A DNA stretch of 42,361 nucleotides from Erysipelotrichaceae bacterium (GTDB lineage Bacteria > Bacillota_I > Bacilli_A > Erysipelotrichales > Erysipelotrichaceae). The stretch lies in the NCBI GenBank assembly GCA_029101345.1, contig JAQXQU010000060.1:1-42361 (forward strand). The letters are read 5' to 3'. The notes under the pieces were generated by a model, which was given only the letters and a program-made list of their open reading frames with translations, searched no databases and was not told the origin of the DNA. Shown here piece by piece: positions 1-42,361 of the stretch. Made by a program: the position numbers and the translations under genes. Numbering within the stretch: the first letter of the stretch is position 1; every line of letters starts with the position of its first letter.

Positions 1-1
1 C

Positions 2-436
2 CCTGACAATTCCTTTGCAAAGAAACTATATTCAACTTATCTATCCTATTTGCCAAAGGAAAAGCTGGTCATTGATCTGAAATCCAATGTTGATGAAAGA
101 GGATCATTTACGGAATTCATCAGAACTGAAAGCTGTGGACAGTTCTCCATCAATATTTCCAAACCAAATGTTACCAAGGGTCAGCATTGGCATAATACCA
201 AATGGGAATTCTTTCTGGTGGTTAAAGGAAGAGGCCTGATTCAGGAAAGAAGAATCGGCAGTGATGAAGTGATTGAATTTATAGTAAGTGGTGACAAGCT
301 GCAGGCTGTACATATGTTGCCTGGCTATACCCATAACATCATCAATCTTTCGGATAGTGAAGATCTTGTGACTTTGATGTGGGCAAATGAAGCCTTTGAC
401 AAAGATCATCCTGATACTTTCTTTGAAAAGGTTTAG
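2..436 (+). CDS. capF: CapF/FnlB-type UDP-sugar reductase, C-terminal part (5' end outside window)
   Basis: The frame is open from base 2 with no start, so this is the 3' part of a longer gene. The ~144 visible residues carry the stretch DNSFAKKLYSTYLSYLPK followed by a cupin domain (NVDERGSFTE, the metal-binding-like GQHWHNTKWEFF, and PGYTHNI). This is the C-terminal region of bifunctional CapF/FnlB proteins, which have an N-terminal NAD(P)-binding reductase and a C-terminal zinc cupin and act in UDP-N-acetyl-L-fucosamine synthesis for capsule or O-antigen. The CapG-type 2-epimerase two genes downstream is its usual pathway partner. A TTG at base 50 could be mistaken for a start, but homology continues upstream of it. 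The stop is 2 bases before the next gene. The family call is strong; the final polysaccharide is unknown. Confidence 0.88.
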   Translation, partial: PDNSFAKKLYSTYLSYLPKEKLVIDLKSNVDERGSFTEFIRTESCGQFSINISKPNVTKGQHWHNTKWEFFLVVKGRGLIQERRIGSDEVIEFIVSGDKLQAVHMLPGYTHNIINLSDSEDLVTLMWANEAFDKDHPDTFFEKV

Positions 437-438
437 AT

Positions 439-1878
439 ATGAAAAGCTATTATTATGAATGGTTTCAAAAGACCATCAACTTCTTCATTTTTCTCTTCTT
501 CCCTTTGGCCTTGATTTCAAACCTTTTTGTCTATACCAGCTTTTTAAGTGGAACAATGAAGGTTGTGGCTTTGCTTGTAATAGGAGTCTCTTATCTCCTG
601 GCGGTCCATTTCCTCAAGGACCGAATCAGGATCTTGCTAAAGAAAACCATTGATTTTCTAAGCAAGTGGCCTAAGTGGAAGCTTTTATTAGTAATAATTG
701 CCATTGCAAGCATCCTGAAAGCTCTTGCCTATGTCTTCTTCTTCTTTGATTCAACCTTAGGTGGTGGTGATATCACCATCTATAACAAGGTAGCTGACAT
801 GATTGTAAATGAGGGCTACTCTTCTGTTAGTGAAGTCATCTATTATATTGTGGGCATGGGCAGCCATCTGGCAATCTTCAAATATCTGCATATTCCAATC
901 CATTTTGGCATCTATCTTGTCTTCATGTTGGCAACAACTATCAATTTTTACGCCTTCAGTGATGTAATCGGCAAGGAAAAGAGCTTTATTGCCCTTATGC
1001 TATATATGCTGATGCCATCAACAGTGATGTTAACATTCTGTGCTACCCATGAATTATTTGTCTATCTCTATTTCTCAATCATCTTCTATTTGTTCAACTG
1101 CTTCTTCAAATCAACAAAGACAATCAGGACTTGTGTCTTGGGAGTGTTGCTGGCAGTCTTTATCATTCTGAATCAGACTGTAAGTCCCATTGCCAAAATC
1201 TGGTTTATTGTCATGGCCATCTTCCTGCTGCTGACAAGAGTCAAGCTAACCAAGAAGATCATCATTGTCCTGATTTTCATTGTTTCGCTTATTGTGCCAT
1301 CATTTATGACAACTGGCCTTGAAGACAACTACCTCAGCCAGCTCAATAATGTCGAGCAGCTTTTGATAGGGGCAGATATCAATAGTGGTGGCCATCATAC
1401 CGATGGAAGAGGGCTTAATGCCGCCAAGGCATATTATGAGAAACATGGCCTTGAAGTAACTTATGATAATCTCTTAGAAGGAGAGATTGGTGCTCTAAAA
1501 GAGACTTATCTTCATCTCTTGACCCATCCTTTTGATTTATTCAGGCTTTTAGCCAACAAGTTCTATACCGCCTGGTCAGGCGACTTCTATTCCATTGAAC
1601 TAGGCCATAGCTTTGGTGGCTATGGAGTCATTCCTTATTATTTGATGCTTGTTGTCAGTGGTGCTCTTTGGCTTGTGGCCATGTCCATTGGCACTATCTA
1701 TTATGAGCCTAAGAAGGAAGGCATGGATGCATTCAACTATAAGCTGGTGCTGCTCGGAATCGTGGCAGTGCTGCTGATAGTGGAAATAGCTAATAAATAC
1801 AGCTGCTATATGACAGCTTTCATCTATCTTATCGCCTTTGCAAGGGCGAACCTAAAGGAGGATAGCACAAATGGATAA
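439..1878 (+). CDS. Polytopic membrane protein, GT-C-like glycosyltransferase candidate
   Basis: A 479-residue protein with about ten to eleven hydrophobic helices spread over its length. After the first helices there is a GGGDITIY segment in an apparent external loop, a placement reminiscent of the acidic loop of GT-C lipid-linked-sugar transferases (PMT/ArnT-like). A larger soluble loop lies around residues 290-370 and ends in a KFYTAWSGDFYS-like stretch. It starts 2 bases after capF and its last 8 bases overlap the CapG-type epimerase, so it belongs to the polysaccharide operon. It may transfer sugars from a polyprenyl carrier, or act as a polymerase. I cannot name its donor or acceptor, and a Wzy-like polymerase role is an alternative. 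Confidence 0.62.
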   Translation: MKSYYYEWFQKTINFFIFLFFPLALISNLFVYTSFLSGTMKVVALLVIGVSYLLAVHFLKDRIRILLKKTIDFLSKWPKWKLLLVIIAIASILKALAYVFFFFDSTLGGGDITIYNKVADMIVNEGYSSVSEVIYYIVGMGSHLAIFKYLHIPIHFGIYLVFMLATTINFYAFSDVIGKEKSFIALMLYMLMPSTVMLTFCATHELFVYLYFSIIFYLFNCFFKSTKTIRTCVLGVLLAVFIILNQTVSPIAKIWFIVMAIFLLLTRVKLTKKIIIVLIFIVSLIVPSFMTTGLEDNYLSQLNNVEQLLIGADINSGGHHTDGRGLNAAKAYYEKHGLEVTYDNLLEGEIGALKETYLHLLTHPFDLFRLLANKFYTAWSGDFYSIELGHSFGGYGVIPYYLMLVVSGALWLVAMSIGTIYYEPKKEGMDAFNYKLVLLGIVAVLLIVEIANKYSCYMTAFIYLIAFARANLKEDSTNG

Positions 1879-3013
1879 GCTCAAATTGATGATTATTGTT
1901 GGCACAAGGCCGGAAATCATTCGCTTGTCAGAAGTCATCAAGAAGTGTGATGAATATTTTGATCTGACCCTTGTTCATACAGGCCAGAACTACGATTACA
2001 ATCTCAATGGCATCTTCTTCAAGGAATTGGGCTTAAGAGATCCTGACTACTATCTTGAGGCAGTTGGCAAGGATTTGGGGGAAACCATTGGCAATATCAT
2101 TGCCAAATCCTATGAACTGATGGTCAAAACAAAGCCAGAGGCAGTCTTGGTCTTGGGTGATACCAATAGCTGTCTAAGTGTGATTGGTGCCAAGCGTTTG
2201 CATATCCCGACCTTCCATATGGAAGCAGGCAATCGCTGCTTTGATGAGTGTCTGCCCGAAGAAACCAATCGCAGAATTGTCGATATCATCTCTGATCTGA
2301 ACATGTGCTATAGCGAACATGCCAGAAGATATCTGAATGCATCAGGTGTTGCCAAGGAGCGTACTTATGTGACAGGATCACCAATGGCAGAAGTCCTGAA
2401 TGCTCATATTGATTCAATCAGGTCATCGGATATTCTTGAACGTTTGCATCTGAAGAAGAATGGCTACATCCTTTTAAGTGCACATCGGGAAGAGAATATC
2501 GATACCGATGAAAACTTCTATTCACTCTTTAATGCCATCAATAGCATGGCCAAGACCTATGATGTACCGGTTCTTTATTCCTGCCATCCAAGATCAGCCA
2601 AGAAGATCAAGGAGAAGAACTTCAAGCTTGATGAAAGAGTCATCATGCATGAACCTTTGGGCTTTTATGATTACAATAAGCTGCAGATGAATGCTTTGGC
2701 TGTTGTCTCGGATTCCGGTACTTTGCCAGAAGAGTCATCATACTATCTAAGCATTGGCAATCCTTTGGCCAGTGTTGCCATCAGAACATCAACGGAAAGG
2801 CCAGAAGCTATGGATAAGGGCAATTTCATCCTCTCTGGCATCAGTGAAAGAGAAGTATTAAGAAGCGTGGAAATGGCCATTGCCATGAAGAACAATAATG
2901 ATTTGGGAATTCCAGTACCTGATTACCTTGATCTCAATGTCTCTTTGAAGGTGGTCAAACTGATTGAATCCTATACTGGCATCATCAATCGCATGGTTTG
3001 GAGAAAACAATGA
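1871..3013 (+). CDS. capG: UDP-N-acetylglucosamine 2-epimerase family, CapG/FnlC type
   Basis: A 380-residue protein with the WecB/CapG fold markers: GTRPEIIRL at the N-terminus, HTGQNYD, VLGDTNS, HMEAGNRCFDE and LPEETNRRIVD, then LSAHREEN, and SDSGTLPEE near the C-terminus. The variant 'GNRCFDE' (WecB has 'GLRT') is that of CapG/FnlC enzymes, which epimerise UDP-N-acetyl-L-talosamine-type intermediates to UDP-L-FucNAc, rather than the ManNAc-forming WecB. CapF just upstream agrees with that choice. A strong AAAGGAGG ribosome site precedes ATG 1871, inside the end of the membrane protein gene. Its stop overlaps the next start as ATGA. The enzyme should be cytosolic. Confidence 0.9.
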   Translation: MDKLKLMIIVGTRPEIIRLSEVIKKCDEYFDLTLVHTGQNYDYNLNGIFFKELGLRDPDYYLEAVGKDLGETIGNIIAKSYELMVKTKPEAVLVLGDTNSCLSVIGAKRLHIPTFHMEAGNRCFDECLPEETNRRIVDIISDLNMCYSEHARRYLNASGVAKERTYVTGSPMAEVLNAHIDSIRSSDILERLHLKKNGYILLSAHREENIDTDENFYSLFNAINSMAKTYDVPVLYSCHPRSAKKIKEKNFKLDERVIMHEPLGFYDYNKLQMNALAVVSDSGTLPEESSYYLSIGNPLASVAIRTSTERPEAMDKGNFILSGISEREVLRSVEMAIAMKNNNDLGIPVPDYLDLNVSLKVVKLIESYTGIINRMVWRKQ

Positions 3014-3960
3014 TTTCTGTTATTGTCCCCATCTATAATGTTGAGAATTATCTTAAGCCATGCCTTGAGTCAATCTGCAAACAGACCTATCAGGACTTTG
3101 AATTATTGCTGGTCAATGATGGCACCAAAGACAATAGCCTAAAGGTCATTGATGAGGTCTTAGGTAATAGCGATATCAATTATCATGTCATCAATAAGGA
3201 AAATGGCGGCCTGTCTTCAGCTCGCAATGCTGGCATCAAAAGGGCAAAAGGAGAATATCTGGCCTTTGTCGATAGTGATGATGTCATCAGTGCAGACTTC
3301 TTATCCACGCTCTTAAGCAATATTGAAAAGACTGATGCCCAGTTTGCTTTCTGTGCCTATGAATTCGAAAAGGAACAGATCTGTCCCCTTGATGATAATG
3401 GAAAGACCGTTATCTTTGACCGCAATCAGCTGATGACAGCTTTCTTGAGAAGGACCATTGATTTTGTGGTACCATCCATGATGTTCAGGACAGCATTTAT
3501 TCTTGATAATGAAATCTTCTTCAATGAAAAGATCAGATTCTCCGAGGATCAGCCTTTCATATGGGATGCCATTTTGGCAAGTGAAAAGGCAGTTTATCTC
3601 TATAAGAAGATGTATGGCTATTATCTAAGGGAATCATCCATCATGCATGCAACACCAGCTGATAAGATCATTTCCTCCTATCGTGAATATGCCTTATTTG
3701 TTGATAAGCTCAAAGGCCAATACCCAAATGATATCAAGGTACTTGACCTCATTATTCCTCGTTGGTCGCTTGGTGCCTTATATTCATCAGCAGCTTTATG
3801 TGATTATCGGACTTTCAAGACCATTTATCAGGAAATGGATGGTCAAGAGCTGTTAAGGAAGATTAAGGGGATCAAGGATTTGAAATCCTATCTTCTGGCA
3901 ACCGTCAGCTTTCTTTCACCTAAGCTTCTTTATGAATTATGTAACAGGATGAGCCACTAA
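3010..3960 (+). CDS. Family 2 glycosyltransferase
   Basis: About 316 residues. It begins MISVIVPIYNVENYLKPC, the nucleotide-binding first strand of GT2 enzymes, followed by LLVNDGTKDNS, ENGGLSSARNAGI and the metal-binding FVDSDD. The C-terminal half (after residue ~200) lacks long hydrophobic segments, so it is likely cytosolic or peripheral. I use ATG 3010, which overlaps the previous stop as ATGA and has a GGAG site 6-7 bases upstream, rather than the in-frame TTG at 2998. It probably adds one sugar to the repeat unit built by this cluster; donor and linkage cannot be read from the sequence. Confidence 0.88.
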   Translation: MISVIVPIYNVENYLKPCLESICKQTYQDFELLLVNDGTKDNSLKVIDEVLGNSDINYHVINKENGGLSSARNAGIKRAKGEYLAFVDSDDVISADFLSTLLSNIEKTDAQFAFCAYEFEKEQICPLDDNGKTVIFDRNQLMTAFLRRTIDFVVPSMMFRTAFILDNEIFFNEKIRFSEDQPFIWDAILASEKAVYLYKKMYGYYLRESSIMHATPADKIISSYREYALFVDKLKGQYPNDIKVLDLIIPRWSLGALYSSAALCDYRTFKTIYQEMDGQELLRKIKGIKDLKSYLLATVSFLSPKLLYELCNRMSH

Positions 3961-3961
3961 T

Positions 3962-4582
3962 ATGAAATATGACGCAATAGTAGTAGCCTCAGGCATAGGT
4001 TCTAGAGCCAAGCTCGGCTATAACAAAGTTCTCTATCAAATGAAAAACGGCAAGACTGTTTTGGAAAACGCCTGCCAGCTTTTTCTAATGGATGAAGACT
4101 GCGAGAAAGTCATTGTTGTAAGTGATGCCAAAAATTTTGAACATCCAAAGCTTATTTGGACAAGCGGAGGCCTTAAGCGCTCGGATTCTGTCTATCAGGG
4201 TCTTATCCTGGCTCAAAGCGAATATGTGCTGATTCACGATGGAGCTCGGCCATTTCTAAGTCAAAGGGCACTTACAGCATTAAAGGAAGAAGTCATCAGA
4301 ACGGATGCAGCAATCCTGGCCACTAAATGCAAGGATACCGTCAAAAGAGTCATAGCCGGGAAGATCGTTGAAACCATCAATCGGGAAGAAATCTATTTGG
4401 CTCAAACGCCCCAAGCCTTTAGACGTGAACTCCTGCTGGCTGCCAACAGGAATCTGAGTGCAGATGCCAATGTCACTGATGATGCGTCCATTATGGAATT
4501 GGCAGGACATGAAGTCAGCATTGTTGAGAATCTGGACAGTAATCCTAAATTAACACTAAAGGCGGATTTTGAAGAAATATGA
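3962..4582 (+). CDS. ispD: 2-C-methyl-D-erythritol 4-phosphate cytidylyltransferase (IspD)
   Basis: A 206-residue protein of the IspD/TarI fold. The N-terminal CTP loop is divergent (VASGIGSRAKLGYNKVLY instead of AAGxGxRMG...PKQ). GGLKRSDSVYQGL, IHDGARPF, AQTPQAF and TDDASIMELAG are intact, as is the terminal NPKLTLKADFE. It would make CDP-methylerythritol from MEP and CTP in the non-mevalonate isoprenoid route. TarI (CDP-ribitol synthesis) is the main alternative because polysaccharide genes precede it, but ispE three genes downstream favours IspD. It starts 1 base after the glycosyltransferase stop and overlaps rnmV by ATGA, so it appears to be co-transcribed with both. Confidence 0.87.
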   Translation: MKYDAIVVASGIGSRAKLGYNKVLYQMKNGKTVLENACQLFLMDEDCEKVIVVSDAKNFEHPKLIWTSGGLKRSDSVYQGLILAQSEYVLIHDGARPFLSQRALTALKEEVIRTDAAILATKCKDTVKRVIAGKIVETINREEIYLAQTPQAFRRELLLAANRNLSADANVTDDASIMELAGHEVSIVENLDSNPKLTLKADFEEI

Positions 4583-5097
4583 TCAAGGAAGTAATTGTTG
4601 TCGAAGGACATAGCGATACCAAAAGGCTGCAGTCCTTTTTTGAAGTGGAAACCATTGAAACCCATGGTTTGGGCTTGAATCAGAAGACCCTTGACTATAT
4701 CAGGGAAACAAATGAAAAAAGGGGAGTCATCCTGCTGCTTGATCCTGATAGTCCAGGTGAAAGAATCAGGAAAATGATCAATGACCATATCCCGGGTCTT
4801 AAGAATGCCTTTGTGCTCAAGAAAAATGCTCGTACCAGCAGGAAGGTGGGCATTGAACATGCCGATAAAAAGACAATTGAAGAAGCATTAAATCATCTGA
4901 TCAGCTTTGAAGAAAGCAAAAAAAGCATTACACAGGAAGAATTCAACTCCCTGGGATTAAATGGCGCACCTGATTCAGCCAGTCGGCGTGATCTGGTGTC
5001 GGAAAAATTCCATCTTGGCAAATGCAATGCCAAGATCATGTTAAAGCGTCTCAATCTTCTTGGCATCAGCAAGAAAGAGATTGAGGAGGTCCTATGA
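4579..5097 (+). CDS. rnmV: Ribonuclease M5
   Basis: A 172-residue TOPRIM protein. VVEGHSDTKRL carries the catalytic glutamate and LLLDPDSPGERIR the DxD-type acidic pair. The C-terminal half (KLGISKKE-like end, SRRDLVSEKFHLG) matches the RNase M5 tail. The enzyme trims 5S rRNA precursors in Bacillota, acting on an L18-bound substrate. The gene overlaps ispD upstream and rsmA downstream, each by four bases. The rnmV-rsmA pairing is the classic Bacillota arrangement of two rRNA maturation genes. Confidence 0.93.
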   Translation: MIKEVIVVEGHSDTKRLQSFFEVETIETHGLGLNQKTLDYIRETNEKRGVILLLDPDSPGERIRKMINDHIPGLKNAFVLKKNARTSRKVGIEHADKKTIEEALNHLISFEESKKSITQEEFNSLGLNGAPDSASRRDLVSEKFHLGKCNAKIMLKRLNLLGISKKEIEEVL

Positions 5098-5918
5098 CAA
5101 TTGCCACATTATCCCATGTCAAGGAAACACTAGGTGATCTGCATGCCAAGAAGAAATTTGGCCAGAACTTTCTGATTGATGCCAATATTGTCGACAAGAT
5201 TGCCAGGAAGGCTGTTGAAGAAGAATTGACAGTCATTGAAATCGGTCCAGGTCTCGGGGCCTTAAGCGAGATGTTGCTAAAATATGGCAAAAGACTTCAT
5301 GCCTATGAGATTGATGAAGACATGTATGAAATACTTAAGGCTGAATTCTCTGATGAGGAGCGCTTCAGTGTTGAACTTGGTGATTTTCTGGATGTTGAGC
5401 TCGAAAAGGTCTTCTATCATGATGAACCTATCTATATCTGTTCCAATCTGCCCTATTATGTTACAACGCCAATCCTCTTCAAGCTCTTTGAATCAAGGCT
5501 TGATATCAGAAAGATTACAGTCATGGTCCAAAAGGAAGTGGCCAGCCGCTTTAGTGCACCGGTGGGTTCTGAAGACTATAATGCCTTAAGTCTCATAGTC
5601 CAGTATCTTTATGATGTCAAATTGGAAATGAATGTCTCCCGCAAGGTCTTCTATCCAAGTCCTAATGTCGATAGTGCCGTCATTTCCTTTACACCGAAGG
5701 TCAAAAGGGATTATGAATATGAGCAAGGTCTTTTTTCACTGATCAAAAACTGCTTCATGAAAAGAAGAAAGACTTTGCAGAACAATCTTAAGGACCATTA
5801 TGATAGAGAAACGATTGAAAAGATCTATGCAGAACTAGGCTTGAAGGATACAGTCAGAGCCCAGGAACTGAAATTAGAAGACTACAAGAGAATCTATGAG
5901 GTGCTGAATGAAAAGTAG
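5094..5918 (+). CDS. rsmA: 16S rRNA (A1518/A1519) dimethyltransferase RsmA (KsgA)
   Basis: A 274-residue SAM-dependent enzyme with KKFGQNFLID at the N-terminus, the SAM loop EIGPGLGALSE, the acidic YEIDEDM, and the catalytic SNLPYYVTTPILF. The C-terminal helical part contains FYPSPNVDSAV and KRRKTLQNNL, typical of KsgA/Dim1 proteins. It dimethylates two adjacent adenines near the 3' end of 16S rRNA during 30S assembly. The start overlaps rnmV (GAGGAGG lies just before it) and the end overlaps ispE by 11 bases, so translation is probably coupled along the operon. Confidence 0.95.
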   Translation: MTIATLSHVKETLGDLHAKKKFGQNFLIDANIVDKIARKAVEEELTVIEIGPGLGALSEMLLKYGKRLHAYEIDEDMYEILKAEFSDEERFSVELGDFLDVELEKVFYHDEPIYICSNLPYYVTTPILFKLFESRLDIRKITVMVQKEVASRFSAPVGSEDYNALSLIVQYLYDVKLEMNVSRKVFYPSPNVDSAVISFTPKVKRDYEYEQGLFSLIKNCFMKRRKTLQNNLKDHYDRETIEKIYAELGLKDTVRAQELKLEDYKRIYEVLNEK

Positions 5919-6753
5919 AGCATATGCCAAAATCAATCTATCACTTGATGTAATAGGCAAAAGAGCTGATGGTTATCATGAACTTGAGTCTGTGATGTGC
6001 CCAATCTTTCTCTATGATGAAATCGAAATCAATATTGCCACAAAGATGTCCTATGAATGCAACAAGTGGTATGTCAAGTTCAAGGACAGCAATACCATTG
6101 TCAAAGCTATCAATTATATGAAGGACAGATATCATATTACTGATAACTTTGAAGTAAAGCTCAATAAATTCATTCCAATCAAAGCTGGCTTGGCTGGCGG
6201 CTCAACCGATGGTGCCTGTGTCATCCGGATGTTTGACCAACTCTACAATCTTAATATGAGCAAGGAAGAGATCAGGGAAGCCTGTCTTTCAATTGGGGCT
6301 GATGTCATCTTCACCTATTATTCAAAGCCAGCACTGGTATCAGGCATTGGTGAGAAGCTTGAATTCTTTGATATCAAGGATGACTACTATGTCCTCTTGG
6401 TCAAACCTAATGCCGGTGTCAGTACCAGGGATGCCTATCAGCAATTGGACTTAATGTCCTGCGATCATCCTGATGTCAAAATGCTTAAGGACAAGCTTAT
6501 CAAGGGCGAAGAGCTCAAAGGCTTATTAGGCAACAGTCTGGAGTATTCTTCATTCAGGCTCTGTCCGGAAATAGCAAGAATCAAGGAAGAAATGGAAGAG
6601 GTGTTAGCCGGCAAGGTCCTGATGTCAGGTTCAGGTTCAACGGTCTTTGCGATATCCAGATCCAAGCAGGAAATCGATGATCTTTACAAGCTGATGAAGG
6701 ATTCCAAAATGTTTGTCAAGACTACTCGTCTTTTAAAGAACACGAGGTCGTAA
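5908..6753 (+). CDS. ispE: 4-diphosphocytidyl-2-C-methyl-D-erythritol kinase (IspE)
   Basis: A 281-residue GHMP kinase: RAYAKINLSLDV with the catalytic lysine region, RADGYHELESVM, the ATP loop KAGLAGGSTDGA, and MSGSGSTVFA in the C-terminal domain. It phosphorylates CDP-ME in the MEP pathway, one step after IspD, which lies three genes upstream. It overlaps rsmA by 11 bases. The order rnmV-rsmA-ispE is common in Bacillota; adding ispD at the head brings two MEP steps into the same transcript. Confidence 0.94.
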   Translation: MKSRAYAKINLSLDVIGKRADGYHELESVMCPIFLYDEIEINIATKMSYECNKWYVKFKDSNTIVKAINYMKDRYHITDNFEVKLNKFIPIKAGLAGGSTDGACVIRMFDQLYNLNMSKEEIREACLSIGADVIFTYYSKPALVSGIGEKLEFFDIKDDYYVLLVKPNAGVSTRDAYQQLDLMSCDHPDVKMLKDKLIKGEELKGLLGNSLEYSSFRLCPEIARIKEEMEEVLAGKVLMSGSGSTVFAISRSKQEIDDLYKLMKDSKMFVKTTRLLKNTRS

Positions 6754-6757
6754 GTCA

Positions 6758-6788
6758 TTGATAGAAAATGCAAATTAAGTGATAGAAT
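6758..6788 (+). promoter_or_regulatory. Weak candidate promoter for the PRPP synthetase gene
   Basis: TTGATA (6758-6763) and TAGAAT (6783-6788) are separated by 19 bases, longer than ideal. They sit in the 57-base gap before the gene, which has a GGAGG ribosome site at 6801-6805. Read-through from ispE is equally possible because no terminator is visible between the genes. Confidence 0.3.
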
Positions 6789-6810
6789 AGGATAAGAGTC
6801 GGAGGAAAAT

Positions 6811-8262
6811 ATGAATAGCGCAATTATCTTTATCAAGAACCATGAAGAAGCTGTACTATCAAATAACAAGATTTTCAAGGAGAATATTCTTTGCCGGGCA
6901 ACCAAACTGTTGAATGAAGCTGGCATTGAAGATATCTATTTGATTGCCAATGAAGAGATATGCAGTATTGAAAATGTCAAGCGACTAGCTGATGTCAATG
7001 ATCTAAGCAGTCTATTGGATCCTGATGGCAAATCAATTCTCTTAAGTCCTTTCTACCCATTTATCAAACCTGAACAATACAAGCAGATGCTTGAAGTTGA
7101 AGATAAGGGAGCAGTCATTACGGATGGCAAGGAAATTGCCGAAGTATTCATGGTCCCAAACAGGCTCATTGCTGATTTTGAAAAGATTGAATATGAATCA
7201 GTCAAAGTGCCAAGAAGAAAGATGCTGAAGATCAGAAACCAGAACGATATCAGCTACTATGGCCATTGCTTCAACGAATCGGGCAATGACTTCAATGATA
7301 TTGCCATCTTTGCATTAAGTGGCAATACGGAAATGGTTGATGAAATATGCGCATATTTGGATACCGAACCAGGAAAGATCTCCATCAGCCACTTCGCTGA
7401 TGGTGAAACCTTGGTTGAACTAGGTGAAACAGTCCGCGGCAAGAAGGTCTACTTTGTCCAGTCGACCTGCAAACCGGTCAATGAAAAGCTGATGGAACTC
7501 CTAATTGCTGTTGATGCAGCCAAGCGTTCTTCAGCTGCTGAAATCATCTGCGTCATGCCTTATTATGGCTATGCCAGACAGGACCGCAAGGCGAAGCCAC
7601 GCCAGCCAATCACTGCCAAGCTTGTCGCTGATATGCTGGAAGCAGCTGGTGCTTCAAGAGTTGTCACATTTGATCTGCATGCGGCGCAAATCCAGGGCTT
7701 CTTCTCGTTCCCTGCTGATGATCTGACAACTGTTCCACTTGTTGGCCGTTACTTCCTTAACAAGGGCCTCGATATGGAAAATGTTGTTGTTGTCTCGCCA
7801 GACCATGGTGGAGCAACCAGAGCCCGCAAACTGGCAGAAATCCTTGGTACAACCATTGCCATTGTCGATAAGCGTCGTCCACGCCCAAATGTCTGTGAAG
7901 CTCAGAATGTCATCGGTGATATTGAAGGCAAAAATGTCATCGTTGTTGATGACATCTGTGATACAGCTGGTTCAATGGTTGCGGCTTGCCAATTGTTAAA
8001 GGATAAGGGTGCTAAGGACATCTATGTTGCAGTAGCTCATGGCGTTCTTTCTGGACCAGCTATTGAACGCATTGAGAATTCCGTTATCAAGGAATTTGTC
8101 ATCACCAATACCATTCCTCTAGCCAAGGAAGTAAGCAAAAAGACAACAAAGATCACTGTCCTTTCCATTGCCTGGATGCTGGCAAACCTCATCAATGCGA
8201 TTTCCCTTCATACACCAGTCTCTCAGGTTTACGATATTTTCGAAAAACAGCCTGAATGCTAA
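6811..8262 (+). CDS. prs: Ribose-phosphate pyrophosphokinase with an N-terminal GlmU-like pseudo-nucleotidyltransferase domain
   Basis: A 483-residue protein. Residues ~163-483 are a complete PRPP synthetase: FADGE, GYARQDRKAK (residue ~250), the catalytic DLHAAQIQGFF (~288), the flexible loop DKRRPRPN and the PRPP loop VVDDICDTAGS (~379). It makes PRPP from ribose-5-phosphate and ATP for nucleotide synthesis. Residues 1-~155 are extra compared with ordinary ~317-residue Prs. They have the spacing of a GlmU N-terminal domain: a hydrophobic first strand, an EAGIEDIYLI strand, SILLSP...PEQYKQMLE, and a late RNQNDISYY resembling GlmU 'VNDRVQLAEAE'. The G-x-G-T-R loop and the metal-binding Asp are missing. 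glmU and prs are neighbours in many Bacillota, which suggests a fusion and decay. A clear GGAGG site supports ATG 6811. Confidence 0.9.
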   Translation: MNSAIIFIKNHEEAVLSNNKIFKENILCRATKLLNEAGIEDIYLIANEEICSIENVKRLADVNDLSSLLDPDGKSILLSPFYPFIKPEQYKQMLEVEDKGAVITDGKEIAEVFMVPNRLIADFEKIEYESVKVPRRKMLKIRNQNDISYYGHCFNESGNDFNDIAIFALSGNTEMVDEICAYLDTEPGKISISHFADGETLVELGETVRGKKVYFVQSTCKPVNEKLMELLIAVDAAKRSSAAEIICVMPYYGYARQDRKAKPRQPITAKLVADMLEAAGASRVVTFDLHAAQIQGFFSFPADDLTTVPLVGRYFLNKGLDMENVVVVSPDHGGATRARKLAEILGTTIAIVDKRRPRPNVCEAQNVIGDIEGKNVIVVDDICDTAGSMVAACQLLKDKGAKDIYVAVAHGVLSGPAIERIENSVIKEFVITNTIPLAKEVSKKTTKITVLSIAWMLANLINAISLHTPVSQVYDIFEKQPEC

Positions 8263-8283
8263 TAAAACAATAAACCATAACAC

Positions 8284-8312
8284 AAAACAGGACTCAACGA
8301 GTCCTGTTTTTT
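8284..8312 (+). terminator. Rho-independent terminator after prs
   Basis: A perfect 12-bp stem (AAAACAGGACTC at 8284-8295 pairs with GAGTCCTGTTTT at 8299-8310) with the three-base loop AAC and a T-run. It follows the prs stop by about 20 bases. Confidence 0.93.
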
Positions 8313-8332
8313 ACCCACATTCCCTTTTATAG

Positions 8333-8509
8333 CAGGAATATAATGGTGATGCCAGAGATATAACTGTTCAGCTAAATGGCATTGTCAGGGATTATGAGAA
8401 AGTAACTGCACATTTTGCCTCTTTTGAGTGGCAAACAATCATAAAAGAGGTCTTTATCCAGATAAAAAACCGCATTAGCGACTATTTGGAAATGCAATTC
8501 CGGTTATAA
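8333..8509 (+). pseudogene. Possible decayed coding remnant, unidentified
   Basis: The 652-base gap between prs and the giant surface gene holds one stretch that reads like protein: 58 codons open from an in-frame TAG at 8330-8332 to TAA at 8507-8509, with no start codon near its beginning. The reading (for example VQLNGIVRDYEKVTAHFA and IIKEVFIQIKNRISDYLE) has an amphipathic, ordinary composition. I do not recognise the family. It could be the tail of a gene lost by deletion, or chance. The rest of the gap (8510-8740) is AT-rich, with no convincing gene on either strand. Confidence 0.3.
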
Positions 8510-8748
8510 AAAAAGCAGTGAGATCCGAAAAATAAAAAAAGTGGAAAAAATGTGGAAAAATAAAATTTCCAATCCATATCGCAAGTAAGGATCATAATTT
8601 ATGACAGCTAAAGACCGGAAACTTAATGGCCTGGATTGCAGATATTCCTCGGATTTATCGAAAAATCTGCAGTATTTTGCACAAATCCATGCCAAATAGT
8701 CAATAATGGTTATAAATATTCCAGAATAGTAGATTTATTATTATAAAG

Positions 8749-8757
8749 TGCTAAAAT
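8749..8757 (+). promoter_or_regulatory. Candidate extended -10 promoter of the giant surface protein gene
   Basis: TG-C-TAAAAT (TG at 8749-8750, -10 at 8752-8757) has the extended -10 form, with AT-rich DNA upstream. It would give a leader of roughly 150 bases before ATG 8915. A near-repeat TTATAACTGGATAA (8757-8770) / TTATAACTAGATAC (8812-8825) lies just downstream and could be an operator pair. Confidence 0.4.
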
Positions 8758-8914
8758 TATAACTGGATAAGTCTATCTGCCTTTTTTAATCTTTACGCCA
8801 AAAATATCTATTTATAACTAGATACATAACCGCTAATGATTAAAGTAGAAGTAGACAATGACCAGGAGTTTAGCTATGGGCTTCTGCATGTATACGGTAG
8901 CAAGGAGGTATGCT

Positions 8915-11900
8915 ATGAAACAGATGTATAGGGATCTGAAAAAACTATTGACTGTCATCCTTGTTGGCATGATGCTGTTTACAACAATCAGAATCAATCC
9001 AACAATTATCACTGCTGAAGAAACTGAAGACGAAGCAGTAGTTGAGACAGTTGAGAACATTGAAAATTCGGATGCTGAACAACTGGAAACATCTGATGAT
9101 TATGTCGTTCCTTCACCAGTCGTAACAACTGAAACTGAAGAGGTTGCTGGTGAAGTGGAAAAGACTGAAGATCAGGCTGATGTTTCTATCGAAGAAACAG
9201 CAGATGATAAGCAAGAGGAGGAAATCGTCACAAATGAAGTTTCTGATGAAACTCAAGTCGACGACAACCTGGAAGCAAATAACATAGTTGAGGAAGTGGC
9301 AATGCCTGCCCAGAACTTCTCTGGTGCAGCCAATGCTGTTCGTGTAGCAGTCAATGCACCAGAAGGCGCATTCCCAGCTGGCACAACAATGAAGGTCACA
9401 CCTGTCAACAATGATGTTGCTAGAGAGCTTGCTGAATCAGTAACAAGTGAAGAAAAGGAAGTAGCAACAGCTATTGCCATCGATATCGCTTTCTTTGATT
9501 CAGAAGGAAACGAAATTGAACCATTGAAACCAATTACTGTCTCCTTATCAAAGGACATGAAGGGTGAAGAATTTGGTATCTACCATGTCGAAGACAATGG
9601 TGATGTCAATCTGGTTTCTGAAGATGCAACAAACAAGGGTGCAACTTTCACTTCTGATTCCTTCTCAATTTACCTGATTGTTGGTACATCCGAACCTCAG
9701 CCAGGCGAAGAAGAAGATACAATCATTATCAATGTCCGCCATATCACATCTGCCGGCATTGCGATTTTTGATAATGCCTCAGAAGAAATTGCCAAGAATG
9801 CTGATGGAACATATACCTTCTCCTATAATGTCCCACAGGCCGAGGGCAAATCACCAAAGCTGTCTGATTCAACCGATTCATCCTTTGTATTAAGTGCTGA
9901 TGGCTTGAAGATTGATGCAACAATCACTGGCAGCGATCTGGCATATTATGTAACTATCATTTATGAAAACGACAAAGCTGAATATACAGTTATCAAGTCA
10001 TTTGAACAGTTAAGCGGTGATCCAAGAACCGAATCATATACAACTGAAGGTGAAATCGGCTACCTGACTGATACAACTGATTATCAGACGGAAGTTGAAG
10101 GTTACATTCTTCAGGAAGTGGATGAACAGGTCGTCGAAGCAAGCGGCACTGTTGTCAATCTTGAATACAAGCTCAAGACTTATACAGTCACATATGATAC
10201 TAATGGTGGTTCATATATCAAGGCTCTTACTGGCAAGCATGGCGAAAAATTAACTGTCTACAAAATGATTGCTAGTGATCCTGAATTGACTTGTGGTCAG
10301 GAAGCACATACTCATGTTCAGCCTACTGGAGATCCTGGATACAACAAGACAAGCGGATGCTATAAATCAAGCTGGAATTGGGACTCGAGGAAATTCGAGT
10401 GGAAGCTAAACTGTAGCAAGAGCGAACATACTCATACTGACGATTGCTACACAAGCACATCAACTTATAGTGTAGTTCCAACCAAGCAGGGCTATACATT
10501 TGCCGGCTGGTATGCCGATAAGGATTGCACAGTTGTAGCTGATGAATCGGTAGTACTAAGTGGCAATGTCACTGTCTATGCCAAGTGGGAAGCAGCAACA
10601 GCTGTCTATACAATCGTATACCAGAAGGAAAATCTGGACGGCACATATAGCTATATCAGTTCCAGAACTGCAACAGCTACAGTTGGTACAAATGTAACAG
10701 GCAATGATGGTGCTGGATCATTTACCGACAGCAATTATTATCAGTATGCAGGCTCAACAAGTGCAACAGTAGCTGCCAATGGTTCAACTGTTGTTTATGC
10801 AAAATACAATTTAAAGGAATACACTATTTCTTTCGACCTGAACAGGGATGGTGCTGCAATTAATATTAATGATAAGACCTATAAGTATGGCGATAAGACC
10901 TACTCAATCAATGTCAAACTAGGCCAGGATATTTCCGACTTGTGGCCAACAGCTGAACATATTGCGGAAGTAAATGGCTATTCATTCTACACCTGGACTC
11001 TTTCCAATCAGGCATATGCAACAAAGAATACTGTTGTCTTGGCTGAAATGCTCGGTAATGGCAACAATACGAAGATTACTGCTACTGCTAGCTGGAGCAA
11101 CAGCCTAACTAAATGCTATGTCTACTACTGGATTGAAAAGGCTGATGGATCAGGTTATGAGATCAGTACTGAATTCTCCCAGTATGTAAATCTCAAGAGT
11201 GGATTAAACGCCAAGGAACTTAATGGTTTGACTAGACTTGGTACTGCAAGCGACCCTCAAAAGCCAAGCGGAAACAACCCTGCTACTGGCGAAGCATATC
11301 CAAATACTACAGTAAGTGACGGCCAGATCAAGGATGCAGAAGGCAAAGTCGTATTTACTGGTACTATCTACAACTTCTACTACAATAGAAATGCTTATAA
11401 AATCGAATACAGCAATGGTGGCACAATTACTGATACTCTAAGTGTCAAATATGGTGCTGACATTACATCTGATACTTATACAAAGCCAAGTCCTAATAGA
11501 CCTGCTAGTGTTGATGAAGATTATATCTTCGCTGGCTGGTATGACAATGCGGCATGTGAAGGAAGCAAATATGTCTTTTCAACAATGCCTGCTTCAAACC
11601 TAGGCCTATTCGCTAAGTGGGTAGCACCTGATAGAACAGTCACAGTTATTTACGATAATGGTGAAGATACTTCTAGAATCACCGTTAAGAAGGGTGATTA
11701 TGCAGATATCCCAACACCTGTCAGATCTGGTTATGACTTTGTCGGCTGGTTCTTCGAAGACGGAACTGAAGTTGATACTTCAGCGCCAATTACGGAAGAT
11801 ATCACAATCGTTGCCCATTGGAAGCTAAAGACTAATACTGACTATGTCATCAGATATGTCCTGGAAGATGGCACAAAGATCTTTGATGATGAAGTCAAGA

Positions 11901-14900
11901 CAAGCAAGGTCGGCAAGACTGTTGTCGCTTATGCAAAGGAACCTACTGGTACTTATGCCGGCTATATCGTCAATGCAGCGTCACAGTCATTGGTCTTAAC
12001 TGGCAATGAAGAAAATGATGTCATCACCTTTGTTTACAGCAAGTTCACTCCTGCCCAGTATCAGGTCTGGTATGTAGATGAGGAAGGCACTGTTGTTGCT
12101 GGCAATGGCAGTGATGATTGGAAGACTGCTGAAGCTAATAAGATCCTGGTCAAGGTTGATCCAAATGAAATTCCGGTTGGCTATGAACTGAATGATGAAG
12201 CAGTTAAGGAACTTGTTGTTTCTGGCGATAAGACTAAGAACCATGTCGAATTCATGATTAAACCGATTGTTTATCATGTAACTTATGTCTTGAATGGTGG
12301 TTCAATTTCCGGACAGCCTACTGAATACACAATTAAGAGCCCAGATCTACCTGTACCACAACCTACAAGAACAGGCTATAAGTTCACTGGCTGGGACTTT
12401 GGTCCAAAAGGTGTTCAGGATACAGATAAGCCACATGACAGAATGAACACAATCATTCATGCTGGTTCGCATGCAGATCTTGTATTTACAGCAAATTGGG
12501 AACTCAATGTCTTCAATATCACATATAAATGGGATGGTGCTGCACCAGAAGGTGTAAATCCTCCAGTTGTTTCAGAATCCTATGAATACGGAAGCAGTTA
12601 CACTGTTGAAGCAGAACCAGCATTACAGTTGACATATGACGATGAAGGCAATGTCAATGGTGTCTGGACATTCAATGGCTGGTCAAAGACTGGTACATTA
12701 ACAGTTACTGGTCATATTGAAATAGTCGGTTCATGGACATATACACAGTTGGCAATCAGTGCTGACGGCTATAGTGGAACATATGACGGAGCTGAACATT
12801 CTGTATCAAATATCGCTGTTATCTCAGGTGAAACAGATATTACAAGCGAATTTGCAATTACATATAAGGTTGATGGTGTTGAATATGCATCACTTCCTAA
12901 ATATAAGGACGTAACAAACAAGGAAGTAACAGTTGTAGCAACTAATAGCACTCATGGTTATGAAATTGAAACAACAGCTTCTGTAGTTATTACTCCAGCT
13001 AATGTTACAGTCACAGCCGCTGACATGACCAAGGCTTATGGTGATAGCGATCCTGCTCTAACAGCTAGTGTCTCTGGACTTGTAGCAGGTGAGTCTGAAT
13101 CCCTGATCCGATATAATATCTCGAGAGTTGCTGGCGAAAATGTTGGCAAGTATGCAATCACTCCAACAGGCGTTGCAGTTCAGGGCAACTACAATGTTTC
13201 TTATATTCCTGCAGAACTTGAGATTACAGCCAATACTGAAGTAATCACAATCACAGCAAACTCAGCAAGCAAGGTCTATGATGGAACTGCCCTTGAAGAC
13301 AATGGCACAACATATACTGGCAAGCTGGCAACTGGTGATACATTGACAGCGGTTGCAAGTGGCAGCATTACTGATGCTGGCAAGGCTGATAATGTCATTG
13401 CTTCTTATAAGATTTTAAATGCAAAGGGTGAAGATGTTACTTCTAACTATGCAAATATCACTACAGTGAACGGTTCTCTGGAAGTAACCAAGAAACCAGT
13501 CACTATCACAACTAAGTCCGCTAGCAAGGTCTATGATGGAACTCCGCTTACAGCAGATGGTTCGATTTCAGGCCTGGTAGTCGGCGAAACAGTATCATTC
13601 ACTGTCACTGGCTCGCAGACTGCAGTTGATTCAAGCAAGAACACATACTCCCTTGTCTGGGATGGCAGTGCCAAGGAAGGCAACTATTCGATCAGCGAAA
13701 ACCTCGGCACACTGACTGTCACTGAATACGCTGAAGAAATTGTTGTAACAACAACAGGTGGAACATTCACATACGATGGAAAGGCCCATGGCGCAACAGT
13801 AAAAGTAAGCACACTTCCTACTGGCTACAGCCTTGAAACAGCAGTCTCAAACGATACAGCAACCAATGTCCTTGACGGTACAGTGGCAGCTAACTGCGAT
13901 GTGCTGGTCATCAGGAATGCTGAAGGCGAAGATGTAACAGCTAAGCTCAACATCAGATATGTCGATGGCACAATCAAGATCAATCCTGCTCCTTTGAGCG
14001 TAACTACTCCAAGCGCATCAAAGGTCTATGATGGAACTCCACTTACAGCAGCTGGTACAATGACTGGCTTGGTCAATGACGAAACAGCTACGCTAAATAC
14101 TACAGGTTCACAGACTACTGTTGATTCAAGCAGAAACACTTATACAATTTCCTGGGGAACTGCATCTCCTTCAAATTACAAGGTAACTGATTCTGTTGGT
14201 ACACTGACTGTCACTGAATATGCAGACGAGATTGTTGTAACAACAACAGGTGGCGAATTCACATACGATGGAAAGGCCCATGGCGCAACAGTATCCGTCA
14301 GCAATCTTCCTACAGGCTACAGCCTTGAAACAGCAGTCTCAAACGATACTGCTACTCATGTAGCAGATGGAACCGTCACTGCGAACTGCGATGTCCTGGT
14401 CATCAGAAATGCCGAAGGCGAAGATGTAACATCCAAGCTGAACATCAAGCAGGTAACTGGCACAATCAAGATCAATCCAGCTCCTCTGACTGTAACCACA
14501 GAATCCGCTAGCAAGGCTTATGACGAAACTGCACTTACAGCTGGCGGTTCAATCGATGGCCTGGTCAATGGCGAAACAGCTGGCTTCAAAACTACTGGTT
14601 CCCAGATAACCAAAGGCTCAAGCAGCAATACTTATGAAATCACATGGAAGGCTGCTGGCAACAGCTATACTGCCGTTGAATCAGACTATGCAATCAGCGA
14701 AAACATCGGTACGCTGACAGTGACCGAATATGCTGGCCAGATCACTGTCACTACAACTGGCGGCGAATTCACATACGATGGAAAGGCCCATGGAGCTACT
14801 GTCAAGGTCAATGGTCTGCCTGCAGGCTATAAGGTTGGCAAAGCTGCATCAAATGATTCAGCAACTCATGTAGCAGATGGCACAGTCGATGCTAACTGTG

Positions 14901-16993
14901 ATGAACTATCAATTCTAGATACAAATAATAATGACGTAACTGCTCAGCTCAACATCAGCTATGTCGATGGCACAATCAAGATCAATCCAGCTCCTCTGAC
15001 TGTAACTACAGAATCTGCTAGCAAGGTCTATGATGGAACTCCGCTTACAGCTGGCGGTTCGATCGATGGCTTGGTCAATGGCGAAACAGTATCATTCACT
15101 GTCACCGGCTCGCAGACTGAAGCTGATTCCAGCGACAACACCTATGAAATCGTCTGGAAGGCTGCTGGAAACAGCTACACAGCAGTTGAATCAGACTACA
15201 CAATCAGTGCAACTGTCGGTACACTGACTGTCACTGAATACGCAAACGAGATTGTTGTAACAACAACAGGCGGCGAATTCACATACGACGGCCAGGCACA
15301 CGGCGCAACAGTAGAAGTAAGCACGCTTCCTACAGGCTACAGCCTTGAAACAGCAGTCTCAAATGATACTGCTACTCATGTAGCAGATGGAACTGTCACT
15401 GCTAATTGCGATACATTGGTCATCAGAAATGCTGAAGGCGAAGATGTAACATCTAAGCTGAACATCAAACAGGTAACTGGCACAATCAAGATCAATCCAG
15501 CAACACTTACTATTACTACAAATAGTGGCACTAAGACTTATGATGGTACAGCATTAACAGCGGGTGTAGAAGTAAGCGGATTAGTCACTGGCGAATCCGT
15601 AGATGTAACTGCTACTGGTTCACAGACAATAAAGGGTTCAAGCACTAATACTTATTCAATTGATTGGACAAATGCTACTGAATCAGATTACACAGTAAGT
15701 GAAAATCTGGGTACATTAACAGTAAATCCAGCAACAGCTACAGTCACAGCTGCCGACAAGACCAAGGTCTACGGCGCAGCTGATCCAGATCTTACAGCCG
15801 CAGTATCCGGACTTGTGAACGGCGATGCCGCTTCAGTCATCAGATACAGCATCTCAAGGGCTGAAGGCGAGAACGTCGGAACATACGCAATCACTCCTGC
15901 TGGCGATGCAGTCCAGGGCAACTACAATGTCGTCTACGTTCCTGCAGAGCTGGAGATCACACCAATTACAACAACTATCAAGATTACTGCTGATTCTGCA
16001 ACTAAGGTTTATGATGGAACTGCTTTAACAGAAGCTGGATACACATATAATGAAGAAGCATTAGCTGATGGTGATGAAGTGATAGCTGTTGTTGAAGGTT
16101 CAGTTACTGATGCAGGCACAGCCGATAATGAAATCACTTCATTCATGATTGTCAACGCTGATGGCGCCGATGTAACAAGAAACTACGATAACATTGAATT
16201 AGCAAGCGGCATATTAGAAGTAACTAAGAGACCGCTGTTGATCAAGACTAACTCGGCATACAAGGTATATGATACTTATCCACTAACTGCTAAGGGTTCA
16301 ATTGAAGGCTTGGTTGATGGTGAAACAGTAACATTCAAGGTAACTGGTTCACGTGTTGGAATCGGTTCTAGCAAGAATACATATATGCTTGTATGGGAAG
16401 GAACAGCTAAAGAATCCAATTACGAGATTACTGAGGAAATCGGTACATTGACAATTGGTGAAGGTGCTGGCCCAACAAATCCACCTGCTCCAGGTCCAGA
16501 TCCTGATCCTAGACCAATTCCAGATCCACTTCCTGAACCTGATCCTGAAATAGATCCAGTTGAAGAACCAGAAGTAATCGATCCAACTCCTACACCAGAA
16601 GTTGGTGGCGATGAATCATATTGGGCATTGCTGAATTTGATCTGCGCTGTTCTATCAACATTAGGAGCAGTTGTACTTCTGCTTTCTAAGTCTAAGAAGG
16701 ACGAAGAAGAGGAAGAAAATGATGACGAAGTTAAGGCGATGGCTTCTGAAGAGGAAGATGAACCTGAACAGAAGAAGAGAAAAGGTATCTATAAGGTTCT
16801 TGGTAGCCTGTCTGCTATTGCTTCAATCGTTGTCTTTATCCTAACTGAAGACATCACTCTGCCAATGGTATTAACTGACAGATGGACACTTCTAATGGTT
16901 GTATTATTCATCATCTCATTAGGTTCACTGTTCCTTGGTAGAAGATGGCATGAAGAAGACGAAGATGAAGATGAAGCTGAAGCAAATGCTTAA
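8915..16993 (+). CDS. Giant secreted, membrane-anchored MBG / InlB B-repeat surface protein
   Basis: About 2692 residues. ATG 8915 is chosen because AAGGAGG lies six bases upstream and the protein then begins with a signal peptide (MKQMYRDLKKLLTVIL, cleavage near residue 33). The in-frame ATG 19 codons earlier has no such site. Order: signal peptide; Glu/Thr-rich linker (to ~125); a beta domain (~130-265); InlB B-type (Flg_new) repeats with GYTFAGWY/AKWE signatures (~425-1265), the first interrupted by a CxnHTH...CY insert (~460-512); a long MBG/YDG array (~1278-2518); a Pro/Asp/Glu linker (~2519-2563); three C-terminal membrane helices (~2568-2591, 2627-2648, 2656-2675) separated by acidic/basic loops. 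There is no LPXTG motif, so anchoring is by the helices. Likely an adhesin or stalk; the ligand is unknown. It has its own promoter and terminator. Confidence 0.9.
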   Translation: MKQMYRDLKKLLTVILVGMMLFTTIRINPTIITAEETEDEAVVETVENIENSDAEQLETSDDYVVPSPVVTTETEEVAGEVEKTEDQADVSIEETADDKQEEEIVTNEVSDETQVDDNLEANNIVEEVAMPAQNFSGAANAVRVAVNAPEGAFPAGTTMKVTPVNNDVARELAESVTSEEKEVATAIAIDIAFFDSEGNEIEPLKPITVSLSKDMKGEEFGIYHVEDNGDVNLVSEDATNKGATFTSDSFSIYLIVGTSEPQPGEEEDTIIINVRHITSAGIAIFDNASEEIAKNADGTYTFSYNVPQAEGKSPKLSDSTDSSFVLSADGLKIDATITGSDLAYYVTIIYENDKAEYTVIKSFEQLSGDPRTESYTTEGEIGYLTDTTDYQTEVEGYILQEVDEQVVEASGTVVNLEYKLKTYTVTYDTNGGSYIKALTGKHGEKLTVYKMIASDPELTCGQEAHTHVQPTGDPGYNKTSGCYKSSWNWDSRKFEWKLNCSKSEHTHTDDCYTSTSTYSVVPTKQGYTFAGWYADKDCTVVADESVVLSGNVTVYAKWEAATAVYTIVYQKENLDGTYSYISSRTATATVGTNVTGNDGAGSFTDSNYYQYAGSTSATVAANGSTVVYAKYNLKEYTISFDLNRDGAAININDKTYKYGDKTYSINVKLGQDISDLWPTAEHIAEVNGYSFYTWTLSNQAYATKNTVVLAEMLGNGNNTKITATASWSNSLTKCYVYYWIEKADGSGYEISTEFSQYVNLKSGLNAKELNGLTRLGTASDPQKPSGNNPATGEAYPNTTVSDGQIKDAEGKVVFTGTIYNFYYNRNAYKIEYSNGGTITDTLSVKYGADITSDTYTKPSPNRPASVDEDYIFAGWYDNAACEGSKYVFSTMPASNLGLFAKWVAPDRTVTVIYDNGEDTSRITVKKGDYADIPTPVRSGYDFVGWFFEDGTEVDTSAPITEDITIVAHWKLKTNTDYVIRYVLEDGTKIFDDEVKTSKVGKTVVAYAKEPTGTYAGYIVNAASQSLVLTGNEENDVITFVYSKFTPAQYQVWYVDEEGTVVAGNGSDDWKTAEANKILVKVDPNEIPVGYELNDEAVKELVVSGDKTKNHVEFMIKPIVYHVTYVLNGGSISGQPTEYTIKSPDLPVPQPTRTGYKFTGWDFGPKGVQDTDKPHDRMNTIIHAGSHADLVFTANWELNVFNITYKWDGAAPEGVNPPVVSESYEYGSSYTVEAEPALQLTYDDEGNVNGVWTFNGWSKTGTLTVTGHIEIVGSWTYTQLAISADGYSGTYDGAEHSVSNIAVISGETDITSEFAITYKVDGVEYASLPKYKDVTNKEVTVVATNSTHGYEIETTASVVITPANVTVTAADMTKAYGDSDPALTASVSGLVAGESESLIRYNISRVAGENVGKYAITPTGVAVQGNYNVSYIPAELEITANTEVITITANSASKVYDGTALEDNGTTYTGKLATGDTLTAVASGSITDAGKADNVIASYKILNAKGEDVTSNYANITTVNGSLEVTKKPVTITTKSASKVYDGTPLTADGSISGLVVGETVSFTVTGSQTAVDSSKNTYSLVWDGSAKEGNYSISENLGTLTVTEYAEEIVVTTTGGTFTYDGKAHGATVKVSTLPTGYSLETAVSNDTATNVLDGTVAANCDVLVIRNAEGEDVTAKLNIRYVDGTIKINPAPLSVTTPSASKVYDGTPLTAAGTMTGLVNDETATLNTTGSQTTVDSSRNTYTISWGTASPSNYKVTDSVGTLTVTEYADEIVVTTTGGEFTYDGKAHGATVSVSNLPTGYSLETAVSNDTATHVADGTVTANCDVLVIRNAEGEDVTSKLNIKQVTGTIKINPAPLTVTTESASKAYDETALTAGGSIDGLVNGETAGFKTTGSQITKGSSSNTYEITWKAAGNSYTAVESDYAISENIGTLTVTEYAGQITVTTTGGEFTYDGKAHGATVKVNGLPAGYKVGKAASNDSATHVADGTVDANCDELSILDTNNNDVTAQLNISYVDGTIKINPAPLTVTTESASKVYDGTPLTAGGSIDGLVNGETVSFTVTGSQTEADSSDNTYEIVWKAAGNSYTAVESDYTISATVGTLTVTEYANEIVVTTTGGEFTYDGQAHGATVEVSTLPTGYSLETAVSNDTATHVADGTVTANCDTLVIRNAEGEDVTSKLNIKQVTGTIKINPATLTITTNSGTKTYDGTALTAGVEVSGLVTGESVDVTATGSQTIKGSSTNTYSIDWTNATESDYTVSENLGTLTVNPATATVTAADKTKVYGAADPDLTAAVSGLVNGDAASVIRYSISRAEGENVGTYAITPAGDAVQGNYNVVYVPAELEITPITTTIKITADSATKVYDGTALTEAGYTYNEEALADGDEVIAVVEGSVTDAGTADNEITSFMIVNADGADVTRNYDNIELASGILEVTKRPLLIKTNSAYKVYDTYPLTAKGSIEGLVDGETVTFKVTGSRVGIGSSKNTYMLVWEGTAKESNYEITEEIGTLTIGEGAGPTNPPAPGPDPDPRPIPDPLPEPDPEIDPVEEPEVIDPTPTPEVGGDESYWALLNLICAVLSTLGAVVLLLSKSKKDEEEEENDDEVKAMASEEEDEPEQKKRKGIYKVLGSLSAIASIVVFILTEDITLPMVLTDRWTLLMVVLFIISLGSLFLGRRWHEEDEDEDEAEANA
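13001..13495 (+). repeat. MBG block B, first copy
   Basis: 495 bases encoding TVTAADMTKAYGDSDPAL...AVQGNYNVSYIPAELEIT followed by NSASKVYDGTALE...LEVTKK. A second copy of the same two-domain block occurs at 15734-16231 (498 bases), so the tandem array between them is bracketed by paralogous blocks. Protein similarity is high, while many synonymous codons differ. Confidence 0.85.
13496..15735 (+). repeat. Tandem array: four ~500-base MBG units plus a half unit
   Basis: Units start at 13496, 13991, 14483, 14993 and 15503 (495, 492, 510, 510 bases, then a partial copy). Each full unit encodes two beta modules: SASKVYDGTPLTA...NTYxxxW...GTLTVTEYA, then VTTTGGEFTYDGKAHGATV...GTIKINPA. Some segments are nearly identical in DNA, for example around 13740, 14232 and 15252, which suggests recent expansion by recombination. 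Confidence 0.88.
15734..16231 (+). repeat. MBG block B, second copy
   Basis: Encodes TVTAADKTKVYGAADPDL...AVQGNYNVVYVPAELEIT, then DSATKVYDGTALT...LEVTKRP, matching block B at 13001-13495. It is followed by one more half unit (16232 to ~16470) before the proline-rich linker. The first ~230 bases use more C-ending codons than the first copy does. Confidence 0.85.
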
Positions 16994-17016
16994 TATCTTC
17001 TAAATCCAAAAAATCC

Positions 17017-17050
17017 AGAAAAGAGATTGGCAAAAACCAATCTCTTTTCT
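17017..17050 (+). terminator. Terminator after the giant surface protein gene
   Basis: A 14-bp perfect inverted repeat (AGAAAAGAGATTGG at 17017-17030 with CCAATCTCTTTTCT at 17037-17050) and loop CAAAAA, 24 bases after the stop. The T-rich arm itself provides the U-run. Confidence 0.88.
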
Positions 17051-17062
17051 TACATTGTCTTA

Positions 17063-17092
17063 TTGCTAGAAAAAGGAATTAATGCTTATATT
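17063..17092 (+). promoter_or_regulatory. Candidate promoter of the amidohydrolase gene
   Basis: TTGCTA (17063-17068) and TATATT (17087-17092) with 18-base spacing, lying between the preceding terminator and ATG 17120. A short GAGGT at 17106-17110 serves as ribosome site. Confidence 0.5.
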
Positions 17093-17119
17093 TAATTGAA
17101 GTTATGAGGTATGTTGTAA

Positions 17120-18400
17120 ATGAATGAATATCTAATTAAGAATGTCAATATTATTGATGGTACAAGAAATATGGAGGTCAAAGAAGGCTTTGATATTCTG
17201 GTAAGGAATGGAATCATTGAGAAAATTGGCAAAGACATCGCATTTGAAGGAAACATCATTAACAAAAGAAATACCTACGTAATGCCGGGACTGATTAATA
17301 TGCATGTCCATTTGCCAGGATCCGGCAAGGTTGGTGGAAAGAAGGTGGCTGACCTTAAATCACTTATTTCCTTTATCAAATCAAATCCCATTACTAAGGA
17401 AATAGCTGTCATGATAGAACATAAAGGAGCGATGCTGGAACTATTATCCGGTGTTACGACAGTCAGATCAGTGGGTGGGATTGGAAACTGTGATAGCATT
17501 TTGGCAAAACGTGTTGCAAAAGGCAAAACAGATGGTCCAAGAATAATGGCAGCTAATGAAGCGATCTGTGCACCTGGTGGCCATATGGAAGGAACTGTAT
17601 CACGAGCTGCTCCTACAGTTGAGGATGCAGTAGGAATGGTAGAAGAAATAGCTGGTTCAGGAGCTGATTTGATTAAGCTGATGATTACAGGCGGTGTCCT
17701 TGATTGCAAGGTTGTTGGACATCCTGGTGACCTTAAGATGTCCAAGGAAATGGTTTCAGCTTGTTGCAGGAAGGCTCATGAATTGGGATTAAAGGTTGCG
17801 GCACATGTAGAAGGTCCTGAAGGTATGGAAATAGCTGCCGAGTGTGGTGTAGATACAATTGAACATGGTGCTAAAGCATCAGAAATGGTCTTTGAATATC
17901 TCCAAGACCACAATTCTGCTCTTATCTGTACCTTATCACCAGCTATTCCTTTGTCAAAAATCGATCCTAGCAAGACTGGTTATGGTGAAGAATGCACTAT
18001 CAATACAAATGTCCTGCTCGAAGGAATGATTGAGACAGTTAACAAGTGCCTGAAAAAGGGTATTCCGGTTGGTTTAGGAACTGATACTGGCTGTCCGTTT
18101 GTAACTCATTATGATATGTGGCGTGAGCTCGTATACTATACAAATTATATAGATGGTGTCGATAATCGTTTTGCCATTCATACAGCAACTGCTATCAATG
18201 CGAAAATTCTAGGACTTGATAATGAAGTGGGGACAATTGAGGAAGGAAAGTCAGCTGATCTTCTCTTTGTCAAAGACAATCCTCTTGATAACTTAAAGAC
18301 CTTGAGGGAGCCGCTGCTGGTAATTGCAAGAGGTAAGATTTTTGAGGCCAAGAATAAGAAGTGCTTGGAAATAGATCAGGAACTTGATGCATTGATATAA
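17120..18400 (+). CDS. Metal-dependent amidohydrolase (prolidase/imidazolonepropionase-like)
   Basis: A 426-residue amidohydrolase-superfamily protein. The usual ligands are visible in order: MHVHLPG (HxH on strand 1), LIKLMITGG (bridging-lysine region), AAHVEG and TIEHGA (two more histidines) and GTDTGCPF (catalytic aspartate). The C-terminal KSADLLFVKDNPLDNLKTL closes the small beta domain. The pattern resembles the branch that hydrolyses Xaa-Pro or N-acyl amino acids, but the substrate cannot be fixed from sequence. No signal peptide, so it is cytosolic. It is monocistronic: a promoter precedes it, and its former downstream terminator is now split by the insertion sequence. Confidence 0.85.
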   Translation: MNEYLIKNVNIIDGTRNMEVKEGFDILVRNGIIEKIGKDIAFEGNIINKRNTYVMPGLINMHVHLPGSGKVGGKKVADLKSLISFIKSNPITKEIAVMIEHKGAMLELLSGVTTVRSVGGIGNCDSILAKRVAKGKTDGPRIMAANEAICAPGGHMEGTVSRAAPTVEDAVGMVEEIAGSGADLIKLMITGGVLDCKVVGHPGDLKMSKEMVSACCRKAHELGLKVAAHVEGPEGMEIAAECGVDTIEHGAKASEMVFEYLQDHNSALICTLSPAIPLSKIDPSKTGYGEECTINTNVLLEGMIETVNKCLKKGIPVGLGTDTGCPFVTHYDMWRELVYYTNYIDGVDNRFAIHTATAINAKILGLDNEVGTIEEGKSADLLFVKDNPLDNLKTLREPLLVIARGKIFEAKNKKCLEIDQELDALI

Positions 18401-18403
18401 AAT

Positions 18404-18419
18404 AAAAAACCTATCGCAA
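18404..18419 (+). terminator. Left arm and loop half of a terminator interrupted by the insertion sequence
   Basis: A-tract plus AAAACCTATC (18406-18415) and GCAA. Its partner GGTAGGTTTTGTTTTT lies at 19841-19856, on the other side of the element. Rejoined without the element and one CAA duplication they give a 10-bp stem (one T-G pair), loop GCAAAG, and T-runs in both directions, between the convergent amidohydrolase and btpA genes. Confidence 0.7.
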
Positions 18420-18442
18420 TGAACTGAACCCAGTTATTTGGA

Positions 18443-19177
18443 CTAAGTTAAGGAATGTTTTCTGTATTCTGCAGGAGACATTCCTTTTAATTTTGTCTTA
18501 ATTCTATCGTTGTTGTAGTAGTTTATATATTCATGTATTGAATCTATTAACTGCTCTGTTGTTTTAAACTCGAATTCATGGCCATAAAAGAATTCTGATT
18601 TCATAATCCCGAAGAAATTCTCCATGACAGAATTATCTAAGCAGTTGCCTTTTCTGGACATCGACTGTATTATTCCTTTTTCCTTTAGCCGGTTTTGATA
18701 AGGAACCATCTGATATTGCCAGCCCTGATCTGAATGAAGGATGCAGCCATTCGGACTTCTTCCTTCAAAAGCCTTATCAATCATCTCTTTTGTCTGATCA
18801 AATGACGGACTAGTCGAAACAGAATAGGATATTATTTCTAAATTATATAAATCCATAATTGGCGATAAATACACTTTACCACTTGTGATATGAAATTCCG
18901 ATACATCAGTTACCCACTTGGAATTAGGCCTATCGGCTTTGAAGTTCCTTTGCAATATATTCGGAGCTGCTTTACCCACGGTTCCTTCATATGATTTATA
19001 CCTGGATCTTCGAACAGGAGAATACAGTCCCGTTTTAGACATTAACCTTTTTACTTTCTTATGATCAATGCTTGCACCTTTGCTTCCCAGCTCCAAAGTT
19101 ATTCTTCCATAGCCATATCTTCTTTTATGCTTATGAAAGATATCGCTTATCAAAGCCATTAATTCAGCGTTCTTCAA
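18443..19177 (-). pseudogene. IS3-family transposase orfB (catalytic part), probably out of frame with orfA
   Basis: The DDE catalytic domain is intact: WVTDVSEF (first Asp), LHSDQGWQY (second Asp) and SVMENFFGIMKSE (Glu), with the N-terminal HKRRYGYGRIT. The frame is open back to 19339, and the residues upstream of the TTG used here (KEKVAAVDEPRLRYPS, LKAAGLSKSTCFYSR) are typical orfB N-terminal sequence, so the real orfB part is ~298 residues. In IS3 elements it is made as an OrfAB fusion by a -1 frameshift. Here one -1 shift from orfA leads into a frame that stops at 19246-19248, and orfB lies a further step away, so this copy is probably defective. Confidence 0.8.
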
Positions 19178-19331
19178 GTCTTTGCCATCCGCTGATCTGC
19201 TGTAGAAGCATGTTGATTTAGAAAGGCCGGCTGCCTTTAAAACGCTTATTGAAGGATATCGAAGCCTTGGCTCATCAACTGCTGCGACTTTTTCTTTCGT
19301 TGCTGGGCCTTCCTTTTCTGAACTAAGGCGT

Positions 19332-19787
19332 CTAGTTTTTTAAATGCCCATTCTCAATTCTTGATTCAAGATTTTCCTGTCCAGGTTTTTTAAGATATTC
19401 TTCCTGGGCTAAGTTCTCTTTCTTTTTAGCTGAAGCTTTGTTCATTGGAGGTTTGCCTCTTTTTCTTTCAACTATAGCATGTTCGTTTTCCTTATGCTCT
19501 TTGACCCATCTGGATAATGTGGAAGATTTCGGCAATCCGATATCTATGGACACTGATTTTATCGATTCTCCGTTTAACGCCCTTTTGACAGCTGTTTCTT
19601 TTTGAGGTTTTGTCCAATGAGTATACCCGTGTTTTAAAACATCCGGACCATGGCGTTTATACAAAGAGTACATATGCTGCATATCCGTTTGACTTATTGG
19701 ATATTTGCGAGATATGGCTCTATATCCGGTTCCGGTTTCTTCCATTTCCCTGCAGATCTGCAGCTTTAATTCATAATCATATTTCAT
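19332..19787 (-). CDS. IS3-family transposase orfA (DNA-binding part)
   Basis: About 151 residues from ATG 19787. Helix-turn-helix regions near GYRAISRKYPISQTDMQ and SIDIGLPKSSTLSRW bind the element ends in this family. The C-terminus has basic and Lys/Glu-rich stretches and ends ENGHLKN-stop. The last codons TTA AAA AAC TAG contain the slippery strings T-TTA-AAA and A-AAA-AAC, the usual -1 frameshift site of IS3 elements. AAGGGG, 10 bases before the ATG, is the likely ribosome site and lies in the arm of a terminator-like hairpin. Confidence 0.85.
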   Translation of the reverse strand: MKYDYELKLQICREMEETGTGYRAISRKYPISQTDMQHMYSLYKRHGPDVLKHGYTHWTKPQKETAVKRALNGESIKSVSIDIGLPKSSTLSRWVKEHKENEHAIVERKRGKPPMNKASAKKKENLAQEEYLKKPGQENLESRIENGHLKN

Positions 19788-19789
19788 AA

Positions 19790-19828
19790 AATAAAAACCC
19801 CTTAGTTGGAAGTCCAACTTCAGGGGTT
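19790..19828 (-). promoter_or_regulatory. Terminator-like hairpin at the IS end, upstream of orfA
   Basis: On the minus strand CCCCT-GA-AGTTGGA...TCCAACT-A-AGGGG folds into a long stem followed by TTTTTATTTT, immediately before ATG 19787. It would stop or shield transcription entering from outside and hide the AAGGGG ribosome site. Confidence 0.6.
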
Positions 19829-19840
19829 CAGTTCACAAAG

Positions 19841-19856
19841 GGTAGGTTTTGTTTTT
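19841..19856 (+). terminator. Right arm of the terminator interrupted by the insertion sequence
   Basis: GGTAGGTTTT followed by GTTTTT is the complement (one wobble) of AAAACCTATC at 18406-18415. It sits 8 bases downstream of the btpA stop, read on the minus strand. Confidence 0.7.
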
Positions 19857-19863
19857 AAAGGAA

Positions 19864-20682
19864 TTAAAGAGTTTTTCTGAATTCCTTGACAACAGCCATG
19901 AATTCCTTAACTCTGTTTTCATCAACAGCGTTTTCGAAGATGCCGTCTTTCTTGAATGTTGTAGCAACAATTGCGCCATCAGCAACTGTGAGCTGAGTAG
20001 CAATGTTATCCTTATTGCAACCGGTATTAGCGAAGATTGGAGTGTGCTTGACATTATCCTTAGCTTTCTTCAATACCTGAGTATCAGTAGATACACCAGC
20101 GTGCATACCAGAAACGCACATTGCATCTGGCTTGTGGTTGAATTCAGTAGACTTAGCAATTTCGCCAATGTCTCTGCCACCAAGGTATACTGCTGATTCT
20201 GGAACGATGTTATAGAACATTCTGACGTTCTGAGCACCAACCATGATTCTATGTCTAGCAGTATCACCAGCATGTGTGTTCCAAAGACCAAAGTCTGAAG
20301 CATATACACCTGAAACGATTTCACGGATATATTGAGCACCAGTAGCAACAGCCAGATCCAAAGATGCATCTGGATCCCATAAGCAGTTTACACCGTAAGG
20401 AATCTTGATTTCATCCTTTAAAGCACCAATGACATAAGCCATTGAAGATACTGTAACTGTTGGAACAGTAGTTTGGTATGGAAGTGAGAATTCATTTGAG
20501 AAAATCAGGCCATCAACGCCGCCATTCTGCAATGCATGAAGATCTCTTCTAGCACATTCAACAACCTTATCCATGCCACCTTCCTTATCGTAATCTGGAT
20601 CACCTGGCAGTGGCTGAAGGTGAAGCATTGAGATAATTGGCTTCTTGACGCCAAAGACCTCATCTAACCATGTAGTAGTCAT
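19864..20682 (-). CDS. BtpA/SgcQ family TIM-barrel protein
   Basis: A 272-residue protein of the BtpA/SgcQ family, with MLHLQPLPGDP near the N-terminus, GGVDGLIFSNEF, YGVNCLWDPDASLDLA, GAQYIREIVSGVYASD, and VSGMHAGVST and NTGCN near the end. In cyanobacteria BtpA affects photosystem I; in non-phototrophs the relatives (SgcQ) lie beside PTS or sugar genes and their reaction is not established. TIM-barrel folding suggests a sugar- or nucleoside-phosphate enzyme. A strong CAAGGAGGAA ribosome site precedes ATG 20682, and its codon choice is like that of highly expressed genes. Repeated TATGAA motifs and a cre-like AAACGTTT lie upstream, shared with the divergent membrane protein/DeoR pair. Confidence 0.85.
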   Translation of the reverse strand: MTTTWLDEVFGVKKPIISMLHLQPLPGDPDYDKEGGMDKVVECARRDLHALQNGGVDGLIFSNEFSLPYQTTVPTVTVSSMAYVIGALKDEIKIPYGVNCLWDPDASLDLAVATGAQYIREIVSGVYASDFGLWNTHAGDTARHRIMVGAQNVRMFYNIVPESAVYLGGRDIGEIAKSTEFNHKPDAMCVSGMHAGVSTDTQVLKKAKDNVKHTPIFANTGCNKDNIATQLTVADGAIVATTFKKDGIFENAVDENRVKEFMAVVKEFRKTL

Positions 20683-20778
20683 TCAATTTATTCCTCCTTG
20701 TTTATCATCCTTAATATACTTCATTTAAGATTCTATCTCTAGCTTGGTTTTGAATAATTCTTATAAGTATGCCAATAG

Positions 20779-20817
20779 TTCATATACTTTCAAAAATTCA
20801 TATACTGTTCATAAACG
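20779..20817. promoter_or_regulatory. Operator-like repeats between btpA and the divergent membrane protein gene
   Basis: TTCATATACT occurs at 20779-20788 and 20797-20806, with a third partial copy TTCATAAACG at 20808-20817 that runs into AAACGTTT. Such spaced repeats fit a DeoR-type site; the DeoR regulator two genes away is the natural candidate, and the AAACGTTT core resembles the cre-like sites of the ula promoters. Confidence 0.5.
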
Positions 20818-20886
20818 TTTTAGACAAATTATGATTTATATGTGTCATTTAATGATTTATATATAGAAATTAATCAATTAAAAGAA

Positions 20887-20892
20887 TATAAT
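20887..20892 (+). promoter_or_regulatory. Candidate -10 box for the membrane protein/DeoR pair
   Basis: TATAAT at 20887-20892 in AT-rich DNA, 25 bases before ATG 20917. No good -35 is seen at 17 bases. Confidence 0.4.
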
Positions 20893-20916
20893 ATAGGAGA
20901 TTTGGGAGGTTTTTCC

Positions 20917-21657
20917 ATGTTTAAGCATTATTCACCAAAACAAAAAGTTAAAACGGTAATTGACATTATTTTCTACCTGATCTTTGCTTATATGGTCATT
21001 TCTGTTGTCATAAACAAGGACTTTACGATCTCAGGCATTGCCTTTTTGATTATTGGCATTGTTTGTCTGGTCTTTGGCATCAGAAATGAAATATTGAAGC
21101 AGAAATACAATAAGGCCCTATTTACACTTAATTACTGCTGCAATCCTGATAAGGCTGAGGAACAGTATAATGAATTGGTTGAAAAGGACATTTTCAATAT
21201 TTATCGTGATGACCGTGCCCTTTTTGACATCATGATTGAACTTGAAAGAGGCAATCCAAAAAAGGTCTTGAAGATCATAGAAGATGATGACAAGAAGTTC
21301 TCAGCTAATGTTGAACTGCTGCTGATCAAGTTCTATTACCAGATGAGAGCACACTTGATGCTAGGCAATACCAAAGCCATTAATGAGATCTATAACGATG
21401 TCAAAAATATTGCAGCAATGAAGAAAAGGCCTAAGATCTTTTCTTATGATGAACTGGAAGGCATTCATCAATTAGCGCTAAACAACAAGGGAAGAGCTTT
21501 GGATTGTTTCAAGAAGATCAATACTATTCATATGAATCCTAAGGAAAAGAAGTTCATCCTTGAAAATCTGATTGCTTTGTCCAGTGGTCAGGATAAAGAG
21601 GATTATCAGGCAGAATATGATACATTGCTTCAGGTAATTGAAGATGAAAACAAGTAA
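20917..21657 (+). CDS. Membrane protein of unknown function with a helical cytosolic domain
   Basis: About 246 residues from ATG 20917, which has GGGAGG seven bases upstream; a GTG 75 bases earlier is in frame but lacks a ribosome site. Two adjacent hydrophobic helices (~residues 15-60) form a hairpin anchor. The remaining ~185 residues are helical and charged (NPDKAEEQYNELVEKD, KVLKIIEDDDKKFS, NNKGRALDCFKKI) and read like degenerate TPR-type helix pairs. I do not recognise a family. Its last 14 bases overlap the DeoR-type regulator, so the two are probably translated together. It may sense or scaffold for that regulator, but this is inference. Confidence 0.7.
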   Translation: MFKHYSPKQKVKTVIDIIFYLIFAYMVISVVINKDFTISGIAFLIIGIVCLVFGIRNEILKQKYNKALFTLNYCCNPDKAEEQYNELVEKDIFNIYRDDRALFDIMIELERGNPKKVLKIIEDDDKKFSANVELLLIKFYYQMRAHLMLGNTKAINEIYNDVKNIAAMKKRPKIFSYDELEGIHQLALNNKGRALDCFKKINTIHMNPKEKKFILENLIALSSGQDKEDYQAEYDTLLQVIEDENK

Positions 21658-22426
21658 GGCAGAAGTTGAAAAGCGCAGAATTGAAATCATGAAGGAGATT
21701 GAGGAAAAGACCTCTGTCTCTGTTGAAGAACTTTCTGCCAAATTTGAAGTATCTCCTGTTACTATCCGTCGTGACTTGCAATATTGGGAAGACAAGGGTG
21801 CCATTGAGAAGAACTATGGTGGTGCTACCTTGATTCAGGCATTTGTTGAAGACAAGGATTATGATAAGAAACGCTATATGCGAGCTATTGCCAAAAAGGC
21901 TGCGGAAATGGTTGAAGATGACGATGTCATCTTTATCAACTCATCAAGAACAGCTTTAATGGTTGTTGATTATATCAAGAACAAGCGGGCAACAATCATT
22001 ACAAATAATGCCCGGGCAATTAATTACACACCGGCTGCTGGTGTCAGTATCATCTTTACAGGTGGTGAGGTCAAGTTCCCGAAGAATTCCATGACAGGCG
22101 AATTTGCCATCTCTACACTAAACAGCATAACTGCCAACAAGTGTTTTATTGGCTGTAGTGGATTAAGCGAAAAAGGCATATCTACAGGCCTTATGAAAGA
22201 GACTTTAATCAACAAGACCATGCTTAGAAGAACCAAAGGCAAACGTGTTGTCTTATGTGATGCTGGCAAGATTGGCCTGCGCTATAACTTCGACTATTCC
22301 AATCTTGAAGACATTGACCTTATCATTACTGATGTCAGAGCTGATGATGAGGTGCTTGATAATATTGCCCGTATTCATGATGTAACCATTCATAAGGTAG
22401 AACCAATTAGAAATACGACAATCTGA
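21644..22426 (+). CDS. DeoR-family transcriptional regulator
   Basis: About 260 residues. The N-terminal winged helix-turn-helix is clear (EKRRIEIMKEIE, VSVEELSAKFEVSPVTIRRDLQYWEDKGAIEKNYGGA). The C-terminal DeoR sugar-phosphate sensor domain follows, with FINSSRTALMVVDYI, ITNNARAIN, FTGGEVK, GCSGLSEKGIS and VVLCDAGKIG. Such repressors respond to a phosphorylated sugar. It overlaps the upstream membrane protein gene; ATG 21644 is used, though TTG 21638 is possible. UlaR, the ascorbate repressor of enterobacteria, is in this family, so it could control the ula genes 8 kb away and/or the divergent btpA; the target is not shown by the sequence. Confidence 0.88.
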   Translation: MKTSKAEVEKRRIEIMKEIEEKTSVSVEELSAKFEVSPVTIRRDLQYWEDKGAIEKNYGGATLIQAFVEDKDYDKKRYMRAIAKKAAEMVEDDDVIFINSSRTALMVVDYIKNKRATIITNNARAINYTPAAGVSIIFTGGEVKFPKNSMTGEFAISTLNSITANKCFIGCSGLSEKGISTGLMKETLINKTMLRRTKGKRVVLCDAGKIGLRYNFDYSNLEDIDLIITDVRADDEVLDNIARIHDVTIHKVEPIRNTTI

Positions 22427-22441
22427 TTCTTGCTAAAAGGG

Positions 22442-22471
22442 AAAAATAGGACTAATATTGTCCTATTTTTT
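22442..22471 (+). terminator. Terminator after the DeoR regulator
   Basis: AAAAATAGGAC (22442-22452) pairs with GTCCTATTTTT (22460-22470) around loop TAATATT, with a T-run; 15 bases after the stop. Confidence 0.92.
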
Positions 22472-22503
22472 GTTATGTATCAGTTTTGCCTCCCAGATTA
22501 GAA

Positions 22504-22509
22504 TATAAT
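22504..22509 (+). promoter_or_regulatory. Candidate -10 box for the two small genes
   Basis: TATAAT between the preceding terminator and ATG 22535; no convincing -35. Confidence 0.4.
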
Positions 22510-22534
22510 CATAGATTAATTAATGGAGGATTAT

Positions 22535-22963
22535 ATGAATCGTTTGGAAATGATTGAAATAGATGAAGCCATCAAGGCTGGTGAAAGGGTACTTGATCGT
22601 CTTGATGAAGTCTATGATTACCTGTCCAGTGCTTCAAATTGGGGCATAGTAGATGCTCTAAGCAATGGCTTTATTACTGGAATTATCAAACATTCAAAGC
22701 TCAAGGATGCCCAGAAGGCGATGGATGAGCTGAAATATGAATTGAACGTCTTCAATAGTGAGCTTGATGATGTCAGAGTTGAAGATAACGTAGGGCAGGT
22801 TGAGATGTCGGATTTTCTAAAATTTGCGGATTTCTTCTTTGATGATTTCTTTGTGGATTTCCTAGTCTTGTCAAAGATCAATGAATCAAAGAAGAAACTT
22901 GAAACACTGGAGAATCGTGTTAATCGTTTAATGAATAGCTTATATGCTTTGAAAGGAAGATAA
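22535..22963 (+). CDS. Small helical protein of unknown function
   Basis: 142 residues from ATG 22535, which has GGAGG at 22525-22529. Heptad-like charged helices flank a glycine-containing centre (WGIVDALSNGFITGIIKHSK), and a striking aromatic/acidic run FADFFFDDFFVDF sits near residue 110. The C-terminus (KKKLETLENRVNRLMNSLYAL) looks like a coiled coil. No signal peptide or clear membrane span. It is followed after 2 bases by a small membrane protein, so the two likely form a pair, perhaps a membrane-associated complex. No family recognised. Confidence 0.72.
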   Translation: MNRLEMIEIDEAIKAGERVLDRLDEVYDYLSSASNWGIVDALSNGFITGIIKHSKLKDAQKAMDELKYELNVFNSELDDVRVEDNVGQVEMSDFLKFADFFFDDFFVDFLVLSKINESKKKLETLENRVNRLMNSLYALKGR

Positions 22964-22965
22964 AT

Positions 22966-23190
22966 ATGGAAATTATTATTGGAATATTTGTTTTACTGCT
23001 GGCAGCCAAGCTGATTGCTTTTGCCTTCAAGGTTGCCTATGGAATTGGTGTTGTCATCTTATCAGTGGTTATGTTGCCATTCATGTTGATATTTGCAATC
23101 GTCAAAGGTTTGGCTGGGCTATGTTTGCCAATAATTGCAGTCGTTGTCTTAGGGGCATTTTTGACAAGCAGGAATCGCAAATATGAATAA
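22966..23190 (+). CDS. Small membrane protein of unknown function
   Basis: 74 residues, almost entirely hydrophobic, with two to three possible helices (IIIGIFVLLLAAKLIAFAF, GVVILSVVMLPFMLIFAI, LCLPIIAVVVLGAFL) and a basic tail SRNRKYE. It starts 2 bases after the helical protein gene and ends at a strong terminator, so the two genes form one short transcript. Function unknown. Confidence 0.7.
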   Translation: MEIIIGIFVLLLAAKLIAFAFKVAYGIGVVILSVVMLPFMLIFAIVKGLAGLCLPIIAVVVLGAFLTSRNRKYE

Positions 23191-23216
23191 GGCAAGCCTG
23201 AGGGCTTGCCTATTTT
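23190..23216. terminator. Bidirectional terminator between the small membrane gene and fruA
   Basis: AGGCAAGCC (23190-23198) and GGCTTGCCT (23203-23211), loop TGAG, with T-run on the plus side; the convergent fruA ends at 23233. Confidence 0.9.
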
Positions 23217-23232
23217 TTATTATTATTTAATT

Positions 23233-25122
23233 TTAAGCTGCTTTCTTTTTGAGTAGTCCAAGCAGGATTGCACCAGCAATAGTACCAGCTACTAGCGAGA
23301 TGATATAGAAGATAGGATTGCCAACAACTGGGAAGACGAAGATGCCACCATGAGGAGCCATCAGTGTACAATTGAAGAACATTGATAAGCCACCAGCGAT
23401 TGCTGAACCAGCTACACAGCTTGGAATGACATGGAGTGGGTCAGCTGCCGCAAAAGGAATCGCACCTTCAGTAATGAATGAGAGACCCATGATGAAATTG
23501 GTTGGTCCAGACTTGCGTTCACTTTCGGTAAACTTGTCCTTGAAGAGAATTGTTGCTAGGGCAATTGCACATGGTGGAACCATACCACCAATCATGACAG
23601 CAGCCATGATGTTGTAATTACCAGCAGCAATCGAAGCAACACCGAAGACATAAGCAGCCTTATTGAATGGACCGCCCATATCAATTGCCATCATGCCTGC
23701 AACAAGTAAGCCAAGCAACACAACATTAGCACCACTTAATGAAGAAAGAGCAGAATTAAGGGCTGAATTAAGGCCACCAACAACAGGTTCAATCAGGAAA
23801 ATCATAACCAATGCTGTACTTAGAATGCCTAGAAGCGGATAAATCAGAACTGGCTTAATGCCATCGAGGCTATTAGGGACAAGCTTATCAGAGATTTTCT
23901 TGATTAGTTCAACCAGATAACCGGCAATGAAACCAGCTGCTAAAGCACCAAGGAAACCTGATGTTCCATTGGCTGCAATTGCACCACCGACAAAACCAAC
24001 AGCCAAACCTGGACGATCAGCAATGGACATGGCAATAAAGCCGGCAAGTACTGGCAACATAAAGCCAAAGGCAACGCCACCAATCTGACCCTTTAAAAGA
24101 TTTGATAAAGGTGTCAGGGTACCGAAATTGCCACGAGCAGCAGCGTCTAGTTCATTGATGTCAAAGCACAGCCCATCAACAAGGAACGCCAAGGCAATCA
24201 GAATGCCACCGCCTACAACAAATGGCAACATATGGGATACACCATTCATCAGATGCTTATAGAGCTGATGACCAACTGATAAAGATACTGTTTCCTTTTC
24301 TTCGACATTGTTAGCAGCGTAGATGCTTCCACGATGATTTACAATTTCATCAATCAATGTTTCTGGTTGGGAAATGCCTTTGGAAACTTGGCATTCAATG
24401 ACCTGCTTGCCATTGAAACGTTCCATTGGAACTTTGGTATCGGCTGCCACAATGATTCCTTCTGCTTCCCTGATTTCGTCATTAGTCAGCACATTCTTCG
24501 CACCACCTGAGCCTCTGGTTTCAACTTTGATGCGATAGCCTTTTTTGACGGCAGCCTTTTCAAGAGCCTCAGCTGCCATATATGTGTGGGCAATGCCAGT
24601 TGGACATGCAGTTACGGCTAGGATCAGCTTATCAGAGACTACTTCTTCCTTGACTTCAGAATTCTTGTCTTCTTCTGCCTTGTCAATGATTTCCATGAAT
24701 TCCCTTGGGCTCTTAGCATTTTTCAGCTTTGTCACAAAGCTTGCATCCATCAGCATCATAGCCAGTTTTGAGAGGATTTCCAGATGGATATTGCCTTTGT
24801 CTTCTGGTGCTGCAATCAGGAAGACAATATCAACAGGATTGTTATCAAGGGCCTGATAATCAATTGCCTTATCCAGGACAATAGCAGCCAGTCCTGCTTC
24901 CTTGACACCAGCAGAACGGCCATGTGGGATGGCAATGCCGCCACCTACGCCAGTTGTTGATTCCTCTTCCCGGGCAAGGACAGCTTTCAGATAGGCTTCT
25001 TCATCGCTGATATTGCCTGAATCAGCCATTAGTTTAACTGCATTCCTTAATAGTTCATCCTTGTTTTCGTAAGCGCCATGCAATTTGATGGCATTCTCCT
25101 TTAATAGATCAGTGATTTTCAT
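23233..25122 (-). CDS. fruA: Fructose-specific PTS enzyme IIABC
   Basis: A 629-residue fusion. The IIA domain (~1-150) has the phosphorylated histidine in GGIAIPHGRS (H67); IIB (~163-265) has the phospho-cysteine in AVTACPTGIAHTY (C173); IIC (~290-625) is the polytopic sugar channel (MLPFVVGGGILIALAFL, ADRPGLAVGFVGG, ITEGAIPFAAADP, APHGGIFVFP). It imports fructose as fructose-1-phosphate at the membrane. It lies 2 bases after fruK in one minus-strand operon, divergent from the fruR regulator, and ends at a shared bidirectional terminator. Confidence 0.95.
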   Translation of the reverse strand: MKITDLLKENAIKLHGAYENKDELLRNAVKLMADSGNISDEEAYLKAVLAREEESTTGVGGGIAIPHGRSAGVKEAGLAAIVLDKAIDYQALDNNPVDIVFLIAAPEDKGNIHLEILSKLAMMLMDASFVTKLKNAKSPREFMEIIDKAEEDKNSEVKEEVVSDKLILAVTACPTGIAHTYMAAEALEKAAVKKGYRIKVETRGSGGAKNVLTNDEIREAEGIIVAADTKVPMERFNGKQVIECQVSKGISQPETLIDEIVNHRGSIYAANNVEEKETVSLSVGHQLYKHLMNGVSHMLPFVVGGGILIALAFLVDGLCFDINELDAAARGNFGTLTPLSNLLKGQIGGVAFGFMLPVLAGFIAMSIADRPGLAVGFVGGAIAANGTSGFLGALAAGFIAGYLVELIKKISDKLVPNSLDGIKPVLIYPLLGILSTALVMIFLIEPVVGGLNSALNSALSSLSGANVVLLGLLVAGMMAIDMGGPFNKAAYVFGVASIAAGNYNIMAAVMIGGMVPPCAIALATILFKDKFTESERKSGPTNFIMGLSFITEGAIPFAAADPLHVIPSCVAGSAIAGGLSMFFNCTLMAPHGGIFVFPVVGNPIFYIISLVAGTIAGAILLGLLKKKAA

Positions 25123-25124
25123 TT

Positions 25125-26027
25125 TTATTCCCCTTTATATAGTCTTTCGACTTCTTCTTTTGTTGCCAGATTCATGGAAAAGGCACTGGCGGAACCTGTA
25201 CAGACACCATAATGGAAGGCATCTTCATAATCATGCGTCTTGAGATACTGATGGATAAAGCCTGCTACTAGTGAATCGCCAGCGCCAACTGAATTAACGA
25301 GCTTTCCTTTAGGGGCTGCCATCTGATGAATATTGTTGTTTTCATCAATCATGAAGGCTCCATCCTTGCCCATGGAAATGATGACGTTGACAGCACCCAT
25401 TTCCTTAAGTTTCTTTGCATAAGGAAGGGCATCAAAGAAGCTATCAATCCTGACATCAAACATTTCAGCTAATTCATGGATGTTTGGCTTGATCAGAAAT
25501 GGCTTTTCCTTTAGGACATTGAGCAAGAGATCTTTGGTGGCATCAACAACAATTCTGATGTTTCTTCCTTTTAACCTTTCCATGATGTTCTGATATAAGG
25601 ATGATGGAAGACTGCTAGGTATTGATCCAGCTAGTATGAGGACATCATCGCTCTTCAGTTCACTTAGCTGCTCATAGAGCTTGTTCAAGTCCTCCTCATC
25701 CATTGCTGGTCCTAAGCCATTGAGTTCGGTCTCTTCTTTTGACTTAAGCTTGAGATTGATGCGGGAAATGCCTTCCTTCAACTTGATCATCTTGGATTGG
25801 ATGCCAATATCAAGCAGCTCCTTTTCAATCTGATCACCTGTAAAACCAGCCAGGAAACCAAGAGCTGTATTATCATCGCCAAGATTAGCCAAGACAATTG
25901 AGACATTGATGCCTTTGCCACCTGGAAAGATGATTTCGCTTGTTGTCCTGTTTGTTTCACCGAGCTTAAACTCTTCACAGCTGGCTATATAATCCAGAGA
26001 AGGGTTAAGCGTAATAGTATAAATCAT
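25125..26027 (-). CDS. fruK: 1-phosphofructokinase
   Basis: A 300-residue PfkB-family kinase: MIYTITLNPSLDY at the start, the FPGGKGINVSIVLANLG substrate motif, LAGSIPSSLP, KPNIHELAEMF and the catalytic NSVGAGDSLVAGF near residue 250. It turns fructose-1-phosphate from FruA into fructose-1,6-bisphosphate. It is the first gene of fruKA and has an AAGGAG ribosome site. A tagatose-6-phosphate kinase is the family alternative, but the fruA neighbour decides for FruK. Confidence 0.95.
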   Translation of the reverse strand: MIYTITLNPSLDYIASCEEFKLGETNRTTSEIIFPGGKGINVSIVLANLGDDNTALGFLAGFTGDQIEKELLDIGIQSKMIKLKEGISRINLKLKSKEETELNGLGPAMDEEDLNKLYEQLSELKSDDVLILAGSIPSSLPSSLYQNIMERLKGRNIRIVVDATKDLLLNVLKEKPFLIKPNIHELAEMFDVRIDSFFDALPYAKKLKEMGAVNVIISMGKDGAFMIDENNNIHQMAAPKGKLVNSVGAGDSLVAGFIHQYLKTHDYEDAFHYGVCTGSASAFSMNLATKEEVERLYKGE

Positions 26028-26078
26028 CGTTTCTCCTTTCTTTTGAATGTTTTTGACTGTTTTAATATCTACAACTAA

Positions 26079-26107
26079 ATAATATAGTCATAATCGTTCA
26101 AAGTCAA
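26079..26107 (-). promoter_or_regulatory. fruK promoter
   Basis: On the minus strand TTGACT (26107-26102) and TATTAT (26084-26079) with 17-base spacing. Confidence 0.6.
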
Positions 26108-26120
26108 TCAAATTATGAAT

Positions 26121-26154
26121 GAAAATGAAGAAAATTGACAGAAAATGAATAAAA
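26121..26154 (+). promoter_or_regulatory. Tandem operator candidate flanking the fruR -35 box
   Basis: GAAAATGAAGAAAA (26121-26134) and GAAAATGAATAAAA (26141-26154) repeat exactly 20 bases apart, two helical turns, on both sides of TTGACA. This is the layout expected for binding of a DeoR-type protein such as FruR. Confidence 0.55.
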
Positions 26155-26163
26155 ATAGATAAT
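26135..26163 (+). promoter_or_regulatory. fruR promoter
   Basis: Consensus TTGACA (26135-26140), 17-base spacer, GATAAT (26158-26163), then ATG at 26187. Confidence 0.7.
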
Positions 26164-26186
26164 ATTGATAGAATATAGGTGAAAAT

Positions 26187-26939
26187 ATGCTAAATGAAGA
26201 AAGAAAAAGACTGATTTATGAATTAGTTGACAAGAAAGGCAGCGTTAGTGTCAGCGAGTTAATGAAGGAATTGGCCGCTTCTGAATCAACTATCCGGAGA
26301 GCACTGATTGAAATGGATAGGGAGGGTCTGATCAAGAAGGTTCATGGCGGAGCTGTCTCATTAAAAAAAGAGGTCTTGACCAAGGACCAGAGCGTTTCCC
26401 AAAGGGAAGATGAAAATATTGAAGAAAAGCAGCTAATTGCCAAATATGCAGCAGAATTAATCAAAGATGGTGATGTCTGCTATATTGACGCCGGTACTTC
26501 TACCTATCTGATGATTCCCTATTTAAATGACAAGAAAGCAACATTTGTGACTAATGGCCTTAAACATGGCTTAGCTCTTGCTAATCAGGGCCATCAGGTC
26601 TATATGCCAGGAGGCAGTATCAAAAGGGCGACCGAGGCCATAATTGGTGCCAAAGCAGCTGATTTTTTAACTGATATGCACTTTACCATTGGCTTTTTTG
26701 GTACAAATGGCATCACGCTTGCTGAAGGCTATACAACACCTGATGTTGAAGAAGGCATGATCAAAAAGAAAGCCTTTGGCCATTGCCGGGAGTGCTATGT
26801 TCTTGCTGATTCATCCAAATTCAATAAAGTCTGCACTGCTTCCTTTGGCCAGTATTCTGATGCCATCATCATTACTACAAGCAAAGCTCGAAGCGAATAT
26901 GCCAATAGCTCCAATACACTATTGGTAGATAGGGTCTGA
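26187..26939 (+). CDS. fruR: DeoR-family repressor of the fructose operon
   Basis: 250 residues: the N-terminal helix-turn-helix (LNEERKRLIYELVDKKG, VSVSELMKELAASESTIRRALIEMDREGLIKKVHGGA) and the C-terminal sensor (CYIDAGTSTYLMIPYL, TNGLKHGLAL, GGSIKRATEAIIG, GFFGTNGI, LADSSKFNK). It is divergent from fruKA, sharing a 159-base regulatory region, so it most likely represses fruKA and itself and is released by fructose-1-phosphate, as FruR does in other Bacillota. The usual order is fruR-fruK-fruA in one direction; here fruR is inverted. Confidence 0.9.
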   Translation: MLNEERKRLIYELVDKKGSVSVSELMKELAASESTIRRALIEMDREGLIKKVHGGAVSLKKEVLTKDQSVSQREDENIEEKQLIAKYAAELIKDGDVCYIDAGTSTYLMIPYLNDKKATFVTNGLKHGLALANQGHQVYMPGGSIKRATEAIIGAKAADFLTDMHFTIGFFGTNGITLAEGYTTPDVEEGMIKKKAFGHCRECYVLADSSKFNKVCTASFGQYSDAIIITTSKARSEYANSSNTLLVDRV

Positions 26940-26940
26940 A

Positions 26941-27720
26941 ATGGTTTTTGAACAATTATGCAAAGAGCTATCTAGCCTTAAAGAAGTTGAAGCTCTGGCC
27001 TTAGGTGGTTCACGGGCTACCAATAGCCATGATGAAAAATCTGATTATGACCTTTATGTCTATATCACTGCTGCTATTGATGAAAAGATCAGAAGGGTAA
27101 TCCTTGAAAGATACTGCAAGTATCTTGAAATTGGCAATGCCTATTGGGAACTGGAAGATGATTGCCTTCTCAATGATGGTATTCCTATCGACATCATTTA
27201 TCGTGATCTTGATGACTTTGCAAAAGGATTGAAGAGAACAGTAATTGATGAAGAAGCCAGCAATGCCTATACAACCTGTTTCTATCACAATCTTCAAAAC
27301 GCAAAGATCATCTATGATGAAAAGGGAAGACTGGCAGCTTTAAAGAAGCGTTATGATATTCCTTTTCCAGATGGTTTAAGAAGGAATATCATCAAAAGAG
27401 GTCTTGATTTATTGTCAGGCAAGCTCCCATCCTATGATTTGCAACTGATCAAAGCTGTAAGCAGAAAGGACTTTTTCTCTATCAATCATCGGACCACTGC
27501 CTTTCTTGAAACCTACTTTGATGTCATCTTTGCCATTAATAGAGTCAGTAACCCTGGTGAGAAAAGAATATTGGAAAAGACCAAGGCTACTTGCAAGCTT
27601 CTTCCCAAAGACTATGAAAGAAATGTAATGCGCCTATTAAACAGGCAATATGAAAACGAAGAAGGAGTCACCATTCTTCTTGGGGAAATGGTTGATAATC
27701 TGAAGGGTATCATTGACTAA
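26941..27720 (+). CDS. Nucleotidyltransferase-fold protein (DUF4037-like)
   Basis: 259 residues. The N-terminus has the minimal nucleotidyltransferase signature, LALGGSRATNSHDEKSDYDL (GS...DxD), with a third acidic position near IPIDIIYRDL. The C-terminal half is helical. Relatives include antibiotic nucleotidyltransferase-like proteins and toxin-type MNTs, but there is no HEPN partner here, so a toxin-antitoxin reading is unsupported. It starts 1 base after fruR and probably shares its transcript. Substrate unknown. Confidence 0.75.
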   Translation: MVFEQLCKELSSLKEVEALALGGSRATNSHDEKSDYDLYVYITAAIDEKIRRVILERYCKYLEIGNAYWELEDDCLLNDGIPIDIIYRDLDDFAKGLKRTVIDEEASNAYTTCFYHNLQNAKIIYDEKGRLAALKKRYDIPFPDGLRRNIIKRGLDLLSGKLPSYDLQLIKAVSRKDFFSINHRTTAFLETYFDVIFAINRVSNPGEKRILEKTKATCKLLPKDYERNVMRLLNRQYENEEGVTILLGEMVDNLKGIID

Positions 27721-27728
27721 GCAAAAGA

Positions 27729-27757
27729 AAAAGCCATTTACAATGGCTTTTGTTTTT
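27729..27757. terminator. Bidirectional terminator between the nucleotidyltransferase gene and ulaD
   Basis: AAAAGCCATT (27729-27738) with AATGGCTTTT (27742-27751), loop TAC, flanked by A-rich and T-rich tracts; it serves the two convergent genes. Confidence 0.9.
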
Positions 27758-28406
27758 ATTCTGGCCAGATTTCAGCAATCTTGGCTTTGATATCCCTTGC
27801 CATCTGGACTGGATCATCCGCATTAAGGATAGCACGGCCAAAGATGAATGTTGAAACCGGAATGCCTCTGAAGAGTTCCAGTTCGTTGATGGAAATAGCA
27901 CCGGTAGCAGCCACTGGGATGCCATGCTTTGCAAGCTCAGTAAGTGTTGCAATTTCTTCTTCATCCCAAGTGCCAGGCTTATCACCTGAATGCTGAAGAG
28001 TCAGCTGAGTAATGCCCATTTCCTTCCACATTGGGATATCATCATATGACCAATGGCCATAGAGCTCAATCTGCAGCTTTGGATTTAATCCTCTCTTAGC
28101 TGCTTCTTCCTGAACACCAGCAATTGTACCTCTTTCGCAGTTGCAAAGGATAGTCATGTAATCAGGTCTGCCATCAAGAAGGGCGCCACCAATCTTCTTG
28201 GATGCATCAACAATCTTAGGGTCAGCCAATAATGGTTTATCAGGGAAGATTTCCCTGAAGATTTTGACTACTCTAGCGCCTTCGATATTGATTAGGCAAT
28301 AGCCGCATTCCAGAATGTCCACTTCATCAACGACACCACTCTGGCAAGCCTTGATTGCTTCTTCAATGCTTAAGCAGTCAAGGGCTAATTGGATTTTAGG
28401 TCTCAT
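27756..28406 (-). CDS. ulaD: 3-keto-L-gulonate-6-phosphate decarboxylase family (UlaD)
   Basis: A 216-residue barrel of the orotidine-decarboxylase superfamily: QLALDC at the N-terminus, VDILECG, the core LLADPKIVDA (DxKxxD), LQIELYGHWS, and PVAATGAI with FIFGRAI for phosphate binding. In the ula pathway it decarboxylates 3-keto-L-gulonate-6-P to L-xylulose-5-P. It is the last gene of ulaG-ulaE-ulaD, 2 bases after ulaE. Oddity: aligned by eye with E. coli UlaD, the stretch YHRSRDAQ reads QHSGDKPG here, so the arginine equivalent to R139 is missing and the histidine is displaced by one. A hexulose-6-phosphate synthase-like or altered specificity is possible, but the neighbours favour UlaD. Confidence 0.85.
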   Translation of the reverse strand: MRPKIQLALDCLSIEEAIKACQSGVVDEVDILECGYCLINIEGARVVKIFREIFPDKPLLADPKIVDASKKIGGALLDGRPDYMTILCNCERGTIAGVQEEAAKRGLNPKLQIELYGHWSYDDIPMWKEMGITQLTLQHSGDKPGTWDEEEIATLTELAKHGIPVAATGAISINELELFRGIPVSTFIFGRAILNADDPVQMARDIKAKIAEIWPE

Positions 28407-28408
28407 TA

Positions 28409-29242
28409 TTAATCCTCCATATATTTTCTAATAAAGCATGAGATTTCCTTTAGATAAGGAACAAAGTCAGGGTCTTCTTCGCACCAGACTTCCGAAACAA
28501 AATAGCCTTGGTATTCGGCTTCCCGGAAATAGTCAAAGACGCCTTTGAAATCAACGGTCCCTTCACCATATTTGACATTATGTTCATTATGGTAAACTGC
28601 ATCCTTGATATGGCAAGAGACAAGATGATCTTTGCTGTAAGGCAGGTCATTTAGCAAATCAAGATTGTTATAGACAATATTGCCTGTATCACCATAAAGC
28701 ATCAGGTTGGGGCTATTGACACTTCGAAGATAGTCAGCCATTTTCCTATGGGTATTGAAATGCTCAACATCTTCAAGCTCTTCTAAGCCAATGATGACGT
28801 CATGTCTTTTTGCAAAAGGAATCAGCGATTCAATGTTTTTCTTATAGAGTTCCTGGCTTTTCAATGTACTAGGCTTATTGTAGACATCGTAAGCTGGCAG
28901 CTGGATGATTGAGGCATGCAGTTTTGATGCAATTTCAATGCCTCTTTTGACCATTGCCACTCCCTTTTCGCATAGTTCTTCATCCCCTAATGGATAAAAG
29001 CGAGGAGCAGAGAAGGCCAGGGTCTTAAATGGCATCTTGTACTTAAGGGATATCTTGTAGATTTCATCGATATCTTCATCGGTCCAATAGAGACGGTTGA
29101 TTCTTGGTTCCTTGCCATCGATGGACAACTCGATGAAATCAAAGCCTGATTCCTTAGCCAGCTTGAACTTATCATCCCAGGATAATGATAGGGGAATGCC
29201 CTTTTCGTAGATGCCTAACAGATTGTTCTTGACACTTTTCAT
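28409..29242 (-). CDS. ulaE: L-ribulose/L-xylulose-5-phosphate 3-epimerase, copy 1 (UlaE)
   Basis: A 277-residue TIM barrel of the xylose isomerase-like family. LLGIYEKGIPLSLSW at the start and GFDFIELSID follow UlaE closely. Metal-ligand positions are present: LEELED (Glu), YGDTGN (Asp), CHIKDA (His) and SEVWCEE (Glu). It interconverts L-xylulose-5-P and L-ribulose-5-P. It is paralogous to the epimerase at 36173 but more divergent (LSAPRFYPLG region, CHIKDAVYH). It lies between ulaG, separated by a stem-loop, and ulaD, 2 bases away. The two copies may differ in substrate. Confidence 0.88.
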   Translation of the reverse strand: MKSVKNNLLGIYEKGIPLSLSWDDKFKLAKESGFDFIELSIDGKEPRINRLYWTDEDIDEIYKISLKYKMPFKTLAFSAPRFYPLGDEELCEKGVAMVKRGIEIASKLHASIIQLPAYDVYNKPSTLKSQELYKKNIESLIPFAKRHDVIIGLEELEDVEHFNTHRKMADYLRSVNSPNLMLYGDTGNIVYNNLDLLNDLPYSKDHLVSCHIKDAVYHNEHNVKYGEGTVDFKGVFDYFREAEYQGYFVSEVWCEEDPDFVPYLKEISCFIRKYMED

Positions 29243-29257
29243 AATATGTTTTAAGAA

Positions 29258-29286
29258 AACTGGACCAGGAATTTCCTGATCCAGTT
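29258..29286 (-). terminator. Stem-loop between ulaG and ulaE (attenuator or processing stem)
   Basis: On the minus strand AACTGGATCAGG pairs with CCTGGTCCAGTT (one wobble) followed by TTTTCTT. It lies in the 52-base gap inside the ulaG-ulaE-ulaD unit. It should either reduce expression of ulaE and ulaD or stabilise the ulaG message. Confidence 0.75.
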
Positions 29287-29294
29287 AATGAATA

Positions 29295-30374
29295 TTATAG
29301 GAAGCTAGGGTATGGAAGATTGATTTCGTCTTCGAAGACGTCATGTGGTCCACGATCCCAATGGTATTCCATCTTATCCTTATCATCAGGCCATACGAAC
29401 TTGCCACCAACTCTCCAGATGAATGGCTTGAACTTGTACTGCAAACGGTTCTTTCTCATGTTCCAAAGAACAAGGATTTCGTTTGTATCAGCATCGAAGT
29501 TAGTCCAGAGATCATGATGGTAAGGGATCATAACCTTGCACTTCAGGTTTTCAGCCATTCTTAAGATATCAGAAGAAGTCATCTTATCAGTGATACCACG
29601 AGGGTTTTCACCATAAGAACCGAAAGCAACATCGATATCAAACTGGTTGCCATGCTTAGCATACATATTGCCGAAGTGAGAGTCACCAGAATGGTAGATA
29701 GTACCAGCAGGTGTTTCAATGACATATGATACTGCACGATCATCCATATCATCGCAAGGAAGACCCTTGATTGGTCCTGAAGGTGGAGCAGTAATCAGGA
29801 TAGTTCTATCAATTGATTCAACCGCATGGATCTTGATGTCCTTGACTGTTACAACATCACCAGGTCTAACAGTAATGCATCTTTCAGCAGGAACGCCCCA
29901 TGACTTCCATAAGTCAGTAGCGAATTTAGGACCGATGAATGGGATTGGTTCTTCAATATTGTTAAGAATTGAAGCAGCCAGGTTGATATCAATGTGGTCA
30001 GTATGTGTATGGGAAGCCAATAAGCAATCAAGATGCTTGATAGCAAATGGATCCATAACTGCAGGTACAGCTCTGAGGTTTGGCTGTAACTGATGAGCAC
30101 CTGACATTCTGCCCATCTGATGATCAGGCTTCATCTTGACGATGTTGCCATCCTTATCATAATGAGTTCTCTTACCAGAACCACACCAGTAGTCAACAAC
30201 CAGGTTAGTGTTGTTTTCTGTCTTTACCCAAAGACCTGTGCATCCAAGCCACCACATTGCGAATTTGCCTGGTTCAACTTTAGTATCTTCAATCTCTTCG
30301 TTGAGCCATGTGCCCCATTCAGGGAAAGTGCTAAGAATCCAGTTTTCTCTGGTTACATCTTTAACATTTGGCAT
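29295..30374 (-). CDS. ulaG: L-ascorbate-6-phosphate lactonase
   Basis: A 359-residue metallo-beta-lactamase-fold enzyme. [12 protein letters not shown] and the metal motif SHTHTDHID (residues ~121-129) are diagnostic, with [10 protein letters not shown] and IPYHHDLW supplying later ligands. It hydrolyses L-ascorbate-6-P to 3-keto-L-gulonate-6-P in the cytosol. The N-terminal [23 protein letters not shown] and the length match UlaG. The TAGGAGGAT ribosome site and its codon use indicate high expression. It is divergent from the class II aldolase at 30546 and heads the ulaG-ulaE-ulaD unit. Confidence 0.96.
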
Positions 30375-30480
30375 TTTATAATCCTCCTATTCAATTTAAT
30401 GCTTATACCATTATTTTATATGGGTGAAAGGCCTAAAAAAAGGAATTTATATGATTAGTTAAGGGGTTTTATGGTTCAGT

Positions 30481-30494
30481 TATAAACGCTTACA
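30481..30494 (-). promoter_or_regulatory. cre-like site in the ulaG / aldolase intergenic region
   Basis: Read on the minus strand, TGTAAGCGTTTATA differs from the CcpA consensus TGWNANCGNTNWCA at one position. It overlaps the likely -35 of the plus-strand gene, a repressing position. Confidence 0.6.
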
Positions 30495-30519
30495 AAAAGA
30501 TTCATGAGTGGAATATAAT
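30490..30519 (+). promoter_or_regulatory. Promoter of the class II aldolase gene
   Basis: TATAAT at 30514-30519 and a weak TTACAA at 30490-30495, 18 bases apart; AGAGG ribosome site then ATG 30546. Confidence 0.6.
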
Positions 30520-30545
30520 GGTAGTGAAAGAAAAGAGGTATTATT

Positions 30546-31181
30546 ATGTACGAAAAAGAGAAACGTGAATTGCTTGATGCATGTCTGATGATGAAGGAGT
30601 ACAAACTCATTTCCCTGACCGGTGGCAACATCTCCATTAGACTGGGTGATCATTATCTGGTAACGCCTTCAGGCATGTTATATGAAAAGATGGATATCAA
30701 TGACTTTGTTGTTGTTGACAAGGAGGGCAAAGTTGTTGAAGGAGAACGCAAGGCTTCAAGCGACTTGGCAGCTTTGATCTATATTTTTGACAAGATGCCT
30801 GGTGTCAATGCCATCATTCATACCCATCAGCCATATGCGACAGCGATAGGCATGAACAATGATTCACTTCCTGCTTGCATGGTCACTTTGATTGATGCCT
30901 GCCATGCCCGGGTCAATGTTGCTCCTTGGACCAAGTCCTCCGATATTGGCATGGGTCAGCTCTTTGTCAAATATGTTGGTGATGCCTCAGCCTTGATCAT
31001 GAAACATCATGGTGTCATTACTATTGGCAAGGATCTTGAAGAAGCACTTTATTCTGCTGTTTATCTTGAAGAAGGTGCCAAGACTTATTGCATTGCCAGA
31101 ATCATGGGTTCTGTACCTGAACTTACTGATCAGGAAATCGCCGATGAAGCCGGTACCTGGGTAAGTTATGGACAAAAATAG
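30546..31181 (+). CDS. Class II aldolase/adducin family sugar-phosphate enzyme (fuculose aldolase-like)
   Basis: 211 residues. Zinc-site features are IIHTHQPYA (two His) and KHHGVI (third His); TGGNISIR and TPSGMLYEKM bind phosphate, and ASSDLAAL supplies the acidic residue. The THADYF-type motif of true L-ribulose-5-P 4-epimerases, which the second paralogue at 35491 has, is absent: the aligned region reads IDACHARVNVAP. This makes it closer to FucA-type aldolases than to UlaF/AraD, although the ASSD serine-aspartate is epimerase-like. Substrate uncertain. It is divergent from ulaG and overlaps the HAD gene by 14 bases. Confidence 0.82.
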   Translation: MYEKEKRELLDACLMMKEYKLISLTGGNISIRLGDHYLVTPSGMLYEKMDINDFVVVDKEGKVVEGERKASSDLAALIYIFDKMPGVNAIIHTHQPYATAIGMNNDSLPACMVTLIDACHARVNVAPWTKSSDIGMGQLFVKYVGDASALIMKHHGVITIGKDLEEALYSAVYLEEGAKTYCIARIMGSVPELTDQEIADEAGTWVSYGQK

Positions 31182-32004
31182 ATTCAGAATCATCGCTGTT
31201 GATTTTGATGGAACACTGCTTAGAAGTGACAAGACCATTTCACCTTTTACCCGAAGAACCTTGCTAAAGGCTCATCGTGAGGGCTATCTGATTGTTCCAT
31301 GTACAGGAAGAGTTCTTTCTGGCATTCCTGATTTTATCAGCAAGCTCAACATCTGTGATTACTATATTACCTGCAATGGAGCAAATATCATTGATGCCAG
31401 GAGCAGCCAATCAATCGCCAATGCCTTCTTTCCCTATGAATTATCAGTTGACATCATGGAATATATGAAGGGTCTGAATACCTATTTTGACTGCTATAGC
31501 CATGAACTGGGCTATGTATCACAGTCATTCCTGGATAATCTTGAAGAATATGTTGGCAATAAGCAGATCAGGGAACTTGTCTTTAAGACAAGATCTGGTG
31601 TTGATGATCTGTTGTCATATGTCAAGGAAAGGCATTTGGAAATCGAAAAGATGCAGATGTTCTTCCGGGATGAAACCGAAAGGGAAGCGGCTATCCAGGG
31701 ATTAAGGGAGAATTTCAAGGACATTGTTGTCACATCCTCCTTAAAGAACAATGTTGAAATCAACTATCATACTGCCACCAAAGGCGAAGGAATCAGAAAG
31801 CTCTGTGCTTTTCTGGAAATACCTGTCAGTGAGGTCATTACCTTTGGCGATAGTTTCAATGATGAATCGATGCTGGATATTGGCAGCTTTGGCGTTGTCA
31901 TGGGAAATGGCGACTACGAATTAAAGAAAAAAGCCGATTATATCGCTGATAATAATGATAATGATGGCGTTGCCAAGGCAATCGTCGAGCTCCTGCTAAA
32001 GTGA
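31168..32004 (+). CDS. Cof-type HAD phosphatase, copy 1
   Basis: A 278-residue HAD protein: the catalytic VDFDGTLLRSD (motif I), PCTGRVLSG (motif II), a C2B-type cap in the middle, KGEGIRKL with its lysine (motif III) and TFGDSFNDESMLD (motif IV). It removes phosphate from small phosphorylated metabolites in the cytosol. Overlap with the aldolase by 14 bases suggests it acts on an intermediate or by-product of that sugar pathway, for example to relieve sugar-phosphate stress. A second one lies at 37072. Exact substrate unknown. Confidence 0.87.
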   Translation: MDKNRFRIIAVDFDGTLLRSDKTISPFTRRTLLKAHREGYLIVPCTGRVLSGIPDFISKLNICDYYITCNGANIIDARSSQSIANAFFPYELSVDIMEYMKGLNTYFDCYSHELGYVSQSFLDNLEEYVGNKQIRELVFKTRSGVDDLLSYVKERHLEIEKMQMFFRDETEREAAIQGLRENFKDIVVTSSLKNNVEINYHTATKGEGIRKLCAFLEIPVSEVITFGDSFNDESMLDIGSFGVVMGNGDYELKKKADYIADNNDNDGVAKAIVELLLK

Positions 32005-32054
32005 TTTCAAGCAGCAATCAATCATAAAAGACCTTAATTGCACATATAATTTCG

Positions 32055-32083
32055 TTGTTAGAAAAACGAGCGTTAGTTAAAAT
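32055..32083 (+). promoter_or_regulatory. Promoter of the ulaC-ulaA-ulaB operon
   Basis: TTGTTA (32055-32060), 17-base spacer, TAAAAT (32078-32083). The spacer contains AACGAGCGTT, a palindromic half-site pair that could be a specific operator. Confidence 0.65.
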
Positions 32084-32090
32084 ATAGATA

Positions 32091-32104
32091 GTTAAACGCT
32101 TTCA
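32091..32104 (-). promoter_or_regulatory. cre-like site at the ulaC transcription start
   Basis: The minus-strand reading TGAAAGCGTTTAAC matches 12 of 14 positions of the CcpA consensus and sits where RNA synthesis should begin, which fits catabolite repression. Confidence 0.55.
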
Positions 32105-32129
32105 AAATAAGCATTAAAGGGGTATTATC

Positions 32130-32585
32130 GTGTTAAAGAGTTTTGTTGAAAACAAACATGTCATCTTCTGTGATTCATTTGATGACTGGCGTGATGCTAT
32201 CAGAGCAGCAGCTCAGCCAATGATTGCAGATGGTACTATTGATGACGAATATATTGTCAAACTAATCAAGAATGTTGAAGAATGGGGCCCATATATCATC
32301 ATTGCACCAAATGTTGCAATGCCTCATTCATCAGTTGGCACTGGTGGCGTCCATAAGACAGCCATTGGTTTCATGAAGACGAAAAAGCCTGTAGTCTTTG
32401 ATCCAGAAGATGAATCAAAGAATGCTCAGCTGTTCTTCACTCTGGCTGCTGTTGACAATGAACAGCATCTAAATAATATGATGGCATTATCTGAAATGCT
32501 GATGAAAGATGGTATCATAGAAGATCTTCTGAATGCAAAAACCGAACAGGATCTTCTGGATATAAACAATAAGTATTCATTATAA
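32130..32585 (+). CDS. ulaC: Ascorbate-specific PTS enzyme IIA
   Basis: 151 residues with the IIA phospho-histidine in NVAMPHSSVG (H66) and the typical start in which an acidic WRDAIRAAAQP helix follows. It passes phosphate from HPr to UlaB. It begins with GTG 32130 behind AAAGGGG; no ATG is suitably placed. First gene of ulaC-ulaA-ulaB; in enterobacteria the order is A-B-C, so the rearranged order with IIA first is of the Gram-positive type. Confidence 0.9.
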   Translation: MLKSFVENKHVIFCDSFDDWRDAIRAAAQPMIADGTIDDEYIVKLIKNVEEWGPYIIIAPNVAMPHSSVGTGGVHKTAIGFMKTKKPVVFDPEDESKNAQLFFTLAAVDNEQHLNNMMALSEMLMKDGIIEDLLNAKTEQDLLDINNKYSL

Positions 32586-32602
32586 GAAAGGGGAAAAACA
32601 TA

Positions 32603-34102
32603 ATGACATTCTTAATGAACATTTGGGAGTTCTTTGCGAATAATTTCCTAAAGACTCCAGCTTACTTCATTGGTTTAATCGTTATCATCGGTTATATCCT
32701 ATTGAGAAAGAAGTGGTATGAAGTATTCTCTGGCTTCATCAAGGCTACTGTAGGTTACAAGATCCTGCTAGTTGGTTCTGGCGGCTTAAGCTCTACATTC
32801 AAGCCAATCATTTCTGCACTATCAAGCAAGTTCGGTATCGATGCAATGGTTCTTGATACTTACATCGGTCAGACTGCTGCACAGGGTGCTATTGAAGCAG
32901 TAGGCAAATCATTCTCTCAGGTTATGGTTCTATTGCTAATCGCTTTCGTTCTTAACATCGTATTGGTCAAGTTCCAGAAGATCACTAAGATGAGAGCTGT
33001 ATTCACTACTGGTCACGTTCAGACTCAGCAGGCTACATTCGCATTCTGGATCTTCCTTACATGCTTCCCTAAGTTAGGTGATACTCCAATGCTGATCCTA
33101 ATGGCTATCCTTCTTGGTCTATATTGGGCAGTTGGTTCTAACCTTACTGTTGAAACAGCTCAGAGACTTACTGATGGCGCTGGCTTCTGTGTTGCTCACC
33201 AGCAGATGTTTGGTATTGCAATTTATGAAATGCTTGGTGATAAGGTCTTCTCTAGAGGCGGCAAGTCTGCTAAGTCATTCGAAGACTATGAACTTCCAGG
33301 CTGGCTTTCAATGTTCAATGAAAATACAGTATCTACTGCTATCCTGATGTTACTATTCATCGGTGTTATCATGATCATCACAGGTAAGGATCTATTGGCT
33401 GCAGCTGGTGTTTATAAGGCTGGTGCTTCATTCTTCTTCTGTGTCCTTGATAATGCATTGGCATTTGCTGTTTATATGGCAGTATTACAGCTTGGTGTTC
33501 GTATCTTCGTTGGTGAACTTACTAACTCATTCCAGGGTATCACTAACAAGTTATTACCAGGTGCTGTTCCAGGTCTTGACTGTGCTGCATCTTACGGTTT
33601 CGGTTCCGCAAATGCTGTTACATTCGGTTTCATCTTCGGTGCTATCGGTCAGTTCTTGGCAATTGGTATCTTAATTGCTATGAAGTCTCCAGTAGTTGCA
33701 ATCGCTGGTTTCGTTCCTGTCTTCTTCGATAACGCAACTATTTCCGTATATGTAAATGCTAAGTCTGGTGCTAAGGCTGCTATGCTTGCATCATTCGTCA
33801 ATGGTTTACTGCAGGTATTCTGCTCTGTTGCTGCTGCTCAGTTCTTCGCAATTGGCGATGTAACTGTCTTAACTCAGACTGCTTCAGCTAAGGGCTGGAT
33901 GGCAATGTTCGACTGGTGTGTATTATGGCCTGCATTCGGTGTTATCATGCACTATGCTGGTTACGTTGGTGTTGTCATTGTTGCTGCTATCCTTATTGCT
34001 ATTCCTCAGATTCAGTACCGCAGAGATCCAGAAGGCTACTTCTTATGTGTTACTGACTGGGAAGCTTATAAAGAACACGTAAAAGAAAGGGAAGCTAAGT
34101 AA
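32603..34102 (+). CDS. ulaA: Ascorbate-specific PTS enzyme IIC permease
   Basis: A 499-residue polytopic protein of the UlaA family: FKPIISALSSKFGIDAMV, TGHVQTQQATFAFW and LDCAASYGFGSANAVTFGFIFGAIG are family-typical segments, in about eleven helices. It binds ascorbate and moves it across the membrane while UlaB phosphorylates it. It is preceded by AAAGGGG and has the strongly biased codons of a highly expressed gene. ulaB follows after 2 bases. Confidence 0.95.
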   Translation: MTFLMNIWEFFANNFLKTPAYFIGLIVIIGYILLRKKWYEVFSGFIKATVGYKILLVGSGGLSSTFKPIISALSSKFGIDAMVLDTYIGQTAAQGAIEAVGKSFSQVMVLLLIAFVLNIVLVKFQKITKMRAVFTTGHVQTQQATFAFWIFLTCFPKLGDTPMLILMAILLGLYWAVGSNLTVETAQRLTDGAGFCVAHQQMFGIAIYEMLGDKVFSRGGKSAKSFEDYELPGWLSMFNENTVSTAILMLLFIGVIMIITGKDLLAAAGVYKAGASFFFCVLDNALAFAVYMAVLQLGVRIFVGELTNSFQGITNKLLPGAVPGLDCAASYGFGSANAVTFGFIFGAIGQFLAIGILIAMKSPVVAIAGFVPVFFDNATISVYVNAKSGAKAAMLASFVNGLLQVFCSVAAAQFFAIGDVTVLTQTASAKGWMAMFDWCVLWPAFGVIMHYAGYVGVVIVAAILIAIPQIQYRRDPEGYFLCVTDWEAYKEHVKEREAK

Positions 34103-34104
34103 AA

Positions 34105-34386
34105 ATGATTAAAATTTTAGTTTGCTGTGCATCTGGTTCAGGCACTTCCATGTTAACTAAGTTAACTACAGAAAAGGCATGCAAGGCTTTAGGCATTGAA
34201 GCTACAGTTAGCCATGCGCCTATTTCCGAAGGTAAGTCAGCTGCCAGAAATTATGATTTGATCTTAACTGCTAAGAACTTTGTCAACACTTTCAATGGTG
34301 TCAGCACTAAGGTCGCTGCTGTTAAGAATCCTCTTTCAGTGGATGAAATCAAGGCCGCTTTGAAAGAATCTGGTTTCGCAGACTAA
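34105..34386 (+). CDS. ulaB: Ascorbate-specific PTS enzyme IIB
   Basis: A 93-residue IIB protein with the phospho-cysteine in LVCCASGSGTSML (C7/C8) and the short Rossmann-like fold of lactose/ascorbate IIB domains. It carries phosphate from UlaC to the sugar bound by UlaA. It starts 2 bases after ulaA and is followed by a terminator-like stem before the next gene. Confidence 0.9.
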   Translation: MIKILVCCASGSGTSMLTKLTTEKACKALGIEATVSHAPISEGKSAARNYDLILTAKNFVNTFNGVSTKVAAVKNPLSVDEIKAALKESGFAD

Positions 34387-34399
34387 TTAGCTTTTAAGT

Positions 34400-34431
34400 A
34401 AAGGCCGGCAATTAAGCTGGCCTTTATTTTT
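34400..34431 (+). terminator. Terminator or attenuator after ulaB
   Basis: AAAGGCCGGC (34400-34409) pairs with GCTGGCCTTT (34416-34425, one G-T) with loop AATTAA and ATTTTT. It would set PTS expression above that of the downstream ula genes, which have no clear promoter of their own. Confidence 0.85.
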
Positions 34432-34448
34432 CTAAAGGAGGAAATCGT

Positions 34449-35486
34449 ATGAGATTTGAAAAAAAGCATTTAGATGATATCAAGAGATGCTATTGTGCTA
34501 GCCACATGGATATCGATGATGAAACAATTGTCTTCTTTGCATCAGAAGATCCTGAAAGTACAGCTAAGGCTTACTATGGTGAAAACTTTGAAAAGAGTGA
34601 GTACTTATGGAATGATCGTGGCGGCTGCATGTCCATCATTCCATTTGCCACAAGAAAAGGAGAATTCCTGGCTGTCAATGAATTCTATCTGAAAGTATCG
34701 CCTAGCCACGCAAAGCTCGTTTGGGGTAAGAAGACGGAAGAAGGATATGAAGTCAAGGATGTCATGAATCTTCCTTATCTGCATAGATTTGATATCTATC
34801 ATGTAAATGGCAAGGACTATTTCATTGGTGCGACAATTGCCAGAGACAAATGTGAAAAGAATGACTGGACAAGACCAGGCCAGATCTATGTTGGTGAAGT
34901 ACCAGCTGATCCAGCAACTGATCATATTGTTTTAAGACAGATTGGTGATGGCTATTTCCATAACCATGGCTATTCCAGAGGCACTAAGGATGGCAAAGTC
35001 TGTGGCTATTTTGGTTCAGATCAGGGCATTGTCAGAGTTACTCCGCCATATGCTGAAGGAGAAGACTGGAAAGTTGAAAAGATCATGGATGGCCGCATTT
35101 CAGAAATAGCTCTTTGTGATCTTGACAATGATGGCAATGATGAAATCATGACTATTGAACCATTCCATGGCAATACTATCAAAATCTACCATGTCAATGG
35201 CAATGGTGAATATGAAGAAGTCTGGAAGTATGAAAACGAAATCGACTTCGCTCATGCCTTGGTAGGTACTACCTTGAATGGCGTCAATTCCTTTGTGGCA
35301 GGTGTCAGAAGAATTGATTGTGAATTATTCACAGTCCAGTATGTAGATGGCAAATATGTTGTGGAATATGTCGAAAAGGGCGTAGGTCCAGCCAATATTG
35401 ATGTCATCCATACCAAGAATGGAGACTATATCCTTTCTGCTAACCATACAATGAATGAAGCTGCTATCTATAAGGTAATGGAGTAG
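34449..35486 (+). CDS. Uncharacterised cytosolic FG-GAP/VCBS-type propeller protein of the ula operon
   Basis: 345 residues without signal peptide or membrane span. A calcium-binding-like [11 protein letters not shown] lies near residue 225, in an FG-GAP/VCBS setting. Short blade-like units recur: [49 protein letters not shown] and [13 protein letters not shown], suggesting a beta-propeller of six or seven blades. FG-GAP proteins are mostly exported, so a cytosolic one placed between PTS genes and UlaF/UlaE is unusual. AAAGGAGG precedes ATG 34449, and the next gene is 4 bases away. It might be a lactonase, epimerase or dehydratase of sugar acids; nothing in the sequence proves a reaction. Confidence 0.75.
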
Positions 35487-35490
35487 TAAT

Positions 35491-36183
35491 ATGCTAGAGA
35501 AATTAAAAGAAGAAGTATTCAAAGCCAATCTGGAACTGCCAAAATATGGACTTGTTGTCTTTACTTGGGGCAATGTTTCCGGCATTGACCGCGAAAAGGG
35601 ACTTGTTGTCATTAAGCCATCAGGTGTTGATTATGACAAGATGACTGCTGAAGATATGGTTGTCACTGATTTGGAGGGCAATGTTGTTGAAGGCAAGCTG
35701 AAGCCATCATCTGATCTGATGACTCATCTTGAATTCTATAAGAACTTCCCTAATATCGGTGGTGCAGTCCATACTCATTCGCAGAATGCAGTTGCCTGGG
35801 CCCAGGCAGGCATGGATATTCCGGCACTTGGAACTACGCATGGCGACTATTTCTATGGACCTGTTCCATGTACTAGATATCTGACTAAAGAAGAAATTGC
35901 CGGTGCCTATGAATTAAATACTGGCAAGGTCATCATTGAGACTTTCAAGTCAAGAAACATCAATCCTGATTATATGCCAGCTGTCAATGTCAGAAGCCAT
36001 GGTCCTTTCACCTGGGGCAAGAATCCAATGGATGCCGTTCACAACGCTGTTGTCATGGAAGAATTGGCGTCAATGGCTATCAAGACTTTAGCAATCAATC
36101 CACAAGTGCCTTCTATGCAGCAGGAACTGCTTGATAAGCACTTTTTAAGAAAACATGGTCCTGGAGCATACTATGGCCAATAG
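35491..36183 (+). CDS. ulaF: L-ribulose-5-phosphate 4-epimerase
   Basis: A 230-residue class II aldolase-fold enzyme with the complete AraD/UlaF pattern: [43 protein letters not shown] (zinc His pair), [14 protein letters not shown] (catalytic Asp, as THADYF in AraD), [10 protein letters not shown] (third His) and the end GPGAYYGQ with the C-terminal Tyr. It converts L-ribulose-5-P to D-xylulose-5-P, which enters the pentose phosphate route. It starts 4 bases after the FG-GAP protein gene and overlaps the second ulaE by 11 bases. Confidence 0.95.
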
Positions 36184-37039
36184 ACCATATTTATTAGGCA
36201 TGTATGAAAAGGCTCTTCCTGCTGATCTTACTTGGAAGGAAAAGCTTGAAGGTGCCAAGGAATGTGGCTTTGACTGGATTGAAATCTCCATTGATGAATC
36301 AGATGCCAAAGTAGCCCGTCTTGATTGGACTAAAGAAGAAAGAGATGAACTGGTCAGGCTGATGAAGGAAACTGGTACACCAATCTATACCATGTGCTTC
36401 TCATCCCAAAGGAAATACTCTTTGGGCTGTCTAAATCCAGAGATTCATGCAAAGGCCATGGCCAATATGCAAAAAGCAGTTGATCTGGCTGCTGATTTAG
36501 GTATCAGGATCATTCAGTTAGCAGGCTATGATGCTTATTATGAGCCTCGTAGCAAGGCTACTGAAGAGGAATTTTTGAAGAATCTGAAAATTGCGACAGA
36601 AATGGCCGCAAGGAAGGGCATCATTCTGGCTTTTGAAACCATGATGGATACTGATTTCCTCAATACGGTTGAGAAGGGTGTCAATTTCTGCAAGCAGGTC
36701 AATAGTCCATATCTTGGTGTTTATCCAGATATTGGCAATCTGGTCTCAGCTCGTCATGACTATGGCTATAAGACTTCAGTTGTCGAAGATCTTAAAAAAG
36801 GTGCTGGCAGAATCTTTGCCTGCCACCTTAAGGAAACTGCACCAGGCAAGGATCGCAATGTCCCTTGGGGCAGCGGACTTACTGATTATGTCACTGATAT
36901 CAAGGTTTTAAAGGACATGGGTGTCAGGATGTTCAATGGCGAATTCTGGTATACAGACCAGCCAGACTGGAAAGCTTATTGCAAGGAAGCCAATGTCTTT
37001 CTTAGGGATAAGCTCGATCAGGTCTTTAATGAAGAATAG
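36173..37039 (+). CDS. ulaE: L-ribulose/L-xylulose-5-phosphate 3-epimerase, copy 2 (UlaE)
   Basis: About 288 residues from ATG 36173, which has GGAG six bases upstream and gives the normal UlaE start [19 protein letters not shown]; an ATG six codons earlier lacks a ribosome site. Metal ligands are visible in LAFETMMD (Glu), YPDIGN (Asp), CHLKET (His) and NGEFWYTD (Glu). [14 protein letters not shown] and [12 protein letters not shown] closely follow E. coli UlaE, closer than copy 1 does. This is therefore the likely canonical 3-epimerase, beside ulaF. A terminator follows directly. Confidence 0.92.
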
Positions 37040-37064
37040 GCTAGTCAATGCTACTAGCCTTTTT
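37039..37064 (+). terminator. Terminator after the second ulaE
   Basis: GGCTAGT (37039-37045) with ACTAGCC (37053-37059), loop CAATGCT, TTTTT. It begins inside the stop codon and ends 8 bases before the HAD start, so the HAD gene must rely on read-through or an unseen promoter. Confidence 0.82.
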
Positions 37065-37071
37065 AGTGAAT

Positions 37072-37878
37072 ATGATTAAACTGATTGTTTGTGATTGTGA
37101 TGGAACCCTTCTTAATAGCAAGAAGAAGGTTGATGAAGGAATAGGTCAGCTGATGCCAGAACTTGAAAAAAGGGGCATTATATTGACGATTGCTACAGGC
37201 AGAAATGAGGAGCTAGTCGATCATTATATAGATGAAATAGGTATCAAAGCCCCCTATATTACTGATAATGGAGCAACGATCCATCGTTTGCATCAGCTTG
37301 AAAAGATCTATGAAATACCAAGGGAATACAATAAGACGATTATTGATATTCTATTGGAACTGGATGTGCCTTTTGTCTACTTTGCCAAGGAAAGATCGTT
37401 ATTGTACCGGAATTCAGACTTCTTTGCAAAAAGGCTCAAGCCTTTCTTTGACAGGAAACTGATTGATGTTTTTGGAAAAGATACTGATGTTACAAATGAC
37501 CATGTTTTCAAAATCACCATGGATTTCAAGTCTCTTAGTCCTTCAGTTAGAAGCGAAACAGTAGATAAAGTCAAGAAACTATGCCCCCAAGTCAACTTTG
37601 GACCAGGAGAAGGCGATGTCTACTCCCTTAACTTCATAAAAGCAGGCAAAGGCAATGCCCTAAGGGAAATCATGGCTATGCTTGGTATCAGGAAGGAAGA
37701 AGTCATTGCCTTTGGTGATAATTTCAATGATTTGCCATTATTAAAAGAGGCTGGCAAGGCAATAGTCATGGCTAATGCCGAAGAAGATCTTAAGGCTCTG
37801 GGGTATGAAATCTGCGGCGATAATGATCACCTGGGTGTCAGTACCTATCTGAAAGAAATGCTGGGCATCAAACCGTAA
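37072..37878 (+). CDS. Cof-type HAD phosphatase, copy 2
   Basis: About 268 residues from ATG 37072 (MIKLIVCDCDGTLLNSKK), the natural start of this family; the longer reading from 37048 adds an unlikely hydrophobic leader encoded by the preceding terminator stem. Motif I is CDCDGTLLNS, motif II IATGRNEEL, motif III is in KAGKGNAL and motif IV AFGDNFNDLPLL. Cytosolic sugar-phosphate phosphatase by family. It follows the ula genes but behind a terminator, so the link to ascorbate use is weaker than for the first copy. Confidence 0.85.
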   Translation: MIKLIVCDCDGTLLNSKKKVDEGIGQLMPELEKRGIILTIATGRNEELVDHYIDEIGIKAPYITDNGATIHRLHQLEKIYEIPREYNKTIIDILLELDVPFVYFAKERSLLYRNSDFFAKRLKPFFDRKLIDVFGKDTDVTNDHVFKITMDFKSLSPSVRSETVDKVKKLCPQVNFGPGEGDVYSLNFIKAGKGNALREIMAMLGIRKEEVIAFGDNFNDLPLLKEAGKAIVMANAEEDLKALGYEICGDNDHLGVSTYLKEMLGIKP

Positions 37879-37886
37879 TAAAGCAT

Positions 37887-37919
37887 AAAACTCCTAATGT
37901 CAGGCATTAGGAGTTTTCT
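37887..37919 (+). terminator. Terminator after HAD copy 2
   Basis: AAAACTCCTAATG (37887-37899) with CATTAGGAGTTTT (37905-37917), 13 bp, loop TCAGG region. Confidence 0.92.
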
Positions 37920-37930
37920 TGCTATAAGAA

Positions 37931-37950
37931 AAGGCTTCATCTGAAGCCTT
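37931..37950 (-). terminator. Terminator of degV
   Basis: On the minus strand AAGGCTTCA-GA-TGAAGCCTT followed by TTCTT; just after the degV stop. Confidence 0.8.
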
Positions 37951-37955
37951 GGTTG

Positions 37956-38780
37956 TTAATAGTCATAGGCAATGATGATTCCTTCATGTTCAACATAATA
38001 GGAATCAAGAGCTGTACAAAGACGTTCCTTGATATCGGCATCAGGGAACTTTTCCTTAATGAGATCATGGAAGTATTTAGTACCCTTTTCATTGAAGCAG
38101 TGGGCAATCCTGACCTTGCCGCCCTGATAGCCTTTATTCAGCATTTCTTCGAAGATTTTCTGGCAGGCCTTCTTTGATGTACGGCACTTGTTAATGATTT
38201 CAATGCGACCATCACTGGTTCTAGCACCGACCATTGAAAGCTTCAGGACATCAACTACAGTACAAAGGAAACGGGTAATCCGGCCATTGTTAGCCAGATT
38301 CTTAACAGATGAAGTCAAGAAGAAGACATTTGTATGTTTCAGATAATCGTCAATCCTATCCTTTAATGTTTTAAGATCCAGGCCTTCTCTAATGAGTTTA
38401 GCCATCATTTCAATATGCAGTTCCATTTCTGGACCTGTTGAATGGGAGTCAATGACTTCAACCTTATGGTCATTTTCTTCTTCGAAGAGTTCCTTGGCTT
38501 GCATGGCGGCATTATAGGAACCTGAAAGATTGGAAGAAATGGTAATGGCGATGTTGTCATTATCCTGATCAAAGGCCTCAAGCCATTCAGCGATATTTGG
38601 GCAGGCAGTTGAACTCTTTTCCTTTGTCTGCAACAAAAAATCAACCATTTCCCTGACATCAACACCTTCCTTATCAATATATTCCTTTTCAGAAGTGATG
38701 ATTTTCAAAGGGACAGTAGTATAGTTTGCGTCAGCGACCTCGAAGACATTTGATGACGAATCGGATATTATCTTGATCAT
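37956..38780 (-). CDS. DegV family fatty-acid-binding protein (FakB-like)
   Basis: 274 residues: IISDSSSNV at the start, STACPN, the ligand-contacting TISSNLSGSYNAAMQA, IDSHSTG, and TSSVKNLANNGRITRF in the second domain. DegV/FakB proteins bind an acyl chain and present it to the FakA kinase for phospholipid synthesis from exogenous fatty acids. The characteristic Ser and Arg positions appear intact, although the usual 'GG' before RI is NNG here. GAGG lies before ATG 38780. Monocistronic, divergent from the gamma-carbonic-anhydrase-like gene. Confidence 0.88.
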   Translation of the reverse strand: MIKIISDSSSNVFEVADANYTTVPLKIITSEKEYIDKEGVDVREMVDFLLQTKEKSSTACPNIAEWLEAFDQDNDNIAITISSNLSGSYNAAMQAKELFEEENDHKVEVIDSHSTGPEMELHIEMMAKLIREGLDLKTLKDRIDDYLKHTNVFFLTSSVKNLANNGRITRFLCTVVDVLKLSMVGARTSDGRIEIINKCRTSKKACQKIFEEMLNKGYQGGKVRIAHCFNEKGTKYFHDLIKEKFPDADIKERLCTALDSYYVEHEGIIIAYDY

Positions 38781-38841
38781 ATGCAGATACCTCTTTACCT
38801 AATGATACACCACTTGGATGGCTATTGCATGCTGGAAAGCT

Positions 38842-38847
38842 TATAAT
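38842..38847 (+). promoter_or_regulatory. -10 box seven bases before the gamma-carbonic-anhydrase-like start
   Basis: A consensus TATAAT ends at 38847 and the ATG is at 38854, the place where transcription would begin. If used, the message would be leaderless. No clear -35 at 17 bases. Confidence 0.45.
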
Positions 38848-38853
38848 AGAGAT

Positions 38854-39303
38854 ATGAAGTTTATTGCTGAAGATGCTGATGTCATTGGCAATGTCATCAT
38901 CAATGATGATGTATCAATCTATTATCATACAACCATCAGAACCGAAGCTGATGTCATTGAAATTGGAAAAGGCACCAATATCCAGGACAACTGTGTCATT
39001 CATACTGACAAAGGCTATGAAGTCCACATCGGTGAATATGTTACAATAGGACATAGTGCCATTGTCCATGGTTGCAGCATTGGTGATGAGACTATTGTAG
39101 GCATGGGAAGCATTATCATGAATGGTGCAGAAGTAGGCAGGCAATGCATGATTGGTGCTGGTACTCTTGTTACTGAGGGCAAAAAGATACCAGATGGATC
39201 ATTGGTCATGGGCAGTCCCTTTCGGATTGTCAGAACCCTGAGCGATGAAGAGAGAAAGAAACTTAAAGACAATGCTTTGCACTATATCGACAAGATGAAA
39301 TAA
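38854..39303 (+). CDS. Gamma-carbonic-anhydrase-like left-handed beta-helix protein
   Basis: 149 residues starting MKFIAEDADVIGNVIIN, the usual start of this family. Hexapeptide turns run through most of the chain, and three metal histidines are in place (NCVIHTDKG and IGHSAIVHGC). The tail (SPFRIVRTLSDEERKKL) is also typical. Whether it hydrates CO2 is not shown: many such YrdA-like proteins are inactive or unassigned. ATG 38854 is preferred to an upstream in-frame ATG at 38818 by homology, although no ribosome site precedes either; a TATAAT directly upstream suggests a leaderless start. Confidence 0.85.
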   Translation: MKFIAEDADVIGNVIINDDVSIYYHTTIRTEADVIEIGKGTNIQDNCVIHTDKGYEVHIGEYVTIGHSAIVHGCSIGDETIVGMGSIIMNGAEVGRQCMIGAGTLVTEGKKIPDGSLVMGSPFRIVRTLSDEERKKLKDNALHYIDKMK

Positions 39304-39324
39304 GAGGACTCATGGAGTCCTTTT
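39304..39324 (+). terminator. Short terminator between the gamma-carbonic-anhydrase-like gene and tex
   Basis: AGGACTC-ATG-GAGTCCT (39305-39321) followed by TTT; similar in sequence to the terminator after prs. Confidence 0.75.
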
Positions 39325-39342
39325 GCATGAAAGGAAGAAATT

Positions 39343-41613
39343 ATGAATGAGATGATTATCAAGGAAATTGCTCAAAGTCTAAAGGTTAAGGTTGAGCAGG
39401 TTAATGCAACACTGAAAATGCTGGAAGAAGGCAATACAGTGCCATTTATTGCCCGTTATCGCAAGGAAGCAACCGGTTCCCTGGATGAAGAGCAGATCTT
39501 GGCTATTGAGAAACAGTACAAGTATCAATTGAATCTAAGCGAGAGAAAAGAAGCAGTTTTGAATCTTATTGAACAGCAGGGCAAACTGACTGATGAATTA
39601 AGAGATGCTGTCAATGCCTGTGAAAAGCTTTCTGAAGTAGAAGATCTTTATCGACCATATAAGCAGAAGAAAAAGACGAGAGCTGCTACAGCCATCAACA
39701 AAGGCCTTCAGCCATTGGCTGATTATATGCTTAATCTTACTGATGGTGATCTGAATAAGGAAGCAGAAAAGTATCTGACTGCTGATGTCATGGATATTAA
39801 AGAGGCAATTCAGGGTGCTAGTGATATCATTGCTGAAAATGTCTCTGATAATGCCAAGCTGCGCTGGTCCTTCAAGGATACAATCAATAAGACAGCTACC
39901 ATTAATACCCGCAAGAAGAAGGATGCTGTTGATGAGCGCAAAGTCTATGAGATGTATTATGAAAGAGATGAGAAAATAACTTCTCTGGCTAATCATCGGA
40001 TTATGGCTATTGACCGGGCAGAAAAGGAAAAGGTCATTACTGTATCATTTGCCTATGATACAGATTTCCTGGAAGAAGAAGCCTATAATGCTTATCTGAA
40101 GGGTTCCAATTTATCTTATGAAGATGTCATGAAGACAGCTATCAAGGATGGTTGCGAAAGACTGCTGTTCCCATCGATTGAAAATGAAATACGTTCAGAT
40201 CTAAGCGAAAGAGCACATGACCAGTCCATCGAAATCTTCTCAATGAATCTTGAAAAGCTTTTATCACAACCAGCCTTAAAGGGCAGAACAGTCTTGGGTT
40301 TTGACCCTGGTTACTATAATGGTTGCAAGTTGGCGGTTCTTGATGAAACTGGCAAGATGTTAACAGTAGCGAAGATCTATCCATTCAGAAAAGATGGTGA
40401 TGTCACCCTAGCCAAGAAGAAGCTGGCAAAGCTTATCGGTGATTATCATGTTGAAATCATTGCCATTGGCAATGGTACAGCATCCAGAGAATCAGAAAAG
40501 CTCTGTGCAGAAATGATCAGGGAATATGGTTTGAAGGTGGAATATGCCATTGTCTCAGAAGCCGGTGCTTCAGTCTGGTCTGCCCAGGAAGAAGCCCGCA
40601 AGGAATTCCCGGATCTGCAGGTCGAAGAAAGATCAGCTGTTTCCATCGGCCGCCGACTTCTTGATCCACTGCCAGAACTGATCAAGATTGATCCAAAATC
40701 CATTGGTGTAGGCCAGTACCAGCATGATTTGCCACAAAAGGCTCTAAGTGAAAGGCTTGATGAAGCCATTATGAAGGTTGTCAACCGTGTTGGTGCCGAT
40801 CTAAATACAGCATCTGTTGAATTATTAACCCACATTTCCGGATTAAATGCCGGCATTGCCAATGAAATTGTCAATTATCGCAATACCAATGGCCGTTTCA
40901 CTAATCGCAAGCAGCTGCTTGATGTCAAGAAACTAGGTCCTAAGGCCTTTATGCAGTGTGCAGGCTTCTTGAGAATCAATGATGGTGATGAACCCCTGGA
41001 CGCAACATCCATTCACCCTGAAAGCTATGATATCGCCAAGGAAGTGATGAGAGTCTGCGGCATCAAACAGCTAGGTGATCAAAATGCTGTCTTTGATGAT
41101 GCTTTAGTCGCAAATATCAATGTCGATGAATACACATTGAAGGATATTGAAGATGCTATCAGAATGCCGCTTAGAGACTATCGTGACCAGTTTGAAGGTG
41201 CGGTACTTAAGTCAGATGTTCTGGAAATTGATGATCTCAAGATTGGTGACAAGCTATCAGGTACGGTTAGAAATGTTGTTGACTTTGGTGCCTTTGTAGA
41301 TATCGGTCTTCACGAGGATGGTCTAGTCCACATTTCCCGCATGACTTTTGATAAGATCAGTCATCCATCAGAAGTTGTTTCAGTAGCTGATATTGTTGAA
41401 GTCTATGTCATCAGCATCGATAAGGAAAAGGGCCGTGTCCAGCTTTCGCTATTATCACCAGAAGACCTGGCTAAGAAGGAAGCAATGAACGAAGCTAATC
41501 GCAAGCAATGGAAGGACCGCAAAAAGGCTAGGAACAAGAACAGCAAGCCAAAGGAAAAGGAAGTAACGATGGAAGATGCCATGGCTGCCCTCCTAAAGAG
41601 ATTTGGCAAGTAG
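39343..41613 (+). CDS. tex: Tex family RNA-binding transcription accessory protein
   Basis: A 756-residue protein with the full Tex order: helical N-terminus (FIARYRKEATGSLDEEQI), the YqgF/RNase H-like domain (GFDPGYYNGCKLAVLD), helix-hairpin-helix motifs (GLNAGIANEIVNYRNTNG, VKKLGPKAFMQCAGFL) and a C-terminal S1 domain (GDKLSGTVRNVVDFGAFVDIGLHEDGLVHIS). It ends in a basic KKARNKNSKPKEKE tail. Tex binds nucleic acid and affects transcription and toxin or virulence gene expression in several bacteria; its exact activity is debated. AAAGGAAG serves as ribosome site. Confidence 0.95.
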   Translation: MNEMIIKEIAQSLKVKVEQVNATLKMLEEGNTVPFIARYRKEATGSLDEEQILAIEKQYKYQLNLSERKEAVLNLIEQQGKLTDELRDAVNACEKLSEVEDLYRPYKQKKKTRAATAINKGLQPLADYMLNLTDGDLNKEAEKYLTADVMDIKEAIQGASDIIAENVSDNAKLRWSFKDTINKTATINTRKKKDAVDERKVYEMYYERDEKITSLANHRIMAIDRAEKEKVITVSFAYDTDFLEEEAYNAYLKGSNLSYEDVMKTAIKDGCERLLFPSIENEIRSDLSERAHDQSIEIFSMNLEKLLSQPALKGRTVLGFDPGYYNGCKLAVLDETGKMLTVAKIYPFRKDGDVTLAKKKLAKLIGDYHVEIIAIGNGTASRESEKLCAEMIREYGLKVEYAIVSEAGASVWSAQEEARKEFPDLQVEERSAVSIGRRLLDPLPELIKIDPKSIGVGQYQHDLPQKALSERLDEAIMKVVNRVGADLNTASVELLTHISGLNAGIANEIVNYRNTNGRFTNRKQLLDVKKLGPKAFMQCAGFLRINDGDEPLDATSIHPESYDIAKEVMRVCGIKQLGDQNAVFDDALVANINVDEYTLKDIEDAIRMPLRDYRDQFEGAVLKSDVLEIDDLKIGDKLSGTVRNVVDFGAFVDIGLHEDGLVHISRMTFDKISHPSEVVSVADIVEVYVISIDKEKGRVQLSLLSPEDLAKKEAMNEANRKQWKDRKKARNKNSKPKEKEVTMEDAMAALLKRFGK

Positions 41614-41632
41614 ATTCTAAGCAATCACAAAT

Positions 41633-41663
41633 AAACCCTGTTAAACCGATTAACAGGGTTTTT
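41633..41663 (+). terminator. Terminator after tex
   Basis: AAACCCTGTTAA (41633-41644) with TTAACAGGGTTT (41650-41661), loop ACCGA, T-run. Confidence 0.93.
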
Positions 41664-41889
41664 AACTAATAAGGAAAGTGCAGATCAGGAAGAAAATGCT
41701 GATGGTCAAGATACCTCATCGCCATGGTGGGGTTGTCCATGTCTTCGTAACAATGATTCGCAAAAACATTATTGATAAAGCATCTTGCTTCCTGAATGAT
41801 TCCCCTTCAAAAAGGCAGCTGATTATGCAAAATGGAGGGTGGAAACCCTGCATTATCTATTGCCAAATGATTGGCAATATTAGCTAAAG
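41664..41889. other. Gap between tex and the ECF gene: no intact gene, possible remnant
   Basis: About 226 bases between two terminators. The 69-codon plus-strand frame from ~41678 has poor composition and no ribosome site. On the minus strand a stretch reads with protein-like content (FINNVFANHCYEDMDN, then MAMRYLDHQHFLPDLHFPY and a stop near 41667) but is broken upstream by a stop. I take this as a possible decayed gene of unknown family, not a functional one. Confidence 0.35.
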
Positions 41890-41895
41890 CAAAAT

Positions 41896-41931
41896 AATAA
41901 TCCTTCTGATTCAGACATCAGAAGGATTATT
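41896..41931. terminator. Terminator of the ECF S-component gene (bidirectional)
   Basis: A 15-bp perfect stem, AATAATCCTTCTGAT (41896-41910) with ATCAGAAGGATTATT (41917-41931), loop TCAGAC, T/A-rich on both sides. Confidence 0.9.
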
Positions 41932-41952
41932 TATGTATAGGGATGGGATTAT

Positions 41953-42361
41953 TTACTTATTTGGTGCCAAGTCCTTCAGAGCTTGATTATTCTTTAAACG
42001 GGCTCTGATGCCAAGATAGAGGACTGAAGCAATGACAATAGCCAAGATGCCATTGGTAGTTGTTGTAATCCATTTGCCAATAGCCAGATAAGAGGCAGCC
42101 TTAGTGCTATTGCCTAACAGGAACTGATAGTAGAAGAATGAGAATACTGGCTCAAAGATGATGTTGAAAATCATGCCGGCACTGACGGAAGCCACTGTCG
42201 CTGCTACGAGATTCTTGCCTTCCCTGTCTTTGATATGGAAGATCTTATGAGCAAAGAAACCAGTGATAACGCCAATCATGAACTTGAGGATCAGAGTTTT
42301 TGGTGCCACGATGACATAAGCAGGGTCAAGCAAGTCGCCAATGCCCATGCCGATAGCTCCG
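41953..42361 (-). CDS. ECF transporter S component, C-terminal part (5' end outside window)
   Basis: Minus strand, open to the window edge: four more codons (GAIG) precede the internal ATG at 42348, and GAIGMGIGDLLDP matches the middle of S components, so the true start lies outside. About 136 residues are visible. The motif IGDLLDPAYVIVAPKTLILKFMIGVITGFFA is typical of the substrate-binding membrane subunit of energy-coupling-factor vitamin importers. Three further hydrophobic helices follow, then a short basic tail. The vitamin or other ligand cannot be assigned from this part, and no ATPase or T component is in view. Confidence 0.82.
   Translation of the reverse strand, partial: GAIGMGIGDLLDPAYVIVAPKTLILKFMIGVITGFFAHKIFHIKDREGKNLVAATVASVSAGMIFNIIFEPVFSFFYYQFLLGNSTKAASYLAIGKWITTTTNGILAIVIASVLYLGIRARLKNNQALKDLAPNK

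Follow-up and report, generated by a model that had tools for sequence, protein, structure and literature searches.

In an Erysipelotrichaceae genome, the class I phosphoribosyl pyrophosphate (PRPP) synthetase, Prs, carries a predicted folded N-terminal domain that derives, with near certainty, from the cell-wall enzyme GlmU, the former operon neighbour of prs. The gene lies in a stretch of 42,361 nucleotides (contig JAQXQU010000060.1), which is referred to here as the window. Prs is essential and stands at the head of nucleotide, histidine, tryptophan and NAD synthesis, and bacterial Prs is as a rule a simple enzyme of about 320 residues. GlmU, in turn, is often regarded as indispensable and as a drug target. 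Taking the evidence together, we consider it probable that GlmU was displaced, decayed stepwise and was fused, as a pseudo-domain, to Prs, to which it would be a non-catalytic accessory module. The coordinates of the fused gene and its parts are collected in the table.

Features of the fused gene and its surroundings in the window
Feature	Position	Strand	Basis
Fused gene: pseudo-nucleotidyltransferase domain (almost certainly GlmU-derived) and class I PRPP synthetase, 483 aa	6811..8262	+	ORF, NCBIfam match, relatives
Shine-Dalgarno motif GGAGG, ATG 5 nt downstream	6801..6805	+	sequence; purine-rich Shine-Dalgarno-like motif likewise placed in the fused relatives checked
N-domain, residues 1-154, shortened pseudo-uridylyltransferase (almost certainly from GlmU)	6811..7272	+	hhalign, structure prediction, dN/dS
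Residues 10-16 (NHEEAVL), where the GlmU nucleotide loop GxGTRM stood (lost)	6838..6858	+	
Residues 74-83 (KSILLSPFYP), in place of GlmU GDxP, metal Asp lost	7030..7059	+	
Residues 142-150 (RNQNDISYY), last helix, in place of the GlmU VNDR segment	7234..7260	+	alignment to separate GlmU'; structural alignment
Linker, residues 155-161, without in-frame start codon	7273..7293	+	
Class I PRPP synthetase, complete, residues 162-483	7294..8259	+	NCBIfam PRK01259; PDB 1dkr
ispE, gene immediately 5' of the fused gene	5908..6753	+	

The C-terminal part of the protein is an entire Prs, as an initial annotation made from the sequence had held for residues 163-483. By using a profile scan, it was found that NCBIfam PRK01259 covers residues 162-475 with 429.9 bits, over a cut-off of 297. 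The closest solved structure is the B. subtilis Prs (PDB 1dkr, E 4.1e-103), and the catalytic loops DLHAxQIQGFF, DKRRPRPN and VDDICDTAGS, read against 1dkr, are all present. This gene is the sole prs of the window's genome. The extra N-terminal stretch of some 155 residues described in the same annotation is likewise real: the domain, including its last helix, reaches about residue 154, which places the start of Prs at 162-164. Further downstream, positions 8858-16993 encode a protein of 2711 aa in which similar segments recur many times and which looks like a repetitive surface protein, and an ORF on the minus strand (18443-19177) resembles the integrase part of an IS3-type transposase.

The initial annotation had named a separate Prs start near codon 160 as the result that would speak against a fusion protein, and no such start was seen. 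From residue 138 up to the first Prs strand, the window's gene contains no in-frame ATG, GTG or TTG, and nearly all of the 25 fused relatives that were checked have a strong Shine-Dalgarno motif ahead of codon 1. An upstream part that is not translated with Prs, either through an internal start or because the frame is an assembly artefact, is therefore a most improbable explanation; a few relatives do have an in-frame ATG or GTG close to the Prs start, but the frame is uninterrupted in 26 separate assemblies and under selection at the protein level.

A search with the domain alone detected it in 36 of the 295 genomes of the order, all belonging to one family. In the window's genus it is fused to Prs in 26 of 36 genomes (two cut by a contig end), and six of the 36 encode instead a separate protein of about 370 aa with an N-terminal homologous domain; the remaining four yielded no prs or an incomplete one. 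The separate protein, termed GlmU' here, consists of a dead uridylyltransferase and the LbH half of GlmU, and a few bases separate the end of its gene from prs. Elsewhere in the family, in other genera, the gene immediately 5' of prs is a full-length glmU at 29 of 30 loci. A class-wide search for further carriers returned nothing convincing outside the family, and plasmids gave no tblastn match; the fusion to Prs itself was seen in this Erysipelotrichaceae genus only. In public records, the named carriers are assemblies of Erysipelotrichaceae, for the most part of rumen and gut origin. Since 26 of 36 genomes share the architecture, with a domain that is free of stops and under strong purifying selection, the observation is not a product of chance.

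The descent from GlmU was followed through these relatives. In profile-profile comparisons (hhalign), the fused N-domain matches the separate short GlmU' with an E value of 1.3e-34, the short GlmU' matches the intact GlmU uridylyltransferase with 4.3e-9, and the fused domain matches intact GlmU uridylyltransferases directly with 2.9e-5. The profile alignment pairs MNSAIIFI of the N-domain with MKSAIVLA of GlmU, and KSILLSPFYPFIKPEQYKQMLE with the KTLVVNGDCPCVQIETYEKMFE region, so that the strand and motif correspondences read earlier by eye were reproduced. The assignment of RNQNDISYY to the place of the VNDR segment also held, both in the alignment to the separate GlmU' and in a structural alignment that spans GlmU residues 2-248. 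Residues 1-159 taken alone match no family in Pfam, NCBIfam or PHROGs, and the domain profile gave chance matches only against PDB sequences.

The structural prediction points in the same direction. Residues 1-159, modelled with 20 relatives, gave a pLDDT of 84.3 and a pTM of 0.81, and the model is a shortened nucleotidyltransferase fold; the contrary outcome, a model lacking such a fold, did not appear. Foldseek with this model returned nucleotidyltransferases throughout, GlmU 1hv9 being second (E 2.6e-7). Comparison with GlmU 1fwy gave a Z score of 16.4 with an rmsd of 2.5 over 158 residues, and GlmU scored Z 15-16.4 over about 158 residues. The CMP-sialate synthetase was on par with GlmU (Z 17.1), and because of this the fold alone does not pick out a GlmU origin; GlmU is therefore identified by the chain of sequence comparisons and by gene order. 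The full-length AlphaFold model (pLDDT 61, pTM 0.45) is too poor to place the domain or to define an interface on Prs.

A donor other than GlmU was also considered, for instance a copy of ispD (3962-4582, a few genes upstream). In the fold comparison, IspD and CMP-sialate synthetases are level with GlmU, but an IspD control from the same genomes and neighbourhood reached an E value of just 0.049 against the fused N-domain in the profile comparison, where GlmU gave 2.9e-5, and relatives have the domain attached to a GlmU LbH half, in the place before prs that GlmU occupies. The N-domain is accordingly nearer to GlmU than to IspD; an ispD origin was rejected after this comparison, and any other nucleotidyltransferase source is exceedingly improbable. 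The derivation from GlmU proposed by the initial annotation is almost certainly correct, with relatives retaining the homologous domain as part of a shortened GlmU encoded immediately 5' of prs.

What the domain has lost is seen in the profile alignment to GlmU. The GxGTRM loop, the QxxLGTGHA segment (UTP recognition) and the Asp of GDxP are all missing, in agreement with the earlier reading that the nucleotide loop and the metal ligand had gone, and the N-domain is about 75 residues shorter than the uridylyltransferase domain of GlmU. The LbH acetyltransferase domain (R333, K351, H363, Y366, N377; E. coli numbering for all GlmU acetyltransferase residues) is absent from the fused gene. Judging by these losses of loop, UTP-recognition segment and metal ligand, the N-domain is very unlikely to catalyse the GlmU reaction. 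In the place of the lost metal site, K74, L77, S79, P80 and P83 are invariant across the fused set.

The relatives form a graded series that runs from a full GlmU 5' of prs, through a dead uridylyltransferase with the acetyltransferase site intact, to the loss of both sites and, in the end, to the fusion. Genome G226 and two other genera (g8, g11) have a GlmU' whose uridylyltransferase part is short while R333, K351, H363, Y366 and N377 are intact, and in the separate GlmU' of G006, G098, G100 and G136, R333, E349, K351 and N377 are also gone. These latter four (loci L005 in G006, L008 in G100, L009 in G098 and L011 in G136) are complete short GlmU proteins with both active sites lost, and they are under purifying selection directly upstream of prs. 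In the Prs tree, full-GlmU relatives lie outside and the short-GlmU' lineages come next, while the crown is made up of the fused proteins together with the four that are doubly dead. The window's Prs groups with the four separate-GlmU' relatives (96/83 and 89/78 in Prs trees), which would mean two fusions, but with p-AU values of 0.17 and 0.06 a single fusion is not rejected; the exact places of G226 and of the window's protein are uncertain because both sit on long branches.

Based on this tree, the uridylyltransferase half of GlmU would have shrunk first, losing its catalytic loops; the acetyltransferase site would have decayed afterwards, in some lineages; and the LbH half would have been deleted last, at the fusion, leaving the pseudo-domain as the N-terminus of Prs. 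The initial annotation had envisaged a fusion that followed the loss of the acetyltransferase part. The GlmU-Prs fusion stands, but the order is to be revised, as the uridylyltransferase appears to have died first and the LbH half to have been lost only at the fusion. Repeated remodelling of GlmU was also observed in family f1 (e.g., G196:C112, G130:C12, G097:C2, G056:C6). Many genomes of this family have only residues of about 2-330 of the GlmU model, which would be without the acetyltransferase site, and others have the LbH half only, in frames of 225-240 aa; the two activities of GlmU seem, from these sequences, to have been separated or displaced on several occasions in the family.

A further question is which enzymes replaced GlmU. 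GlmU is over the cut-off in none of the 36 genomes of the genus. Peptidoglycan loss was rejected as the reason, since murA is over the cut-off in 34 of 36 genomes, and UDP-GlcNAc is therefore needed. A 303-aa NTP_transferase protein occurs in 33 of the 36, missing from the window's genome, G114 and G300, the last an assembly that is 74% complete. A UDPGP-family protein was found in two genomes only, the window's and G114, both without the 303-aa protein, and the copy in the window's genome is close to the human UDP-GlcNAc pyrophosphorylase AGX1/2 (E about 1e-79). An enzyme of the UDPGP type was thus rejected as the general GlmU replacement, given its restriction to two genomes; the 303-aa nucleotidyltransferase fits the others. 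In addition, 24 of 36 genomes, among them 10 of the 11 best, encode a 217-aa LbH protein whose relatives include archaeal GlmU and a dual sugar-1-phosphate nucleotidylyltransferase of solved structure (5z09). From homology and distribution, other enzymes appear to have assumed the role of GlmU in UDP-GlcNAc synthesis. The AGX/UAP-like protein of the two genomes (G000:C136:13587-14624, locus L078) and the 303-aa nucleotidyltransferase of the 33 other genomes (L149:1090-1998) are nearly exclusive of each other, and the two are probably interchangeable UDP-GlcNAc pyrophosphorylases. This suggests that displacement of GlmU is possible in bacteria that retain peptidoglycan genes.

The retained domain is under purifying selection. 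In the closest pairs, dN/dS is 0.04-0.21 for the N-domain versus 0.02-0.11 for Prs; no stop codon lies inside the domain in the 26 fused genomes, and no trimmed version was found despite long retention. With a median identity of 54% versus 82% for Prs, the domain evolves much faster. Where dS could be estimated, GlmU' dead in both halves gave dN/dS of about 0.16-0.27, rough values since dS is high. It could be argued that the domain is a tolerated relic of a neutral fusion, kept because it must fold without harming Prs, and its faster evolution, as expected of a weakly constrained tether, and the inactive state of the source enzyme in the closest separate relatives agree with such a proposal. 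Nevertheless, the low dN/dS (0.04-0.2), the invariant positions and the long untrimmed retention free of stops oppose it, and the doubly dead GlmU' was retained by selection even as a separate gene; we regard a neutral relic as unlikely.

The initial annotation proposed that the domain senses a nucleotide or a sugar nucleotide, such as UDP-GlcNAc or UTP, and thereby tunes PRPP output. Its fold is that of nucleotide-binding enzymes, and the invariant K74, S79, P80 and P83, at the end of the strand that bore the ancestral metal Asp, would allow a remodelled pocket. However, the GxGTRM loop, the QxxLGTGHA segment and GDxP have disappeared from a chain that is about 75 residues shorter, and the N-domain matches no known ligand-binding family in Pfam or NCBIfam. 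Loss of the ancestral loops makes sensing by way of the old pocket unlikely, and the proposal as a whole received no support and is rather improbable, even more so than a neutral relic.

A non-catalytic accessory role of the N-domain is favoured, because it was retained beside Prs and then on it, with a folded model and under selection. The domain would affect the assembly or stabilisation of Prs subunits and, via that, Prs regulation; such a role is plausible, at somewhat below even chances. Assembly is the most plausible target in view of two lines of published work. In the E. coli enzyme, PRPS hexamers stack through residues 22-24 and 298-307, and this stacking sets the sensitivity to ADP and allosteric inhibition (PMC9232217), and in mammalian PRPS complexes the N-terminal sequences of associated homologues control assembly (PMC12238573). 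The pseudo-GlmU may have served Prs already before the fusion. A more far-reaching version, in which the doubly dead GlmU was recruited as a regulatory subunit of Prs and fused thereafter, possibly twice, giving a new allosteric or assembly control, is tentative and on balance doubtful. Living relatives keep the steps by which a domain loses its chemistry, is retained and then fuses to an operon neighbour, and so it becomes directly testable whether a pseudo-enzyme gains its function before or after fusion.

In the literature searched, which left out most subscription journals, no description of a GlmU-derived domain on Prs or of a GlmU-Prs fusion was found. In comparison with GlmU (TIGR01173; UDP-GlcNAc pyrophosphorylase/GlcN-1-P acetyltransferase), the N-domain shares the fold, the strand order and the position upstream of prs, whereas it is shortened, has lost the nucleotide loop, UTP segment and metal Asp, and has no LbH half. 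In comparison with class I Prs (PRK01259; B. subtilis, 1dkr), the protein retains the entire enzyme with its active-site loops but, unlike the Prs chains matched in the PDB, bears a predicted folded N-domain of about 154 residues. The closest precedent found is the MetRS of Mycoplasma penetrans (PDB 9os7), also an essential housekeeping enzyme with an appended N-terminal domain of nucleotidyltransferase fold; it differs in the host enzyme and in an aminotransferase domain that lies in between, and GlmU is not mentioned in the main text of that paper (PMC13215547). The mammalian PRPSAP1/2 offer a further parallel, being homologues that associate with a class I Prs and determine its higher assembly, notably by their N-terminal sequences (PMC12238573). 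However, PRPSAPs are paralogues of Prs, while the part added here is covalently attached and would derive from a cell-wall enzyme unrelated to Prs.
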